Assembly: GCA_016873805.1 (NCBI GenBank)
Contig: VGVZ01000001.1
Span: 1-64,000 of the forward strand
Length of the DNA: 64,000 nucleotides
Source of the DNA: Ignavibacteria bacterium
Lineage (GTDB): Bacteria; Bacteroidota; Ignavibacteria; UBA10030
Reading direction: 5' to 3'
Shown: positions 1-64,000 of the stretch, in pieces
Position numbering within the stretch: position 1 is the stretch's first letter
How the letters are laid out: each line of letters begins with the position of its first letter
Translations under genes and position numbers: made by a program
The notes under the pieces: model-generated
What the model was told of the DNA's origin: nothing
Seen by the model: only the letters and a program-made list of their open reading frames with translations
The model's database searches: none

Positions 1-3000
1 CCCCTTAGGTGCTCTATGCGTACCCCATTCCAGCCACTTATGCTTGATTGGGACCCAACGTTCTAGAAGCTTGCCTTCAACAAACTTCTTTGTATGGACA
101 TCATCCTTCACATTTGAGACAACATCTTCAAGCTCAAACGCTCCCTTGGCAATGTCCTCGTGCGCATGGACAACCATTCCAACGCTTATATAGCAAACAC
201 TTTCCAAAGGAACAGTTTGTACTGCTATCTTTTGTTCTTGATGGTCTTCAGGGAAAAACAATCGATAGGTCAGGTTGCGTTGTTCACCCGTCCCCAACAG
301 CGTTACCTCGCCGAATTCAGGGTAATGAACCCTTCGCTGGGGTTTGTTACGACTTCCATCACTTCTCTGGAACAAATATGTAACATTTCGCACTGCTGCA
401 TCGAAAATTTTGATCTTGCTGAAGAAATCCAGCCGGATGATGCTACTGTTTTGAAGGAACCACCTTTGAGACTTCTCAGCGTATTTCGAGTGACAGTAGG
501 CATCCGATACTATGAGAGTTGAAACACCATTCGGTCGAAGGAGTTTGAAGCTTCGTTCTATAAACGGAATGTACAAGTCCCACTTTTCCCATAGGGTCTC
601 GTACATGTCAGTATCTTCAATTGCCTTTCTCAGTGCCAAATGCTTCGGACCTGAATCGGCTCGCACGTAGGGAGGATTGCCAAGAGTAATATCGAACCCG
701 CTCGTCAGGCTAAACATCCACTCGGCATCGAAGAACTCGGCGTTGGAGTTCTGATCGTAAGGATCCCAGTTTGCCAGTTTGTCCGCCGCGTTCTTGGGAA
801 GTCCGGCTGAATTGACAAGTATGCGGGCGATTTCCTCTCGCAATCGCTTGTCTTCCGATATACATTTCATCTTCTCTTTGCGAGACTTTGCACTAAAATA
901 GTCATGACGGATTTTTTTGAGTCTATCCTCCAACGGATACAACTCAACGGGTTTGATAACGTGTTGAACATCGATTTCCAGTGGTAAAAGCGTGTTTGCC
1001 GCAACGAACTTGGTCTCAAGGTTGGGGAGCGAGAGAACCCCTCGGTTCTCCTTCCTGTCACTCCCTCGCTGGTCAACCAGCAGCGAGACAAAGAACCTGA
1101 GCTTCGCAATCTGCGTGGCAATCGGTTGTATATCCACACCGTAAATGCAGTTCTCAATCAGGTAGAGCTTGCGGCCGTAGTCGGCAAAGTTGTTCTCTTC
1201 GCTGAACGCATCTTCAATCGTCTCCAGCGTTTCCTCGCGAATGGAAGAATCGGTGAGCTGCTCGGCGACTTCGATCTGCTTCTGCTTCCACTTCCTGTTC
1301 TCCGGGTCGAGTTTATGGAGAACATGCACCACCTTGAGCAACACTCCCATCGGGAATGCGCCCGAGCCACAGGCAGGGTCGAGGACCTTCATGGAATGAA
1401 TCGCGGCAACGAGATTGTCTTTCTCTTGGTCCGTGAACACCGGAGGGGTCTCATTGTATCCAACGAGCTTCCGTAACTCAGCTTCCAATGAATCTTCCTT
1501 GTCAACCCATCGGTTTGGTTCGACTTTGCTTTCCAGCTTGAGCTGTCCCTTTCGCGCCTTGTTTCCGAACCCGTCCGTCTGAGCCGTCCCCACTTCCTGA
1601 GTTGCCGGGTTTTCCTGCAACATCTTTGTTTTGAGATACGCGATGAGACTCTCATCCACCATGTAATTCACTATCTCACGCGGCGTGTAGAAACTGCCCG
1701 TCGCTTTGCGTGCCGTTGTGCCTGTCTCCGGGTTATATTCGGCAAGCAGGTTTTCAAATATGCGCCCCAACAGTTCGGGATCGAGGGCAATCTCCTCTTC
1801 CACCGGCGTGTTCTCGGCAATCGTGAACTTGTAGTCGTTCAGAATGTGGATGAGGCCTTTTACCTTGTCCCGTTTGTGTTTCTTGTCGTCGTACACATCG
1901 CTCAGGTCAATCTCCAAGTCCGCTTTTGCTCCGCCGAAGAAGAGAATGTTGGGAACAGTCGGTTGGTTCTTGGCAACACGGGAGAACCCGTCTATCCGGA
2001 TGACCTTCCGTTTGTCGTTTTCATCGGGTTTGTCGAGACAGTCGAAGAGTCCTCCGTTGAGGAACGGAATCGTCGAGAAGAGCTTCAACCCATCATCCGG
2101 GTTTTGGAATGACTCCTTGTACCGATAGAGATTGGTGATGTTGTAGTCATCGGCGTGTCCCCATTGGTCACGTTCATCGGTTGCGAAACGCCTGTTCTCC
2201 GGCTCATCCTTCGTATTCATCTTCTGGTTCAGCGTGGCGAAGAAGAGGTTCTGGAGGATGGCCTTGTAGTAATCGGATCGCTTCTCATCGGAACCGTCGA
2301 ACTTCTTGAGCAGACGGGCAAGTGCTCGCTCGGAAAAGAGATCGTCCGGCACGAGATGTTTCTCTTTGAGGAACCAGACGAATATGAGTCTTGTAAGCAG
2401 TCGGATGACATTGATGGAGTTGTTGACCTTCTTGTCCTTCTTGTCCTTCACGCCCGGAGCTATGGGGAACTCGACGCTCTTCACAGCCCAGAAGTACCAT
2501 GCAGCGATGCGTTTGTAGAATTTCTTGTTCAGTTCCGAGATGTTCAGCGTCGCCCGCCATGCGGCATGCAGCTCAACAAAGTTAGTCGGTGCGTGGATAC
2601 GCGTCAGTTCAGGGAGCGAAAGGTCGAACAGAATCTCGATGTGTGCCCTGTGAGGCGAGGCAATGCTGATATCCTTGATCAGCGTGACCTTCTCCAGCAC
2701 ATCCTTACTTTCATCCCGCTTGTGCAACCGGCGGTCAATCACGGAGAGTGTCAGGGAGTTGCCATACTTGAACAGAATCAACACAGGCATGGGAAAGAGC
2801 CGGTTCACCTCACGGGTAATGTGGCTCAATGCCGTGCGGCTGTACTCTGCCTGCGCAAGCTCGATCACAAAGAACAAATACGTTTCGATGATGGTACGGT
2901 CGACCTGTTTGGTATCAAACAGTGACGTGTTTCGAGAAACCTCCTCTTTGGTGAGTTGGAACAGCAGGTCAACATACTTCCAATCGTTGGCCTGTGCTTT

Positions 3001-3192
3001 CTCTTCGTTGAAACGGGAGCCAGCCTGGATGAACGTCTCTTTGAACTGCGCGTAGGTTGGTTTGTCCAGCGGGGCCTGGCGGTCGGTGGCGTAGCCGAGC
3101 GTTTGGAACAGGCCGAGTGCATTCTTCGTCAGATTGCCCTGCGCGAATGCCTTCAGCGATTGCTCGATTCGTTTCTTGACGTCTTCGTTCAT
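1..3192 (-). CDS. Eco57I-type adenine-specific DNA methyltransferase (3' end cut by window edge)
   Basis: Predicted S-adenosylmethionine-dependent N6-adenine methyltransferase of a restriction-modification or defence locus. The frame is open from the ATG at 3192 to base 1 (1064 codons, no stop), so the C-terminus lies outside the window. Motif I, LDPACGSGAF, begins at residue 604, and the catalytic motif IV, NPPYV, is at 839-843. About 590 residues precede motif I, including a GSFYTPREIVNYM element typical of Eco57I/PglX-like enzymes just before the fold. The region after residue 900 should contain target recognition. I see no convincing PD-(D/E)XK site in the N-terminal part, so cleavage may come from the partner genes. 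The ATG overlaps the stop of the upstream DUF1016 gene (ATGA at 3189-3192), which supports this start and co-translation. Confidence 0.9.
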   Translation of the reverse strand, partial: MNEDVKKRIEQSLKAFAQGNLTKNALGLFQTLGYATDRQAPLDKPTYAQFKETFIQAGSRFNEEKAQANDWKYVDLLFQLTKEEVSRNTSLFDTKQVDRTIIETYLFFVIELAQAEYSRTALSHITREVNRLFPMPVLILFKYGNSLTLSVIDRRLHKRDESKDVLEKVTLIKDISIASPHRAHIEILFDLSLPELTRIHAPTNFVELHAAWRATLNISELNKKFYKRIAAWYFWAVKSVEFPIAPGVKDKKDKKVNNSINVIRLLTRLIFVWFLKEKHLVPDDLFSERALARLLKKFDGSDEKRSDYYKAILQNLFFATLNQKMNTKDEPENRRFATDERDQWGHADDYNITNLYRYKESFQNPDDGLKLFSTIPFLNGGLFDCLDKPDENDKRKVIRIDGFSRVAKNQPTVPNILFFGGAKADLEIDLSDVYDDKKHKRDKVKGLIHILNDYKFTIAENTPVEEEIALDPELLGRIFENLLAEYNPETGTTARKATGSFYTPREIVNYMVDESLIAYLKTKMLQENPATQEVGTAQTDGFGNKARKGQLKLESKVEPNRWVDKEDSLEAELRKLVGYNETPPVFTDQEKDNLVAAIHSMKVLDPACGSGAFPMGVLLKVVHVLHKLDPENRKWKQKQIEVAEQLTDSSIREETLETIEDAFSEENNFADYGRKLYLIENCIYGVDIQPIATQIAKLRFFVSLLVDQRGSDRKENRGVLSLPNLETKFVAANTLLPLEIDVQHVIKPVELYPLEDRLKKIRHDYFSAKSRKEKMKCISEDKRLREEIARILVNSAGLPKNAADKLANWDPYDQNSNAEFFDAEWMFSLTSGFDITLGNPPYVRADSGPKHLALRKAIEDTDMYETLWEKWDLYIPFIERSFKLLRPNGVSTLIVSDAYCHSKYAEKSQRWFLQNSSIIRLDFFSKIKIFDAAVRNVTYLFQRSDGSRNKPQRRVHYPEFGEVTLLGTGEQRNLTYRLFFPEDHQEQKIAVQTVPLESVCYISVGMVVHAHEDIAKGAFELEDVVSNVKDDVHTKKFVEGKLLERWVPIKHKWLEWGTHRAPKG

Positions 3193-4241
3193 CGTTCTTT
3201 CAGTTTCTTTCGTTCCGGTAAGTCGGCCACGGTCTGTTCATAGAACTCGTGGAGCTTCCGGCGGAGAAGTTTCTTGTCGAGCAGTTTTGTCTGGTACTCG
3301 GCAACGAGAGCTGGCGAGAGGGAACGGCTCAGTGCGTACTCGACCACTTCACTATCATTGCTTTTGCAGAGCAATACTCCCACGGAGGGACGCTCGTGCG
3401 GTTTGCGGACATCTCTATCGAGGGCTTCAAGGTAAAACTCCAGCTTGCCCAGGTACTCGGGTTTGAAGTCGTCAATCTTGAGTTCGATGGCAACAAGGCA
3501 ATTGAGCGAGCGATTGAAGAAGAGCAGGTCAATGAAGAAGTCTTTCTTGCCAACATGAATCGGGTACTCGCCGCCGATGAAGCAAAAATCCCGTCCCAAC
3601 TCAATGAGAAAATTCTTGAGGTGTCCGACGAGTCCGTTGTGGAGGTCTGCCTCGGAGTGCGCATCGGGCAAACGGAGGAAGTCAACGATGTACGAATCCT
3701 TAAACACGTCTCCGGCACCGGGATGAAGTTCTCTCATCAGTGGTGAGAGTTTTGGCTTCGCAAGGGCCGCCCGCTCGAACAGGCCGCTGTCGATCTGGCG
3801 TTCAAGTTCACGGCTTGACCAGTTCTCTTTGATGGTGCGGCGGAGGTAGAATTCCCGCTCCTCCGGGGAAACGCATTTCCCAAGGATAAGCATGTTATGC
3901 GTCCAGGTTAGTTCTCTCAGCAGTGCTGAGAGTTTTGTCCTGCCCTTGTATTCCTGGTAAAACTGGCGCATACGCCAGAGATTCTGGGATGAAAAGCCGG
4001 AAGCGTGCGGCTCGTTGCGATGAATGAACGTTGCCAGCGATTGAACGGTCGCCTTCCCCCACCCATCGGATTGTATCTTCTGGCTGATGAACTTGCCGAT
4101 GTTCCAATACAGCGTAATCAACTCGGTATTGACTGCACGGTAGGAGCGAGTCCGGGCTTGCTGGATAAGCGCAATGATCGGCTGGAACGAGCGATGATGC
4201 CTGCCAGTGCTTGAGGATTTCTTTGCAGGCGTTCTCTTCAT
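3189..4241 (-). CDS. DUF1016 / YhcG-type PD-(D/E)XK nuclease
   Basis: Two-domain protein of the DUF1016 (YhcG) family. An N-terminal helical domain (YWNIGKFI, WGKATVQSLA, FSSQNLWRMRQFY) is followed by a PD-(D/E)XK nuclease domain. Counting from the upstream ATG at 4259, the nuclease signature is Asp244 in FFIDLLFFN and Glu259-x-Lys261 in IELKIDDFKPEYLGK, so a catalytically complete site is visible. I chose the ATG at 4241 because it forms a 4-bp ATGA overlap with the helicase stop. The alternative ATG at 4259 adds six residues. Family members often sit inside restriction-modification loci; their exact role is not settled. Here it is sandwiched between helicase and methyltransferase with ATGA junctions on both sides, so it is very probably part of that cassette. 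Confidence 0.88.
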   Translation of the reverse strand: MKRTPAKKSSSTGRHHRSFQPIIALIQQARTRSYRAVNTELITLYWNIGKFISQKIQSDGWGKATVQSLATFIHRNEPHASGFSSQNLWRMRQFYQEYKGRTKLSALLRELTWTHNMLILGKCVSPEEREFYLRRTIKENWSSRELERQIDSGLFERAALAKPKLSPLMRELHPGAGDVFKDSYIVDFLRLPDAHSEADLHNGLVGHLKNFLIELGRDFCFIGGEYPIHVGKKDFFIDLLFFNRSLNCLVAIELKIDDFKPEYLGKLEFYLEALDRDVRKPHERPSVGVLLCKSNDSEVVEYALSRSLSPALVAEYQTKLLDKKLLRRKLHEFYEQTVADLPERKKLKER

Positions 4242-7200
4242 TCGGTGATCACGAGCCATGTCACAAGCTCGAAGTTGTTCAGTTCTTCGACTTGTTTTGA
4301 TTTCGGCATAATGAGACCGCCTCGATCCGTGGTAATCCGTTGTGTCATCTTCTTCTTGAACACACGCACAATCTCCTCCACCGCTTTCTGCAACCGCCCT
4401 GTGTAGGCATCCATCTCTTGTCCGTGTCCGGTCTCCTGGTTAAACAGATCGCACAAGGTCTGGAACGCTTCAGTGCGTCCTTGACACATGAGTCGGTAAA
4501 TCTCGAGTATCTGCTTTGCGTTGGTGTAGTTGAACCGTACCTGGCCGTCATCCCAGATGTAGACGAGAAAGTAGGGCTGGAGGGGGTTCACCTCTTCAGT
4601 GCCGTCGGTATCGCCTTTCTGCTTGAGGCAATAAACGACACCGGGCTTGATGATTGCTTTCTCAGCTTCTGAGAACTTGGCTACGTCGAGAACATCGGCA
4701 TGTTTGCCTGCCGGTGACGGGACCACCGCGTACAAACCAAATGGCGCATCCCTCAATCGTTCCTTGTTTTTTTCGATGTAGTTGGTCAACTCAATGCGGA
4801 AATCGTCGAGCGTGAAGTCGGTGAGGGTAATGCTTTCATTCATCTCTTCGAGATCGAGCACCTCATCCCTCAACCGCTTCAGCTGCTGGTTTCGGTACTT
4901 GAGATCCTCCTCGATCAGTTCCTCCAATTGATCTGTGTTAAGGATGTTGTCCTCACCAGTGGCGGTCACGTCCACCAATGCCATGCGCGCTTCGACACGC
5001 TCCTTCAGGTTGATGTAGTTGTCGAGGTCCTTCGTTGGCCAGAAATTCACAAGCTGAATCTTCTCATTCCTTGTCCCGATGCGGTCGATACGTCCGAATC
5101 GCTGGATGATGCGGACGGGATTCCAATGGATGTCATAGTTGATCACATAGTCACAATCCTGGAGGTTTTGTCCCTCACTGATGCAGTCTGTTGCTATGAG
5201 GATGCTGATTTCATCGTTCTGAGGCATTCCCGAAAGTCGTGCACGGTCTTTTGAGACAGGAGAAAAGTTGGTCAGGATGCTGCCGAAGTCGTTTCTGCCG
5301 AAGGTTGTCTTTGTGAAGCTCCCCGCGACGAGGCCGATGTGCTTCTTCAGATCATCCCTTGCCCAATCCTTGAGACACCTGTACAGGTAGTCGGCAGTGT
5401 CGGCGAAGGCAGTAAACACGATGACCTTATCATTGCTTCCGTTGATGGGATGCTGCATCTTCTTCACGATGTGTTCCTTCAACTCCTTCAGTTTTGCATC
5501 CCGGTCAGGAGTAACGGCGACGGCATTATTGTAGATGATGGAGAGCGCCTGTTTATCGGCATCGAGGTCTTCCAGCCATTCATCGAGTTCGAGATCGGCC
5601 ATGTCGTACGTGAACTTCTTTCCCACCCGCCACTGCTCGAGGTCGTCGGCATTTTCCTCAAACTCATCTTCTTCCGGCTGTGCAGCTCCGAGGTCAATTT
5701 CCTGTCCGTTCGACTTTACACGCTTGAATCCGGCTATGCGGCTTTCCAAGTGTTCGATCTTGCGGATTGTGCGGTCGAGCGAAATCTCAAACGACTCAAT
5801 CGAGCTTTCGAGTCGCTTGAGGTAGTTCACCTTCATCATCCCGATCAGGAAGTGTTCACGATCGCTTTGTGTAAAAGCAAGGACTTCCCGGGCTCCCATT
5901 TCCTCATACTTCTTGCGCTGTTCCGGCTTCACGTAGGCCGATGGGTTAAACACAGAAAGCTTGTACTCAAGAATCTTCTTGTTGAGAGCGTCATACGTGA
6001 AGAAGCGGTCCTTCAAGTCGATGTTCGGGTACACCGCATGAGGTTTCAGACGCTCGGCAAACTGCCCCACTGATTGCACATTGTAGTAGTTCTTCACATG
6101 CTTGCGGCTTCTTGCAATGGTCATCTCATCGAGCAGTTTGAAGAAAGAAGAATCCAATCGTTCCAGCAATTGCCTGACGGTCCGGTTGGTGTTCTTCCGA
6201 TCCGCCCAGTTGGTGAATTGCGTTTGCGCATTTTTCAGGGCAAGCTCGATGTCCTTGATTTGCGTTGCCTCAAACAGTGCATCTTTGCGTCCCTCGGTAA
6301 TGAGCAAGAGTTGATTCCGGAGATCGCGCAGGTTGTTATTAACCGGCGTTGCCGAGAGCAAGAGCACTTTGGTCTTTGTTCCCTCTTTGATGATCTTCTC
6401 CATCAGCCACTTAGCGCGGTTCAGTCGAATCTCGCCATCGTCTGTGACTTTTTCCATCGGGTTGCCACGGAAGTTGTGGCTTTCGTCTATGACTACAAGG
6501 TCATAAGCGCCCCAGTTGAAATGCTCAAGGTCAATTCCGTTTGCATCAGAGATACCCTGCACTCGCCCCATATCTGTGTGGTACAGGATGGTGTAATTGA
6601 ACCGGTCGTTGCGAAATGGGTTGAGAATACTGTTTTGTGCAGCTTGATAGACCGTCCAGTTGGCTGCCAGCTTCTTCGGGACCAAGACCAGGACGCGACA
6701 GTTCAACAACTCAAAATAGCGGATGACAGCTAGCGCTTCGAACGTCTTCCCCAAGCCGACGCTGTCGGCGATGATACAGCCATTGTGTTTGAGGATCTTA
6801 TTGATTGCTCCCTTGACACCATCCCGCTGGAAGTCGTACAACATGTTCCAGATTTCGCTTTCGAAGAAACCGATCTGTCTATTAAGCAAGCCACCTTTGT
6901 CCTGTTCACTGAGGAACTTCTCAAAGATGTGATAGAGCGTCTTGTAGTAGATGAACTCTGGTTCATTCTCCACATAGAACTGATCGAGATACTTGAGCAC
7001 CTGCTCCTTCACATCCTCTACCAACCCATCCTGATTGTTCCAAATGCTGTTGAACCATTCTTCAAGCTCGTTGGCATCCCGCCGATCCTGGATGACCATA
7101 TTCAATTCGATGTTGTGCCGACCGCCCAAACCGAGTCCGCTCACGGTGAAATTGGAGCTCCCCATGATAGACTCTTTTGTCCCATTTGGGTTTTCCAGAT

Positions 7201-7570
7201 GGTAGAGCTTTCCGTGCAGGAAGTTCGGCTTGACCATCGATTTGATGTCCACCTTCTCTTTAATCCATCCGACACATTCCTTGGCAATCGCTTTCTGGGT
7301 CATCCTATTCTCGATCGGAACGACCAGTTGATCATCCTCGATCTTGAATTCACGGCGATTCGTCTTTGAAGGGTCAATGGAATTGATGAATCGAGGTTCA
7401 CCAAAGAGGAAGCGCAACCGCTCGATCCGTTCAAGTTGAGACTTCAATTGTTGGTAGGCGTAGATGGTGAAGTAAGCGGAAACAAAGGAAAGTTTCGAAC
7501 CGGGTTGAATTACGGTCTTCAGGAAATCGCCGACCGTTCCTTTGGTGTAGTTATCTCGTAATGCACTCAT
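4238..7570 (-). CDS. PLD-nuclease / SF2 helicase fusion protein
   Basis: A 1110-residue protein joining an N-terminal phospholipase-D-like nuclease domain to an SNF2-like superfamily 2 helicase. The PLD half-site is His119-x-Lys121 (FLHGKLY) followed by GSSNFTVSGLG at 137-147; a single HxK suggests the active site forms by dimerisation. Helicase motifs in order are Walker A VGLGKT (271-276), DESH (362-365), LLSATP (404-409) and motif VI QRFGRIDRIG (823-832). A charged insert lies between the two RecA folds, and a long C-terminal domain of unknown role follows. It is the first gene of a coupled trio with the DUF1016 nuclease and the methyltransferase. Inference: an ATP-driven translocase-nuclease acting on unmodified DNA. 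No strong Shine-Dalgarno is visible before the ATG. Confidence 0.9.
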   Translation of the reverse strand: MSALRDNYTKGTVGDFLKTVIQPGSKLSFVSAYFTIYAYQQLKSQLERIERLRFLFGEPRFINSIDPSKTNRREFKIEDDQLVVPIENRMTQKAIAKECVGWIKEKVDIKSMVKPNFLHGKLYHLENPNGTKESIMGSSNFTVSGLGLGGRHNIELNMVIQDRRDANELEEWFNSIWNNQDGLVEDVKEQVLKYLDQFYVENEPEFIYYKTLYHIFEKFLSEQDKGGLLNRQIGFFESEIWNMLYDFQRDGVKGAINKILKHNGCIIADSVGLGKTFEALAVIRYFELLNCRVLVLVPKKLAANWTVYQAAQNSILNPFRNDRFNYTILYHTDMGRVQGISDANGIDLEHFNWGAYDLVVIDESHNFRGNPMEKVTDDGEIRLNRAKWLMEKIIKEGTKTKVLLLSATPVNNNLRDLRNQLLLITEGRKDALFEATQIKDIELALKNAQTQFTNWADRKNTNRTVRQLLERLDSSFFKLLDEMTIARSRKHVKNYYNVQSVGQFAERLKPHAVYPNIDLKDRFFTYDALNKKILEYKLSVFNPSAYVKPEQRKKYEEMGAREVLAFTQSDREHFLIGMMKVNYLKRLESSIESFEISLDRTIRKIEHLESRIAGFKRVKSNGQEIDLGAAQPEEDEFEENADDLEQWRVGKKFTYDMADLELDEWLEDLDADKQALSIIYNNAVAVTPDRDAKLKELKEHIVKKMQHPINGSNDKVIVFTAFADTADYLYRCLKDWARDDLKKHIGLVAGSFTKTTFGRNDFGSILTNFSPVSKDRARLSGMPQNDEISILIATDCISEGQNLQDCDYVINYDIHWNPVRIIQRFGRIDRIGTRNEKIQLVNFWPTKDLDNYINLKERVEARMALVDVTATGEDNILNTDQLEELIEEDLKYRNQQLKRLRDEVLDLEEMNESITLTDFTLDDFRIELTNYIEKNKERLRDAPFGLYAVVPSPAGKHADVLDVAKFSEAEKAIIKPGVVYCLKQKGDTDGTEEVNPLQPYFLVYIWDDGQVRFNYTNAKQILEIYRLMCQGRTEAFQTLCDLFNQETGHGQEMDAYTGRLQKAVEEIVRVFKKKMTQRITTDRGGLIMPKSKQVEELNNFELVTWLVITE

Positions 7571-7745
7571 TCGACTTTTGGTAAGAATTGAATGACCTAT
7601 TTTGCGTTAACAATGATAATGGAATTATTCTTCACTTGCCCGTGTAAGCAGTCCGGCACGGCCAACCTTTTCACCTAACTACTCCAAAAACGATTCTCGT
7701 CTTTCCCCCCTCCTCCGCCGTCATGGGCGGCTCCACGTTGCGTCC

Positions 7746-8762
7746 CTATTTCAACACAGCAATGGCCTGCTCAAGCTGTCTGTCCCGACCTGACCGAGCG
7801 TCCGTCTCAGTCTGCACAACCCTGATGTGAGGCGGAACGCCGTTCCACTCGATCGGCTCTCCGTCGTATCGCCGGAAGTCTTTGGTCGAGATCCGAATCT
7901 CTCTGCCGCTCGGAAGAGAAAAATACTCCGGAGCCCCGGAGCCGCCCCCCGTCGTGTCGCCGAGAACAGTCACCGTCGCTATTTGTTTCATCATTTCCAC
8001 AAAACCCTCGGTCGCACTGAAGCAAACCCCGTTGATGAGCACGACGACGCGATGCGCGTACCGGAACCCCCCTCCCGGTTGAAGAGGTTGACGCGACTGC
8101 AATTGACCGTTTACAAACCCCGGCGCACGCGGCAGGGGCGCGTCGATAAATCTGCTCACCACAACATCGGTCGTATGATCCGATCCTCCCCCGTTGTTTC
8201 TCACATCCAGAATGAGTCCATCTGTGCCGCGAAGGTAGCTCAGCACGGCGTCAAATTCCAGGATCCAGCTGCCCGAGGTGAAGGTCGAAAGCCTGATGTA
8301 CCCAAGGTTGCTCGACATTCTCTCATATTCGATTCTCTTCTCGCCGGCGAGCTTCAGTTCCCTGTCGAAATACTTCCGTACCACAAGGGGATCGAAGGCG
8401 AATCGATCTCGTACGCTCCGAGGGGGCTGGTACGCCTGAACATAATAGCCACCTTTTGTCCTCAGTCCCACATGACCATCTTTCAATTCCGCGAGCAGGT
8501 CGAACAGCACTACAAATATCTCATCCCCACTGGATTGCTCCGCACGAACGCGATAGAGCGGATGGAGACTCTCCCAATTGATTCCCTTGAACTGAAAATA
8601 GGGATAAACCGACTTGGTGATCCTCCACGCCGCTTCGATCTCCGCGACGTTGTCGACTGGGTCGGGCCCACCAACGATCAGATCACTGCACGCCGGCACA
8701 ATGATCGCGAAGAAGACAAGAATTGCCAAACCGTATCGCAGACGATGCGACGTCGTCTTCAC
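7746..8762 (-). CDS. S41 family peptidase, predicted lipoprotein
   Basis: Predicted serine peptidase of family S41 (C-terminal-processing/IRBP-like), probably anchored to an envelope membrane. The best start is a GTG at 8762, forming a GTGA overlap with the upstream stop. It gives a compact lipoprotein signal (LAILVFFAIIVPAC) with the lipidated Cys at residue 25. The longer ATG frame from 8819 would put an implausible tail before the signal. Visible family blocks are LKDGHVGL (~93-100), ILDVRNNGGG (~184-193), and FSATEGF with the predicted nucleophile Ser249. No PDZ domain is obvious. It is coupled to the barrel-like outer-membrane protein upstream, so both may work in the envelope. The substrate is unknown. 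Confidence 0.85.
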   Translation of the reverse strand: MKTTSHRLRYGLAILVFFAIIVPACSDLIVGGPDPVDNVAEIEAAWRITKSVYPYFQFKGINWESLHPLYRVRAEQSSGDEIFVVLFDLLAELKDGHVGLRTKGGYYVQAYQPPRSVRDRFAFDPLVVRKYFDRELKLAGEKRIEYERMSSNLGYIRLSTFTSGSWILEFDAVLSYLRGTDGLILDVRNNGGGSDHTTDVVVSRFIDAPLPRAPGFVNGQLQSRQPLQPGGGFRYAHRVVVLINGVCFSATEGFVEMMKQIATVTVLGDTTGGGSGAPEYFSLPSGREIRISTKDFRRYDGEPIEWNGVPPHIRVVQTETDARSGRDRQLEQAIAVLK

Positions 8763-9544
8763 AGAGCGTATGTGACTCCCAGTATGAAAGAGTCGCTTCC
8801 GGAGATGAAATAATCCCATGAAGTGATCCGTGTGACCTCTAATCGGTAGGCGATCCGAATCCGCAATGAGGCCGTCGCGCGATAGTTCGCACCCAGTTCT
8901 CCGTGTGCATTAAGTCCGGTAAAGAGGGTGAGCAGTCGGAAAGGTGAAGCACCGGTCTTGCGCGGATCGACAGATCGCCCGCCGAAGGAGAGGATACTCA
9001 ACTGTGACGAGCCGTCGAGTGTGATTTCGGCACCGATTGGACAATACGCTTCCGACCGGACTCCGGCCGATATGAGAGATGCGGCCGAATACGCGTTGAA
9101 AATCGATTCACCCGATCCGGCAATATTCTGCCTCCGGAAGTGAAGGAAGAGTTCGGCAGAGGGGCCGGCAAAGAAGTACAGCTCTTTTCCCCGGAGAACC
9201 ATCTTTCCTGCGGGATACAGGAAATCAACACCGAGCGAGAACTGCCTCAGTTCTGCCGAGACATTGTGGTTCTTGAGTCCGGACGTGAACAGGTACTGCA
9301 GCGAAAGCCGATACCCGTACGTCTCATGATCACGCGACCAGCGTGCGGCGAGGAAGGGGCCCGTGCCCGAGTATTTTTCAGATGAGATGAATTCATCACG
9401 AACGGCCAACAATCCCGCACCGCCGTGCAAAGCGATCCCCTTCTCGAAGAGGGAGGATTGGTTTGTCAAGTCCTGGGCCAGGAGAGGGACTGAGACCAAC
9501 CAGAGGACGAATACCGGCAAGACGTATCGACAAGGAGGTGTCAT
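8759..9544 (-). CDS. Predicted outer-membrane beta-barrel protein
   Basis: I do not recognise a named family. From the internal ATG at 9544 the protein is 261 residues, with a clean signal peptide (MTPPCRYVLPVFVLWLVSV, cleavage near LLAQ). It then shows alternating aromatic and charged beta-strands (GYRLSLQYLFTSG, LYFFAGPSAELFLHF, LRIRIAYRLEV) and ends in ILGVTYAL, as expected for a small barrel. The frame also extends to an ATG at 9604, but those 20 extra residues would precede the signal, so 9544 is preferred. Its stop overlaps the GTG of the S41 peptidase. A porin-like or structural envelope role is inference only. Confidence 0.75.
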   Translation of the reverse strand: MTPPCRYVLPVFVLWLVSVPLLAQDLTNQSSLFEKGIALHGGAGLLAVRDEFISSEKYSGTGPFLAARWSRDHETYGYRLSLQYLFTSGLKNHNVSAELRQFSLGVDFLYPAGKMVLRGKELYFFAGPSAELFLHFRRQNIAGSGESIFNAYSAASLISAGVRSEAYCPIGAEITLDGSSQLSILSFGGRSVDPRKTGASPFRLLTLFTGLNAHGELGANYRATASLRIRIAYRLEVTRITSWDYFISGSDSFILGVTYAL

Positions 9545-9850
9545 GGTCGTGCAAGTCCGCGTGCGGAATGGCGTATCGAAGTGAATCCCCTGATTGCCAT
9601 TCATGACCGTACTGATGTGAGATTGTGCTCAGGTCAGAATCTCAATGTGCAAGTGTACGAAAGATGGCAAGATTTGGCAAGTTAAAATATCTGGAGGGCA
9701 ACATGGTGAGGGCGCGCGTTTCGACGCGGAGCGAGGTTGAGAGAGCCGCGAACCCCGACGGACTGTCGGCGATAGAATTGCCGTTGGGATTCCTCTTCCC
9801 ATGCTTGCCGAAGGCACCCTTTGGGGCCGCGTGCGAACGAGAGCGTGCGG

Positions 9851-9882
9851 ACCGCGATCGCCGACTGGCAGTCGCCGCTACA
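9851..9882. repeat. Palindromic repeat copy 1
   Basis: Copy of a dispersed element with the core GATCGCCGACTGGCAGTCGC. The two arms (GCCGACTG / CAGTCGCC) form a short imperfect hairpin. The related copies are at 9965-9998 and 10341-10373. Confidence 0.75.
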
Positions 9883-9964
9883 AAAGCTGGTCACTCGAAG
9901 CTTCGGCCGTTGACCAGAGGTCGGCGCTGCGGGTACGGCGGGCGATAGACTGTCGGGGTTGCAG

Positions 9965-9998
9965 GACCTCGATCGCCGATTGGCAATCGGCGCTGCAG
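9965..9998. repeat. Palindromic repeat copy 2
   Basis: Core CGCCGATTGGCAATCGGCG is a near-perfect palindrome. The arms carry compensating changes relative to copy 1 (ACTGGCAGT becomes ATTGGCAAT), so the hairpin, not the exact sequence, is kept. It lies immediately downstream of the small lipoprotein gene. Confidence 0.8.
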
Positions 9999-10004
9999 GT
10001 GCCC

Positions 10005-10298
10005 TTACTGATCTTTCTTCTTCTCTTTCCTCGAGAGAGCGATCCCTCCAAAGCCCGCGATGACGGCGATGTAGAAGCCGAAGTCGTACCACCACCCCGT
10101 ATTGTACGGCTCGTAGACCCTGATCCCGTCCTTGAAAAGCCCCACAAGAAGAGAAAGGGGCGCGATCCATCCGTGCCACACCCCCGAAAAAAATCCTGCC
10201 GGTTCTTGAGGCGAATACGTACTGCCGCCGGGAAAACAACCGCTGAATGCAATGACAATAAGAACGGTCGGCAATAGCACCATCATCTGATTTTTCAT
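10005..10298 (-). CDS. Small conserved-looking membrane lipoprotein
   Basis: A 97-residue protein. The ATG at 10298 is preferred over 10334 because a GAGG Shine-Dalgarno sits just upstream and it places a lipoprotein signal (LPTVLIVIAFSGC) at the N-terminus. The mature part holds a tryptophan-rich block (GVWHGWIAPLSLLVGLF), then YNTGWWYDFGFY and a second hydrophobic segment, ending in a basic tail (SRKEKKKDQ). I recall similar short proteins in Bacteroidota but cannot give a function. It is flanked on both sides by copies of a palindromic repeat, so it may be a single-gene unit. Confidence 0.75.
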   Translation of the reverse strand: MKNQMMVLLPTVLIVIAFSGCFPGGSTYSPQEPAGFFSGVWHGWIAPLSLLVGLFKDGIRVYEPYNTGWWYDFGFYIAVIAGFGGIALSRKEKKKDQ

Positions 10299-10340
10299 CA
10301 ATCCCTCATTGTTTCTGGAAAATGATTTCTCCATTGTGAA

Positions 10341-10373
10341 GACCTCGAACGCCGACTGGCAGTCGGCGCTACG
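10341..10373. repeat. Palindromic repeat copy 3
   Basis: Core CGCCGACTGGCAGTCGGCG, a perfect 8-bp-stem palindrome. It lies between the small lipoprotein start and the esterase stop. Same family as 9851-9882 and 9965-9998. Confidence 0.8.
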
Positions 10374-10401
10374 AATTCGGGGCGCAGTGGAGTCTCAGAT
10401 T

Positions 10402-12321
10402 CTATTTGATCTTCGCCTCGAACGGCGAGGCAGGGAGTCCTTCTTTGTTACACAGATTCGCCCCTGCCGGATTGTCCCCCCACGCATATCGTACTGCGAC
10501 CGGATTTGCGATGGCATCGTTCCAGACGATGACGGTGTTTCCTCTTATCTCTGCATTTGCCCAGACGAATTTGCTATCCCCTCCGGCGATCGCGAAGTGC
10601 TTTGGAGGCCTCCCGTCAGACGTTGCCAGACCGCTTCCCATATCCGCAAAGCTGATGATCAGCTTGTTTCCTTCTCTCTTCACATCACGATACAAGGGCC
10701 CCGATGCCACGATCGCTTTGTCGCCGTACGCAATTCTCCTCGCCAGAAGCGCGAGCCGCTTGCCGACCTCCGCTTTGTTCTCGGGATGGATGTCGTTCCA
10801 TTCGCCGACATCGATCGCAACGGCCATTCCGGTATTCGGCACCGTTAGTGTGCTGAGCTGTGCCTGCCGGAGTTCGGCCCAACTGCTCTCGGTCGGTTCC
10901 TGTCTCGCTTCCATGAAGTTTGCAAGCTGTACGAAGAGGAACGGAAAGTCGCCCTGCTGCCACCGGGTTCGCCAATCCTCGATAAGCGTTCGCATGAGAT
11001 CGGCATACTCTGAGGGTTTTTTCGTATTTGACTCTCCCTGATACCAGATCACCCCTTTGATTGCGTAGTTGAGGACCGGCGCGATCATCGCGTTGAAGAG
11101 TCCGATCGGCTTCCAGCGGATGAAGGTCTGCGGACCCAACGGCTCCATCGTCGCCGCGAGCTTGTGCTTCCAGGTGCCTTTCAGATCGATGGTGTCGCTC
11201 CCGCAGGTCAGTTCGTACGGTTTGTCAGGAACGAATCCCCCCCTGCCTGAGCTGTTGATCACCCGAACAACGATTGTATTCTTTCCACCTCTCAGCGTAT
11301 TCGGTGGAATCTCATACCGTCTCGGCGGGTACTGATAGCTTGTTGTCCCGACGAACTTCCCGTTGACGTACGCCGAATCGGCATCCACAATCCTTCCGAG
11401 ATGAAGTCTTGCGGCTTTGCCTACCATATGCGCCGGTAGATCGATCTCCTTTCGGAACCAGACCGATCCATTCACACGTCCTATCACTCCGTCGGCCCAG
11501 TAGCCGGGGATTTGCATTTCTGGCCAATCCGAAACGTTCGTCGCCGGATCCGACCATCTCCGGTTCAATCCTCCATCGCTCTTGTTCAGCATGCCATACC
11601 AGGCACCGTTCCTCTTTCTGTCGGAGGACTCGATCGTGGTAATGAGGTCGTTGTCTTTGAACATCTGCGCTTCGTTGTAGTAGGAAGGAAATTTCCTGAG
11701 CGCCTCTTCACTGATCCACGCCTCGGCGGGCGATCCGCCGAGCGCCGCGTTGATCAATCCGATGGGAACATTGTACTTGGCAAAGATGTCGGCAGCGAAG
11801 AAGTATCCCACCGCGGTGAAATCGAGAATACTCTGTGCATCCGCCGCGACCCACTCCCCCGACTCCATATCTTCATGTGGTCGAGTGAAATCGTATTTGT
11901 CGGGGACGAGAAATTGTCTGATCCGGGGATTGGAGGCTTTGGCTATGACGCCGTCGTATTTGTCCTTCACTCGCTCCATCATCAGTTCCATATTGGACTG
12001 TCCTCCGCAGATCCACACGTCGCCGAATAGGATGTCCTTTACCACGATCCTGTTGCTCGCGGCAAATGTTATTTCATACGGACCCCCTGCTTTCTGAGGC
12101 GGAAAGAGCACCATCCATTTCCCGTTCGCATCTGCCGTCGTCGTGAAGGTCTTCTTGTTGAAGCCGACCGTGATGATTTCGCCCGGAGCGGCCCAGCCCC
12201 AGAGCTTCACATTCGTTTCTCGCTGAAGGATCATCCCGTCACTGATGAGTCGAGGTAGCTTGATCTGAGCATGAGCGAGGGAAACCAAAATGAGAGCTAT
12301 CGATACCAGCATTCTTCGCAT
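10402..12321 (-). CDS. Sialate O-acetylesterase-like SGNH hydrolase
   Basis: A 639-residue secreted carbohydrate esterase of the sialate O-acetylesterase (SASA) family, predicted to remove O-acetyl groups from sialic acids or other acetylated glycans. The ATG at 12321 gives a signal peptide (MLVSIALILVSLAHA) and lies 5 bp after the upstream stop. Catalytic blocks are GGQSNM with Ser109, VIWYQGESN in the middle, and DIHPENK with the Asp510/His512 pair. Between roughly residues 270 and 400 there is a jelly-roll insert (WFRKEIDLP, DADSAYVNGKFVG) typical of this family. The open frame extends upstream to 12738, but that part is a shadow of the neighbouring gene. Substrate is unproven; acetylated plant polysaccharides are also possible. 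Confidence 0.88.
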   Translation of the reverse strand: MRRMLVSIALILVSLAHAQIKLPRLISDGMILQRETNVKLWGWAAPGEIITVGFNKKTFTTTADANGKWMVLFPPQKAGGPYEITFAASNRIVVKDILFGDVWICGGQSNMELMMERVKDKYDGVIAKASNPRIRQFLVPDKYDFTRPHEDMESGEWVAADAQSILDFTAVGYFFAADIFAKYNVPIGLINAALGGSPAEAWISEEALRKFPSYYNEAQMFKDNDLITTIESSDRKRNGAWYGMLNKSDGGLNRRWSDPATNVSDWPEMQIPGYWADGVIGRVNGSVWFRKEIDLPAHMVGKAARLHLGRIVDADSAYVNGKFVGTTSYQYPPRRYEIPPNTLRGGKNTIVVRVINSSGRGGFVPDKPYELTCGSDTIDLKGTWKHKLAATMEPLGPQTFIRWKPIGLFNAMIAPVLNYAIKGVIWYQGESNTKKPSEYADLMRTLIEDWRTRWQQGDFPFLFVQLANFMEARQEPTESSWAELRQAQLSTLTVPNTGMAVAIDVGEWNDIHPENKAEVGKRLALLARRIAYGDKAIVASGPLYRDVKREGNKLIISFADMGSGLATSDGRPPKHFAIAGGDSKFVWANAEIRGNTVIVWNDAIANPVAVRYAWGDNPAGANLCNKEGLPASPFEAKIK

Positions 12322-12326
12322 CGTTG

Positions 12327-13274
12327 TCACCCGATTGTGTTTGGATTGACTGCGCCAAAGTGAATCAGCACTCGCATCGCTCTCAGCGTGTTCCACCGGC
12401 TTGGCTGACCGGTCTTTTCCATTTCGAAGTGAACCCGTCCCGGATGAGCCGCGGCCAATGTCCATTTCCCGTCTCGACCTTGCTTGCCCAACACCAGATC
12501 GATCGCATCCTGCATGCGGGAGTCGTATCTCCAATTCAATGAGCGCAGACAGTCGAGTGCACGGAGGATATCGTATCTCCAGCGGGAGGGATATGTCAAT
12601 CTGAGAAATCTCGGATCGATGATCGCACCGGTTCGGTGGGACCGGAACAAGCGATGCCGCAACAGAAACTTGACGCCATGATCGATCGCGGAGCGAATGT
12701 CGCCTGCCCGATACTTTTTCTTGCTCTTGAGATGGCAATCAAATCCCTCCAACACGCTGATCGTCGTGTGGAGTGAGCTGTGTCGTGCTCCTCTGTCGTA
12801 CTCGCAGTTCCAGCCGCCGTCACGCATCGCGGTGTCGAGAAGATAATCGACAATCAATCGGAGCACCGGCGATTCAGGCATGAAGTACCCCGCCATGTTC
12901 AGAAGCATGCCGTTCACGCAAACGTCGCTGTATTCAATGGAGCGAAAGATGTTGATACCGCCCCCTTTTCCCACGGGATTCCCGAGCAGGAGCGCCGTGC
13001 TCTGTCGGCATTCGGCCTGGTGGGGAGAGATTCCCATTTCTCTCAACTGAAGCAGCGTATAATGCGTGGAGGTCCATTTGGGCTGATACGATCCTTGCCC
13101 CCAATGACCGTTCGGATTGCGGTGCTGCAGAAGTTTCTTTCCCCATCCCTCCCGTTCGATGCGCGACTGCAGAGTGTCCAGCTTAGCAATGGAAGCCGGC
13201 ACGAGATCCTTCGATGCATGGTACGCGATCGAAACATCGCCGTTGAGTAACCATTTCAAGACGTTGTGCGCCAT
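12327..13274 (-). CDS. Alpha/alpha-toroid protein (squalene cyclase-like fold)
   Basis: A 315-residue protein with no signal peptide. It shows repeating helical units around NGHWGQG, RDGGWNCEYD, HSSLHTTISVLEG and GRDGKWTL, which resemble the QW-type repeats of prenyltransferase and squalene cyclase toroids. The DxDD catalytic motif of true cyclases is not visible, so terpene cyclisation should not be assumed. It ends 5 bp before the esterase start, suggesting one transcript. I know of similar uncharacterised hypothetical proteins but no function. It could be a carbohydrate- or lipid-acting enzyme. Confidence 0.7.
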   Translation of the reverse strand: MAHNVLKWLLNGDVSIAYHASKDLVPASIAKLDTLQSRIEREGWGKKLLQHRNPNGHWGQGSYQPKWTSTHYTLLQLREMGISPHQAECRQSTALLLGNPVGKGGGINIFRSIEYSDVCVNGMLLNMAGYFMPESPVLRLIVDYLLDTAMRDGGWNCEYDRGARHSSLHTTISVLEGFDCHLKSKKKYRAGDIRSAIDHGVKFLLRHRLFRSHRTGAIIDPRFLRLTYPSRWRYDILRALDCLRSLNWRYDSRMQDAIDLVLGKQGRDGKWTLAAAHPGRVHFEMEKTGQPSRWNTLRAMRVLIHFGAVNPNTIG

Positions 13275-13303
13275 AGGTGAGAGGAAGTCTTGTTGACAGG
13301 AAT

Positions 13304-15622
13304 CTACATCAATCTCGCGGCTGAAAGCGTCACGACGTACTGTGACGGCGCCATAAACCTACGCGTCAGGTCAACTCTGAGCAATCCAAAGAGCCGGCTG
13401 ATGCCGATACCCCCCTCAACGTACCAGCCGTCTGTCGGGTGACCGTAGATCGAATGTCTTTCGGAGCGGGTCCAGGAGCGCGCCGCGGCTCCATGAATCA
13501 CCAGTTCGATGTTCCGCTTATAGAGGTACGGAATGTTCAGTGCGAGCATCGGGATCGATCGGAAATTGTGCTCCAGCGAAATCATCACAAACTGTTCCCC
13601 CGAAAACTCCCTCACCTCCATCCCACGCATGACGCCGAACGGACCGAACCCCGTGCCGCCGGACTCCAAACTGAACATCCGTTGTGGCGGAAGAGCTCCA
13701 TTCGAGAGGCCGACGACAACTCGCGCGCTCAACAGCGGATGGAAGAGGTTCCTCCTGAGGAATGTCGCAAGATGGATCTCACCCCGCACCACGCCGCGCG
13801 TGAATCCGGATGAACCCGTGAGAATGCCCTTCGCGGCGGTCTCGAGCTCAAGTTCAAAATGATCGACCGGTATGAGATTTATGGCGATTGGATCCTGACC
13901 AATCCTTCCCTTGAATGTGACCGTACGGAGCATCCCCTCGTCGGCAAGTGGATTGTCCCGATAGCGATGCTTGCGGTAGAACAGACTGAAGTCGGTCCGC
14001 TTCTCCGCAACTCCATGACGCTCGGCCCGATACGTCAGCGTCGCCGAGAGTATTCGGAGCGGGCGCACTCGCGCCGATGCACTCCACCCCTCGGCATAGC
14101 AGTAGTCACGGCGGTCGTTCTTCGCGAAGAGTGCGGAGGCGGTGACCATGAACGTTCCCACCAGCCCGTCCTCATAGAAGTAGTCGATGTCCCGATAGAG
14201 GTCAAAGCCCACGCTGATCTTCCGGCCGCTGTCCGCGAACAGTGTGAACCCGAGTGATCCTTTTGTCTTTCGATCGGCAAATCCGTAGCCAAGCTTGGCG
14301 CGTACACCGAGCCAGGAGATCACCGAATCGCGTTTCAGATCGATGCCGCCGAAGAATCCCTCAACTCGATTGAACCGGACATCGAGAATCCGGATGACCG
14401 ACTGTACGGGTCCACCGAGAAATGAGAGAGGTCCCTTCGGCTCAAATTGCCGTTGCAGAGTCTGCGTGCTATCGAGCGTGATGTACGCGTGCCGTTCCTC
14501 CGATGTCAGCGGAAGAACTTCGGTTCGTGTCCAGAAGAGCGAATCGTAGACTTCGGCCTCAGGTGCTTTGGTGCGCCGAGCTCTGAGCCGCATGGTATCG
14601 GGAAATTCGGCGTTGATCCGGTAGTCGTAGATGACTGATGTCTGGTCGAACCCGATCCTGGGAAAGGTGAAACCGGCGATTCCGATATTCATCAATGCCT
14701 TCACGCGTATGTCGACCGGCATCCAGTACATCTCATGGTAGAGGTCAAACTGTTGGGCGTAACGAACATCCAGCTCATCGACAAAGGGAATCGCATACGC
14801 CTCGTTCGGCGTCACCTCGACGCTTGTGAGCGCGTAGACGTCTCCCGCCACGCTCAGGGTTCCCCGGAAGAGCGGAACCAAACGGCTCCGTGGTATGATC
14901 TGGATGGTGTATATCGGAATGCCGTCGCGCGCTCTCGTTTCCAATAGCTTGAATCGGTAGTAATCGAATGTCTCCCTTGACGTCGGCCCCACAAAATTGA
15001 ACCCGCTGAACCGGATGTTGTCGTCGTAGAAATTCGCAATCCCCCCGACGGCGGCGAAGTTCTGACTTCCCTGAATATTCTCCGTCTGACGTTGTTGACG
15101 AACGATTTCCCTGAGCGTGTCTCCCTGTTGCCAGTAACCGGTTGTGTACGATTCCGAAATCATCGCGATGATCGTATCGCGCTTCATGCTCTGGCGCGTG
15201 AACGCATCGAACTGGTATGACCGGAGCATTTCTTTCCATCGTCCCTTGTTCTCGATGACTTTCCTCATGATCGCATACGCGGGATCTTCATCTGTGACAA
15301 CGACCTCGCCAAGCACAATCGGGACCGGTGTGAGTCGAACCTCCTCCTGACGATCCGCGCTCAGTGTGACACGGATCGTGTTGGGTTGATAACCGACGAA
15401 GCTGAAGATGATCGCGTACTCTCCCGGAGGGAGCGTGAACCGATAGAAACCATCGGCGTTGGTGATGGTGCCGCGTGTCGTGCCATCCACGCGGATGTTT
15501 GCCGCGGGAAGAGGATCGTTCGTTGAAGCGTCTCTCACGGTGCCGAAGAGTGTCAGCGTTTGGGAAAGGGCGACAGAACAGAACAGTAGTGAACTACCAA
15601 GGAGTATTCTGAAAGAAGTCAT
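13304..15622 (-). CDS. DUF5686 outer-membrane protein with carboxypeptidase-regulatory-like domain
   Basis: A 772-residue envelope protein. The start at 15622 gives a signal peptide (FRILLGSSLLFCSVALSQ). The earlier in-frame ATG at 15742 adds 40 residues without any signal feature. Residues ~22-100 form a CarboxypepD_reg-like beta-sandwich (GTVRDASTNDPLPAANIRVDG, GFYRFTLPPGEY). The family hallmark EDPAYAIMRKVIENK follows near residue 125, and the remainder looks like a long beta-barrel, ending in YVVTLSAARLM. DUF5686 proteins are common in Bacteroidota and of unknown function. No partner gene is coupled: the next gene downstream is 30 bp away. Confidence 0.85.
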   Translation of the reverse strand: MTSFRILLGSSLLFCSVALSQTLTLFGTVRDASTNDPLPAANIRVDGTTRGTITNADGFYRFTLPPGEYAIIFSFVGYQPNTIRVTLSADRQEEVRLTPVPIVLGEVVVTDEDPAYAIMRKVIENKGRWKEMLRSYQFDAFTRQSMKRDTIIAMISESYTTGYWQQGDTLREIVRQQRQTENIQGSQNFAAVGGIANFYDDNIRFSGFNFVGPTSRETFDYYRFKLLETRARDGIPIYTIQIIPRSRLVPLFRGTLSVAGDVYALTSVEVTPNEAYAIPFVDELDVRYAQQFDLYHEMYWMPVDIRVKALMNIGIAGFTFPRIGFDQTSVIYDYRINAEFPDTMRLRARRTKAPEAEVYDSLFWTRTEVLPLTSEERHAYITLDSTQTLQRQFEPKGPLSFLGGPVQSVIRILDVRFNRVEGFFGGIDLKRDSVISWLGVRAKLGYGFADRKTKGSLGFTLFADSGRKISVGFDLYRDIDYFYEDGLVGTFMVTASALFAKNDRRDYCYAEGWSASARVRPLRILSATLTYRAERHGVAEKRTDFSLFYRKHRYRDNPLADEGMLRTVTFKGRIGQDPIAINLIPVDHFELELETAAKGILTGSSGFTRGVVRGEIHLATFLRRNLFHPLLSARVVVGLSNGALPPQRMFSLESGGTGFGPFGVMRGMEVREFSGEQFVMISLEHNFRSIPMLALNIPYLYKRNIELVIHGAAARSWTRSERHSIYGHPTDGWYVEGGIGISRLFGLLRVDLTRRFMAPSQYVVTLSAARLM

Positions 15623-15835
15623 CTGATGTCGAAGGACTAACCTTTGGTATTGAACGACGCCTGGAGCGCGGGCGAATGCCTCTAAAGCACCACTACGCTC
15701 CGTGGGCATACTGACAGTTCGTTTTGCGAGGTTCAGCGGCAAAGGTCCAGTCGGCCAACGGGTGCTGCCCGCGTATCACGGTGTCTACCATTAGACCCAA
15801 CGAGCGAAGTGTCACTTCGTTCTACAGGTACAACT

Positions 15836-16294
15836 GGGGTGTCACGGTCTATACCAGGGCATCTCCCGGGGTGTCACGGTCCATACTGTAGCAGCCCAGA
15901 GGGCGAAGCAACGCTTCGCCCTACGCGTTCTCCCGGGGTGTCCCGGTCCATACCGTGACACCCCGGGGGCGAGCAGCGCTTCGCTCTACGCATTCGTCGA
16001 TTTCCCGGGGTGTCCCCGTCCATACCGTGACACCCCGGGGGCGAAGCAACGCTTCGCCCCACGCATTCGTCGATCTCTCGGGGTGTCCCCGTCCATACCA
16101 TGACACCCCGGGGGCGAGCAGCGCTTCGCTCTACGCATTCGTCGATTTCCCGGGGTGTCCCCGTCCATACCGTGACACCCCGGGGGCGAAGCAACGCTTC
16201 GCCCTACGCATTCGTCGATCTCTCGGGGTGTCCCGGTCCATACCGTGACACCCCGGGGGCGAGCAGCGCTTCACCCTACGTATTCGTCGATTTC
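15836..16294. repeat. Tandem array of paired-hairpin units (72/73 bp, alternating A/B)
   Basis: Five regular units begin at 15957, 16029, 16102, 16174 and 16247, spaced 72, 73, 72 and 73 bp. They alternate two versions, so the true period is a 145-bp dimer. Each unit holds CCCGGGGTGTC and its exact complement GACACCCCGGG around a 14-nt loop. In B units a second hairpin follows, GGGCGAAGC-AAC-GCTTCGCCC. Decayed copies continue leftwards to about 15836. The last unit runs into the 3' end of the Fe-S gene: bases 16276-16294 match 15986-16004 at 18 of 19 positions, exactly 290 bp apart. Confidence 0.9.
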
Positions 16295-18297
16295 GAGATG
16301 CTCGCGTCGTACAGGATTTCCGCGATATCTTTCACAACAACCTGCTCGGCTGCCTCTTTGTCTTTGACGCCGTCGGTCATCATGGTCATGCAGAACGGAC
16401 ACGCGGTGCCGATGACGTCAGGTTTGACGGCAAGAGCTTCCTCGGTTCGTTCGTGATTCACACGCTTCCCTTCGGTTTCTTCCATCCACATGCGTCCTCC
16501 CCCTGCGCCGCAGCAGAACCCGCGACTGCGCGACCGTCCCATTTCCACCAGATGCACGCCGGGAATGGACTCAAGGGTCTGGCGCGGCGAATCGTAGATG
16601 TCGTTGTAACGCCCAAGATAGCACGAGTCGTGATACGTGATCGTCTTCTGCAGTTCGTTCGCAGCTTTGAGTCTGCCTGTCCTCACCAATTCGTGCAGAA
16701 CATCGGTGTGATGGACGACCTCGTAGGTGCCGCCGAATTGCGGGTACTCGTTCCTCAACATGTTGAAGCAATGCGGGCACATCGTCACGACTTTCTTGAA
16801 CCGGTACTTCCCGAGTGTCGCAACATTCTCCTTGATCAGAATCTGCGCGAGGTATTCGTTGCCGATGCGACGCGCGGAGTCGCCGGTGCATTTCTCTTCG
16901 GTCCCGAGGATTGCAAAGCTCACCCCTGCCTGCTGCATCAGCTTCGAAAACGCGACCGACACTCTCTGATACCTGCTGTCGAATGAACCCGCGCATCCTA
17001 CCCAGAAGAGGACATCAACTTCCTGCACGTCTGCCATCACGGGGATATCGAGGCCGTTGGCCCAATCGGCGCGGGATGAAGAGCTGAATGCCCAGGGGGT
17101 GAAGTTGTTTTCGAGATTCCGGAAAACCGTCTGGACTTCCGCGGGGAAGTTCGATTCCATCAACACAAGACTCCGCCGCAAGTCGATGATTGAATTGACA
17201 TGTTCGATGTTCACAGGACATTCCTGCATGCACGCCATGCATGTGGTACACGCGAAGAGCTCTTGCGGGGTAATGTAATCGTGAATCAACGTCTTATCGA
17301 GGGGCTTTTTCCCTCCCTCAACCGAACCATCACCGTTTCCTCCAGCGATCGCCATTCCCTTTTCCGCCAGTCGGGCGCGGATATCCATGATGATCTTTCG
17401 CGGCGACAGGAGTTTGCCGGTGATGTTCGCGGGACACGAAGCCGTACATCGACCGCATTCGGTGCACGTATATCCATCCAGCAGCTGCTTCCATGTCAGG
17501 TCTTCGACGTCGGAGGCGCCGAACTTTTCGACATTCTCTGCCTCCAGATCGAGGCGCGGGATTTCGCCGTACGGTTTCAGGGTGGAGAAAAAGACATTCG
17601 GAACCGATGCGAGGATGTGCAGATGCTTCGAGTACGGAAGGTAGTTCAAGAACGCGAAGATAAGGACGATATGCGTCCACCAGAACATTTCAAACCAAAC
17701 CTCCACGGTCGCGGCAGCCGATGAACCGAAAAGGGGCATGAGTGCCGCGGAGATGAAACGGACATCTTCCATCCCTGTCGGCTCAAGGATCATGCGTGTC
17801 GCATTCTGTCCCAGCGTGGAGAGCATGATGAACAGAATTGCGATCAAGATCCCGGTCGCGTCCAGCTTCGAGTGAATCCCCAGATCGAGCCGCTTCGGCT
17901 TGACGACGTACCGATTGAACAGCGCCGCGAGCACCGCGATGACGACGATTCCGGCAACGACATCTTGCAGAAAGAGAAGCGGCGGATACAGGAATCCCAG
18001 GAAATCCAACGAGAATCCGTGAAAGATCCCCTCTCCGATCGCCTCGATCACGGCGGTGAGGAGGATGACGAATCCCCAGAAGATGAAGAAGTGGATCAGA
18101 CCCGCAAACGGCTCGCGCAGGATTTTCGATTGGCCGAACGCCACGACCAGTACTTTTTTCAATCGGGTACCAAGCCGGTCGAACCGATTTTCGGGCTTCC
18201 CTATTTTCAAAAAAGTCAGAAGCCGGTTGACGCTGTATCCGAAGAAGCCGAGCGACAGGAGAAGGAATGCGATGAAGAAGAGATTCTTTGCGGTCAT
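16276..18297 (-). CDS. Membrane Fe-S oxidoreductase (cytochrome b-like + 4Fe-4S + CCG domains)
   Basis: A 673-residue redox protein. The N-terminal ~240 residues carry about five membrane helices resembling nitrate reductase gamma/HdrE-type cytochrome b, with histidines that could bind haem. Two 4Fe-4S motifs follow: Cys278-281-284-288 (CTECGRCTASCP) and Cys350-353-356-360 (CTTCMACMQECP). Two cysteine-rich CCG domains then appear (WVGCAGSFD with TMCPHCFN; YHDSCYLGR with FCCGAGGG). This order matches proteins proposed to pass electrons from electron-transfer flavoprotein to menaquinone, and also HdrDE-like enzymes. No etfAB genes are in the window, so the donor is unknown. An AAAGGA Shine-Dalgarno precedes the ATG. 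The final codons lie inside the last unit of the tandem repeat array. Confidence 0.85.
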   Translation of the reverse strand: MTAKNLFFIAFLLLSLGFFGYSVNRLLTFLKIGKPENRFDRLGTRLKKVLVVAFGQSKILREPFAGLIHFFIFWGFVILLTAVIEAIGEGIFHGFSLDFLGFLYPPLLFLQDVVAGIVVIAVLAALFNRYVVKPKRLDLGIHSKLDATGILIAILFIMLSTLGQNATRMILEPTGMEDVRFISAALMPLFGSSAAATVEVWFEMFWWTHIVLIFAFLNYLPYSKHLHILASVPNVFFSTLKPYGEIPRLDLEAENVEKFGASDVEDLTWKQLLDGYTCTECGRCTASCPANITGKLLSPRKIIMDIRARLAEKGMAIAGGNGDGSVEGGKKPLDKTLIHDYITPQELFACTTCMACMQECPVNIEHVNSIIDLRRSLVLMESNFPAEVQTVFRNLENNFTPWAFSSSSRADWANGLDIPVMADVQEVDVLFWVGCAGSFDSRYQRVSVAFSKLMQQAGVSFAILGTEEKCTGDSARRIGNEYLAQILIKENVATLGKYRFKKVVTMCPHCFNMLRNEYPQFGGTYEVVHHTDVLHELVRTGRLKAANELQKTITYHDSCYLGRYNDIYDSPRQTLESIPGVHLVEMGRSRSRGFCCGAGGGRMWMEETEGKRVNHERTEEALAVKPDVIGTACPFCMTMMTDGVKDKEAAEQVVVKDIAEILYDASISKSTNT

Positions 18298-18318
18298 GAG
18301 GTTCCTTTCAGGCGTCTA

Positions 18319-19242
18319 TCAGAAGTGCAAATCCGATTTGAAGAATGTCACCGCTTCCCCTGCGATCGCCACAGAGGCAACTCCGTGTTTCTTCCCCTTC
18401 ACGCGCACCTTCACCCGTCCTTTCCGCCCCATCAAATCTCCTTGCTCGCCAATGTATTCAATCCTCCCATCCCCCATCACGAGCGAGGGGACCGTATATC
18501 CTGCCGCATGTGCGTATTGATAGACGTATGCCCCGAGCGGGCCATTGGCCGAACCCGTGACCGGATCCTCATCGATTCCTGCCGAGGGCGCGTAGAACCG
18601 GGAGTGAAAGGCCGAGCTCTTTTCAATCGGATCAAGCACAAAGAGCGAAACGCCGAGCACGTGCATGGCATCGCACGCACGTTTCAGTTCGGCGAAATCC
18701 GGTTCGAGCGACTTCAGGCGATCTCTGCGTTTCAACGGGACGTACAGATACGATTGCGCCACCACCGGCAGCCGTTTGTGAAGATCGGTGCTCCGGATTC
18801 CAAGCGAGCCGAGCAATCGAGGTGCCAGTCGGCGGAGGTGCCGGAATTTCGGAGCCGGCAGTTGAAATTCAATCACAGTGCCGGAATGCCTCTTCTCGAC
18901 TTCGATCCCCAGAATTCCGCTCTTTGTCTGAAGTCGAAATCGATATGTCCCCGCAGAAGTCATGCCGCACATTGCTTCGTCGGCGAGGGCGGAAAACGCG
19001 GCGATCGTCGCGTGGCCGCACAACGGAACTTCAATCGCCGGGGTGAACCACCGAATCCGAAGATCGGCAGTCTTGACACTTGCCGGAAGCACAAATGCGG
19101 TTTCTGAGAGATTGATCTCGCGTGCGATCTTCTGCATCTCTTTGTCTGAAAGCCCGCGCGCGTTCAGCACCACACCGGCAGGATTCCCGCCGAATGGCTG
19201 ATCGGTGAACGCGTTTACATGACGAAACGGTATCGATTTCAT
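18319..19242 (-). CDS. PhzF family isomerase-like protein
   Basis: A 307-residue member of the PhzF (phenazine biosynthesis-like) family, which has a diaminopimelate-epimerase fold. Visible signatures are FGGNPAGVV (17-25), the conserved catalytic-type Glu47 in NLSETAF, LCGHATIA, and DEDPVTGSANGPLGAY near the C-terminus. The family catalyses isomerisations in several pathways. There are no phenazine genes here, so the substrate is unknown. The ATG overlaps the stop of the upstream DUF4905-like gene (ATGA at 19239-19242). Confidence 0.88.
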   Translation of the reverse strand: MKSIPFRHVNAFTDQPFGGNPAGVVLNARGLSDKEMQKIAREINLSETAFVLPASVKTADLRIRWFTPAIEVPLCGHATIAAFSALADEAMCGMTSAGTYRFRLQTKSGILGIEVEKRHSGTVIEFQLPAPKFRHLRRLAPRLLGSLGIRSTDLHKRLPVVAQSYLYVPLKRRDRLKSLEPDFAELKRACDAMHVLGVSLFVLDPIEKSSAFHSRFYAPSAGIDEDPVTGSANGPLGAYVYQYAHAAGYTVPSLVMGDGRIEYIGEQGDLMGRKGRVKVRVKGKKHGVASVAIAGEAVTFFKSDLHF

Positions 19243-20102
19243 GAGTCTTCCTCTTCGGGTAGTCTGACGGCAACAAGGTGACGGCGGTCTTTCACAAAGT
19301 AGACCCGTCCTCCGTTCACAAAAAAGGTGCCGGGGAGCATAGCGGTGGCTCCATGCTCGAGTACCTCACGATAGAAAAGCGTACGTTCGCTCCTGGCATA
19401 AATACAAAACGTGTTCTCAAACAGGGGACGCTCGGGAGTGGATGATGCGCCAGGGAGGTAATAACTAAAGAGAAGAGTTTTCCCGAGATCGATATGCTCC
19501 ATCATTCCGCTCCCTTCCCGCCCCGCCAACTCCTGCCGCACAATCTCTCCGATATCGGCCGAGAGATGTGGCAGATCGGTCACCACCGGGAATACGCTTG
19601 TCTGATCCACGGTACGATCAATCGCCTCCTGCCTGACGTTTTGAATGGTCTCGTGATCGATGTCTGAGGGTTCGCCGGTTGCCCTGTTGATTCTCACGAA
19701 GACGCGACGGTCAAAGAGCGACTTCTGTGCGTAGACATATTCGCCGGAGGAAAAAAGGAAAGCGACTTCCGGTGTATTCCAGAGGATCGTACCGGTACGA
19801 GCGTCGACAGCCCAGATGCCCTGATGCGCCGGGAGATTCGGTTGTTCGTATGCATGGAGAAAGAGAATGCCCTCCTCGACGGCTTCAATCCCAATCCACC
19901 ACGGTTCTTCCAAGAGGAGTCCCGACCAGAGTTCCCTTCCGGTCGCAGCATCCACCGCGAAGAACGAGGCGGTCTTCTGCTCCTGATCGCGTGTTTCCCC
20001 GACCAGAGTGTCTCGCGCATCGACGAGGAGTCGCCAGATGATTCCGGACGCGCGATAAGTCCACGCTGGTGTGAGTCGGTTTTTCCTGAATGGGATCTTC
20101 AC
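19239..20102 (-). CDS. DUF4905-like beta-propeller protein
   Basis: A 287-residue soluble protein with PQQ-like repeat units: FFAVDAATGRELWSG, GIWAVDARTGTILWN and FVRINRATGEPSD. It has the WWIGIEAV and ILFLHAYEQPNLPAHQGI blocks that I associate with the Bacteroidota family DUF4905. No signal peptide is seen. The start is a GTG at 20102. It is coupled by ATGA to the PhzF-like gene downstream, and 39 bp separate it from the DUF4249 gene upstream. Function unknown; a scaffold or quinone-binding role cannot be inferred from the fold alone. Confidence 0.65.
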   Translation of the reverse strand: MKIPFRKNRLTPAWTYRASGIIWRLLVDARDTLVGETRDQEQKTASFFAVDAATGRELWSGLLLEEPWWIGIEAVEEGILFLHAYEQPNLPAHQGIWAVDARTGTILWNTPEVAFLFSSGEYVYAQKSLFDRRVFVRINRATGEPSDIDHETIQNVRQEAIDRTVDQTSVFPVVTDLPHLSADIGEIVRQELAGREGSGMMEHIDLGKTLLFSYYLPGASSTPERPLFENTFCIYARSERTLFYREVLEHGATAMLPGTFFVNGGRVYFVKDRRHLVAVRLPEEEDS

Positions 20103-20141
20103 CTGGTCCTGAGCACGGCTTCGATACCGTTGCCGCTCGCA

Positions 20142-21125
20142 TTATCTGCAGCGGTACTGAAACCCCATTGTGGGGGGCAACTCGTAGATCGTCGATTGGC
20201 TGAAGAATGCTCCGAAAATCCCGACGGCACCTTTGATGTTGGAGTAGTCGGGTTCATCCGATCGGATCGACCTCTCATCTTGAAAACCGTTGACCACGTT
20301 GTAGTAGCGGTAGAGATGAGGTTCGACTTGCATCAGCTCGACGCGCGCTTGACGTACTCTCAGGGAATCATCTCCCGCATCCCCCCAAAGTTTTCCGAGC
20401 GTCTGTTGATAGGCGCGGTTTTCAAAGACCGCCGACTCCGGATCGTTCCGAAACGCTCGTCGGGTGAGACGTGGATACACCGCACGGTACGTCCGGCAAT
20501 CGACGACATCCGCGATGGATTCCGGTACTTCGATCGATTCGGAACGCCAGATGCCGCCTCGCTTGATGTCGTAGTCGATGACGAAGCGGACATAGTAGCC
20601 GAGGGCGACGGAGGAAAGCCGCGCCCTCACCACAAAGTTCTCGGGAAAACGATCCGGTTGCGAAAGCGCAAAGGAATTCTCGATACTCACGGAACCAATT
20701 TCCGGAACACGCGCCGTCGCCTCCACCGGGTCGCGACCCGGAGAGGTGATGCGAAGCGTATAGGTACTCCCCTGCTCGACGCGATGGTTGTTCAGAACAT
20801 AGGCACGGATATCCGATTGATACCGGCTCTTGTCCCATCGGACAATCATCGTGTCATTCAGCGCACCGCTTGTTCCGCGCGAACTCTGAAGAACGACATC
20901 TGCGTCCGTCACGGGCGTATCGGTGGTTCGTTCCAACGGATCAAACCCGGACGGATTATACGTGGTGTAGAGCCGGACGTACTGCGTATCGCTCTTATTC
21001 GAGAGGATCGCGTAGACGACAAGGGACTCTTCGAACGGCCCCTTGGGGCTGAACGGTTCTTCGCATCCCGGAAGAGGAAAGAGAAGAGCGATAGATCCAA
21101 GGACGATGACAAGACGCGCGATCAT
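20142..21125 (-). CDS. DUF4249 lipoprotein (TonB-receptor partner)
   Basis: A 327-residue predicted lipoprotein: the signal MIARLVIVLGSIALLFPLPGC places the lipidated Cys at residue 21. The mature part starts with an extended domain (LVVYAILSNKSDTQYVRLY, PVTDADVVLQSS) typical of DUF4249. These proteins are regularly encoded next to TonB-dependent receptors in Bacteroidota. Here the ATG overlaps the receptor stop (ATGA at 21122-21125), so the two are almost certainly co-translated. Inference: a surface-exposed or periplasmic lipoprotein that helps capture the receptor's ligand. The ligand is not evident from neighbours. Confidence 0.85.
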   Translation of the reverse strand: MIARLVIVLGSIALLFPLPGCEEPFSPKGPFEESLVVYAILSNKSDTQYVRLYTTYNPSGFDPLERTTDTPVTDADVVLQSSRGTSGALNDTMIVRWDKSRYQSDIRAYVLNNHRVEQGSTYTLRITSPGRDPVEATARVPEIGSVSIENSFALSQPDRFPENFVVRARLSSVALGYYVRFVIDYDIKRGGIWRSESIEVPESIADVVDCRTYRAVYPRLTRRAFRNDPESAVFENRAYQQTLGKLWGDAGDDSLRVRQARVELMQVEPHLYRYYNVVNGFQDERSIRSDEPDYSNIKGAVGIFGAFFSQSTIYELPPTMGFQYRCR

Positions 21126-23335
21126 AATTCCAGACTCAGCGATACCGAGGGGAAGAACGGGAGCATGTTGATCTGGCGTCCGGTCTTCCGCTCGAAATAG
21201 AATATGTTTTGGTGATCATAAAGGTTGACGATATGCGCGCCGACAGCGCCCGTCACATCGTAGAGGGAGAAACGGTATGTTGCACTTGCGTCGAGGCGGT
21301 GATAGGATGGAAGCCGCGCGGCGTTCTTCGCCCCCAGCATCGAGTAGGGAGATCCCGTCTCGCCCGCATATCTCCCCTCAAAAACATCGCCCAATCTCAA
21401 TCGATCATAGTACCCGATCGTTTTTTTGAAGGGAAACCCGGACCCCACCTCCCAGCGGAGTGAAATATCCAGGTCGGGAGTAACGTGAAAAACACTCAGG
21501 AAATTGAAATTGTGGCGGCGGTCATGACGCGGCGGATAGCGAAAGCCGTTTGCCTCAATTGAAGTCCAACCCAGCGTGTACGCCAGGTAAAGATCGACGA
21601 TATCCGTCCCGAACCGCAGCAGGGCTTCGAATCCGTATGAACGCCCGGTGCTGTTGATGTAGTCCGGATCCAACGCATCGATTTTGTCCCGATTGTACGT
21701 CACCAGCGAAGAATAAGATTTGTAGTACGCCTGCACATTCGCGGAGAGCGATCGCGTCACGTTTCCCTCGATGCCGGCGACATAGTGATCCGCCTGTTCG
21801 GTATCCAGGTCCTCCGGCACAGGAATCCAGGCGTCGAACACAGATATGACGTCATCTTCATTGTTCACCGTGACGGCATTCTGGCTGAATCGGCCGTACG
21901 ACAGTTTTCCTCTCCACCCATCGAACAGAAGATAGCTGACGTTGAGCCGCGGCTGGAAGACCTCGAGTCCGGCGGAGCGTGTGAAGACCGATCCGACGTC
22001 GGTATGCACTCCGCCGTCGATCTTCAGATCGTCAAGATGTGCCTGGTAGCGGAGCCACACCCACGATTCCACCAGCGTGCTCCGGAGACGACGCACGATC
22101 CCGAATGTATTCACGACGTCGTACTCCATCCGGGGGAAGCTGAATTCAAATCCAAAGAAAAAGAGGTCGCGGGAATCGGTGTACAACGTTGCATCACACC
22201 GCACCCCCAGTTCGGAGACGCGTGTCGATGTCGGAGTGATGGACTTCGATCCTTTCGGATGACGTTGTGCCTCGAAATCGTTCTGATAGCCGACGGCCTG
22301 AATGAAGATCCGATCTTGAATAAGGCCCGACGCCGTGAACCCCGCGGCCTGCGTACGCCACCGGTAGTCGGGTTCATCCGCGAGCGCAGACTTGAGATCG
22401 TCGCCGCTGAAGAACCCCTGAAGCCCGAAGCGCGCCCCTTCCTTCGTCTGACGGGTCAGCTTGATGAATCCGTCGTAGAAATCGAGCGGCGTGTTCTTTC
22501 CGATCAATCGATCAAGTGTGCGTGGAAAGACGAGCTTCCGCCCGCTGAGAAGAAACTGAAAATTCTCGAAGAGCGGACCCTCGACCTGCATTTTCGTCGA
22601 GAGAAAATTCACGTTTGCCCGTCCCGCGAATCCGATCTTTCGCCCGTCGCGTGTCGAGAGATTCACGACAGAGGAAAGCCGACCGCCGAATCCGGGGGGA
22701 AATGCCCCGGTATAGACCTCCGTATTGCGAATGATGTCGGGATCGAAAATACTGAAGATCCCAAAGGCATGGTAAGGATTGTATATCTTCATCCCGTCGA
22801 GAAGTATCAGATTCTGGTCGCCGCCACCGCCGCGAACGTAGAAGTGGGAATTGACATCGCTGGTTGTCACGATCCCCGGGATAACCTGGATGGCCCGGAA
22901 CACATCCTCCTGAATCGTCACAGGGACGGCGCGCATTTCCCGTTGATCCATAACGTGGATACTGGTGTTGATTTCACTCAGCTCCCGCTTACCCCGTTCC
23001 GTGACCACGATTTCCGGAATTTCGACGGCCTTCGAGACGAGCGTAAAATTTACAACGATCGGATCTCTCCCCGCCACACGGATTTTCACAATCCGTTTGT
23101 CGTAGCCGACGGCGCTCGCGGAGATTTCGTATTCGCCCGGAGGGACGTTCGGAATGAGGTAGAATCCGTTGATATTGCTCGCCGCCCCGCGATTCGTGCC
23201 GATCAGGACGATGTTCGTGAATGGAATCCGTTCGGTCGAAATACTATCGGTCACGATCCCGCGGACATCGACACCTTGTGCGGTGAGGTGCATCGGGAGT
23301 ATGATGAGGCCAGCTATGAGGCGTAGACTGCGCAT
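21122..23335 (-). CDS. TonB-dependent outer-membrane receptor (with DUF4249 partner)
   Basis: A 737-residue receptor. The ATG at 23335 gives the signal peptide MRSLRLIAGLIILPMHLTAQ; the longer frame to 23431 adds a non-signal leader. Order: CarboxypepD_reg-like domain (GIVTDSISTERIPFTNIVL), plug domain (IQVIPGIVTTSDVNSHFYV, RGGGGDQNLILLDGMKIYN), then a barrel ending in the aromatic-poor SVSLSLEL. It should import a scarce ligand using TonB energy, which is not encoded here. The coupled DUF4249 gene downstream is its likely surface partner. It lacks the length and SusD neighbour expected of a glycan SusC system. Confidence 0.88.
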   Translation of the reverse strand: MRSLRLIAGLIILPMHLTAQGVDVRGIVTDSISTERIPFTNIVLIGTNRGAASNINGFYLIPNVPPGEYEISASAVGYDKRIVKIRVAGRDPIVVNFTLVSKAVEIPEIVVTERGKRELSEINTSIHVMDQREMRAVPVTIQEDVFRAIQVIPGIVTTSDVNSHFYVRGGGGDQNLILLDGMKIYNPYHAFGIFSIFDPDIIRNTEVYTGAFPPGFGGRLSSVVNLSTRDGRKIGFAGRANVNFLSTKMQVEGPLFENFQFLLSGRKLVFPRTLDRLIGKNTPLDFYDGFIKLTRQTKEGARFGLQGFFSGDDLKSALADEPDYRWRTQAAGFTASGLIQDRIFIQAVGYQNDFEAQRHPKGSKSITPTSTRVSELGVRCDATLYTDSRDLFFFGFEFSFPRMEYDVVNTFGIVRRLRSTLVESWVWLRYQAHLDDLKIDGGVHTDVGSVFTRSAGLEVFQPRLNVSYLLFDGWRGKLSYGRFSQNAVTVNNEDDVISVFDAWIPVPEDLDTEQADHYVAGIEGNVTRSLSANVQAYYKSYSSLVTYNRDKIDALDPDYINSTGRSYGFEALLRFGTDIVDLYLAYTLGWTSIEANGFRYPPRHDRRHNFNFLSVFHVTPDLDISLRWEVGSGFPFKKTIGYYDRLRLGDVFEGRYAGETGSPYSMLGAKNAARLPSYHRLDASATYRFSLYDVTGAVGAHIVNLYDHQNIFYFERKTGRQINMLPFFPSVSLSLEL

Positions 23336-23438
23336 GATCTTTGGGAGAGACGAGGACGGAGGAGGTGCGTGCTCTCTCGGAGGCCAATATGAGGAATAAA
23401 TTTCTGAGGGGCAAACAACAGGGGCGTTCAAGATAGTT

Positions 23439-23461
23439 CAGCCGGAGCGTCACTCCGGCTG
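23439..23461. terminator. Hairpin between aminotransferase and TonB receptor
   Basis: Perfect 9-bp stem CAGCCGGAG / CTCCGGCTG with a 5-nt loop, 43 bp downstream of the aminotransferase stop. No T-run follows on the minus strand, so it may end transcription only weakly, or protect the 3' end. Confidence 0.45.
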
Positions 23462-23503
23462 ACTGCGAGTCACCGGTTGATCATCAACGATCGATCGGCG
23501 TTA

Positions 23504-24739
23504 TCACGTCTTCGCGGCTTTCTGTTCCGACAGAAACTCTTCCACCAGTCTTCCATCGGAAAGGGCCGTTTCGATTCGCTTCAACGCCTCCCGGATGTCT
23601 TTTTCCGACGAGACATAGGAGAGTCTGATGTATTCTTCGGTGTCCTCCGGTCCCCTCGCGCCGAAGCAATGCTGACCTAACACGGCGACGCCTCCTTTGT
23701 AGAGAAGGAATTGCTGGAGGTCCTTTGAACTTCCGAATCCTAATCGTCGACAGACGCGCGTTGCGTTCGGATAAACGTAGAACGCTCCCTGAGGTTTAAG
23801 GCAGAAGAACCCATCGATGCGGTTCAGTCCATCCACGATCAGATCGCGGTTGCTTCGGAACTCTCTTACCATTTCGTCGACCGAATCCTGCGGTGCGAGA
23901 AGTGCCGTCATGGCCGCATGCTGGGTGAACGTGGCCGTGCACGAATTGGAGTTCGTCATGAGGCGTCCGACATGGACGGCCAGATCCTCGGGCATGACGC
24001 CGTAGCCGACCCGCCAGCCCGTCATGGCGTAGGTTTTCGAATGCCCGTCGAGGATAATCGTTCGCTCTTTCATGCCGGGGAACTGGCTGATGCTTTCCGC
24101 TTTGGCATCGTAGACGATCCTCGTATAGATCTCATCGGAAAGAACCCAGATGTTGTTCTTGACCGCCAGGTCCGCAACGACCTCCAGATCGCTTTTGGGA
24201 ACGATCCCGCCGGTCGGATTCTGCGGAGAATTGATCACGATCATCTTCGTCTTTTTCGTCACAAGCGACTTCAGTTCGTTGACGTCGAAGCTGAATCCCT
24301 TTTCTTCTTTCAGGCGAATCGGTACCGGTTTCGCTCCCACAAAGTTGATCATCGATTCGTAGATGGGATAGCCCGGGAGGGGATAGATCACCTCGTCTCC
24401 TTCCTCGACGCATGCGAGCATACTGAAGAAGATAACTGGTTTCCCTCCGGGGACAACAACGACTTCGCTCGGTTTGACCGGGATCGCGCGAGTGTTCGCG
24501 ACGTACTCCGCGATCACTTTCCGGAAATCGGGCAGTCCTGCCGAAGGACCGTAGTGCGTGTGTCCCTCGTCGAGTGCTTTCTTTGCTGCATCTTTGATAT
24601 GCTTGGCCGTGTCACATGCCGGTTCTCCGATCGAGAGCGCAATGATGTTTTTTCCCTGCGCTCTCAATTCTGTCACCTGGGCGAGGACTTCGAAGGCCGT
24701 TTCGGTTCCCAATCGGGAAAGGCGGCTTGCCAGCTTCAT
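23504..24739 (-). CDS. PLP-dependent class I/II aminotransferase (aspartate aminotransferase-like)
   Basis: A 411-residue fold-type I aminotransferase. Active-site residues are Asn174 in QNPTGG, Asp202 and Tyr205 in SDEIYTRIVY, the PLP-binding Lys235 in DGHSKTYAMTGWRVGYG, and the C-terminal carboxylate-binding arginine in IRLSYVSSEK. SIGEPACDTAKHI and HYGPSAGLP match the subgroup of aspartate/prephenate-type aminotransferases, but the amino donor cannot be fixed from sequence. An AGGAG Shine-Dalgarno lies 8 bp before the ATG. It sits between transketolase and a TonB receptor, with no clear shared pathway. Confidence 0.88.
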   Translation of the reverse strand: MKLASRLSRLGTETAFEVLAQVTELRAQGKNIIALSIGEPACDTAKHIKDAAKKALDEGHTHYGPSAGLPDFRKVIAEYVANTRAIPVKPSEVVVVPGGKPVIFFSMLACVEEGDEVIYPLPGYPIYESMINFVGAKPVPIRLKEEKGFSFDVNELKSLVTKKTKMIVINSPQNPTGGIVPKSDLEVVADLAVKNNIWVLSDEIYTRIVYDAKAESISQFPGMKERTIILDGHSKTYAMTGWRVGYGVMPEDLAVHVGRLMTNSNSCTATFTQHAAMTALLAPQDSVDEMVREFRSNRDLIVDGLNRIDGFFCLKPQGAFYVYPNATRVCRRLGFGSSKDLQQFLLYKGGVAVLGQHCFGARGPEDTEEYIRLSYVSSEKDIREALKRIETALSDGRLVEEFLSEQKAAKT

Positions 24740-24808
24740 AAACGTACTCCTGATTCAGAGATAGTGATATTCGTTCACGCAGAGGGACCTTGTTCGGTCG
24801 CGCTCCTC

Positions 24809-26821
24809 TTACTTCTTCAACGTCATCAGCTCAACGGCCTTCTGTGCGATATGTTCGCCGCTCACCTCGAACGCTTTGATGAGTTCCCACGGAGCTCCCG
24901 ATTCGCCGAATCGATCTTTCACACCGATTGCACCGGTAATGACGGGGAGCGCAAACAGCTCGGGCGCCTCCGTGATGGCCCGGCACACACGATCCGCCAG
25001 ACCGCCGATCTGATGTTCTTCGGCGATGATGACGATCCCCGTCTCTTTGGCGGCTGCCACGATCGCCGCGTAGTCAAGCGGCTTCACGGTGTGCATGTTG
25101 ACGATTCGCGTTTCATAGCCGAATTCCTCCTTCAGAAGATACGCGGCTCGCATCGCCTCCGGAACCATCGGACCGCACGCGATGATGCTGAGATCTTCCT
25201 TCTCCGATTTGTACTGATCGGCAAGGACGGTGTCAAACGCATCGACGAAGGTTGCACCTTTTCGCCGATATCGGATAACATTCGCCTTTCCGAAAACGAA
25301 CGGGGTCGCTTCGGTCGTGACAATCGGCGTCGCCTCACGAGCGTACCGGATAAACTTCGGCCCCTTCAGTCCGAACAGAAGATGCTCCGTCGCCTTCTTC
25401 GTCTCGATGATGTCTGCCGGAACGGAGACATTCATGTTCGGGAGGCTGCACACTTGGAACAGATCTTCGAGCGCCTGATGCGTTGCACCGTCCGGGCCGA
25501 CTGAAACGCCGCCGTGCGCGCCGGCGATGAGGACGTTAAACTCGCCGTAGCAGATCGTCGTTCTGATCTGGTCCAGGCACCTGGCGGCAGCAAACGTGCC
25601 GTAGGTTCCCATGACCGGGATTTTCCCTTCACGCGCCAGGCCTGCAGCGACACAGGCACCGCTCTGCTCGGCAATCCCCAGACTGATCCAGCGTGACTTT
25701 CGCTCGGGGTGGCCATCGTAGAAGTCGCTGATCGTGATCGAACCGGAAATATCGAGGCCGATGCAGACGATCCGCTCGTCCCCCCCATGCTGTTTCAACG
25801 CTTGACCGAAGCCCTTTCGCGTCGGTTGCATTTCCACCTTCATCGCCTCATCGCTGTTCCACCAGTACTCGCGCTTGAACTTCGGCATACGCGCGTCGAG
25901 ATTCTTGACGGCGCGCAGCTGATGCGATTCTGCGATCTTCAACATCTCATCGACGGGGATCTTCCCGGTCAAGCCGAGCTGTTCCAGCCCTTTTTTCAAC
26001 TCTTCCATGTTCGGGGACTTCCCGTGCCATCCCGCGACGTCTTCCATGAAGTCGACTCCCTTCCCCTTCACTGTCGACGCGAGAATCACGGTGGGTTTCC
26101 CTTTGATCGTTTTCGCTCTCTCGAATGCATCAACGATCTGCTTCATGTTGTGGCCGTCGATCTCGATCGCTTCCCAACCGAAGCTCCTGTATTTTTCGAC
26201 GAGGGATTCGACGTTCATCACCTCTTCGACTTTGCCGTCGATCTGCAAGCGGTTCCGGTCAACAATCCCGACGATGTTGTCGAGTTGATAATGCCCTGCC
26301 TCCATAATTGCTTCCCAGATCTGTCCTTCTTGTTGCTCCCCATCCCCCATGATGCAGTAGACACGTGATGCGGAATTGTTCAAGCGCAATCCAAGCGCCT
26401 GGCCGACCGCGATGCTGAGTCCCTGCCCGAGCGATCCGGTCGAGACTTCAACACCCGGAAGTTTCAGCCAGTGAGGGTGACCCTGAAACGGACTGTCGAG
26501 TTTTCGAAGTGTCGCGACTTCTTTGACGTCGTAGTAACCGGCCACGCCGAGTCCAACGTAAAGACTTGGCGCCTTGTGCCCTGTTGACCAGATGATGCGG
26601 TCCCGACCCTCCCAGTCTGGGACCTCGGGATCCAGATTCAGGACGTGAAGGTACAGCGCGGCCGTAATGTCCATGATGGAAAGAGTACCGCCGGCGTGAC
26701 CAGAACCGGCTGCGGTGAGCGAGACGAGGTTGTATCCTCTCATCATGTTTGCCTGCTCTTCCAGCTCTTTGATCGAATAGGTCTTGCGGACAGTATTTGT
26801 TTTCGAGTTGATTAGAGGCAT
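24809..26821 (-). CDS. tkt: Transketolase
   Basis: A 670-residue, full-length transketolase with all three domains in one chain: thiamine-diphosphate binding (GSGHAGGTLS; GDGEQQEGQIWE with GDG at 159-161), the pyrimidine domain (GLDISGSITISDFYDGHPE, WISLGIAEQ), and the C-terminal domain (TVKPLDYAAI). It moves two-carbon units between sugar phosphates in the pentose phosphate pathway. The N-terminal half resembles the shorter, archaeal-type split transketolases (NRLQIDGKVEEVM), fused here. GAGGAA lies 8 bp upstream of the ATG. The 405 bp upstream contain no gene, so it probably has its own promoter. Confidence 0.92.
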   Translation of the reverse strand: MPLINSKTNTVRKTYSIKELEEQANMMRGYNLVSLTAAGSGHAGGTLSIMDITAALYLHVLNLDPEVPDWEGRDRIIWSTGHKAPSLYVGLGVAGYYDVKEVATLRKLDSPFQGHPHWLKLPGVEVSTGSLGQGLSIAVGQALGLRLNNSASRVYCIMGDGEQQEGQIWEAIMEAGHYQLDNIVGIVDRNRLQIDGKVEEVMNVESLVEKYRSFGWEAIEIDGHNMKQIVDAFERAKTIKGKPTVILASTVKGKGVDFMEDVAGWHGKSPNMEELKKGLEQLGLTGKIPVDEMLKIAESHQLRAVKNLDARMPKFKREYWWNSDEAMKVEMQPTRKGFGQALKQHGGDERIVCIGLDISGSITISDFYDGHPERKSRWISLGIAEQSGACVAAGLAREGKIPVMGTYGTFAAARCLDQIRTTICYGEFNVLIAGAHGGVSVGPDGATHQALEDLFQVCSLPNMNVSVPADIIETKKATEHLLFGLKGPKFIRYAREATPIVTTEATPFVFGKANVIRYRRKGATFVDAFDTVLADQYKSEKEDLSIIACGPMVPEAMRAAYLLKEEFGYETRIVNMHTVKPLDYAAIVAAAKETGIVIIAEEHQIGGLADRVCRAITEAPELFALPVITGAIGVKDRFGESGAPWELIKAFEVSGEHIAQKAVELMTLKK

Positions 26822-27226
26822 GCGGGATTCCTCAGGTTGGCTGATTTGAAGGTTTGCCGACTAGGCTTCAACTTATGTACCAACCCCGCCTTTACGGAAA
26901 GCGCCGCAATTCGCATCCTAAACCATAGGTCGAGACGCGGGGATTCCCAACATTGCAAAGCTGTCCTGATGATGGGAATGGACAGATCGAGCTTCAATGA
27001 AACTCAGCGAGGGTCGACGCGGCGGGCTGCAGAGCAAGGGGCTGACTCAGATGGGGACCAAACGTGAATCTGGCTCCGACATCCGAGGGTGCAGAGGCCG
27101 CTTTGCAGACCGACATGAGTGCGGGATCCTGACTTCCTCAGAGCGGAAGGATGGTTCCGACCCTCGCACGACGGCATTGAGGTCAGCGGGGACTGAGGCC
27201 CGGACATTCGAACAACGGATTGCGGA
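26822..27226. other. Intergenic stretch, nothing recognised
   Basis: Lies between the YbaK-like gene and transketolase. No tRNA, riboswitch, or protein-like frame was recognised on either strand. Short frames here are composition-biased and lack start signals. It presumably contains the transketolase promoter. Confidence 0.5.
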
Positions 27227-27709
27227 TCAGCGAGCTTCCGGGGGGATGTGCGAAACGTCCTCGACCTTCGGCTCAACCACACGAATGAAATCCCCGTACT
27301 GCATTTTCACGCAGTCGGTATGCGTGCATCCGTTGAAGATGATGTCCGCATTTTCCTGGAGCGCCCGGGAGACGATCACCTCCATCCCATACATCGTTCC
27401 GAGCGGAGGCATCGCTCCGAGATCGCAGTCGGGAAACAACTTCCGGAGGGTCTCTTCCGGGGCGATATGGACCTCTTTGGCGCTGGTAATCTTCTTGACC
27501 GCATCCAGGAGCACGCGGTGATGCGCGGGCACGACCACCATCACCTGCTTTCCATCCGCCGTCACCACGACGGTTTTCGCCAGCACCTTGCCCGACTGAT
27601 GAATCGCGTGTGCAACCTGTTGGGCTGTAAACGCTTCGGGATGCGCGATCACCTCATAGGAAATCTTGTTCTCTTTCAGAAAACTGACGAGTCTCTCAGA
27701 GATACTCAT
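27227..27709 (-). CDS. YbaK/ProX-type aminoacyl-tRNA deacylase
   Basis: A 160-residue protein made of a single YbaK/aminoacyl-tRNA synthetase-associated domain, which hydrolyses mischarged tRNAs such as Ala- or Cys-tRNA(Pro). Evidence: HPEAFTAQQVAHAIHQSGKVLAKTVV at the N-terminus, with the conserved lysine in LAKTVV, and GAMPPLGTMYGM in the editing pocket. The C-terminal FNGCTHTDCVKM adds cysteines not usual in the core fold. A strong AAAGGAGATC Shine-Dalgarno precedes the ATG. The methyltransferase upstream in transcription reads separately, with a 27-bp gap between the two genes. Confidence 0.85.
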   Translation of the reverse strand: MSISERLVSFLKENKISYEVIAHPEAFTAQQVAHAIHQSGKVLAKTVVVTADGKQVMVVVPAHHRVLLDAVKKITSAKEVHIAPEETLRKLFPDCDLGAMPPLGTMYGMEVIVSRALQENADIIFNGCTHTDCVKMQYGDFIRVVEPKVEDVSHIPPEAR

Positions 27710-27736
27710 TGGCGATCTCCTTTCCGTGCGATGGAG

Positions 27737-28498
27737 CTACAATTGCCGATCCATCGTCTGTGAGTTTAGTGTTCCGACGTACAACAAAGCCGTCCCTTGG
27801 AATTCATTCGCATGATCAGTGCAGTCGATTTCGGTGCACGTTGCACGCGGGATGCCGATTGCCTCGATCAATTGATCCGCGGTCTCAAAGAATTGGGTAT
27901 GATAGTTGTTGGCGTACAACTTGTACGTTTGCCTGGGAACAAGCACAATTACTTTCCGCCGTGCGATTCGTTTCAACTGCATCACCGCAGCCTCAAGATC
28001 CCGGACATGCTCCAGCGTATGACAGCACGTGACATAGTCAAAGCTCTTGTCGGGAAAGGGAAGCTTCTCGGCAAATCCCTGATGCCACTCGATCGTGAGC
28101 CCTTCGTTGTCCGCTTCATGGCGCGCGAGGAGGAGCGCCTCTGAACTCACATCAACGCCGCTGACCCGAAATCCCTTCCGGGCGAGCCGGATCGCGAGCG
28201 ATCCTGTTCCGCATCCGACCTCCAGCAGTGATCCGGGAGCATCGAGAGCGGCGGCGATTCGTTCGGCGTCGGTTTCTTCGACGCAGTCGTTCGAACGATG
28301 CTTCCACGCGCGATTATACGCATCAATCCAATCGGCATCGCTGATCGTCTGATACTTCTTTCGCCAGTCGACGTCGAACCACGAGCCGTACTTTCTCTTG
28401 AGAGTCCACCGCGCGAACAAACGCTGATTGATATATCCCAGCATTCTCCTCACAGAGACGGGCAGAAGCGATTTCAACCGTTGATATGAACTTCCCAC
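27737..28498 (-). CDS. Class I SAM-dependent methyltransferase
   Basis: A 253-residue methyltransferase of the Methyltransf_11 type. The SAM-binding motif LLEVGCGTG is at 91-99, the acidic loop GVDVSSEAL follows, and the post-motif DYVTCCHTLEHV is clear. An N-terminal extension of about 85 basic and aromatic residues (LKRKYGSWFDVDWRKKYQ) may bind a substrate. The start appears to be GTG at 28498. There is no context that defines the acceptor; a small molecule or lipid head group is likelier than nucleic acid given the fold. Confidence 0.82.
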   Translation of the reverse strand: MGSSYQRLKSLLPVSVRRMLGYINQRLFARWTLKRKYGSWFDVDWRKKYQTISDADWIDAYNRAWKHRSNDCVEETDAERIAAALDAPGSLLEVGCGTGSLAIRLARKGFRVSGVDVSSEALLLARHEADNEGLTIEWHQGFAEKLPFPDKSFDYVTCCHTLEHVRDLEAAVMQLKRIARRKVIVLVPRQTYKLYANNYHTQFFETADQLIEAIGIPRATCTEIDCTDHANEFQGTALLYVGTLNSQTMDRQL

Positions 28499-28579
28499 AC
28501 TCGTTCCGGACCGTTTGATGTCATGCGAAAGAATTGTGCCTTTCGTAACATACTCAAGTGCGAAGTGAACATCAAGTTT

Positions 28580-30514
28580 CTACGCACCAAGGGCCGTAAT
28601 GGTCGGCGCCAGGGTCACGTGTATCATCCCGCGCAAGGCGTTACAGACATATATCTCATCTGCCTCTTGAAGGTCTGTGAGGGTCACGACCTTTTCACAA
28701 ACGCGCGGTTGCGATCCGCGCAGGAGGATTGAGCGAAACACCCCGGGAAGAATTCCGCACTCGCTCGGAGGCGTGAAGTACTCTCCGCCGCGTTTGATGA
28801 CGATGTTGCTGCGCGCTCCTTCCGTCACCTCCCCGCGTTCATTGAGGAAGAGGATGTCAAACCAACCGTTCTCGACCGCCCTGGCAAGTTCCTCATCGTA
28901 CAATCTCCGATTCGTCGTCTTGTGATAGAGGAACCGATCGTCCGAATTCGTTCGATAGTCGGAAATCCCGACGCGTGGAATCGGCGACAGCTGCCCGAGG
29001 GGCCGGACTTCCGTTTCCAACATTCCATCACGATACAGAATGAGCTTCACGCGATAGGAACGGGCGAGTCCCTTCGTTCGGCGAATTTCCCGTTCTGTCC
29101 GATCAAGGCAGGCGATGATCTCGGCGCGCGCAAACGGGAATTCAAAGTAGAGGCAAGAACTGCGGAGACGGGCAAGATGCCGGGGCAGAAACGACCAGCC
29201 GGTGTCGAGGTCAAAACGCATCGTCTCAAAGAGCCGAAACTCCTCAGAGCGCTCCGTCACAAACCGCGATTTCAGCAGGCACTCCGCATACTCTGCACGC
29301 GCCGCGGAGTCGTGGACGATCCCGCTCCCCACTCCGATTTCCCAATCGCGACGCGGATTCTTTCGGACGAGAGTCCGGATCGCCACGCTGAATACTGCAC
29401 GCCGATCCGGCCCGAAAAAACCGATTGCCCCCGTGTAGCCGCCACGTGCTTCCTGTTCAAGCTCACGGATGATTTGCATTGTCTTGATCTTCGGAGCACC
29501 GGTCACCGAGCCGCACGGGAATAATGCTCGGAAAATCTCCTTCGCATCCGTTCCTTTCCGGAGGGACGCCTGAATTGTCGACGTCAACGGAAGCACCGTC
29601 TCGTACCGCTCGATCGCGAACAACCTCCGGACATGTACGCTCCCTGTTCGCGCTATGCGACCAACATCGTTCCGAAGAAGATCGACGATCATGAGGTTTT
29701 CCGCACGATCTTTCTCCGATTCCTTCAGCCACATCCGTTGTTGTTTGTCTTCCCGAACATTCTTGCCCCGACCTGCTGTCCCCTTCATCGGCCGGAGTGT
29801 GATGCTCGAGCCCTCCAACCGGAAGAAGAGTTCCGGAGAAAGAGAGAGAACCGTCGTCTCGCCAGCATTCAGAAACGCACTGTAGCACACCAGTTGGGAC
29901 CGACGGAGCTGATGATAGAACTCGGCAGGCGCCTCAAGGGAATCAAATCTCAACTTGAATGTGTAGTTTGTTTGATACGTATAGCCGTCGACGATATATT
30001 CTGCGATCCGACCGACGCGACGAGTATACTCCTCTTCCGACATCGAGGCTGTCGGATGAATGGCGCAAGCCCTTTGGATCTCTTGCGAAGAATTTCCGAA
30101 TTGCTTCTGCAAGATCCGGTATTGCCCCCATCCCGATTCGAATCTCCCGCTTCGCGTATTGAACACGATCGGCTTGCGATAGATGCCGAACCAGACGAGC
30201 GGAATTTCAGAAGGAAACGGCGTGCCGAGGGCCGACTCAAAAGCATATCCTGCCTCGTAGGAAACGAATCCGGCCGCGTAGGAGCCACGATCGAGGGCGC
30301 GTTGAACCTCCGTCAGGGCAGATTCAACTTCTCCAAGGGAGGTTGCCACCACGATGTGCGCCGGAGCGACAAAGAGATAGGAACGGAAATTCTTGCGGTC
30401 GAGACGGCGCGACTCGAAGAACGTGCAATCCTTTTGTTTCTCCAACCACCGGAGGAACTCAAGAGAAAACGGATCACGTTCGCGACTTCGTGAGCCTTTT
30501 GGTGCTCGATTCAT
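28580..30514 (-). CDS. Aminodeoxychorismate synthase component I fused to 4-amino-4-deoxychorismate lyase (PabB-PabC)
   Basis: A bifunctional folate-pathway enzyme. The N-terminal ~420 residues are a chorismate-binding PabB domain (FVSYEAGYAFE, PMKGTAGRG, VDLLRNDVGRIA, FPCGSVTGAPK). The C-terminal part is a fold-type IV PLP enzyme (FRLFETMRFD) with the predicted Schiff-base lysine in FLYHKTTNR (residue 532 from this start). Together they would turn chorismate plus ammonia into p-aminobenzoate. The glutamine amidotransferase PabA is not in the window. The start is uncertain: ATG 30514 precedes the region I can align; GTG 30601 or ATG 30598 would add about 29 residues. Confidence 0.88.
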   Translation of the reverse strand: MNRAPKGSRSRERDPFSLEFLRWLEKQKDCTFFESRRLDRKNFRSYLFVAPAHIVVATSLGEVESALTEVQRALDRGSYAAGFVSYEAGYAFESALGTPFPSEIPLVWFGIYRKPIVFNTRSGRFESGWGQYRILQKQFGNSSQEIQRACAIHPTASMSEEEYTRRVGRIAEYIVDGYTYQTNYTFKLRFDSLEAPAEFYHQLRRSQLVCYSAFLNAGETTVLSLSPELFFRLEGSSITLRPMKGTAGRGKNVREDKQQRMWLKESEKDRAENLMIVDLLRNDVGRIARTGSVHVRRLFAIERYETVLPLTSTIQASLRKGTDAKEIFRALFPCGSVTGAPKIKTMQIIRELEQEARGGYTGAIGFFGPDRRAVFSVAIRTLVRKNPRRDWEIGVGSGIVHDSAARAEYAECLLKSRFVTERSEEFRLFETMRFDLDTGWSFLPRHLARLRSSCLYFEFPFARAEIIACLDRTEREIRRTKGLARSYRVKLILYRDGMLETEVRPLGQLSPIPRVGISDYRTNSDDRFLYHKTTNRRLYDEELARAVENGWFDILFLNERGEVTEGARSNIVIKRGGEYFTPPSECGILPGVFRSILLRGSQPRVCEKVVTLTDLQEADEIYVCNALRGMIHVTLAPTITALGA

Positions 30515-30685
30515 GGAGAGAGTGAGATCAGTGGGTGTCTCTGTGTTCCGGATTCGTGGAGGAAACGTCTCCTTCAAGAAAACAAAACCGGCGACCATCA
30601 CCCCTCACGATGGAGCGCCGGCACATCGTTCTTGATGAACCATCATCACCCCGTTGGAGGAACTCATCAGGGGATCGGATGGTCT

Positions 30686-30892
30686 CTATTTCGAGGCCTC
30701 GAGTTCGGAAGCCCTCGGAATAATGATCCAACCGAGGATATACGTCACGACGAGCGGAACGATGCCCGTGAAGATTGTCGCGAAGACGTACAGCAGGCGA
30801 ATGACCGTCGGATCAACGTCCATCATTTCGCCGAAGCCGCCGCAAATGCCGGCGATCATGGAATTCTTTTCGGATCGATAGATTCGCTTCAT
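30686..30892 (-). CDS. PspC domain small membrane protein
   Basis: A 68-residue protein consisting of one PspC domain: MKRIYRSEKNSMIAGICGG, then DVDPTVIRLLYVFATIF and a second hydrophobic segment (VTYILGWIIIP). The ATG at 30892 is fixed by a perfect AGGAGG seven bases upstream; the longer frame to 31084 is antisense to the DUF4198 gene's 3' end and lacks such a site. PspC proteins sit in the inner membrane and take part in envelope stress responses. No other phage-shock gene is nearby. Confidence 0.88.
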   Translation of the reverse strand: MKRIYRSEKNSMIAGICGGFGEMMDVDPTVIRLLYVFATIFTGIVPLVVTYILGWIIIPRASELEASK

Positions 30893-30923
30893 CGGATATC
30901 CTCCTGAAATACGACCGGCTCGA

Positions 30924-31760
30924 TCACTTGATCTCAAATGTGACCGACGCCCACCAGCTCTCCCAATCGAACTCTTTCTCCCCCTGGACCGGGAGCATGT
31001 GGACGGTTCGAACAAGCCAAACGCCTGTGTGTGAAAGCGGCACCGAAACGACACCATTGGCGTCGGTGCGCGCGGAGTAGGCATACTTATGAGCAGTACG
31101 CGAATGACCGTCGTAAGTTGCAGCCACGAGAGCGTCGGCGAGAAGCTTCCCGCGAAAGATCAGGCGGAACCTCATGGAGTCCCCCTTCTTTTTCTTATAG
31201 GGATTTTCGAGCGGAACGAGTTCAATTGTCTGGCCGAGCACAGTGCTCACGGCTTGATCGCTCCCTTCGCCCGCGCTCACGAGAGTCTTGATATATCGGG
31301 AGTATCGTTCCCGTCCCGGTTTTTCACTTTCGCCTCGTTTCTGCCGCGCGTCAACAATCTGATCGAGGCCTTCAGATTTGAGGTACTTTGTGAAATCCGG
31401 CCCCTTGATTTCGATCAGTCGGGGAGCCCAATCGACCGCAACGAGATGAACACCCCCCGTCGTCACGCGGAGTTCCACACCGGAAGAGTCCGCGACCGGT
31501 TTCGTTCCGATCACGTTCGATCTCATCGACCCGTAGAGATGTTCAAATCGAAGAATTCGTGCGCCGTCCCACTTGACGTGCTGACCCGGAAACTGATCGT
31601 GAATGTGGATAGCAATCTTCGTTGCAACCCCGGTTTTTATGCGGAAGGGGTTCGCAAAGAGGAAACAATCGTGTGCCCGAACGGCCTGCAGAAACACTCC
31701 CATACACAAGAGCAGAAGCGATAGCCGCATCAGATGACCTCGCGAACGTCGGGTAGTCAT
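30924..31760 (-). CDS. DUF4198 domain secreted protein
   Basis: A 278-residue exported protein. The signal peptide is MRLSLLLLCMGVFLQAVRAHD, after about ten residues, so the ATG at 31730 is an alternative start. The chosen ATG (31760) overlaps the upstream stop by four bases and has GGAGAAGG just before it. The mature protein starts HDCFLFANPFRIKTG, the pattern of DUF4198 proteins, some of which accompany metal transporters. The C-terminal half shows an Ig-like beta-sandwich (YSARTDANGVVSVPLSHTG). There is no metal transporter here, so the ligand is open. Confidence 0.8.
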   Translation of the reverse strand: MTTRRSRGHLMRLSLLLLCMGVFLQAVRAHDCFLFANPFRIKTGVATKIAIHIHDQFPGQHVKWDGARILRFEHLYGSMRSNVIGTKPVADSSGVELRVTTGGVHLVAVDWAPRLIEIKGPDFTKYLKSEGLDQIVDARQKRGESEKPGRERYSRYIKTLVSAGEGSDQAVSTVLGQTIELVPLENPYKKKKGDSMRFRLIFRGKLLADALVAATYDGHSRTAHKYAYSARTDANGVVSVPLSHTGVWLVRTVHMLPVQGEKEFDWESWWASVTFEIK

Positions 31761-32452
31761 ACCTTCTCCTTTCCATAAGTCTTCAACGCGTCCTGGAACT
31801 TCTCAAAGAATTCCTTTGGTTTTTCCGGCGTCAGGCTGAGTTCCCTTGCGTGCCAGGGATTGTTCCACCAGGGAAGATACATCCGTGAAAACTTGATCCC
31901 CGATCGCTTCCGAACGTATATCTCCCCTTCGCGCGCGGCAAGACCCAAATGCAGAGGCATCCAGGTGTCCTTGTGGAGAGTCGGGAAGAGCCATTGGAGG
32001 ACCTTGTTGTGCTGATCGGGGCGGATGGAGCCGATCGGGTCAATGAATTTTTGCCAGAACGATCGGCTCGCGAGGAGCGAGGTGTCGCGAAAATAGCTTT
32101 CCTCGATCTGGCTGAACGGGATTTCCACATGCTTCTTATTGCGAAGCGTGATCCGGAGTCCCGTTGTGCCGATATGATACACCATCGCCGTGTAGTTGTT
32201 CAACAACAAGATGAAGGAGAATGCGATGGCGGTTCCCCACAGATAGACAATGATCAGCAATCCGTCCAGGGACCAATCGAACTCTCGGGGGAACTCACCG
32301 CGAAGAAGCGTCGCGGGGAGCCACATCATGCCGCTCGTCACCACAATCACCATGATCCCGATCATCACCGACACAACGATAGCCCCCACCCGCCATCCCG
32401 GCCGGTGCGCGGCATTCATTGTGTGAAGAATCTGCATGGTTTCAGATGTCAT
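31757..32452 (-). CDS. Membrane protein with two N-terminal helices and possible PH-like domain
   Basis: Not recognised as a named family. From the ATG at 32452 it has 231 residues: two transmembrane helices (GAIVVSVMIGIMVIVVTSGMM and LLIIVYLWGTAIAFSFILLL), then a cytoplasmic part with a beta-rich block (YHIGTTGLRITLRNKKHVEI, PFSQIEESYF). This resembles the bacterial PH-like/YdbS layout, but I cannot confirm it. Starts at 32437 and 32476 are also possible. It is coupled to the DUF4198 gene downstream and overlaps the ArfB end by about 11 bp, so the three form one unit. Confidence 0.65.
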   Translation of the reverse strand: MTSETMQILHTMNAAHRPGWRVGAIVVSVMIGIMVIVVTSGMMWLPATLLRGEFPREFDWSLDGLLIIVYLWGTAIAFSFILLLNNYTAMVYHIGTTGLRITLRNKKHVEIPFSQIEESYFRDTSLLASRSFWQKFIDPIGSIRPDQHNKVLQWLFPTLHKDTWMPLHLGLAAREGEIYVRKRSGIKFSRMYLPWWNNPWHARELSLTPEKPKEFFEKFQDALKTYGKEKV

Positions 32453-32885
32453 CTTCTTGTCGAGATGTCGAGGCACGCAGGCGTTTTCGCGCGCTCATCT
32501 TTTTTTTCTTTCGAAGCCGTCGTTCAATCGACGTGTTGGTGGGTCTGGTTGCGATTCGCCGCTTCCGCGGCTGCAGCGCGGCGCGCAGGAGTTCACGAAA
32601 TTGCTCAATCGCATTCTGTTTGTTCTGCCACTGACTGCGCGACTGCTGATTGACAATGTGGAGCACTCCATCGGCATCGAGGGATGACGAGAGATGCTCG
32701 CGAATCCGGTGCCGTTGCGCCGCGGTGAGACCGGACGATGCCGCGACATCAAACAGGAGTTCCACGCGGGTCTCCGTTTTGTTGACATGCTGTCCTCCGG
32801 AACCGCTGCTACGCGACGTTCGGAATGAAATCTCGGACAGCGGGATGTTCACACCGCGCGTAATCACGACAACATCGATCTGCAT
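32442..32885 (-). CDS. arfB: Alternative ribosome-rescue factor ArfB (YaeJ-like peptidyl-tRNA hydrolase)
   Basis: A 147-residue release-factor homologue that frees stalled ribosomes by hydrolysing peptidyl-tRNA. The GGQ motif is at residues 30-32 (SGSGGQHVNKTETRVELLFD). The long basic C-terminal tail (RRLRKKKKMSARKRLRA) is the segment that enters the empty mRNA channel in characterised ArfB proteins. The codon-recognition domains of RF1/RF2 are absent, as expected. ATG 32885 is preferred; the frame runs on to 32933. It lies just downstream of the S9 peptidase gene. Confidence 0.9.
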   Translation of the reverse strand: MQIDVVVITRGVNIPLSEISFRTSRSSGSGGQHVNKTETRVELLFDVAASSGLTAAQRHRIREHLSSSLDADGVLHIVNQQSRSQWQNKQNAIEQFRELLRAALQPRKRRIATRPTNTSIERRLRKKKKMSARKRLRASTSRQEDDI

Positions 32886-32942
32886 CTCCGTTGGCTCCGA
32901 CTCATCCGACTTTGGAATGAGAGCACAGATCACTCCCGCCGG

Positions 32943-34952
32943 CTATTGGCGTCCGAGATTCTTGTTGAACCACTGCAACATCCTGTTGCCGGCATCGACG
33001 ATGAATTTCGGTTCCTGCAATCCGTGCGGCATGCGTGGATAGACGATCATCTCGGTCTTGACGCCCAGTCGCTTCAACGCCACATAGAGTTCCTGGCCCT
33101 GCGAGAGTGGAACGCGTGCATCTCTTTCCCCATGGAGAATCTGCGTCGGCGTTGTGATCTTGTTCACGTTGAACATCGCCGAATGCTTCATGTACGTTTC
33201 GATCCGATCCCAGTACTCTCCGAGAAAGTAATCCGGCAAGAAGCTTGGAATATCGGCGGTGCCGACAAAGCTCATGAGGTTCGTCACTCCCGCTCCAACA
33301 CTCGCCGCCTTAAACCGGTTTGTTTTCGTCACCATGAACGACGTCATGAAGCCGCCATAACTCCACCCACACACGACAAGACTATCGGGATGAGCGACTC
33401 CCATTTCAATCACCTTGTCCACGCCGAGCATATCATCATCATAGTCCCCGAATCCCCAGTCATTGTAATTGGCGAAGCGGAAATCCTTGCCATAGCCGCT
33501 GCTTCCGCGCGGATTCGGTCGGAGAAACGCATACCCCGCCTGCGCGAACGCCTGTAGAGGATAGGTTGTTCCGGCCGCCGTGAATCCCTGAGTAAATACC
33601 CCCGCCGGCCCGCCGTGAATATTGAGGATGAGCGGGTAGCGTCTCCCCTTTTCATAGTTCACCGGATACGTCAGGATCCCTTCGATCTCTTTGCCGTCTG
33701 TCGACTTCCATGTAATCACTTCCGTCCTGCCCATGGGAAGCTTCGGAAAACCTTTGTTCACGTCGGTGAGTTTTCGCGGCTGGAACTTTTGAAGCGTCGA
33801 GATGTGGACATCGGGGGGAATCTCCGGGGTTTGATGAACGAAGGAGAAGGTCTTTCCATCAGCGCTGAATGAAGCACCCGAAAAATTTCCGGATCCGGGA
33901 GTCAGCACACGCGGCGTCGCGCCGCTCAGAGGAATCGCGTAGACCCGCACAGATGTCCGATCGGTCTCACTCACGTAGACTTCTTTGCTGTCGGCCGACC
34001 AGCCGATGACCGAGAAGTTCCGATCGGGAGTCGATGCAAGGCGTGTCGGCTTTCCGCCCTGAGCCGGCATGACGTACAGGTCTTCGTAGCTCGCCCACTT
34101 CGGGTCTCCGCCGTCCGACGCAAATGCAATCCACTTGCCGTCGGGCGAGAAGCGCGGACTCGTGTCCGAGCCTTTCCAGGCGACAACAGGCGTCACTGCA
34201 CCGCTGTCTGCCGGAACTTGAGAGATGTCGGTTGAGGGCCACGTATCCGCAGTCGGATCGATCTTGTGCGCAAAGACGATTCTCTTCCCGTCGGGAGACC
34301 AATCGAACGACGTGACGTGGAATGCTCCTCCGGTGAGCCGCTTCGTCGCTCGTTCTCCTTTTTCATTCTTCTCAACCTCAACGGTATACAGATGGGCGAG
34401 CGGGAAGTCTGCATCGACCACCTGCATATCCCTTTTTTCCTTTTTGTCCTTTTCCTCTTGCTCCGTCGGAGGATCGGTCATCGCGTATGCGATACGTTTT
34501 CCGTCGGGCGACCACTTGTAGGAGGCCACTCCCGATTTTGTTTTCGTCAGTTGTTCCGCTTCCCCTCCTGTCAGCCGCATGAGCCAGATCTGATTCTTGC
34601 CGTCCGAACCGCGCGAGGAAGAGAACGCGAGATATTTTCCATCGGGAGAAAAGGCGGGATTTGAACACGACTTCTCTCCGAAGGTGAACTGGTAATTTTG
34701 TTTTCCGTCGGCGGAGGCCAGCCAGAGATGTGTGAGAAACTCGGACTTCTCCCCCTCAAGCTGCGGGAGGGAGACCGTGTATGCCACGAGTTTTCCATCC
34801 GGAGAGATTTCCGTGCCGCCCACGCGTTTGAATTGTATCATGACTTCAGGGGTCCATCGGGTCGGCTGTTCCTGTGAACGGAGCCCTGTGCCCGGAAGAA
34901 TGAGAATCGTCACGAGTGCTAGCCGCGAAGTCCAACTCGCTGCGGATGTCAT
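32943..34952 (-). CDS. S9 family peptidase (acylaminoacyl-peptidase/DPP-like)
   Basis: A 669-residue exported serine peptidase that cleaves short peptides. The ATG at 34952 has GAGGAG upstream and opens a signal peptide (LALVTILILPGTGLRS). The frame extends to 35042 but without signal character. Residues ~30-420 are a TolB-like beta-propeller with repeated FSPDGK and WSPDGK turns. The alpha/beta-hydrolase domain has the nucleophile Ser531 in GWSYGG, Asp611 in HGERDARVP and His643 in RMPHGL. With the other peptidases and peptide transporters in this window it suggests growth on proteins or peptides. Confidence 0.92.
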   Translation of the reverse strand: MTSAASWTSRLALVTILILPGTGLRSQEQPTRWTPEVMIQFKRVGGTEISPDGKLVAYTVSLPQLEGEKSEFLTHLWLASADGKQNYQFTFGEKSCSNPAFSPDGKYLAFSSSRGSDGKNQIWLMRLTGGEAEQLTKTKSGVASYKWSPDGKRIAYAMTDPPTEQEEKDKKEKRDMQVVDADFPLAHLYTVEVEKNEKGERATKRLTGGAFHVTSFDWSPDGKRIVFAHKIDPTADTWPSTDISQVPADSGAVTPVVAWKGSDTSPRFSPDGKWIAFASDGGDPKWASYEDLYVMPAQGGKPTRLASTPDRNFSVIGWSADSKEVYVSETDRTSVRVYAIPLSGATPRVLTPGSGNFSGASFSADGKTFSFVHQTPEIPPDVHISTLQKFQPRKLTDVNKGFPKLPMGRTEVITWKSTDGKEIEGILTYPVNYEKGRRYPLILNIHGGPAGVFTQGFTAAGTTYPLQAFAQAGYAFLRPNPRGSSGYGKDFRFANYNDWGFGDYDDDMLGVDKVIEMGVAHPDSLVVCGWSYGGFMTSFMVTKTNRFKAASVGAGVTNLMSFVGTADIPSFLPDYFLGEYWDRIETYMKHSAMFNVNKITTPTQILHGERDARVPLSQGQELYVALKRLGVKTEMIVYPRMPHGLQEPKFIVDAGNRMLQWFNKNLGRQ

Positions 34953-35315
34953 GAGAGACTCCTCACAAAAAAATGATCTGTTGGGATATTCGGTTTGAAA
35001 GATAGTAAGAAGATACGGTATTGGAGGCTGGAAAAAAAGCATTGGCTATTGTCCCCGCACGTCCTGCAGGCCGGTTTTGCCGGCGATGATGGAACTGCCG
35101 TCAGATGCATGCCCTTGCTTTCTCCCCACTTCTTCACTATCATCGCACACCGCCGGGCATCGCAATTCACCCGGGTACTAAGTGCTACGCACTCCCGCGC
35201 AGGCAGGTTTATTCCATCTGCAATAAGCTACTGAACCGCCTGGTGGACAGAGCATCAGGTTGCTCATCCTGCGGCTCTCCCGGCATCCCAATTTCAACAT
35301 CGAAAGGATTCCCAG
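34953..35315. other. Divergent intergenic region between S9 peptidase and HTH microprotein
   Basis: Contains the upstream regions of both the minus-strand peptidase and the plus-strand HTH gene, so promoters in both directions are expected. I could not assign promoter boxes with confidence. There is a small GCCGG-TTTTG-CCGGC hairpin near 35073-35087. Frames here look random. Confidence 0.45.
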
Positions 35316-35492
35316 ATGACTGCACAAAAGGATTTGCTCACCGCTGGAAACATTGCGAAACAACTCTCCGTGTCCGATGCGAAGGTGAAGAAAGCCATCG
35401 ATCAGTTACGCATCAAGCCGGTGGCCAAGAAGGGAATCTGCAACTACTATTCAAAGGATGTCATTCCGAAAATCAAGACAGCACTTAAGTAG
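35316..35492 (+). CDS. 58-residue helix-turn-helix (MerR/excisionase-like) protein
   Basis: A plus-strand gene. It encodes LLTAGNIAKQLSVSDAKVKK, a clear helix-turn-helix, followed by AIDQLRIKPVAKKGICNYY and a basic helix ending KIKTALK. That is the winged-helix layout of MerR-type or excisionase-like DNA-binding modules. An AAAGGA Shine-Dalgarno stands 8 bp before the ATG. It has no effector domain, so it could be an autonomous regulator or nucleoid-type protein. It is one of only two plus-strand genes in 64 kb. An IR at 35512-35539 follows its stop. Confidence 0.75.
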   Translation: MTAQKDLLTAGNIAKQLSVSDAKVKKAIDQLRIKPVAKKGICNYYSKDVIPKIKTALK

Positions 35493-35511
35493 TTGCGCCG
35501 TCCATCCATTC

Positions 35512-35539
35512 TGCCGCCGGGATTTCCTTTGCGGCGGCA
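35512..35539. repeat. Inverted repeat downstream of the HTH gene
   Basis: Stem TGCCGCCG / CGGCGGCA (8 bp) with a 12-nt loop, extendable by CATCC / GGATG across small mismatches. There is no T-run, so it could be a poor terminator, an RNA stability element, or an operator for the neighbouring HTH protein. Confidence 0.5.
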
Positions 35540-35739
35540 CGGATGCGACAGTTCCACACCATCGTTCCTGCAACAGATATTTCTTCCGCGCTCTTCCACT
35601 GCAGTGTCTGAATTCCCGTCAGATCCAAGACACTCGTAACTCGATGCAACAACAGGGACGTGCGGCAACTGATCAATCCTCGTGATCGCGTCTTGATTCC
35701 GCGCTATCCTCACATTCGCAGGAATGAGTAGTTACCATC

Positions 35740-35907
35740 ATGATTGGAGGGAGGAGATTAGCGCACACCCTGCTTTTGTTTTTCTGCGTGATGTTGCTGC
35801 TCGCGACACCTCTGAACGCGCAGGAGGGCGAAGCGGCAACGAAAAAAGAATTGTTGCGTGAGGTTGAGGAACTGCGAAGGGAATTCCTGCAGACGAGGTC
35901 TTCGTGA
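35740..35907 (+). CDS. 55-residue secreted small protein (or gene remnant)
   Basis: A plus-strand frame with a good signal peptide (LAHTLLLFFCVMLLLATPLNAQ) and a short charged helix (ATKKELLREVEELRREFLQ) before the stop. The helix resembles the coiled-coil start of some porins, so it may be the 5' remnant of a broken gene, though the stop is followed at once by a hairpin rather than by more coding sequence. No strong Shine-Dalgarno is seen. Otherwise it could be a genuine small periplasmic protein. Confidence 0.5.
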   Translation: MIGGRRLAHTLLLFFCVMLLLATPLNAQEGEAATKKELLREVEELRREFLQTRSS

Positions 35908-35923
35908 AACCTCCGGGGGTTTC
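35906..35923 (+). terminator. Short hairpin at the stop of the 55-residue gene
   Basis: Stem GAAACC / GGTTTC with a 6-nt loop, overlapping the TGA stop and followed by a pyrimidine run (TTCCTTCC). A weak terminator for the plus-strand unit facing the convergent TonB receptor. Confidence 0.4.
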
Positions 35924-35952
35924 TTCCTTCCGTCCGGGAACCCTTCGGAAGC

Positions 35953-38256
35953 TCAGAATTCAGCAGCTATACCAATGGAGGGGATAATCCCGATCGCCCC
36001 CATGTTTTCAGTCTGGCCCGTCTGTTCATTGTAGCGCGGAACGTCGACCGGTTTGCGGTTGTAGATGTTCGTCACGTCAAGATAGAATATCAGATTCCAG
36101 GTCTCGAACATCCACTTTCGCTCGACGCGAATATCGAGACTGTGGTTGGCAGGGATGCGCCGACTGTTGTATTGCGAGGCCACCTGAGTACCATCGGGAT
36201 TGTACGGAGTGTACGGCCGTCCGCTGGCAAGTCGGAACTTCCCGCTTAGTTCCCATTTCTTGTTGAGGATGTACCCGCCACCAACATTCACAATCCACCG
36301 TTGATCGAAACTCCCCGGGCGGAACACACCATCCAGTCCCTTGAATTCCGAGCGGCTGTAGCTCACGCTCACCAGACCGTAATGCGGAATCTCCGACGAT
36401 TTCTTCTGGAGAAACAGTTCGATCCCTTGTGATCTCCCTTCCCCCCTGCTCGCCAGCCGGTCCACGCCAAAAGAGGAAAACCCATCATCCGTCCCTCCGA
36501 ATCCCGCACCCGTATTCGCCATCACCAGGAACGGACGCGTCAGACTCGCCGGATAATCGAAGTAGTTTTTGTAGTATGCTTCAACGGTCAACTTGATATC
36601 GCTCCGCAAGAGATGATCGAAGCCGACGACGGTCTGATCGGCTCCGACGAACGAGAGAGACCTGTTTGATGGTTCGGATACGAGCCAGATGTATGAAGGT
36701 GATTGATAATACCGGCCGAGACTGAGATTGAAATTTGTTACTTCCGTGAGCGCATACGTCAACGCAAGTCGGGGGGAAAAGACTGTTTTGTCTTTGATCA
36801 TGTCAAAGTAGTCGATGCGACCCCCCCCGATCGTTTGCAGGTTCCCCCACCTCTGCGAAAGCTGGATGAACGCGCCGGCTTTCTGTGCAGTCGTTTCATA
36901 TGACGCGTCCACCGAGATGAGCTGACCATAGTTCGTCCAGAATGGCCGCAGGAACATGTCGCTGGAGAATTGGACAATTCGTCCTTGGACGCCGAACGAG
37001 AGCTCGGTATTTCGCGAAATCTGATAGAGCACATCGGCCTGGAGCGAAGACTCCCGTTCATAGGAATCGTTCGAAAATATCGGCAGTAGCAATGTGTCGC
37101 GCTGCTGCGTATCAAATTGGACGATCGTTTGTCCGAGTGTGACTGTCCAGAATCCTTGTCCGAAGAGGTGGAGCCAACGCACCCCTCCGAGGAACTGATC
37201 TTGCGAGCTCACCAGAATGCGGGAGTTGTCCAGACGCTTATCCGGCGTGTCGTTGAAGAGCTTGACGTTGTCGAGTGCGGCGATCGCGAGAACGGAAACC
37301 TCATCGTCGCGACCGATCTTGTAATTCGCCTTCGAGAGGAAATCCCAGTATTCAGGGACAAAGGCGAATCCAGCGGCGCGAAAGATAAAATCGAGATAGC
37401 TTCTGCGCGCCGAGAAAATGACGCTGCCGGTCTCGCCCATCGGACCTTCAGCGTTCAAACCGAATTGGGTCGCGGCAATCGTCCCTTTTCCCCTCCAGCG
37501 ATCCGAACGCCCGTCGCGAAGATCGATTGTCAACACTGAGGAAAGTTTGTCTCCATATCGTGCACCAAAGCCGCCGCTTGAGAAAGCGGTTTCGGTTACG
37601 AAGTCGAGATTGACAAAACTGAGCGGACCGCCACTAGCCCCCTGCGTTCCGAAATGGTTGATGTTGGAGATTTCGATTCCATCCACAACGGAAAGATTCT
37701 CCGAAGGGGCGCCTCCTCGGACGATCAAATCGTTGCGCCCTGCCTGTGCCTGTGCGACGCCGGGAAGGATCGAAACGGCCCGCACGACATCTTCGAATCC
37801 GCCCGGGAGTCTCCGGATCTCTTCGTACGATTGTGTCTGCAGACTCACCGGCCGGTCGGGCTGCTTCTGGAAATACTCCGCTGTGACCGTCACTTCATCC
37901 AACTCGACCGTCGCCTCAATGAGGGCGAAGATCACGACGACCGGCTTCGAGGGCATCACCGTGAGATCTGTTTTCACGATCGGTTTGTACCCCAGGACAG
38001 AGGCGCGGACGGCCTGGGGCCCAATCGGCACATTGGTAATCGTGAAATCGCCGTTGAGATCGGTCGCAGCGCCGATTGTCGTTCCAACCACAACGACATT
38101 GGCGGACGGAAGCGGTTCTCTGGTGGATGCATCAATGACACGGCCGGTGATTGCACCCGTCAGTCGGCTTCCTTCCTGGCTGAAAAGGTGGATGGAGAAG
38201 GATACAGACAGCAGGAGTATCAAGGCGAACGTGGAAAGTGACGTGTTCCTTATCAT
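35953..38256 (-). CDS. TonB-dependent outer-membrane receptor
   Basis: A 767-residue receptor. The ATG at 38256 opens a signal peptide (LSTFALILLLSVSFSIHLFS); the frame up to 38400 is not signal-like. Domains in order: CarboxypepD_reg-like (ITGRVIDASTREPLPSANVVV), plug (VSILPGVAQAQAGRNDLIV, RGGAPSENLSVVDGIEISN), and a long barrel ending in GIIPSIGIAAEF. No DUF4249 or SusD partner is adjacent, unlike the receptor at 21-23 kb. The cargo cannot be inferred. It is followed by convergent plus-strand small genes. Confidence 0.87.
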   Translation of the reverse strand: MIRNTSLSTFALILLLSVSFSIHLFSQEGSRLTGAITGRVIDASTREPLPSANVVVVGTTIGAATDLNGDFTITNVPIGPQAVRASVLGYKPIVKTDLTVMPSKPVVVIFALIEATVELDEVTVTAEYFQKQPDRPVSLQTQSYEEIRRLPGGFEDVVRAVSILPGVAQAQAGRNDLIVRGGAPSENLSVVDGIEISNINHFGTQGASGGPLSFVNLDFVTETAFSSGGFGARYGDKLSSVLTIDLRDGRSDRWRGKGTIAATQFGLNAEGPMGETGSVIFSARRSYLDFIFRAAGFAFVPEYWDFLSKANYKIGRDDEVSVLAIAALDNVKLFNDTPDKRLDNSRILVSSQDQFLGGVRWLHLFGQGFWTVTLGQTIVQFDTQQRDTLLLPIFSNDSYERESSLQADVLYQISRNTELSFGVQGRIVQFSSDMFLRPFWTNYGQLISVDASYETTAQKAGAFIQLSQRWGNLQTIGGGRIDYFDMIKDKTVFSPRLALTYALTEVTNFNLSLGRYYQSPSYIWLVSEPSNRSLSFVGADQTVVGFDHLLRSDIKLTVEAYYKNYFDYPASLTRPFLVMANTGAGFGGTDDGFSSFGVDRLASRGEGRSQGIELFLQKKSSEIPHYGLVSVSYSRSEFKGLDGVFRPGSFDQRWIVNVGGGYILNKKWELSGKFRLASGRPYTPYNPDGTQVASQYNSRRIPANHSLDIRVERKWMFETWNLIFYLDVTNIYNRKPVDVPRYNEQTGQTENMGAIGIIPSIGIAAEF

Positions 38257-38725
38257 GGTATTCAGCTTCCGAGTCAATTGGTGGGTCTTGTGTGCCTCAT
38301 GATAACAACACTTTGACACGGTTGATTCCAGCGGAGGGCCTATCACCCGGTTGTCCCATCTTTGAGAAGGTGCGGACACCTCGGTGTTCGAGTTGAACAC
38401 AATCTCCTGGGTACGAATATATCCAATCCGCGGTCATCCGCTTCTTCCCCCACTTTCCAACGGGGCATCCGCGGCCAATTCATCTGGGACGCACGCTAAT
38501 GGTCCATCGCCCTAACCCTTCGTCCGCAGGACCCCGTTGGGGGAAGGATGCTACGCGGAAACCGGGGGAGCCTTCCGAAAGCCACCCTCCTCGTCGCGAG
38601 CCGATCACCCCCACATTTCATTCTTGAGAAGGACGGGACACTTCGGTTTTCCAAAAAAAAGGGGACTGTCCCCTTTGTCATTCTGGTGGGACAGCCCCTC
38701 GTTTCCCCATACACTCATCATTGTT
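38257..38725. other. Intergenic stretch with an intrinsic terminator
   Basis: Upstream region of the TonB receptor and downstream region of the aminopeptidase. It holds the terminator at 38653-38676. No gene is supported; the frames here are low-complexity or antisense. Confidence 0.55.
38653..38676 (-). terminator. Rho-independent terminator of the aminopeptidase unit
   Basis: On the minus strand an 8-bp stem (AAAGGGGA / TCCCCTTT, loop CAG) is followed by further Ts (eight in a row in total). This is a classical intrinsic terminator about 50 bp after the aminopeptidase stop. Confidence 0.75.
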
Positions 38726-39688
38726 TCACACCAACAATTTCCCCTCCTGCATGATCATCTCGTCATCAAACCACACCGTCGGTTTGTGAACGAGTCCATC
38801 GATGTGACTCTGCACGTTCACTTTTCCCCCCATCGTCACGTTGTCGCCGAATGCGATGTGAATCGTCCCGAGTACTTTCTCATCCTCCAAAATGATACCG
38901 GTGATTTTGGCCCTGTCGTTTGTCCCGATACCGAATTCGGCCACGTTCCTCGATTCGCGTCCGTGAATATCCAGCAGCTCGATCAGCTTCTTCGCTTCCG
39001 CTCCCCCGGCGATCTCTTCGGCGTAACCATCCTTCACCACAATCCGAATCGGTTCTTCAACCATCCCGATTCCCGACATCGATCCATCCACTACTACGAC
39101 TCCCTGGGATTCTCCCTCCAGCGGAGCGAGAAATGCTTCTCCGGTCGGGAGGTTTCCACCCTTCCCTTTTTCCCGGAACAGACCGTGACTCGGAATCGTT
39201 TTTCGGCCTTTCACCGGCATCGTGATATCGGTCCCGGATGGTGCCTTCACTCGAATGACTGAGGTTCTGTCCATCATCTCGGTGAGCTTGTTCGTGAGCT
39301 CAGCAATCTTGAAATAGTCGGCGTTCATACACCGAACCATCATGTCTTCGGTAACGCCGGGAAGCGTCGCAATACGGACCCCTTTTGCCTGAGCCGATCG
39401 TTTCGCGTTGGTATGCGTCATGGATTTGCTCGTCGGGATCAAGACAAGGTCCATCGTCTGCATCATCTCTGCAATTTCGGGAGGCGGCTCCTCACCATGC
39501 GTGCGTCGAGGTGTGATCTCGACGAGAAACACGGGATTGCCGAAATCCTTAGTCACCTCGAACATCGCCTGTCCGATCAATCGGCACGGGGCATCGGTGA
39601 TCACGGCCACCTTCTCGTGAGGTTGAAGACCCATGCAGTCGCGTAGCGCAATCTGTGCCGCGGAATAGAGCTCTTTGGATATCGTCAT
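38726..39688 (-). CDS. M29-like aminopeptidase (leucyl aminopeptidase family)
   Basis: A 320-residue cytoplasmic enzyme resembling the short, M29-type metallo-aminopeptidases. It has the N-terminal ALRDCMGLQPHEKVAVITD block and a C-terminal metal-site-like region (NVAEFGIGTND, GTIHIAFGDN, VQSHIDGLVHKPTVWFDD), where Glu, His and Asp residues could bind the two metals. It removes N-terminal residues from peptides. It lies downstream of the MFS/47-residue pair and near PepD, consistent with peptide degradation after uptake. Confidence 0.82.
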   Translation of the reverse strand: MTISKELYSAAQIALRDCMGLQPHEKVAVITDAPCRLIGQAMFEVTKDFGNPVFLVEITPRRTHGEEPPPEIAEMMQTMDLVLIPTSKSMTHTNAKRSAQAKGVRIATLPGVTEDMMVRCMNADYFKIAELTNKLTEMMDRTSVIRVKAPSGTDITMPVKGRKTIPSHGLFREKGKGGNLPTGEAFLAPLEGESQGVVVVDGSMSGIGMVEEPIRIVVKDGYAEEIAGGAEAKKLIELLDIHGRESRNVAEFGIGTNDRAKITGIILEDEKVLGTIHIAFGDNVTMGGKVNVQSHIDGLVHKPTVWFDDEMIMQEGKLLV

Positions 39689-39731
39689 TGTCGTTGCCTC
39701 CGATATTCTCTGTCATGAAAACAACGTACTG

Positions 39732-39875
39732 CTACGAGAACCAATAGTAGTCCACCACTCGAGCCAAGACATAGAGCAATCCGAGTCCGAGAAGACTCAG
39801 GAGAGCGAGCGTGAGTCGACTCTTCGGCTTTTCATCATCAGGGAGATGATCGTGCTTGAGCTCCTCAGACATCAT
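39732..39875 (-). CDS. 47-residue single-pass membrane protein coupled to the MFS transporter
   Basis: The ATG at 39875 overlaps the MFS stop (ATGA at 39872-39875). The N-terminal half is charged (EELKHDHLPDDEKPKSR), and the second half is one membrane helix (LTLALLSLLGLGLLYVLARVV) ending in DYYWFS. No family is recognised. The strict coupling suggests an accessory subunit or stabiliser of the transporter, but nothing in the sequence proves it. The second ATG codon (39872) is an alternative start. Confidence 0.7.
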   Translation of the reverse strand: MMSEELKHDHLPDDEKPKSRLTLALLSLLGLGLLYVLARVVDYYWFS

Positions 39876-41221
39876 CCGCTCGATGTTGTTGTGATGGTTT
39901 CGAGTCCGTGACTGGTTGGACCTCGCTCGGTGCGCCACAGGAGAAATGAGAACAGGAGTCCCAACGAGGCGAGGCCCGTGAATATCCACATGCCAGCCGC
40001 GTAGCCATCGGGATTTGCAGGCCCGGCGTCGAACGCGTCGTTCGTCACACCGATCAGCCACGGAATCGCCGCCATGCCCACCTGCTGGCAGAGCGTCATC
40101 AGTGAATACGCAGAACCAAGCCGATTTTCCTCCACAATGTACGCTACCGAGGGCCACATGATCGCAGGGATAAGTGAGAATGCGATCCCGAGCGTCAGCA
40201 TGACGGCGAGCAACGTGAGAGGAACGGCCGCTTCACCGAAAAACGGGAGCGACAGCGCAACGGGTGCCCCCGGCGGAAGATATGTTGCCATCAGGAAGAG
40301 TGGAAGCAAGAGGATCGACCCGAACATCATAAACAATGATCGCTTCCCGATCCGGTCAACCATATATCCGAACAGCGGCGTTGCGATCATGGCGGCGAAC
40401 GGCAAGAAACTGTTCAGGAGTCCGCCAACTTCCCTCGATGTGCCGTGCGCTTCGATGAAGTACTTGATGGCAAACGCGCGGAACGGAAACACGGTTGAAT
40501 AGAAAACGACACACAATGCGACAACGTACCAATATGACTTGCTGAATCGGTAGAGGTTTTTCAGATCGAGCTTTTCCGTCTCACTCTCTCTGCCAAGAGA
40601 ATATCTCTTCTCAGCCCGTTGTTCGAGAACCCAATACAACATGCCTCCAGCAACGCAGGTACCGGCAATCGCCGTCGCCAGCCACAGCGGATCCTGCCAG
40701 TTCGTGTAGAACGAGCGCGCCCAGGCCGGTGACCAATCGGCAGAAACCGAGCCGAGCCGCGCGATCATCAGGTTGATGCCGAATGCGAAGCTCAGCTCTT
40801 TTCCCTTGAACCATTTTGCGAGAGCCGTCGTGACGGCCACGATCAGCGGTTCCGCCCCTAATCCGAGGATGAAACGTCCGATCAACATGATCGTCAGCTC
40901 GGGGGAGAGAGCCGTCACAAATGCCGCTACGAGGCAGATCGCTCCGAACGCCAGAATCGAGATCTTCGTGCCGAATCGGTCAATAATGTATCCGCCAAAC
41001 AAGAGGACGAGAATCGCAGCGACACTATAGACCGAGTAGAGCAATCCAAGATCCTGATCGGAAAACGAAAGCTGATCCTTCAGCAAATCGAATATTGGGG
41101 CCGCGGAATCGTACACATAGTAGTTCCCGAACATCGTGAGACTGATGAAGACCAGCACCATCCATCGATACAGTGGTGTTGGCTGGGATGGAGCGGTTGT
41201 GTTGTTGTCCTGCACGTTCAT
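39872..41221 (-). CDS. Major facilitator superfamily transporter (MFSD1-like, possible peptide transporter)
   Basis: A 449-residue, 12-helix MFS protein. The N-terminus (TMFGNYYVYDSAAPIFDLLK) and the motif-A-like loop GGYIIDRFGTKIS are clear. A second D-R-x-G loop (GYMVDRIGKRS) marks the second half. The overall look recalls the MFSD1 group, which includes a dipeptide transporter in animals, but this assignment is by eye. Its context supports peptide transport: PepD dipeptidase upstream, a 47-residue coupled membrane protein and an aminopeptidase downstream. Charged and aromatic residues in the first helix may handle substrate or protons. Confidence 0.8.
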   Translation of the reverse strand: MNVQDNNTTAPSQPTPLYRWMVLVFISLTMFGNYYVYDSAAPIFDLLKDQLSFSDQDLGLLYSVYSVAAILVLLFGGYIIDRFGTKISILAFGAICLVAAFVTALSPELTIMLIGRFILGLGAEPLIVAVTTALAKWFKGKELSFAFGINLMIARLGSVSADWSPAWARSFYTNWQDPLWLATAIAGTCVAGGMLYWVLEQRAEKRYSLGRESETEKLDLKNLYRFSKSYWYVVALCVVFYSTVFPFRAFAIKYFIEAHGTSREVGGLLNSFLPFAAMIATPLFGYMVDRIGKRSLFMMFGSILLLPLFLMATYLPPGAPVALSLPFFGEAAVPLTLLAVMLTLGIAFSLIPAIMWPSVAYIVEENRLGSAYSLMTLCQQVGMAAIPWLIGVTNDAFDAGPANPDGYAAGMWIFTGLASLGLLFSFLLWRTERGPTSHGLETITTTSSG

Positions 41222-41267
41222 CTCGATGTTGTGGGTTGGCCTCTCGGTCGAGTGATCAATGACGACA

Positions 41268-42725
41268 CTATCGAACAGATTTCAGAATTCCGAGGAGGAA
41301 CTTCCAGAATTTGCCGACTGTGTCGAAGTAGAGTTTTTCGTCGGGTGAATGAACATCTGCGAGCGTTGGGCCAAAGGAGACCATATCCATGCCGGGATAC
41401 TTTTCGCCGATGATCCCGCATTCCAGTCCCGCATGAATTGCCTTGATCGCCGGCTCTTTGCCGAACATCGATTGATAGGTGGACTTCGCAGACTTCAGGA
41501 TTGTCGAGTTGAGGTTGGGCTTCCACCCGGGGTACCCGGCCGAGTACTTCACCTTGGCACCGCCGAGTTCCATGATCGCACCAACCGTGTATTTCATCTC
41601 TTCAATTTCTGAATTCACCGAGCTCCGCTGGGTGGTAATAACCTCGATCTTGGTCGCCGACGTGGTGATAATCGCGAGGTTCGTCGAGGTCTCCACCAGT
41701 CCCGGGATATCGGCACTCATCTTCATTACGCCGTGCGGAAGCCCGGCGAGGGTGCGGAGAAGCTGAGCCTGGAGATTTTTCTTCAAGACTTTCACCTTCT
41801 TCTTCGGCTTCATTTCTTCCGCGCTGACACGCAGCTCAGGATCGACGGTGGAAATTTCCGCCCGGAGAACGTCGTTCAGTTCCGCAACGGTCGAAAGAGC
41901 TTTCGACACTTTGCTGGTAGGAACATAGACCACTGATTCGCATTCACGTGGAATAGCGTTCCGCTTGTTCCCTCCCTCGATGCTCGCGATGCGTCCTCCC
42001 AGACCATCGAGGGCCATGAGAACACGGTTGATGATTTTGATCGAGTTGCCGCGTCCCTTGTCGATCTCCAATCCGGAGTGTCCCCCCTTCAATCCGCGCA
42101 CGGCGATGAGGAGCGGCGCGTGCTTCGCCGGCGCGTTGTCGAACGCGACCTTCCATCTCCCGACCGTATCGCGTCCTCCCGAACACCCGACATACAGCGA
42201 TCCCTCTTCCTCTGAATCGAGGTTCAGGAGGGTTTTGCTCTTGACGAAACCCGGTTCGAGATTCTTGGCCCCGGTGAGCCCGGTTTCTTCATCGACTGTA
42301 AAAAGAAATTCCAGTGGTCCGTGCTCCAGAGACTTGTCGGCCATGATCGCCAGACCGGCCGCAACAGCGATGCCGTTGTCGGCTCCCAGGGTTGTCCCGT
42401 TCGCCATCAGGACATTTCCCTTTCGGACGATCTCGATCGGGTCTTTCAGGAAGTCGTGCACCTTGTCCTTGTTCTTCTCATTGACCATGTCGAGATGTCC
42501 CTGCAGGCACACCATTGGACTTCTTTCTCGGCCGGCACTTGCCGGTTTTTGGATCACGACGTTTCCGAACGTATCCTGCTTCGCTTCGAGTCCCAGACCT
42601 TTCGCCACACCGATGACATAAGCGGCAATTTGTTTTTCATTCCCCGACCCGCGGGGGATCTTGCTGATCTCGCCGAAGTACTTCCAGACGAGCTGTGGTT
42701 CCAATCCTTTAAGTGCCTCTGACAT
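41268..42725 (-). CDS. pepD: Aminoacyl-histidine dipeptidase (PepD, M20C)
   Basis: A 485-residue metallopeptidase that hydrolyses dipeptides, including Xaa-His. Metal-binding residues visible: His77 and Asp79 in LQGHLDMV, Asp116 in LGADNGIA, and Glu146-Glu147 in TVDEETGL; LNLDSEEEG follows. The M20 dimerisation insert is present, and the C-terminal HAGLECGIIGEKYPGMDMVSFGP completes the active site. A GAGAGGTG site precedes the ATG. Together with the MFS transporter 46 bp downstream it suggests import and cleavage of dipeptides. Confidence 0.92.
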   Translation of the reverse strand: MSEALKGLEPQLVWKYFGEISKIPRGSGNEKQIAAYVIGVAKGLGLEAKQDTFGNVVIQKPASAGRERSPMVCLQGHLDMVNEKNKDKVHDFLKDPIEIVRKGNVLMANGTTLGADNGIAVAAGLAIMADKSLEHGPLEFLFTVDEETGLTGAKNLEPGFVKSKTLLNLDSEEEGSLYVGCSGGRDTVGRWKVAFDNAPAKHAPLLIAVRGLKGGHSGLEIDKGRGNSIKIINRVLMALDGLGGRIASIEGGNKRNAIPRECESVVYVPTSKVSKALSTVAELNDVLRAEISTVDPELRVSAEEMKPKKKVKVLKKNLQAQLLRTLAGLPHGVMKMSADIPGLVETSTNLAIITTSATKIEVITTQRSSVNSEIEEMKYTVGAIMELGGAKVKYSAGYPGWKPNLNSTILKSAKSTYQSMFGKEPAIKAIHAGLECGIIGEKYPGMDMVSFGPTLADVHSPDEKLYFDTVGKFWKFLLGILKSVR

Positions 42726-42739
42726 TGTACACCTCTCAG

Positions 42740-43126
42740 CTAGTTTTCGTTGGTCGATTGAGTTGGAAAGGGTTGTTCAAACGTGATCAGTTCGCCTCTC
42801 ACGAGTCGATTCATGAACATCGAAAGGCGGTCTTGAACTGGTTCGACACGTTCACCGAACTGTTGTCTCATCTTCCCGGCAATAGACTCGATGCTCGTCG
42901 AACCATCACAGCAATTCCAGATGAAACTGCCGAACTCGTCGAGGCTGACGCGAATGTGCTTGCGGCGAATCCATGGTTGAAGCCACCGGGCACCGAGTCC
43001 CCGACGAAACTTCGGAACAAGCAGGACGATTTTGTTGTCGTTGCGCACCTCCCATTCGACAGTCCGATGGGGAATGAGGGTGAAGAATTCTGCTCGATCG
43101 AGAGTCTTCTCTTTTCGTCTGAACAT
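42740..43126 (-). CDS. PqqD-like peptide-modification chaperone
   Basis: A 128-residue protein with a PqqD/RRE fold: SLDEFGSFIWNCCDGSTSIESI, then a helix and FMNRLVRGELITF. Such domains bind precursor peptides for radical-SAM or other maturases. Here the N-terminal ~60 residues (FFTLIPHRTVEWEV) are an extra extension. There is no radical-SAM enzyme or precursor peptide in the window, so this is an orphan copy and may act elsewhere. Stop and PepD start are 14 bp apart. AGGA precedes the ATG. Confidence 0.78.
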   Translation of the reverse strand: MFRRKEKTLDRAEFFTLIPHRTVEWEVRNDNKIVLLVPKFRRGLGARWLQPWIRRKHIRVSLDEFGSFIWNCCDGSTSIESIAGKMRQQFGERVEPVQDRLSMFMNRLVRGELITFEQPFPTQSTNEN

Positions 43127-43136
43127 AGAATCCTAT

Positions 43137-43231
43137 CAGGCTGTTGAAAAAGTATTTTTCTGTCATTCTTCATCCCGCTAATAAACAGCGGGATTCAGAA
43201 TGACATTGGATCTTGTTTTTCAACACCCTGC
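43137..43231. repeat. Nested inverted repeat (MITE-like element)
   Basis: Outer arms CAGGCTGTTGAAAAA / TTTTTCAACACCCTG and inner arms TGTCATTCTTCATCCCGCT / AGCGGGATTCAGAATGACA fold into one long hairpin with a few mismatches. It carries no gene. The size and nested arms suggest a miniature inverted-repeat element or a repeat of the same kind elsewhere in the genome. Confidence 0.65.
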
Positions 43232-43380
43232 TATGTGGGCGAAGCCGATTTCTTGTTCCGGAGGGAACCAGCCATTCATAAAACCGGAGTGGAGCAATCA
43301 CCTCACCGGGACTGCTCCACTCGAAGGGACGATCAGGCACCTGGAACTTCGACGCCTGATCAAGTTCAAGGATCTTCTCG

Positions 43381-45423
43381 CTAGAACACACCGCTCGGCG
43401 GCGCAGGTTCATCCGGTCTACCCGCGTTCCTCAGAGGATATCGGATAAGAATCCAGCCGATCACGACAAGGATTGCCAGACTCAAATAGAATGGGAGCGG
43501 GAAGAAATTCAACAGGCCCGGAATGAAATCGGCGTACTTCACATCGAGCACGGCCAGCCCGGCGAACAGCAGTCCGATGAGCGCTTCGCCCGCGATGAGA
43601 CCCGCCGCGAGCAATACACCGGTATTTTCGACACGCGCCTTCTGTGCATCATTGTGCTTGCGGCGCGCATTGAACTTGTCAACGATTCCCTTGAACAGTC
43701 CACCGATGAAGATCGCCGAGGTGGTCTCAAGCGGCAGATACATGCCGACGCTGACGATCATCGGGCTCTTTACCTGCATGAGGATCATGCCGAAGCCCAT
43801 CACCATACCGACAATGATCAACGGCCACGCCATCTCACCACCGACGATGCCTTGCGAGAGAAGCGCCATGAGACTCGCCTGAGGCGCGGGGTACTGTTTG
43901 CCTCCGAGCCCCGTCCCTCCCATGTTGATATCACCTTGATGGAGAATCAGGATCGGGAAGAACATGACGACCGCCGCCAATCCGACGCCAAACAGATCAC
44001 CCACCTGCATCTTCCACGGCGTTCCGCCAAGGATATGACCGACTTTCAGATCCTGTAGCATTTCACCGGCTACTGCGGCTGCCACACAGACGACGGCCGC
44101 GACGCCGAGGACGGCGGCGACTCCCGTGTTGCCGGTCATTCCCAGGGCGACCATAAGGAGCGCGGCGATAAGCAACGTCGAGAGCGTTAGCCCGCTGATC
44201 GGATTGTTGCTCGAGCCGATAATCCCCACAAGATATCCCGAGACCGCGGCAAAGAAGAAGCCGGCAATAATCATGACAAGTGTTGCCACAACAGCCGCAA
44301 CGACATCCTGCGCGAAGTAGTCATAGATGAAGAACGTAGCCATGGAGGCCGCAAGAATTCCGATCATGACCCACTTGAAGCTCAGATCCTGCTCTGTGCG
44401 TACTGTGGTGTGCTCACCCGTTGCCGCGCGTTTTACGTCACCCACCGACCGTTTCAGTCCGGTGAAGAGACTTGCTCGCATGCGATAGAGCGTGTAGCCT
44501 GCGCTCATCAGCATTCCCCCGATCGCGATCGGACGAACGATGAAGCGCCAAACGTTGTTCGCCATGCCGATCCACGTTTCATCGGTCGGTGTGACGTCGG
44601 CAGGAATGAGTGTCGGTCCGATGAAGTACGTCAGGATTGGAACGAAGAGTCCCCACGCGAGCAATCCGCCGCTGAAGTTGAGCGACGCAAGCCGCGGTCC
44701 AATGATATATCCGACACCGATATACGCGGGGCTAATGCCCGGCGAGCTGATCAACATGCCGCTCTGTCCGACGGCTTCACCGCTTGAACGCAGACCGATG
44801 GTGGATTTCGTGAACGCCACAAATTTTTCCCACGAGGCCGCGAAGAACCGAAACTGCACGAGTGCCTGAATTGTTGCACCCACCCCCATCGCGCTGAAGA
44901 GGAACTTCGCGCCCGTGCCGCCGGCACGCCCTGCTTTGTGAATCTCTCCGGCCGCGACAGACTCGGGAAACGGGAGTTCGACATCCTCAACCATCACACG
45001 TCGCAACAGGGCGACAAACATGATACCCAGCACGCCGCCGGCAAACATGATTGCCGTTGATTCGAGATAGTGACCGGTCGTGCCGAATTCCGGCCAGATG
45101 CCGGCGATGTAGAACGCCGGAAGGGTAAATATTGCACCGGCCGCAACCGATTCACCGATCGATCCGACCGTTCGGGCAAAATTTTCCTCCAGGATCGTTC
45201 CCTTCATGATGCGAAGCAACGCCATGCCGATCACGGCCGCGGGATACGTTGCGGCGATGGTCATCCCCGCCTTCAGACCGAGATAGGCGTTCGCCGCACC
45301 GAGCACCACGCACATGATCAGACCGATGATCAACGCCCGGAGCGTAAACTCCTTCATGGACGTTTCAGACGGAACATACGGGACGTACTTCAGACCTGTC
45401 CCCGCGCTAGTCACTTCCGCCAT
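43381..45423 (-). CDS. OPT family oligopeptide transporter
   Basis: A 680-residue integral membrane protein with about 15 helices, belonging to the oligopeptide transporter superfamily. It carries ALIIGLIMCVVLGAANAYLG and GLKAGMTIAATYPAAVIGMA at the N-terminus, and the conserved SPAYIGVGYIIGP and NPISGLTLSTLLI segments. These carriers use protons to import oligopeptides or metal-chelate peptides. An AAGGAG site precedes the ATG. It fits with the MFS, PepD, aminopeptidase and S9 peptidase genes nearby, though each has its own spacing and the group is not one operon. Confidence 0.9.
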   Translation of the reverse strand: MAEVTSAGTGLKYVPYVPSETSMKEFTLRALIIGLIMCVVLGAANAYLGLKAGMTIAATYPAAVIGMALLRIMKGTILEENFARTVGSIGESVAAGAIFTLPAFYIAGIWPEFGTTGHYLESTAIMFAGGVLGIMFVALLRRVMVEDVELPFPESVAAGEIHKAGRAGGTGAKFLFSAMGVGATIQALVQFRFFAASWEKFVAFTKSTIGLRSSGEAVGQSGMLISSPGISPAYIGVGYIIGPRLASLNFSGGLLAWGLFVPILTYFIGPTLIPADVTPTDETWIGMANNVWRFIVRPIAIGGMLMSAGYTLYRMRASLFTGLKRSVGDVKRAATGEHTTVRTEQDLSFKWVMIGILAASMATFFIYDYFAQDVVAAVVATLVMIIAGFFFAAVSGYLVGIIGSSNNPISGLTLSTLLIAALLMVALGMTGNTGVAAVLGVAAVVCVAAAVAGEMLQDLKVGHILGGTPWKMQVGDLFGVGLAAVVMFFPILILHQGDINMGGTGLGGKQYPAPQASLMALLSQGIVGGEMAWPLIIVGMVMGFGMILMQVKSPMIVSVGMYLPLETTSAIFIGGLFKGIVDKFNARRKHNDAQKARVENTGVLLAAGLIAGEALIGLLFAGLAVLDVKYADFIPGLLNFFPLPFYLSLAILVVIGWILIRYPLRNAGRPDEPAPPSGVF

Positions 45424-45523
45424 AGGTGTCTCCTTGATAATTGTGAACGAGAGTATTGATGGCTTGAAATGTTGAGGTTGATGATACGAAAACTTTCGCG
45501 TCCAAACACGGTGAAATCGTCTT

Positions 45524-46432
45524 CTACGTGCGATTCAGCCGAAGCATCGCCTTCAGCACGTAGCCCGCAATAGCGGGGTTTTCCTTCAATCGCCGGACGG
45601 AATATGCATACCACTGCTCGCCGAACGGAACATAGACCCGGAGACGATGTCCATCCGCAACAATCCGATCGCGCAAAGCTTCACGCACACCAAGCAGCAT
45701 TTGGTATTCATACTGGTGTTTCTGCCGCTCATATTTCTTGATCAGCTCATAACTCCGATCGACAAGATACTCGTCGTGCGTCGCGATCCCCACGTAGGCG
45801 CCGTTCGCAAACATCAGATCCAGCAGCGAAACGAAACTGTCGCGGATTTCCTGATACTCCTTGAATGCGATCTCCGCCGGTTCGACGTAGATCCCCTTGC
45901 ACAGGCGGACGTTCGCCCCGAGCTTCAGCAGGTCCCGAACATCATTCTCACTTCGACGCATGTACGACTGGATGACAACCCCCACGTTCGCAAATCCCTC
46001 CTTGCGAAGCCGATGATAGATCTCCAGGGTCGCGTCCGTGGTGCTCGAATCTTCCATGTCGATCCGAACAAAATTCCCTACAGATCGCGCATGATCCACG
46101 ATGGATCGTACGTTCTGGAAGCAGAATTCGTGATCAATCCGAAGCCCAAGCTGACTCAACTTCACGGAGAAATTTGTATCGAGCCGGTGGCTGGTCATTG
46201 CATCGATGACCGTCCTCCAATCTCTGACCATTTGCTCGGCGGGATTCCGTTCGAGAATGTCCTCGCCGAGGATGTCGAGGGTCGCCATCATCGAATTTTG
46301 ATTGAGTCTCCGAACGGCGTCAGTTGCAGCCTCGAGCGTCGTCCCTGCGATGTAGCGTTTCGAGACACGTCCAACGATTGATTTGGGAATTAGTGGGAGC
46401 GTTTTGGCAATCAGCGAATTCAGGAGATGCAT
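45524..46432 (-). CDS. Proline dehydrogenase
   Basis: A FAD-dependent proline dehydrogenase of the single-domain type. It has the TIM-barrel blocks NFSVKLSQLG, FVRIDMEDSS, GVVIQSYMRR, VRLCKGIYVEP and YEYQMLLGVR, and VYVPFGEQWYAYSVRRLKENP near the C-terminus, which supply FAD and proline contacts. It converts proline to pyrroline-5-carboxylate; no P5C dehydrogenase is in the window. I chose ATG 46432 as the start of the conserved part (302 residues). The alternative ATG at 46522 overlaps the MuiA-family gene by 20 bp. Confidence 0.9.
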   Translation of the reverse strand: MHLLNSLIAKTLPLIPKSIVGRVSKRYIAGTTLEAATDAVRRLNQNSMMATLDILGEDILERNPAEQMVRDWRTVIDAMTSHRLDTNFSVKLSQLGLRIDHEFCFQNVRSIVDHARSVGNFVRIDMEDSSTTDATLEIYHRLRKEGFANVGVVIQSYMRRSENDVRDLLKLGANVRLCKGIYVEPAEIAFKEYQEIRDSFVSLLDLMFANGAYVGIATHDEYLVDRSYELIKKYERQKHQYEYQMLLGVREALRDRIVADGHRLRVYVPFGEQWYAYSVRRLKENPAIAGYVLKAMLRLNRT

Positions 46433-46502
46433 GGGGAGAGTAAGCGTTTGGCTTTCTTGTTCGGTTGTGGGCAAAAGATGGACAGCTGCATGGAACAGCG
46501 GA

Positions 46503-48146
46503 CTATTCCACACCAACCACATTCAGATCGGACGGGTATTCGATACTGAATTTCAGAGGAATCAATTTCTTTTCGCCGGGTGTCAGATTGAGTTTCCACC
46601 GGAGCGAGCCGTCAGCTTCCGGTTTCATTTCTTTAGGTGACGGGGCGATGACTTCAACGACAATTCGTTCGTTGCGAGAGAGTGGTATCTGGTCCCTGAC
46701 CTCGATGTGAATACTTTCTTTTCGTGTATTCTCGATCGATATCAAATAGTCATACGTGATTTTTGTCTTCCGCGTGAAGGTTCCGGTGTATTCCGTAAAA
46801 CGATTCTGAAGCTTTCGTTGTGTCTTCACGCGGTCATCGATACCCAGACCGACGTCAAAGCTTTCTCCCGCCATCGTCCGTTTGAGCGGAGAGGATGCAA
46901 CGAAGGTGTTTTCGAAGAACAGGTTCACCGCTCCGGAGAGGAATGGATACTCTGTCGCGTTCTTGATCGATCCGGTCATGAATGCAGCAGGACTATTCTT
47001 GGGGATGGAGAGATACTTCATCTCCACCGGAAGATCGAACACGCCGACCGTCACTTTGTGCGGAGAATTGTCGCTTGGAATTGTCGCGCGCACGGGAACA
47101 CGGAAGATAACTGACGCTCCCTGCGACTCGACCTCAGCGACCGGCAGTTCCATCTCCATTCGCTCTCGCGACACGGTGATCTCGTCGGTCATTTTCGATT
47201 CTGCGGCCGCATCTTTTCTCCGCAGCGCACCGGCTACCACGGGAGGCGGGGGAAGGAACACATCGACGTACCAGGGCGTAAGTTCTGAGGGAAGTCCCCC
47301 CTCGGAGGGGCGCGCGGTGGAGAGCGTCAGCTCGACATTCGCCCAGTCCTCTCCTGTATTCTGTTTCACCTGACCGGCATAGACAAACTGCACGATTTGG
47401 GAGTTGGAAGAAACTCTGGCTTCGTACGCGGGGTACCAGACTGCTCCGGGGACGACGTACGAAACCGACATCTGGACACGCCCTGAAGTAGTGCTGTTCA
47501 CGGTGATATGGATTTGCTTCTGGCTCTTCCGGGAATAGGCTTGAGAATTTCGGATTTCGCGTTCGACCGTTTCGATCTTACTTCGCAGATCGATCAACGA
47601 CTGATTTGTGGCACGCATCTCAGCAAAGATCCCGCCGAGCTTCTTCTCCAGGAAGGCGAGGAGTCGATCCCATTCCTCCAGCGTGGCCCTCTGAACACCC
47701 GATGGTCGGGCTTCCCGGGACGTCGATATTTTCACAGAGTCGACGAACTCCCGCTGGCTTCGAAGGACAACGAGGGCATCCTGCAGCTTCTGTTCTTCAA
47801 CGCGCAATGAGCGAAGCCTTGACTGCAGGTCGCGAATGCGGACTTCCGGAATGGTGTCGAGAAACACCGTGGCCACGCTCACATCGAGGATTTTCACCGC
47901 ACTCTCCCCCGCTCCACTCACGCGAATTGTCTGGTCTATCAATGTCGTTGGCAGATCGCCGACCACGAGAATCCGCTCTCCCGATGGGAGCTGATCCTTG
48001 ATCGTCCGTGTAACCATCGCACGATCCGGATAGACTGCGACGGCGGAGACAATTGAATTCACTGCTTGATGGGTTGATGGGGCGCCCGTTTGGGCCTGAA
48101 GGAGAAGAGGGATGAAGACGAGAAGGCAAACAGTCCTTTGGAGCAT
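46503..48146 (-). CDS. Mucoidy inhibitor MuiA family protein (DUF4140/DUF4139)
   Basis: A 547-residue exported protein. The ATG at 48146 gives the signal MLQRTVCLLVFIPLLLQAQ; an ATG at 48170 adds eight residues. Residues ~30-110 are a DUF4140-like N-domain (VTRTIKDQLPSGERILVVG). A coiled coil follows (LQSRLRSLRVEEQKLQDALV; NQSLIDLRSKIETVEREIRN). The C-terminal half is DUF4139 (YVVPGAVWYPAYEARVSS, NTGEDWANVELTLSTARP). The biochemical role is unknown; the name comes from a mucoidy phenotype in another bacterium. Confidence 0.85.
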   Translation of the reverse strand: MLQRTVCLLVFIPLLLQAQTGAPSTHQAVNSIVSAVAVYPDRAMVTRTIKDQLPSGERILVVGDLPTTLIDQTIRVSGAGESAVKILDVSVATVFLDTIPEVRIRDLQSRLRSLRVEEQKLQDALVVLRSQREFVDSVKISTSREARPSGVQRATLEEWDRLLAFLEKKLGGIFAEMRATNQSLIDLRSKIETVEREIRNSQAYSRKSQKQIHITVNSTTSGRVQMSVSYVVPGAVWYPAYEARVSSNSQIVQFVYAGQVKQNTGEDWANVELTLSTARPSEGGLPSELTPWYVDVFLPPPPVVAGALRRKDAAAESKMTDEITVSRERMEMELPVAEVESQGASVIFRVPVRATIPSDNSPHKVTVGVFDLPVEMKYLSIPKNSPAAFMTGSIKNATEYPFLSGAVNLFFENTFVASSPLKRTMAGESFDVGLGIDDRVKTQRKLQNRFTEYTGTFTRKTKITYDYLISIENTRKESIHIEVRDQIPLSRNERIVVEVIAPSPKEMKPEADGSLRWKLNLTPGEKKLIPLKFSIEYPSDLNVVGVE

Positions 48147-48277
48147 CAGAAGTCCTTGATTGGCGTTCAAGAAGCGGGAAAAAGATAGTCAGACATGCCC
48201 GAAAATGCAAGGCAAACTGGTTCTCAGGTGCGGGAAAGGGGAGGTAGGGCAACGAGTGTCGGAGCCATAGCGCTCAT

Positions 48278-48299
48278 CGCCATCGGATAAATCCGACGG
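48278..48299. repeat. Short palindrome near the RAYT remnant
   Basis: Arms GCCATCGGAT and ATCCGACGGC around a 2-nt centre, one mismatch. It lies just before the 332-bp direct repeat and looks like a REP-type hairpin. Confidence 0.5.
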
Positions 48300-48625
48300 C
48301 TCATTCATAGCCTGATCGCAAACCTCCTGTCGGAGGTTTCCGATCAGAAGAACGTTTGTTCATACAGAGAACCATGAGAACAAGACGATTAGAAGAAGGC
48401 CTCTTTGACGAATATCCATTTCCAGTCCCGCCAATCTTTGCACAGACCGGAGTTCACAGGATTGCACGCGACGTCTTGAAGGATTCTCCTCACTTCATCG
48501 CCGACGCGCACAATGTGATCATAGCTTTCATGGCGCCAGAATAGACCCTTCCTATTTATCAAGCGATCTGCCTTGAGTGCGTTGTGCCATTGAAGATTCC
48601 CGACAATGTCTGTAGCCAGGTACGG
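48294..48625. repeat. 332-bp direct repeat, copy 1
   Basis: Matches 49476-49807 with only two differences seen, at an offset of 1182 bp. It spans a strong hairpin (48312-48347) and the 3' part of the broken transposase gene. Right of 48625 the two copies diverge abruptly. Confidence 0.92.
48312..48347. repeat. Hairpin downstream of the RAYT remnant
   Basis: A 16-bp stem with one mismatch (CTGATCGCAAACCTCC / GGAGGTTTCCGATCAG) and loop TGTC. Repeated at 49494-49529. Likely a REP-type end or terminator of the transposase unit. Confidence 0.75.
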
Positions 48626-48750
48626 CGACGAGACTCGTCGTCGTACGGGCTCCAGAAGCGGTGCAAAGACAATGTGCACGTGATTCGGCATGATGCAATA
48701 TCCATCCAAATCGTATTCCTTCTCGTCGCGAAAGTGAATAGCCCAACTTG
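48389..48750 (-). pseudogene. 5'-truncated RAYT transposase remnant
   Basis: A C-terminal fragment of a REP-associated tyrosine transposase (IS200-like Y1 fold). It keeps the HUH-type block YCIMPNHVHIVF and the downstream RVGDEVRRILQDVACNPVNSG segment, but the N-terminal start domain is missing. Translation to the left of residue WAIHF reads through the REP hairpin 48751-48771. It is therefore probably inactive. The fragment's 3' part is duplicated at 49571-49807. The intact copy lies immediately to the right. Confidence 0.75.
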
Positions 48751-48771
48751 TCCCCACGCTCTGCGTGGGGA
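48751..48771. repeat. REP hairpin (RAYT-associated)
   Basis: Perfect 9-bp stem TCCCCACGC / GCGTGGGGA, loop TCT. The sister element 49388-49410 (GTTCCCACGC / GCGTGGGAAC) lies on the other side of the intact RAYT gene, in the GTTCCCACGC-type palindrome family commonly seen beside these transposases. Confidence 0.8.
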
Positions 48772-48780
48772 CGCACGCCG

Positions 48781-49314
48781 CTACCACTCGGTGCTGACTT
48801 TGATCAATCCCTCTTTTTCGTAGTAGTCCCGCGCACTGGAGTACTTCCAGTCTGTAGGATGGTCTACATACCCTCGCTTGACGGGATTGTTGTGGATGTA
48901 CTCGATCTTCTGCCGCATCATATCGTCTCCCCGGATGATCTGCGGGTGGCTTCCCTCCTGCCAGACTTGGTATTGCCGATCCCGCTTGTGACGTCGTTTT
49001 GCTGAAGCCAATCTGCGCAACGTCGCGTCCAATCCTTGTGACTGCAGATATTCAATAATCCTTCGCGCAGTGAACGACTTGAAGTCTCCAATTTCCTTTG
49101 AGAGCTGACCGCTGCTTGCGATGAGGTGGAGATGATTCTCCATGATGACATAGGCATACAAGCGGAGTCTTTTCTCACGCTGAAGAAAATCGAGAGAATC
49201 GAGCACGATCTGGACGATTGCGGGTCGAGCGAAGAGAGGTAACCATTGAACAATTGTACAGGTCAAAAAATATGGTTGATTGTTCTCATAGATCTTGTAG
49301 CGACTTCTCCCCAT
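48781..49314 (-). CDS. REP-associated tyrosine transposase (RAYT, Y1_Tnp)
   Basis: A 177-residue intact RAYT. It starts with MGRSRYKIYENNQPYFLTCT and carries the HUH-type motif ENHLHLI at about 59-65. The C-terminal family block KIEYIHNNPVKRGYV and a tail YSSARDYYEKEGLIKV follow. Such enzymes cut and join REP hairpins in single-stranded DNA and are often domesticated. A GGGGGGA run precedes the ATG. It is bracketed by REP hairpins at 48751-48771 and 49388-49410, and by the 332-bp direct repeats. Confidence 0.9.
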   Translation of the reverse strand: MGRSRYKIYENNQPYFLTCTIVQWLPLFARPAIVQIVLDSLDFLQREKRLRLYAYVIMENHLHLIASSGQLSKEIGDFKSFTARRIIEYLQSQGLDATLRRLASAKRRHKRDRQYQVWQEGSHPQIIRGDDMMRQKIEYIHNNPVKRGYVDHPTDWKYSSARDYYEKEGLIKVSTEW

Positions 49315-49387
49315 GAAGTCCCCCCTGAGAGTTGAGTTGATGACCGACCAGATACTTGTTCCCAGAGAGACGCAGGAACAAGCAGTG

Positions 49388-49410
49388 TTCCCACGCGGAG
49401 CGTGGGAACG
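49388..49410. repeat. REP hairpin upstream of the RAYT gene
   Basis: Perfect 10-bp stem GTTCCCACGC / GCGTGGGAAC with loop GGA. It pairs in family with 48751-48771 and lies 74 bp upstream of the RAYT ATG. Confidence 0.85.
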
Positions 49411-49475
49411 AGGGTTAAATGGACGCCGAAGGTTGCCGCTCCATCGCCATCGAATGAATTCCTGCGGCAGGCAGG

Positions 49476-49807
49476 CGACGGCTCATTCATAGCCTGATCG
49501 CAAACCTCCTGTCGGAGGTTTCCGATCAGAAGAACGTTTGTTCATACAGAGAACCATGAGAACAAGACGATTAGAAGAAGGCCTCTTTGACGAATATCCA
49601 TTTCCAGTCCCGCCAATCTTTGCACAGACCGGAGTTCACAGGATTGCACGCGACGTCTTGAAGGATTCTCCTCACTTCATCGCCGACGCGCACAATGTGA
49701 TCACAGCTTTCATGGCGCCAGAATAGACCCTTCCTATTTATCAAGCGATCTGCCTTGAGCGCGTTGTGCCATTGAAGATTCCCGACAATGTCTGTAGCCA
49801 GGTACGG
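49476..49807. repeat. 332-bp direct repeat, copy 2
   Basis: Nearly identical to 48294-48625. It includes a hairpin at 49494-49529 and a further remnant of a RAYT C-terminus (49571-49807, minus strand). Ends abruptly before the outer-membrane protein gene. Confidence 0.92.
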
Positions 49808-49870
49808 GCAGGGAGGTTGACCTTCATCTTCTGAGGCCTTTCTGAGGAGAGATGACTGTGCTAGTCAATC

Positions 49871-51202
49871 TCAAAACGTTAGCACAAATCCGATCCGCGG
49901 TTCCACTCTTTTCTGAGATTTGTACCCGACAATCTTTCCATCCACCTTCTCCGGCGCGAAGGTCCATTCGTAGAGCGTCGAGATGATCAGCCATCGGTAC
50001 GGTCGATATCCCACCTCGGCAGAGAGCAATGAATGCTCATCCGCCACAAACACGCGACCGACATTCTTCTTATCATATCCCCCAATCAAAATGATTTCCG
50101 GTATCACATCCATCATATCGAGCTCGAGGTGAAGCGCACCCCGGTTCTTCACGCCGACAGGTGAATAGTACGCTCCGAGCAGATAGATGCTTCCCAAAAA
50201 TCGCGCGTACAGTTCACCGTAGTATCCCTCCGTCGCCGTCGAAAGCCGCAATGCCTCGGTCTTGCTCACGAATCGCGTCCCTGCGATCGATCTGAACCGC
50301 TCGCGTTCGTAGAGAGGATCGAAGTACGACGGAATAAACTGATCGCCCAGCCACCGCCGCTCATACTTCATCCCAAGTCCTATCGCGGAGCCGCCGGCAA
50401 TATCGAGATCAATTCCAACCGCTACCCCATCGTCGTAATCGACAATGTTGGCGTAGTCGGCATACAAAGTCGTGCGCAGTGCGTTCAGCGACAAAAGTGG
50501 AAATCCGATATCAATCCCCATCACGGTCATCGTGCCGCCGTCCCCAGCTGTGATGATTGTTGCATTTGGATCACCCTTCGTCTTGTCTGCATCGGGATGC
50601 ATGTCTGTGGCGTATGTGGCACCGACTTCAAAACCGCCGAGAATCGGAACGGCGGCCAGATCGGTGTATTGTAGAGGTCTGGCGTATCCCCGGAGTCCAA
50701 GAATCCCTCCCCCACCGAAGTCGCTGTAGACGCTTTCGAAACCGAATGTTCCGAAATCAACATCGAACTCAGCTCCCAACTTCCTTCCATCGTAGCTCGC
50801 ATTGTTCCGATAATAGTACATGATGAAGCCGTGACCGAGCCGGGAGTAGTCGAGCACACCGAGCCTCGCATACACCGGATCATGTTTCATCCCCCATCGA
50901 ACATACCGGAGCATCCGGAAATAGTCATACGTCTCATCAAAATCCTCTATCCGAAGTTTGCCCTCGCGATTGAAGCGAAGGTTGATATCAAGTCCGATCC
51001 CCAGCTTGCCAAACACCAGCTCCGGCATGAGGTTGACGAGGTAGAAGGCCTCGCCGTCAATGACCGTCAAGCCGACATTCCCTCGCATCCCGGATTGTTC
51101 ACGGAAATGCATCATCCCGCCGCGCGGCCGCAGCTGGGCAATCGCAAAGGAGAACCCCAGCAGAAGCAGAATAGTCAGGACAACAAGACGATGCCGATTC
51201 AT
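49871..51202 (-). CDS. Predicted outer-membrane porin-like protein
   Basis: A 443-residue protein with a signal peptide (LVVLTILLLLGFSFAIAQ) and beta-rich repeats ending VEPRIGFVLTF. It has runs such as GLGIDINLRFNRE, FGTFGFESVYSDFGGG and GSIYLLGAYYSPVG, typical of barrel strands. I do not recognise the family. An AGAGGTC site precedes the ATG. The SpmB gene upstream starts 27 bp away, but the pair shares no function I can see. Possibly a general surface or adhesion porin. Confidence 0.7.
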   Translation of the reverse strand: MNRHRLVVLTILLLLGFSFAIAQLRPRGGMMHFREQSGMRGNVGLTVIDGEAFYLVNLMPELVFGKLGIGLDINLRFNREGKLRIEDFDETYDYFRMLRYVRWGMKHDPVYARLGVLDYSRLGHGFIMYYYRNNASYDGRKLGAEFDVDFGTFGFESVYSDFGGGGILGLRGYARPLQYTDLAAVPILGGFEVGATYATDMHPDADKTKGDPNATIITAGDGGTMTVMGIDIGFPLLSLNALRTTLYADYANIVDYDDGVAVGIDLDIAGGSAIGLGMKYERRWLGDQFIPSYFDPLYERERFRSIAGTRFVSKTEALRLSTATEGYYGELYARFLGSIYLLGAYYSPVGVKNRGALHLELDMMDVIPEIILIGGYDKKNVGRVFVADEHSLLSAEVGYRPYRWLIISTLYEWTFAPEKVDGKIVGYKSQKRVEPRIGFVLTF

Positions 51203-51229
51203 GTTGACCTCTGAAGTTGTTCTGAGAGA

Positions 51230-51778
51230 TCAGATTCCAAAAAGAATTCGGCAAATCAAAACGGCGCCGAGCATTCCGAAGACATCGGCCACAAGTCCGG
51301 CCGGAAGAGCATGCCGCGTGTTTTTCACGTTGACCGCGCCGAAGTATACCGCAAGAACATAGAATGTCGTCTCAGTGCTTCCATACATCGTGGAGGCAAG
51401 GACACCGATAAAAGAATCGGGTCCATGGACGCTCATCAGCTCGGTCATGATTCCGAGCGACCCGCTTCCGGAGAGGGGACGCATCAACGCCATCGGGAGC
51501 GTTTCGGCCGGCATGCCGATGAGATTGGTGATTGGCGAGAGGAGAAGTACAAAGACATCCATCGCGCCGCTCGCGCGAAAGATTCCGATCGCGACAAGCA
51601 TCGCCACGAGGTACGGGATGATTCTGATCGCCACATTGAATCCGTCCTTTGCCCCCTCGACGAAGACCTCGTACACCTTGACGCGCTTGACAATTCCCCA
51701 ACCGAGAAAGACCAACAGCATCAGCGGAATCGCGACGATTGAAACCACATTCACCATTGCCCGAAAGAGTTCGCTCAT
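51230..51778 (-). CDS. spmB: SpmB-like nucleoside-recognition membrane protein
   Basis: A 182-residue membrane protein with about five helices. The signature MALMRPLSGSGSLGIMTELM and DSFIGVLASTMYGSTETTFY mark the SpmB/nucleoside-recognition (Gate) family. In spore formers SpmA and SpmB affect spore-core dehydration; outside spore formers their role is unknown. The ATG overlaps the upstream SpmA-like stop by four bases (51775-51778), so both are co-translated and probably form one complex. Confidence 0.85.
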   Translation of the reverse strand: MSELFRAMVNVVSIVAIPLMLLVFLGWGIVKRVKVYEVFVEGAKDGFNVAIRIIPYLVAMLVAIGIFRASGAMDVFVLLLSPITNLIGMPAETLPMALMRPLSGSGSLGIMTELMSVHGPDSFIGVLASTMYGSTETTFYVLAVYFGAVNVKNTRHALPAGLVADVFGMLGAVLICRILFGI

Positions 51779-52776
51779 GACTTCGTCCCTCCTTCCGGTC
51801 CAGATTCGATTATCAAATCCTTCTTGTAGTATTTCAACTTCTCAAGGAGCTTCACGGCAATCAATCCTGCAATCGTTGCACACGAAGCACCAAAGATCGA
51901 TGTGCCGATGATGATGCCCGGGTTCGAAGACCCTGCCGCGGCTCTTACCGCAATCGCCGTTGCGGGGAGCAAGACAAGTCCGGCCGTATTGATCACCAGA
52001 AACGTGCACATCGCGTTGGTTGCCGTTCCGAGTTTCGGATTAAGCTTGTTCAATTCCTCCATCGCTTTAAGGCCGAGCGGCGTAGCGGCGTTACTCAGAC
52101 CGAGCATGTTTGCGGCAATGTTCATGATCATCGCGCCAACAGCGGGGTGATCCGGCGGAACATCCGGAAACAGCCGTTTCGTGAGGGGCGTGAGGAGACG
52201 GGTAAGACTCCGGATCAACCCAGCTGCCTCTGCCACCTTCATCACGCCAAGCCACAGGGCCATGATCCCGATCAGTCCGATGGCGATATTTACGGCGATC
52301 GCGGCGTAATCGAGCGCGGCCTGCGTGACGGCTTTGAACTTCACAAATCGGATCGGCTCGCGCACGAATCGCACTTTCGCCGTGCGTCCATCTTCACTAG
52401 CCACCAGCGACTGCACCGTTGCGGTGAGTTTGTCTTTGGTGCTCGCATACTTCGCGAACTCCTTCCAGATCGCCGGCATCTCGGCCGTCGAACTGAAGGT
52501 CATGCGCGGAATCTCGAGATCACTCTGAATCACAACAGGGAGGCGGATTTCTTCTCCGGAAGTCTGAACGCCGTAGAGGGCATTGAAGGCGGAGCGATCG
52601 ATGACGAGAGTTCCCTCATAGGTTGCCCTCGCGGTTGTCGGGGATTTCGAAATCGACACTACTCCTTCCATTATCATGTCGTTCCGATATCTGTTTTTCA
52701 CATCGGCGTTGAAATCGGTACCGGCCGCAACAAGAATCCCGATTACGACGAGTGAGATCCAAACATAGTTGAGCAT
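51775..52776 (-). CDS. spmA: SpmA-like nucleoside-recognition membrane protein with large insert
   Basis: A 333-residue protein. An N-terminal helix (VWISLVVIGILVAAGT) is followed by a soluble insert of ~110 residues (DRSAFNALYGVQTSGEEIRL) that is not part of the usual SpmA core. The membrane domain then has IGLIGIMALWLGVMKVAEAAGL and NMLGLSNAATPLGLKAMEEL, the SpmA hallmark. It is coupled to SpmB. The insert may be periplasmic. A related pair occurs in many non-sporulating bacteria, so a role in transport or signalling is possible. Confidence 0.82.
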   Translation of the reverse strand: MLNYVWISLVVIGILVAAGTDFNADVKNRYRNDMIMEGVVSISKSPTTARATYEGTLVIDRSAFNALYGVQTSGEEIRLPVVIQSDLEIPRMTFSSTAEMPAIWKEFAKYASTKDKLTATVQSLVASEDGRTAKVRFVREPIRFVKFKAVTQAALDYAAIAVNIAIGLIGIMALWLGVMKVAEAAGLIRSLTRLLTPLTKRLFPDVPPDHPAVGAMIMNIAANMLGLSNAATPLGLKAMEELNKLNPKLGTATNAMCTFLVINTAGLVLLPATAIAVRAAAGSSNPGIIIGTSIFGASCATIAGLIAVKLLEKLKYYKKDLIIESGPEGGTKS

Positions 52777-52931
52777 GGGTGCCTATCCGGGTGATGTAAG
52801 GTTTGTGTGAGTGAGCGTCTCCCTATGGAGAAAAACTGAAACGCACCTGCCCGCCTCTTGAGAATCGTTTTTGGCAGGCGGGGAGTTCGCAGGAAATTCA
52901 CAGAGATCGCAGAGAACAGATCCTTGCGAAC

Positions 52932-54455
52932 TCATAGCATGAAGAGGAACATCAAGATCGATCCGGATGCTGAACAGAGGAAGTTCACGACATCGTTGTT
53001 CATCCAACGAAATCCGCCGACAATGTTGCCGGCCACCGGCGGAACTTCCGGGGCACCAGCACAGTGGATACGCTTTTCTGTCTCCTTTCCACACGACGGA
53101 CAGCGGAACGTTGCCTGTACTGTCGCTCCCAGCAGGCTATCAACCAGACTCGCCACGATACCGGCTCCGATGATCGTGAGTGCGACTTGCCATCCCGCAA
53201 GCCACGGAAGCGCGACGAGTGTCACTATGCCGCTCCCGAACGCACTGCCAAGAATGCCAAGGTAACTCACGCCGCCGTTTACCCCGGCCGCAGTTTCACG
53301 AAATGTCGTGATGAGATATGTCTTGTTCTTCCGCATCAGGCCGATCTCGGTTCCCCATGTGTCGGCCGTGACCGCTGCAATCGCGGCTACGTAGAATGGA
53401 TAGAAATCAAATCCGCGGAAGAAGACTGAGCAGACAAGCAGCGCGCCCGGTATCCCTCCATTTGCGAGGACCTGCGCATAGTCTCTCGTGCTTCCTTTTT
53501 CGAAGATATCCGAGAACTCTCCTTTTCTCCTCTTGCCGAGTTTCGAAAGAACGCTTGAGAGAACAAAAAACGCGAGGATCGGGATTGTCCACTTCCATCC
53601 TCCAATGCCGAAGACAGGGGATGCAAGGAGGAAGACCGCGACGGAGCCGCTCAATGACAGGAATCTAACATAGTGCGAGACAACCGCAATCACGATCGCG
53701 AGCGACGTGCCAAGCGCGTACTGCCGTAGATCGACCTGCATCGAGGGAAGAACGAAGATCGCCAGAAGGAACGCTGTGACGAGAGGAACCGTAAGATTGT
53801 CCAATCCTCTGGCCGATATCGCTTCCCAGGCCGTTGCAGTCAAGGCGGTAATCCCGCTCACCAGAAAAGCAAACTCGTATTGACGGTGTTCCTGTAAACC
53901 GAATTGCTGGAGCCCGGCGTAGACGGTGACAAATGTAATGATAAACATCGTCATCGATCCTTCGACCGATTTCTTGTCGGATGTGAGGCGATATTCGGTG
54001 GGAGAGCGATAGCTTTCTCCGACGATGGCGGCACCGGCGTCCGCAAGGGCAAGCACGAGGATTGAGAGTGAGAGAATCAGCGGGGCACGATACCAGAAGA
54101 TCAAGACCAGAATGAGAAACGAAAGGGGATAGAAGACTGTTCCGTAGGTTGCCCTCCCCGTTCCATGCATCCCTTTGAGAAGCCCCTTCCTGATCGCGAC
54201 GAAATTTACAGCAATGAAAAAGATTGCCAGAATGATTGCCGGAAGCGCAACGGTGAAGATGAGCGGCGCAAAGAAGATCAATATCCCCACCGAAATGTGT
54301 ACGAGCTTGCGCGTGAACTCAGGCGACCACTTGAAGAGGGTCCGAACTCCTTCTCCCAATGCAATCGTACCGAGGAGGCCGCAGAACACGTAGAGCAGTC
54401 TCCACCATTCGGCCGTTGATGGAATCGTGAAGAGATGTGGGAATTGGATTTCCAT
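52932..54455 (-). CDS. Fusion of a phytol/dolichol-kinase-like domain and a DUF92 domain
   Basis: A 507-residue polytopic membrane protein. Residues ~20-240 look like a CTP-dependent polyprenol (dolichol/phytol) kinase: SILVLALADAGAAIVGE and SDKKSVEGSMTMF are its nucleotide- and Mg-binding type motifs. Residues ~270-507 are DUF92: FEKGSTRDYAQVLANGG, TADTWGTEIG, GVSYLGILGSAFGSG and SLVDSLLGATVQA, a Cys pair (CPSCGKE), and WMNNDVVNFL. In plants these activities are separate enzymes, VTE5 and VTE6, which convert phytol to phytyl phosphate and then diphosphate. One polypeptide could do both steps. This is inference from domain content. Confidence 0.85.
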   Translation of the reverse strand: MEIQFPHLFTIPSTAEWWRLLYVFCGLLGTIALGEGVRTLFKWSPEFTRKLVHISVGILIFFAPLIFTVALPAIILAIFFIAVNFVAIRKGLLKGMHGTGRATYGTVFYPLSFLILVLIFWYRAPLILSLSILVLALADAGAAIVGESYRSPTEYRLTSDKKSVEGSMTMFIITFVTVYAGLQQFGLQEHRQYEFAFLVSGITALTATAWEAISARGLDNLTVPLVTAFLLAIFVLPSMQVDLRQYALGTSLAIVIAVVSHYVRFLSLSGSVAVFLLASPVFGIGGWKWTIPILAFFVLSSVLSKLGKRRKGEFSDIFEKGSTRDYAQVLANGGIPGALLVCSVFFRGFDFYPFYVAAIAAVTADTWGTEIGLMRKNKTYLITTFRETAAGVNGGVSYLGILGSAFGSGIVTLVALPWLAGWQVALTIIGAGIVASLVDSLLGATVQATFRCPSCGKETEKRIHCAGAPEVPPVAGNIVGGFRWMNNDVVNFLCSASGSILMFLFML

Positions 54456-54458
54456 CGG

Positions 54459-55484
54459 TCAGGAGAGCGCGAGTTCCGATTCGGGTGTCCCCCTGATGAG
54501 CGAGTAGACGAGTAGGTCCAGGACGATGTGCGGCTCGCGTGAGGTTGTTTTCAGGAGCTTGTCCGCCTGGAGGAGAACGCGAAAATTTGATTCGAGATGT
54601 TTCTGGGTGTAGTTGGATTGAAACTGCTGAAGCGATCGGAGAAAGTACGGATGCACTTTGACCTCTTTGGCGAGGTCTGCCGGCGCGAGTCTGTGAACTC
54701 CCGGGTCGGAAAGCTTCCAGAGTTGAACGAAGAACCGCGTCAGCATGATGATGATGGTCTGGGGAGATTGCCCGTGCTGAAGCATAGCGGCAAGAATCGA
54801 CATGGCGCGTGCCAGGTTCTTCGCGCCAATCGCGTTCTGGAGATCAAAAATCGTATACCCTTTGGACGCGCCCACGACCGCCGAAACATGATCCAGAGTG
54901 ACCGATTTCTCTTCTCCAAGATAGATGATGATCTTTTCGATCTCGTTTGCCAGCGCCCGCAATGAATTGCCGACCTGTTCCTGCAACAACATCACCGCGT
55001 CCGGATCGATCGTCCGGCCCGATTTCTTCACACCTTCGACAATCCAATCGGGAATCTCATTGTCATACAGCGCCTTGCATTCGACAACCGTCGCATGCTT
55101 CTTGAGGTCGGTGAATGGTTTTCTTCGGAAGTCGACTTCTCCGGCAATGAGGATGAGAAGAGTCGATTCGAGCGGCCGCGTGAGGTATGCTGCAAAGATT
55201 TCTTTGGCCGCTTCGGTCGTGGCGAGTTTTTCGAACTCTTTGACGATAACGATCCGTCGTTCACTCATCATCGGAAACGCGGAGGCAATCGCAACCACCT
55301 CCTGAACGCTCACTTTGCTTCCATAGAGAGTGTCGAGATTGAATCCCTTCGTTCCATCGCTCAGCGTCTGGGCGATGATTTGATCGACGGAATGTTCGAT
55401 CAGCAGATCCTCGCTCCCGTGGAAGAGCGTCACGGGAGGGATCTTCCGCGATCGGACGAGACTCTGAAATTCCTTATGCGTCAC
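54459..55484 (-). CDS. holA: DNA polymerase III delta subunit
   Basis: A 341-residue clamp-loader subunit, delta, which opens the beta clamp. FHGSEDLLIEHSVDQII and FEKLATTEAAKEIF are in the N-terminal AAA-like part, and IYLGEEKSVTLDHVSAVVG lies before the C-terminal helical collar. The delta subunit does not bind ATP, and no Walker motif is seen. The start is taken as GTG at 55484 with AAAGG upstream; the frame extends to 55568 but that region overlaps the MetS-like gene. The DUF92 fusion lies 3 bp downstream. Confidence 0.88.
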   Translation of the reverse strand: MTHKEFQSLVRSRKIPPVTLFHGSEDLLIEHSVDQIIAQTLSDGTKGFNLDTLYGSKVSVQEVVAIASAFPMMSERRIVIVKEFEKLATTEAAKEIFAAYLTRPLESTLLILIAGEVDFRRKPFTDLKKHATVVECKALYDNEIPDWIVEGVKKSGRTIDPDAVMLLQEQVGNSLRALANEIEKIIIYLGEEKSVTLDHVSAVVGASKGYTIFDLQNAIGAKNLARAMSILAAMLQHGQSPQTIIIMLTRFFVQLWKLSDPGVHRLAPADLAKEVKVHPYFLRSLQQFQSNYTQKHLESNFRVLLQADKLLKTTSREPHIVLDLLVYSLIRGTPESELALS

Positions 55485-55596
55485 CGCCGTTGCCTTTCGC
55501 GCGCTCCTTCCGAAGAGCCACCGTGAGAACAATAACCAGTCCACCCCAGACAATCCCAATCGCACCAACCATCGTGACCAGCGTTTCAGTCGGCAT
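55474..55596 (-). CDS. metS: MetS-type NSS transporter small subunit
   Basis: A 40-residue single-helix protein: MVGAIGIVWGGLVIVLTVAL with a basic tail (RKERAKGNGG). It matches MetS, the small partner of MetP, an NSS-family methionine/alanine transporter. The ATG at 55596 overlaps the transporter stop by 11 bp and has a strong GGGAGGTGAG site. Its stop lies 11 bp inside holA, so the three genes are translationally linked. Confidence 0.85.
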   Translation of the reverse strand: MPTETLVTMVGAIGIVWGGLVIVLTVALRKERAKGNGGDA

Positions 55597-57079
55597 GGCT
55601 CACCTCCCTGCTCATGATTCTCTTCACCATCCAGTTGTTAGCGAGAACGAACAACCCGATCATGATTCCCCACTGCAACAGACACGTCCCCACCGAGTAC
55701 GTATGGAACGGATTCCACCATCCCTCCCGATCGAACGATGTGATCGCAAGGTAGAACCACCATCCGATGAGGAAAAGAACCTGGGCCGGGATCACCCAGG
55801 TGATGATCGTGTTGTACCATTTCCCAATCTGAATATCGGTTCCAGCCGAATTGATCGCTTCTCTCCGGAATCGATCGGCGCCGTACTTGACGACCCCAAA
55901 AGAGATAAATCCCCCACTGATCATCAGCGCAATCCCCCAGACCCAGTCCTGATTCTCAAAGAACGCGAGACTCAGGGCAGAGGGGATGCCGAGGAGAAAA
56001 CCGAGCGTCGCGACGAAGGCGAGCGATCGTTTCCGTTCAAGCCCCATATCCTCGAACGTCCGGACAGCAAGCTCGATCATCGAGATGAGTGACGTCATCG
56101 CGGCAAACGCCAGCCCGAGGAAGAAGATAGTGGAAAAAAACGTTTGGACAGCGGCGCCGCCGGGCATTTTGCCGAAGAGCTGGGGAAGGAAGATGAAGGC
56201 CAGACCGGTGTTCGTGCTCCCCTGACCGCTGATGAGCTCCTTGATTCCCTCTCCGGGAGCGAGAGCAAACACGGTCGAAAAAATCGTGATGCCGGCCAGG
56301 AGGGAAACCGAATTGTTGCTGAACGCGGTGAGCGCGGCGTTCAGTGAGATATCTTCTTTCTGCCGCGCGTAGACCGCATACGTGAGGATCAACCCCCACC
56401 CCGCTCCCGTATCCCACGCGTTTTGCGTGAGTGCCGAAAGCCATACCCTGTAATCAAGCAGTGTTTCCATCGAAGGGGTGAAGAGGTAAACGATTCCCTC
56501 CCACGCTCCTGGGAGTGTGACCGCGCGGATCGCAAGCGTGATGAGGATGACGAGAAGGGCCGGAATGAGAATGCGATTGGTGCGCTCGATTCCTTTTACG
56601 ACGCCCCGATAGATCACAAAGGCACCGATTCCCATCGCGATGAAATGAAAGAAGAGGGGTTCGTAGCTCCCCGTGAAGTTCTCCCAGAGCGAGAGGTGAT
56701 CCGACGAGGAGATCAACGTCCCCGTCACCGACGTTGAAAGGTACTTGATACACCATCCGGTGACGACGGAATAGTAAAACATGATCGCCGTCGCGACAAA
56801 TCCGATGAAGGCTCCCATCCAACCGTATCTCGGACCCGCGATCTTCGCGAGCGAGCCGACCGTTCCGTATCGGGTCGATTTGCCGATCGCGAATTCCGCG
56901 ATGATTAACGGAATCGACCAGAGGAAGAGAAACAACACCCAGGGAATCAGAAACGAACCGCCGCCGTTCTGCGCGGCGATCCGCGAAAACCTCCAGACGT
57001 TCCCCGTTCCGACAGCGATCCCTATTACCGCCAGAATCATTCCCCAGCGAGAGGTGAAGAATTCCTTTTCACGGGCCAT
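55586..57079 (-). CDS. Sodium-dependent NSS family transporter (MetP-like)
   Basis: A 497-residue, 12-helix symporter of the neurotransmitter:sodium symporter family. The helix-1 signature GNVWRFSRIAAQNGGG at 26-41 matches LeuT-type sodium sites. Other family blocks are NAWDTGAGWGLILTYA and ELISGQGSTNTGLAFI. It imports an amino acid together with sodium. Its coupling to a MetS small subunit makes a methionine/alanine-type MetPS system likely, though the substrate is not proven. AGGAG precedes the ATG by about nine bases. Confidence 0.9.
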   Translation of the reverse strand: MAREKEFFTSRWGMILAVIGIAVGTGNVWRFSRIAAQNGGGSFLIPWVLFLFLWSIPLIIAEFAIGKSTRYGTVGSLAKIAGPRYGWMGAFIGFVATAIMFYYSVVTGWCIKYLSTSVTGTLISSSDHLSLWENFTGSYEPLFFHFIAMGIGAFVIYRGVVKGIERTNRILIPALLVILITLAIRAVTLPGAWEGIVYLFTPSMETLLDYRVWLSALTQNAWDTGAGWGLILTYAVYARQKEDISLNAALTAFSNNSVSLLAGITIFSTVFALAPGEGIKELISGQGSTNTGLAFIFLPQLFGKMPGGAAVQTFFSTIFFLGLAFAAMTSLISMIELAVRTFEDMGLERKRSLAFVATLGFLLGIPSALSLAFFENQDWVWGIALMISGGFISFGVVKYGADRFRREAINSAGTDIQIGKWYNTIITWVIPAQVLFLIGWWFYLAITSFDREGWWNPFHTYSVGTCLLQWGIMIGLFVLANNWMVKRIMSREVSHAD

Positions 57080-57121
57080 GTGATGCGCTCCTGATCGGGC
57101 GAAGAGAACAACGAGACGATG

Positions 57122-57721
57122 CTATTTTCTGACGATGGTCACTTTCTGCATCACCACATCGGTCAGCGGACGATCTGCCGGCTTCGATGTCTTGACCTTG
57201 CCGATCGACTTCACCACGTCCAATCCGTTCACCACTTTGCCGAAGACCGTGTGCTTGCCGTCGAGCCAGGGAGTGGCCACGACGGTGATGAAGAACTGGC
57301 TTCCGTTGGTGTTCGGCCCGCGATTCGCCATCGAGAGAATTCCCGGTCCGGTGTGACGAAGAGTATCAACGATTTCGTCTTCAAACGGCTCGCCATAGAT
57401 GCTCTCTCCCCCCCGGCCGGTGCCGGTCGGGTCGCCACCCTGTATCATGAAATTGTCGATGACGCGGTGGAACACAATCCCGTCATAGTACCCCTTCTCC
57501 GCGTGGCCGACAAAATTCTTCACGGTTTTCGGCGTGGCCTTTTCGAACAATTCGATCTCGATTGTTCCCATGTTCGTCTCGATCACAGCAAATGGAGTCA
57601 TTTCCTTTTTCACCTTTGTTTTGAGGGTATCGTTGAGTTGCTTCGCTGGTTTCTTATCCTGAGAGAACCCGCCCATCGCAACCAAGGCAATGAGACATGT
57701 GGAGAGAAGAAATCGCATCAT
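57122..57721 (-). CDS. Cyclophilin-type peptidyl-prolyl isomerase, exported
   Basis: A 199-residue isomerase. The ATG at 57721 has AAGGAG seven bases upstream and opens a signal ([19 protein letters not shown]); the frame continues to 57817 but into the uppP end. Active-site residues FHR at 84-86 and Gln94 in [11 protein letters not shown] are present, followed by [24 protein letters not shown]. It speeds proline cis-trans isomerisation during periplasmic protein folding. It lies between UppP and the NSS transporter. Confidence 0.92.
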
Positions 57722-57740
57722 GCTGCCGCTCCTTAGGAGG

Positions 57741-58556
57741 TTAGATAAAGATGATGCCGAGCGATCCGGCAATGAGACAATAAAATGCAAAGATACTAAA
57801 CTTTCCTTGTTGGACAATCTTCAGCAGTACCTTGATTGCGACGTATCCCGAAAGAAATGCCATCAGAGTCCCACCGGCGATGTGAAGCACACTCTCCGCG
57901 CCGAAGCCGTTGAAGACGAGATCTTTCGTCTTGAGCAGCGTTGCTCCCGCGATGACCGGGATGGACAGAAGGAAGGAAAAACGCGCGGCATTTAATGGGG
58001 AGATGCGCAAGTACACCGCAGTGCTGATTGTGAATCCGGAACGGGAAATCCCGGGCACGATCGCAATGGCCTGGGCAATGCCGATCATGATCGCCGAAAG
58101 GATTCCTACGTTCTTGTTCTCTACGGGTTCGGCGAGTCTCGTCAGGAAGAGGATAAGACCGGTCAGCACGAGCATCACGGAAACCATTTTCGGATCGGTA
58201 AATGCGGCCGTAACGGCATCCTCAAAAAGCAAACCGATGACCGCGGCGGGAACCGATCCGACCACGATGGCCAACGCAAGACGGAATTGCTCGTTTTCAT
58301 CGTAGTATTCCCGACTGAGACGGCCCCCTGTCAGGGCCTTCACAGTCGATTGGATAATTGCGAGAATATCTTTCCACATAACCACCACAACGCTCATCAG
58401 TGTGCCGAAATGCACGAACACCTCGAAGGTGATGTCCGTCGACGGAACGACGTCGAGCAAGTGCTCCACGAGCACAAGATGGCCCGAACTGCTGATGGGA
58501 AGAAACTCCGTCAATCCTTGAACCAGACCGAGAATGAGCGACTGAAAGAATGTCAC
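57741..58556 (-). CDS. uppP: Undecaprenyl-diphosphate phosphatase (UppP/BacA)
   Basis: A 271-residue inner-membrane phosphatase that recycles undecaprenyl diphosphate to the monophosphate for peptidoglycan and other envelope glycan synthesis. Motif 1, [13 protein letters not shown] (15-27), supplies Glu17 and His26, and motif 2, PGISRSG (168-174), the arginine. It starts with GTG at 58556 with AAGG seven bases before. The neighbouring envelope genes (flippase-like, LolA, cyclophilin) make a shared cell-envelope theme. Confidence 0.94.
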
Positions 58557-58607
58557 GTGACCTTGCTTCTGGAAATGTTTAGAACCACGTGTCGAACAAT
58601 CGGTTGA

Positions 58608-59306
58608 CTAATAGAGGAACATCACACCGAACTTCAATCCCACGGTGAAGGATTCAAACCTCGCCGTCTGACTCCCCACCGAAGCCACTCGCCCCTCGGG
58701 AGTCTTGAACTGTCCCCCGAATATCCATCGCACATCGACGCCAACACTGCCGTAGAACGAATCGTCGAATTTCGTATTTCCCACCGCCTCGAGCTTCAAT
58801 CCAATCCCTTCTGCGCGAAAGGTTTCCGTGCGGTTCAGACCGTAGAGGGTCTGATCGAATCCTCCGAAGTAGTATCCCACCCCGCCGCCAAGCTTCAACC
58901 AGTAACCCTCTCCCGAGATGAGATAGTGTGCAAGCGCTGTGGGCAGATGGACTTCGTACGAAAAATCGGAACGCCCCATTCCTGCACTCCCAACAAGCGA
59001 GAACGATTTGATCTGATATCCGTACTCCAGCGCCACCGACCAGTCTGTCGTCACCTGATACTCCGGGACGATCGAAAATTCAGCGACCGCATGGAAATCA
59101 TCGAGCCGATCCCGAATCGGAGGCAGCGAGGCTGCGTTGATATAGTCTGTCACTGATGAAGCCGCGTGCGCCCCTACCCCCATCCCCAGCGTAATCCCCC
59201 TCAGACGCTTTCCGCCTTCCTGAGTTTGTGCCTCCGTGGAAGATCCCAAGGCGACAACGAGAACGCAACCCGCAATGATTCTGTGGAACTTCCTCCTGTG
59301 GAACAT
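58608..59306 (-). CDS. Predicted outer-membrane beta-barrel protein
   Basis: A 232-residue exported protein with signal RIIAGCVLVVALGSSTEA. It has repeated beta-strands (ITLGMGVGAHAASSVTDYI, WSVALEYGYQIKSFSLVG, LKLGGGVGYYFGGFDQTLY) and ends SFTVGLKFGVMFLY, typical of OmpW-like or OmpA-like small barrels. I do not recognise a specific family. The gene starts 3 bp after the flippase stop, so they are co-transcribed. Confidence 0.75.
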   Translation of the reverse strand: MFHRRKFHRIIAGCVLVVALGSSTEAQTQEGGKRLRGITLGMGVGAHAASSVTDYINAASLPPIRDRLDDFHAVAEFSIVPEYQVTTDWSVALEYGYQIKSFSLVGSAGMGRSDFSYEVHLPTALAHYLISGEGYWLKLGGGVGYYFGGFDQTLYGLNRTETFRAEGIGLKLEAVGNTKFDDSFYGSVGVDVRWIFGGQFKTPEGRVASVGSQTARFESFTVGLKFGVMFLY

Positions 59307-59309
59307 CGA

Positions 59310-60335
59310 CTACCCCGGCTCTTTCAGGTCTCCCCGGAACTCAGAAATCTTCAAATGGTCTTTCAGGAAATACGTCACCCCAACTATCACAATCAGCACA
59401 AATCCCATCTCGTGCGTCGCGACGGAATAGCTCAGGGCCGTGGGCGCATCGACCCGATAGAGTTGTACGAGAGCATAGGTAAGGAACGAATGATACGTTC
59501 CGAAGCCTCCGGGAGCAGGAAGAATAAATGCGGCAGTCGAAAAAGTGAGCAGAACAACCGCTCCCCCCAGTCCCACGTCCGATGACGCGATCGTCTCGAA
59601 TGCAAAGAAGGAGACGTAGAAGGTGAGGACGTAGCAAATCCAGATCCCTATGCTGGTAAGAATGATCATCCCGACGTTTCGCCGGGTTCCGACCACACGG
59701 AATCCTGCCGCGAACGCATCAAGGAGATGCTCGTAGCGGTCCTTGATCCGATGGGGAAGCACGCCGCGCAGCCTCTTGAGCACACCGATCAAACTCTCGC
59801 TCTTCAGGAAGAGGTAAACAAGGAATACGATGGAGAGAACCGATCCTCCCAGAAACAGAGGACGAAACCGCGCGACATCCGCGAACAGCGCGTCCAGGCC
59901 GGACGGATAGAGAAAAAGAACAGCACAGAGGATGAAGAAGAAACTCACCAGATCGAGAATCCGTTCCACGACGATTGTGCCAAGCGCGGAGCTCTTCGAG
60001 ATCCCTTCGAGTTTTCCCACCACGTACGCTCGGGCGATCTCTCCGGCACGGGGAAGAAGATTGTTCATCATGTACCCGATCATCACGGCTGAAAACAATC
60101 TGTGGACGGAGACATTTGCTTTCAGATGGGACAAGAGGTACTTCCAACGCCATGCGCGCACAAGATGACTGACACCGGCGATGAGGAGAAACACGCCGAG
60201 CCATCCCACCTTGACCTGCAACAGAGTTACCCAAAGCTCTTCGAGCGGGACATCGCGGAAAGCAAGGTACAGAAAGATTCCCGCGAGAAGGAATCCAACC
60301 AATGTGCGAACATAGGAGCGGGATGAGGATGGCAT
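59310..60335 (-). CDS. UPF0104/lysylphosphatidylglycerol-synthase-like flippase
   Basis: A 341-residue integral membrane protein (AglD/YbhN, LPG-synthase transmembrane domain). Helices include RTLVGFLLAGIFLYLAF, VFLLIAGVSHLVRAWRW, and the conserved GYMMNNLLPRAGEIARAYVV. The later ILPAPGGFGTYHSFLTYALV and ATHEMGFVLIVIVGVTYFL close the family pattern. Members are thought to move lipids or isoprenoid-linked sugars across membranes. The ATG at 60335 is preferred (13 bp after the lolA stop). The longer frame to 60434 lies in lolA. Confidence 0.85.
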   Translation of the reverse strand: MPSSSRSYVRTLVGFLLAGIFLYLAFRDVPLEELWVTLLQVKVGWLGVFLLIAGVSHLVRAWRWKYLLSHLKANVSVHRLFSAVMIGYMMNNLLPRAGEIARAYVVGKLEGISKSSALGTIVVERILDLVSFFFILCAVLFLYPSGLDALFADVARFRPLFLGGSVLSIVFLVYLFLKSESLIGVLKRLRGVLPHRIKDRYEHLLDAFAAGFRVVGTRRNVGMIILTSIGIWICYVLTFYVSFFAFETIASSDVGLGGAVVLLTFSTAAFILPAPGGFGTYHSFLTYALVQLYRVDAPTALSYSVATHEMGFVLIVIVGVTYFLKDHLKISEFRGDLKEPG

Positions 60336-60348
60336 ACCGGAGTGCGCG

Positions 60349-60993
60349 CTACCGGAGGTCCACGATTTCGGTTCCAGCAGGGGGGGTGAAGGCGAACCTG
60401 CTGTCGTTGATCTTCGTATTGATCTGGAAATCACTCAGGTGATAGGTCGTCTCTGTTTCATTGGCATCGAGGATCGATATCCGATGCACGATCCATGTCC
60501 CGTCTTCAACCCACACCTTGACACTGTTCACGAACGAGCGGTCGTCTTTCGGAACGAGCTTCAGGACAATCAAGGCGATTCCCTTGTCCCGTTCCCTCCC
60601 CAGAAGGGTCACGAAGTAGTTTTCGGGCAGATTGATCAGAAACCTTTCGGGAGAAACGGAATTCTGGTTCTCTCTGTACCGATCGATGACGACTTGTCTG
60701 TTCACGGGAGAGTATGCCCACACCGTTTGACCGTCCGTCACGATCGTCTGATGTTCCGATTCGATGCGATATTTTCCCGGCTTCTTCATCGCGATGGTTC
60801 CGCTGAATTGCTGTTCGATCTGCGAGAATCCAAACTTGACCTTCTGGGTGAACGACGCCGTGGCATTCTCGATCTTCTCAAATCGTTTCTGTATCCGGTC
60901 GGTCACATCCTGAACTGACATTTCCTTTTCCTGCCCGAACGCCAGGAAGCCGCAGATTGCCAGTGTCGCGAAACTCACTATGCTGTGCCTCAT
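60349..60993 (-). CDS. lolA: Outer-membrane lipoprotein carrier LolA
   Basis: A 214-residue periplasmic carrier that takes lipoproteins from the inner membrane to the outer membrane. The signal is SFATLAICGFLAFG. The core shows ATASFTQKVKF, FSGTIAMKKPGKYRIES, TVWAYSPVNRQVVID, and SVKVWVEDGTWIVHRISILD, as in LolA. LolB, its usual receptor, was not seen. It overlaps the ftsK stop by four bases (ATGA at 60990-60993). Lipoproteins predicted here (S41 peptidase, DUF4249, small lipoprotein) are possible cargoes. Confidence 0.92.
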   Translation of the reverse strand: MRHSIVSFATLAICGFLAFGQEKEMSVQDVTDRIQKRFEKIENATASFTQKVKFGFSQIEQQFSGTIAMKKPGKYRIESEHQTIVTDGQTVWAYSPVNRQVVIDRYRENQNSVSPERFLINLPENYFVTLLGRERDKGIALIVLKLVPKDDRSFVNSVKVWVEDGTWIVHRISILDANETETTYHLSDFQINTKINDSRFAFTPPAGTEIVDLR

Positions 60994-63464
60994 CGATACT
61001 CCTTCAGAATCATTTCCAGTTCCACTTCTGTTTCGACGAGGACCTCACGGGCTTTACTCCCGTCGAACGGGCCTACGATCCCGGCTGCTTCGAGTTCATC
61101 GACCAGTCGCGCGGCGCGCGAGTATCCGACTTTGAGTCGCCGTTGAAGCAGTGAAACGGATCCCTGCTGATGCCGCACGATGATCTTTGCCGCTTCTTCG
61201 AAGAGATCATCACGGGTGGAACCCCCGGCCATGCCGCTCCCCTTCTTCCGCTCGAACATCGATGGTAGTTGAGCCGGTTGAGAATACCCTTGCTGCGACG
61301 CGATGTGGTCGACAATCCGTTCGACTTCATCGGCAGAGAGGAATGCATTCTGGATTCGGATCGGTTTGGGAGAACCGGGGGGAAGGTAGAGCATGTCGCC
61401 GCTGCCGAGCAGTTGCTCCGCTCCATTCATATCAAGGATCGTTCGCGAGTCGGTTTTCGACGCAACCTGGTAGGCAATGCGCGCGGAGAAGTTCGCCTTG
61501 ATGACGCCGGTAATCACATCAACGGATGGACGCTGCGTTGCGAGAACGAGGTGGATTCCGACAGCCCGCGCGAGCTGCGCCAACCTCGCAATCGGTTCCT
61601 CCACATCCCGCGCGGCAGTGATCATGAGATCGGCAAGCTCGTCGATGAAGACGATCAGATACGGAAGTTTCCGATGCTTGATGGTTTCCGTATCCTTCAG
61701 GCGCCCGCTCTTGAACCGCTCGTTGTAGTCCCCAATGTTGCGCACCGCCGCCGCGGCAAGTCGATCGTACCGCTTCTCCATCTCGAGTTCGACGCTCTTG
61801 AGAACCGCCACGGCGTTCGCCGGCGACGTGACGATTTCTTCCTCAATGTCAGGCGACACGGCGAGGAAATGGCTCTTCAGTTTGCTGAACAGGGCAAGCT
61901 CGATCTTTTTTGGATCGATCACGACAAACTTGACATCGCTCGGGTGGAGACGATAGATCAAGCTCGCCATGATCGTGTTGATGCCGACGCTCTTTCCCGA
62001 ACCGGTCGCGCCGGCGATCAGCAGATGCGGCATCTTTGCGAGATCGTCGATATATACCTCGCCGGAGATTGTCTTCCCCAATGCGAGCGGCAAGGCCGCT
62101 TTCGAATCCCGAAATTTCGATGTGTTGATCACGCTTCGAAAACGAACGAGGGCGGGATTGTGATTCGGAATCTCAACCCCGACCGTCCCCTTTCCGGGGA
62201 TGGGGGCGATGATCCGAATTCCTTTGGCCTTCAACGCGAGGGCGATGTCGTCCTCGAGACTTTCGATTCGACTGATCTTGACTCCGCTCGCCGGGACAAG
62301 TTCATAGAGCGTGACGACCGGTCCCGGAGTCACCGAGACGCTCTCGATTTCGACATCGAAGTCGGCAAGTTTTGCCCGGAGCAGTTCCGCATTGGCTTCG
62401 AGTTCTGCCTTATCCACCTGCTCCGAAACGGAGGAATGTTCGAGAAGATCGAGCGAAGGGGGCACATAATCGATCTCTTCATCTTCCGAAATTTCGGCGA
62501 TCTGTTCATCCCCCTCTGTTTCTTTTACCCGAATTCCCTTTTTGATGCTCAACGGTACCGAGGGGGGTGAAACCACCTCATCATGATCGTCGAGAGTACC
62601 ATCCCGGTCTGCGACACCGTCATCAACAAACACCAGTTTCCGTTTCCCTCCATCCGGAGGAGTGATCTCTTTTGCCGTCCGCGGTCGTTGAATCGGAGGG
62701 GACTGAAGCTTCTCCTTCGGTGGCGGGAGTTCTTCACCGCTCTCCTTGATTTCGATACCCCTTGCCTTCGTCTGTATCTTCGCGCTTCTCCATGCGACCC
62801 ACCAATCGCCGACGGCGTTCCACGCACGGGAAATCCATTCCCCGACGATTCTCATCCAGTCGCGCATCCTGTCGATCGTTTTCTGAATATCGAGGTCGAC
62901 GAGGAGAATCAGTACCAAGGCAAGAGATCCCACCAGCGCAATCAGAGATCCGCTGACTCCGATGAGCTTCTGCAGAACGCTGGAGACAAAATCACCGACA
63001 ACGCCACTCCATTCCGGTGAGATCGAATCGATGCCGACACCAAGTCGCAACAAGCCGAAGATCCCCGAAGTGAGCAGGGCAAGCGCCACGAAATAGCTTG
63101 AGAGGATGACAAGCTTCTGAACATCCTTCTGTCTGAGGAGAATAACGGACCACAAGAGCCCGAGGAAGGGAAGCACGAGAATCGAATACCCGATCGTCGC
63201 ATTGATCAACCAGTTCGAGATGATGGCGCCAAGGAGGCCGAGAAGATTCTGGGTCTGGTGGGCACGGAGTTGGATGCCTTCATCGTTCGTGAAGACCTTC
63301 CAGAGGTCGCCCAGGGGAAGATCTCCGCTCGCCTGATCCTCAGGCGCGTACGAGAAGAGGCTGAGAAGCAGCATGATGGACAGGAGGATTCCGACCAAGC
63401 ATGCAATTTGCTTCTTCTGACTCTTTTTCTTCCGCGACGACGTATTGTTCTTTGCCGCGTCCAT
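60990..63464 (-). CDS. ftsK: DNA translocase FtsK
   Basis: An 824-residue septal DNA pump. Four to five N-terminal membrane helices (residues ~20-190) are followed by a low-complexity linker (200-360) and a motor domain with Walker A GATGSGKS at 485-492 and Walker B LIVFIDELADLM. The C-terminal gamma winged helix (LLQRRLKVGYSRAARLVDEL) recognises the orienting KOPS-type sequences. Length is normal for bacterial FtsK/SpoIIIE. It is coupled to lolA downstream. The ComB-like gene lies 17 bp upstream of the ATG. Confidence 0.94.
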   Translation of the reverse strand: MDAAKNNTSSRKKKSQKKQIACLVGILLSIMLLLSLFSYAPEDQASGDLPLGDLWKVFTNDEGIQLRAHQTQNLLGLLGAIISNWLINATIGYSILVLPFLGLLWSVILLRQKDVQKLVILSSYFVALALLTSGIFGLLRLGVGIDSISPEWSGVVGDFVSSVLQKLIGVSGSLIALVGSLALVLILLVDLDIQKTIDRMRDWMRIVGEWISRAWNAVGDWWVAWRSAKIQTKARGIEIKESGEELPPPKEKLQSPPIQRPRTAKEITPPDGGKRKLVFVDDGVADRDGTLDDHDEVVSPPSVPLSIKKGIRVKETEGDEQIAEISEDEEIDYVPPSLDLLEHSSVSEQVDKAELEANAELLRAKLADFDVEIESVSVTPGPVVTLYELVPASGVKISRIESLEDDIALALKAKGIRIIAPIPGKGTVGVEIPNHNPALVRFRSVINTSKFRDSKAALPLALGKTISGEVYIDDLAKMPHLLIAGATGSGKSVGINTIMASLIYRLHPSDVKFVVIDPKKIELALFSKLKSHFLAVSPDIEEEIVTSPANAVAVLKSVELEMEKRYDRLAAAAVRNIGDYNERFKSGRLKDTETIKHRKLPYLIVFIDELADLMITAARDVEEPIARLAQLARAVGIHLVLATQRPSVDVITGVIKANFSARIAYQVASKTDSRTILDMNGAEQLLGSGDMLYLPPGSPKPIRIQNAFLSADEVERIVDHIASQQGYSQPAQLPSMFERKKGSGMAGGSTRDDLFEEAAKIIVRHQQGSVSLLQRRLKVGYSRAARLVDELEAAGIVGPFDGSKAREVLVETEVELEMILKEYR

Positions 63465-63481
63465 GGGTCTTGTCCGGCGGG

Positions 63482-64000
63482 TTAGGGAGATGGTTTCGCT
63501 GCGTTTGGCGCACCGTCGTCGGATTCGGTCATTTCTCGCTTGAGTCGAACGTTGTTCCCGGTCCAGATCGGGAGGACAGGAACTGAATCGACCGCGCCGC
63601 AGGTTTTGAGGTCTTCTTTGAATCCGATTTCAATGAGGTACTTCCCGTGCTCCGAATTCTTGAGCATCCTCGGAATCGACCGACCCAGGCTCCTGAACAG
63701 CTTCCGAGCAGCAAGCGCAGCGTCCGTCGTTTCGACAGAGGGATTCTTCGACTCGAGGAGCCGATCGATGATCATCCCTGCGCAGACAGTATCCTCGAGG
63801 CTGAACCCGCCGACAACGGGCGAACGTCCGGCACACAGGATCAGAAAATCTTCGTTGAGCTCCTGAAGAAACTCGACCACCTTTGAGACGTTGTTGAATC
63901 CCCCCACAACCATTTTGCGCGCATGGCGTCCCTTCACGAGGGCCACCGACCCATTGGTGGAACAAAAGATAATGGACTTCCCCTTCACATTTGCCTCACT
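63482..64000 (-). CDS. 2-phosphosulfolactate phosphatase-like (ComB), 5' end cut by window edge
   Basis: A partial gene: the frame is open to base 64000, so the N-terminus lies outside the window and the visible 172 codons are the C-terminal part. The block SIIFCSTNGSVAL, ILCAGRSPVVGGFSLEDTVCAG and the closing KSNEHGKYL-like segment (NSEHGKYLIEIGF) match the ComB family. In methanogens ComB hydrolyses 2-phosphosulfolactate in coenzyme M synthesis; in bacteria the role is unclear, possibly sulfolactate or sulfonolipid metabolism. The GTG at 63988 is internal. Confidence 0.85.
   Translation of the reverse strand, partial: SEANVKGKSIIFCSTNGSVALVKGRHARKMVVGGFNNVSKVVEFLQELNEDFLILCAGRSPVVGGFSLEDTVCAGMIIDRLLESKNPSVETTDAALAARKLFRSLGRSIPRMLKNSEHGKYLIEIGFKEDLKTCGAVDSVPVLPIWTGNNVRLKREMTESDDGAPNAAKPSP

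What the first reader, a model, noticed from the sequence alone, without database searches (positions are those of the whole stretch)
1..7570. Three-gene PLD-helicase / DUF1016 nuclease / Eco57I methyltransferase cassette
Three large nucleic-acid enzymes sit head to tail with exact ATGA overlaps at both junctions (4238-4241 and 3189-3192). The helicase carries a PLD nuclease half-site (HGK) and the DUF1016 protein a complete PD-(D/E)XK site, so two different nucleases are paired with one adenine methyltransferase. That is more than a simple Type II system and does not match the gene order I know for BREX, DISARM or Type I loci. Inference: an ATP-dependent defence system in which modification by the methyltransferase protects host DNA.
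Basis: partly seen in the sequence, partly recalled or inferred. Interest (0 to 1): 0.62.

Follow-up and report, generated by a model that had tools for sequence, protein, structure and literature searches.

The report
Two-gene motor-nuclease restriction system with cargo
These genes are most likely a DNA-protection system in which one protein marks the cell's own DNA and a motor protein with a built-in cutter destroys unmarked DNA; the pair recurs in about 20 bacterial phyla but is barely described, while the third gene is a passenger often slipped in between.

Summary
In detail: three '-' strand genes, exact ATGA overlaps, intact PLD half-site, SNF2 motor, PD-(D/E)XK site and adenine-methyltransferase motifs. 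The methyltransferase is cut off because the window starts at a contig end.

The reading as a three-gene unit does not hold. The conserved unit is two genes: PLD-SNF2 helicase plus a methyltransferase whose N-terminus is a DUF4391 domain. In 63 of the 80 nearest methyltransferase loci (about 20 phyla) the helicase lies upstream: 35 join directly, 28 carry something between, DUF1016 nine times, otherwise RhuM, KilA-N, AlbA_2, Fic and others. The window's DUF1016 groups with copies in Type I hsd operons; DUF1016 entered the slot several times.

Best explanation: an ATP-dependent restriction-modification system, like a Type ISP enzyme split in two with a PLD nuclease. Main support: PLD residues are invariant in 61/61 helicases of this system, but lost in all 17 sister helicases that sit beside a Type III system with its own nuclease; motor motifs are kept in both. 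The recognition domain is hypervariable and uncoupled from the otherwise co-diverging pair.

A distant version was noted on a Lactococcus plasmid in 2018. No activity was tested. Verdict: new variant of a known kind.

The parts
4238..7570 (-). PLD-SNF2 helicase-nuclease (1110 aa), first gene of the operon
7031..7570 (-). N-terminal PLD nuclease half-site domain (about residues 1-180)
   Evidence: Pfam PLDc_2 and RE_NgoFVII; profile match to BfiI, PDB 2c1l
7208..7216 (-). PLD catalytic HGK, residues 119-121
   Evidence: 61/61 conserved in the two-gene system; lost in 17/17 Type III-associated sisters
7145..7162 (-). PLD GSSNFT, residues 137-142
4799..6907 (-). SNF2/SF2 motor (about residues 222-924), Walker A at 6743-6757, DESH at 6476-6487
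4238..4241 (-). ATGA stop/start overlap, helicase to DUF1016
3189..4259 (-). DUF1016/YhcG PD-(D/E)XK nuclease, cargo gene in the slot (probable start 4241)
3477..3530 (-). PD-(D/E)XK residues D244, E259 and K261
3189..3192 (-). ATGA stop/start overlap, DUF1016 to methyltransferase
1..3192 (-). DUF4391-Eco57I-type adenine methyltransferase (1064 aa seen, cut by the contig end)
2545..3003 (-). DUF4391-like N-terminal domain, inferred docking module for the helicase
   Evidence: hhalign probability 95, E 2.5e-8; Pfam DUF4391 in 22 of 25 members at E<0.01
643..1785 (-). Methyltransferase core: motif I DPACGSG at 1360-1380, motif IV NPPY at 667-678
1..642 (-). Start of the target recognition domain, truncated at the contig end

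Best explanation
It is an ATP-dependent restriction-modification operon. The methyltransferase recognises an asymmetric site through its C-terminal recognition domain and methylates adenine, protecting host DNA. On unmodified foreign DNA it engages the PLD-SNF2 helicase, probably through its N-terminal DUF4391 domain. The motor then moves along double-stranded DNA, and the PLD half-sites, which pair to form one active site, cut when translocating complexes meet or stall. It works like a Type ISP enzyme split into two polypeptides, with a BfiI/CglI-type PLD nuclease replacing the Mrr-type one. DUF1016 is an accessory second nuclease carried as cargo, possibly a backup or abortive effector. Shown by sequence: gene order, co-divergence, catalytic motifs, domain identities and cargo mobility. 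Inferred: methylation, docking through DUF4391, translocation, cleavage, phage defence and the role of DUF1016.
For: Helicase upstream of the methyltransferase in 63 of the 80 nearest loci, in about 20 phyla; 35 with no gene between. Helicase and methyltransferase core co-diverge (Mantel r=0.56, p=0.0002), while the recognition domain does not follow either (r about 0; mean identity 24% against 51% for the core and 57% for the helicase), the signature of a changing specificity module. PLD catalytic residues invariant 61/61, and 3/3 in divergent two-gene loci, but lost in 17/17 sister helicases that accompany Type III Mod+Res, with Walker A and DESH intact: the PLD is kept where no other core nuclease exists. 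DUF4391 accompanies this helicase family as a separate gene in the sister system and as a fusion here. The methyltransferase model aligns over residues 182-989 with Type ISP LlaBIII and LlaGI (Z 22), BrxX (Z 25) and CamA (Z 27); the helicase motor aligns with SNF2 dsDNA translocases (Z about 18). Short ATGA overlaps recur.
Against: No activity, methylation or phage phenotype has been measured for any member. The window methyltransferase is incomplete, so an intact recognition domain is not shown. Six Poribacteria loci carry the methyltransferase with no helicase within 10 kb upstream, so it can occur alone. The 80 loci are the nearest relatives of a capped scan, not a random sample. That the PLD cleaves DNA is inferred from BfiI and CglI.
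Confidence: 0.77

Rival explanations
1. A true three-subunit system: the DUF1016 nuclease is the essential restriction subunit, and the PLD half-site only assists.
For: ATGA overlaps on both sides in the window; DUF1016 in the same slot in nine other GTDB loci and in L038.
Against: 35 of 63 loci have no insert; the slot also holds RhuM, KilA-N, AlbA_2, Fic/ORF6N, Uma2, VapBC; DUF1016 entered several times and groups with Type I copies; the PLD site is invariant whether or not DUF1016 is present.
Confidence: 0.08
2. A Pgl/BREX-like or modification-dependent defence that attacks DNA because it is methylated, or blocks phage replication without cutting.
For: The methyltransferase fold is close to BrxX (Z 24.9), and BREX protects without an obvious cut.
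Against: No PglZ in the locus (the single PglZ match is a 555-aa ORF on another contig); scores far below PglX cut-offs (41.9 against 500 bits); strict conservation of a nuclease site that is lost when another nuclease is present.
Confidence: 0.08
3. Not mainly defence: a methyltransferase for gene regulation or phase variation with a helicase used in DNA repair.
For: Methyltransferases without a helicase upstream in Poribacteria; inverted recognition-domain copies in some relatives suggest variable methylation.
Against: Sporadic presence, absent in the four sampled genomes of its own family; plasmid and viral-contig relatives; neighbours typical of defence islands.
Confidence: 0.04
4. In this genome the locus is a decaying or truncated copy.
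For: The methyltransferase stops at the contig end, and a 53-aa C-terminal remnant sits near the start of contig C28.
Against: All three frames are open and every catalytic motif is intact; relatives also carry C-terminal remnants downstream beside intact genes.
Confidence: 0.06

Closest known systems
Putative restriction-modification operon orf33-orf34 on Lactococcus plasmid pLd8 (PMC6098607, 2018)
   Same: PLD + SNF2 + helicase-C protein beside a Type IIG-like adenine methyltransferase that lacks a nuclease domain; the authors also suspected the PLD as the nuclease. A Lactococcus relative in this layout (L057) has the PLD motif and an Eco57I methyltransferase.
   Different: Distant (Lactococcus methyltransferases about 27% identical); no DUF4391 match in the L057 methyltransferase, no DUF1016; never characterised or generalised there.
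Type ISP restriction-modification (LlaGI, LlaBIII)
   Same: SF2 translocase coupled to a gamma-class adenine methyltransferase with C-terminal recognition domain; fold match Z 22 over residues 182-989; expected one-strand methylation and collision-dependent cutting.
   Different: Type ISP is one polypeptide with an Mrr-type nuclease (PMC4666363); here there are two polypeptides, a PLD nuclease, a SNF2-type motor and a DUF4391 domain.
CglI / NgoAVII ATP-dependent restriction endonucleases
   Same: A PLD nuclease working with an SF2 helicase-like ATPase; dimerised half-sites give one active site (PMC5737866).
   Different: There the PLD nuclease carries a B3 DNA-binding domain and is separate from the helicase, which has a Z1 domain.
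DISARM class 1
   Same: SNF2-like helicase, adenine methyltransferase and PLD activity.
   Different: No DUF1998 protein found in the genome; PLD fused to the helicase; score 140 bits against a DrmD cut-off of 610.
BREX-related Type-2 BR systems (PMC12839542)
   Same: HKD nuclease fused N-terminally to a Swi2/Snf2 helicase, with an adenine methyltransferase.
   Different: Defined by a DUF499 ATPase and DUF3780; neither is between the two genes nor among the flanking proteins examined here.
PADLOC models C3a139 (HKD+Snf2), PDC-S02, REase_MTase_IIG
   Same: Best library matches of the three proteins.
   Different: Separate single-protein models; the matches do not place the trio in one named system.

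Membership tests
Type ISP restriction-modification | ATP-dependent SF2 translocase coupled to gamma-class adenine methyltransferase and C-terminal recognition domain | tested here: met
   by sequence and fold only
Type ISP restriction-modification | All activities in a single polypeptide | tested here: not met
   two separate genes in the window and in 63 relatives
Type ISP restriction-modification | N-terminal Mrr-type PD-(D/E)XK nuclease on the motor | tested here: not met
   the motor carries a PLD domain
Type I restriction-modification | Separate HsdS specificity subunit and HsdR with PD-(D/E)XK nuclease | tested here: not met
   recognition domain fused to the methyltransferase; PLD-SNF2 protein in place of HsdR
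Type IIG restriction-modification | Nuclease and methyltransferase in one chain | tested here: inconclusive
   PADLOC assigns the methyltransferase to REase_MTase_IIG; the N-terminal domain is DUF4391, in which no nuclease motif was recognised, but its fold was not searched alone
Type III restriction-modification | Mod (N6_N4_Mtase) plus Res with endonuclease domain | tested here: not met
   present in the sister system only
DISARM | DUF1998 protein DrmB and helicase DrmA | tested here: not met
   no MZB/DUF1998 match in the 99% complete genome, control rings in 8 of 14; DrmD score 140 of 610 bits
BREX | PglZ and BrxC with PglX | tested here: not met
   PglX score 41.9 of 500 bits; the only PglZ match is a 555-aa ORF on contig C12; BrxC not searched
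BREX-related Type-2 BR | DUF499 ATPase and DUF3780 | tested here: inconclusive
   absent among flanking proteins scanned, but the sequence downstream of the window is missing and the genome was not searched for them
Lactococcus pLd8-type two-gene operon | PLD-SNF2 helicase immediately followed by a IIG-like adenine methyltransferase without a nuclease domain | tested here: met
   description; L057, L056 and L055 share the layout and PLD motif
DUF1016/YhcG nuclease family | DUF1016_N plus YhcG_C with D-(D/E)xK | tested here: met

The most novel reading that the evidence does not exclude
A widespread, uncatalogued class of ATP-dependent restriction-modification: PLD-SNF2 translocase plus DUF4391-methyltransferase, whose helicase family has a second life beside Type III Mod/Res with its nuclease site dead. 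In it the recognition domain is exchanged (tandem methyltransferases, inverted copies, C-terminal remnants) and the helicase-methyltransferase junction is a landing slot for the same kind of accessory genes that sit in Type I operons.
Probability: 0.5. Interest if true: 0.62.

Novelty: new variant of a known kind. Interest (0 to 1): 0.5.

Why it matters
The pair occurs in about 20 phyla, yet no model in the libraries searched names it as a system; annotation splits it into a 'Type IIG' enzyme, an HKD+Snf2 helicase and a solo DUF1016 candidate. If confirmed, it adds a PLD-based, two-subunit design to ATP-dependent restriction. The live/dead PLD contrast between the two sister systems makes a clean test of which part cuts and whether DUF4391 docks the motor. 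It also suggests that DUF1016, RhuM and KilA-N defence candidates should be read as cargo of restriction operons rather than as fixed subunits.

Tried and rejected
Rejected: a conserved three-gene unit. Rejected: the plasmid helicase relatives at about 42% as the same system; those examined are PLD-dead helicase + DUF4391 + Type III Mod + Res.

Led nowhere: searching the own genome with the window's first 160 bases for an overlapping contig end found none. A search with a relative's methyltransferase C-terminus found only short remnants on C28 and C23, so the missing part of the gene was not recovered, and joining C1 to C28 remains a guess. Proteins of C28 gave one match among the relatives, DUF4238 beside L066. 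No solved structure matches DUF1016 by sequence. The whole-model fold search was dominated by the methyltransferase core, so DUF4391 remains without a fold assignment. Literature searches found one paper mentioning DUF4391, on an unrelated subject by its title and abstract, and nothing on a Type III system with a PLD-dead SNF2 helicase; only open-licence papers were searched.

Weak: no long inverted repeats were found around the methyltransferase in L036, L039 or L052, so DNA inversion is supported only by reversed recognition-domain pieces in L052, L057, L150 and L151.

Full report
What is there. The window is base 1 onward of contig C1 of a 3.2 Mb, 60-contig genome. On the minus strand lie a 1110-aa PLD-SNF2 helicase (4238-7570), a DUF1016/YhcG protein (3189-4259; the probable start at 4241 gives the ATGA overlap) and an Eco57I-type adenine methyltransferase (1-3192), the last cut off by the contig end. 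Both ATGA overlaps are real. Pfam, PADLOC and NCBIfam identify all three proteins but no named system: the best PADLOC models are C3a139 'HKD+Snf2', PDC-S02 and REase_MTase_IIG, and DISARM and BREX scores lie far under their NCBIfam cut-offs.

The conserved unit. In 63 of these the helicase lies upstream on the same strand, in about 20 phyla; in 35 of the 63 the gap is 120 bases or less. Of the 17 others, ten are cut by a contig start, one has the helicase downstream, and six Poribacteria loci lack it within 10 kb upstream. Across 27 loci, helicase identity follows methyltransferase-core identity (Mantel r 0.56, p 0.0002) but not recognition-domain identity (r about 0), which averages 24% against 51% for the core. 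This is what a restriction pair with an exchanging specificity domain should look like.

The middle gene. In 28 of the 63 loci the gap is longer, and most of these hold one or more genes. DUF1016 is the commonest occupant (nine, plus the window and L038). Others are SLFN_AlbA_2, KilA-N, RhuM, Fic with ORF6N, Uma2, a VapBC-like pair and Y1 transposases. Of the five closest plasmid relatives of the window's DUF1016 whose neighbourhoods I read, four lie inside Type I hsd operons, next to S and R or between M and S. In a tree of 25 DUF1016 proteins the 'slot' label needs at least six changes on well-supported branches, and the window copy falls in a 100/99 clade with the Type I copies. DUF1016 is therefore cargo with an intact nuclease site, not a fixed subunit. 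One association of the family with a Type I cluster was noted in 2005 (PMC1189080).

DUF4391 as a likely docking module. The methyltransferase N-terminus (about residues 64-216) matches stand-alone DUF4391 proteins (hhalign probability 95, E 2.5e-8), and 22 of 25 family members hit Pfam DUF4391 at E<0.01 (the window's own score, 27.1 bits, is just under the curated cut-off of 29.9). The stand-alone proteins come from a sister system, seen on plasmids and in genomes of the same phylum: SNF2 helicase, DUF4391, Type III Mod, Type III Res. DUF4391 thus accompanies this helicase family either as a neighbour or fused to the partner. That it docks the motor is inferred from this pattern.

Which part cuts. 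In the two-gene system the PLD residues H119, K121, S138 and N140 are invariant in 61 of 61 helicases and in three very divergent two-gene helicases. In 17 of 17 sister helicases, from loci of the Type III Mod/Res layout, the HxK motif is gone, while Walker A and DESH remain. The two groups are separate clades (SH-aLRT 96 and 99). The PLD site is kept where no other core nuclease exists and lost where Res supplies one. The PLD region matches BfiI (PDB 2c1l) and Pfam's NgoFVII PLD family.

Working model. AlphaFold models (mean pLDDT 81.6 and 79.6) align the methyltransferase over residues 182-989 with the coupler and methyltransferase of LlaBIII and LlaGI (Z 22), with BrxX (Z 25) and CamA (Z 27), and the helicase motor with SNF2 dsDNA translocases (Z about 18). 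Type ISP enzymes cut when two translocating enzymes collide (PMC4666363), and CglI shows that PLD half-sites can be driven by an SF2 ATPase (PMC5737866). The most economical model is a split Type ISP-like enzyme with a PLD nuclease. Translocation, cleavage, methylation and defence are inferred, not shown.

Changing specificity. Contig ends pile up at the 3' end of the methyltransferase: 13 in the 2-3 kb bin downstream of the anchor, against 0-6 in the other bins; the window is another case. L086 carries three tandem methyltransferases with near-identical N-termini; the two whose ends are seen differ in their recognition domains. Reversed recognition-domain pieces lie after the gene in L052, L057, L150 and L151, with a serine invertase beside it in L057. 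Short C-terminal remnants lie downstream in several loci and never upstream (12 hits at E<0.01, the weakest two doubtful). In the own genome a 53-aa remnant lies near the start of contig C28 among defence candidates. Recognition-domain exchange is likely in the family; for the window itself it is only suggested.

What is known. A 2018 study of a Lactococcus plasmid described a PLD/SNF2 protein next to a IIG-like methyltransferase, suspected the PLD as the nuclease and compared the pair with DISARM (PMC6098607). BREX-related Type-2 systems also use an HKD-Swi2/Snf2 effector, but with DUF499 and DUF3780 (PMC12839542). I found no paper on the family as treated here or on the dead-PLD Type III variant; the library holds only open-licence papers.

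Verdict. Observation confirmed; interpretation partly supported; a new variant of a known kind. Confidence 0.77 in the two-gene restriction-modification reading.

Noticed in passing
L032 8007-17358, L031, L029, L030, L033; L040-L050: Sister system: SNF2 helicase with a dead PLD site, stand-alone DUF4391, Type III Mod and Res, on plasmids from Gammaproteobacteria, a Leuconostoc and an archaeon and in genomes of the window's phylum; sometimes with DUF1016 between Mod and Res.
   Followed up: partly
L165 (own contig C28) 97-4033: A 53-aa remnant of this methyltransferase's C-terminus (966-1127) beside an unknown 300-aa ORF, a PDC-M41A-like protein, DUF5131 (PDC-M41B) and DUF4238; perhaps the missing downstream side of the window's operon.
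   Followed up: partly
L086 9998-22807: Three tandem methyltransferases with near-identical N-termini and differing recognition domains, separated by a repeated 190-aa ORF.
   Followed up: partly
L151 10918-11709, L150 11354-11746, L052 14267-14569, L057 8763-9557: Reversed recognition-domain pieces after the methyltransferase; in L057 next to a Mpi-type serine recombinase.
   Followed up: partly
L081, L083, L087, L091, L105, L106: Poribacteria loci with the methyltransferase but no helicase within 10 kb upstream; two of them (L087, L106) have a large protein and an AAA-like ATPase downstream.
   Followed up: partly
L101 13935-15458, L118 13690-15366, L071 13748-15601: An SMC/AAA_15-type ATPase directly downstream of the methyltransferase, weakly like MADS mad3 or GajA.
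   Followed up: no
window 15874-16248: Overlapping ORFs on both strands with a repeated 'TPRG' / 'HTVTPRG' theme, upstream of the gene at 13304-15742; looks like a tandem repeat.
   Followed up: no
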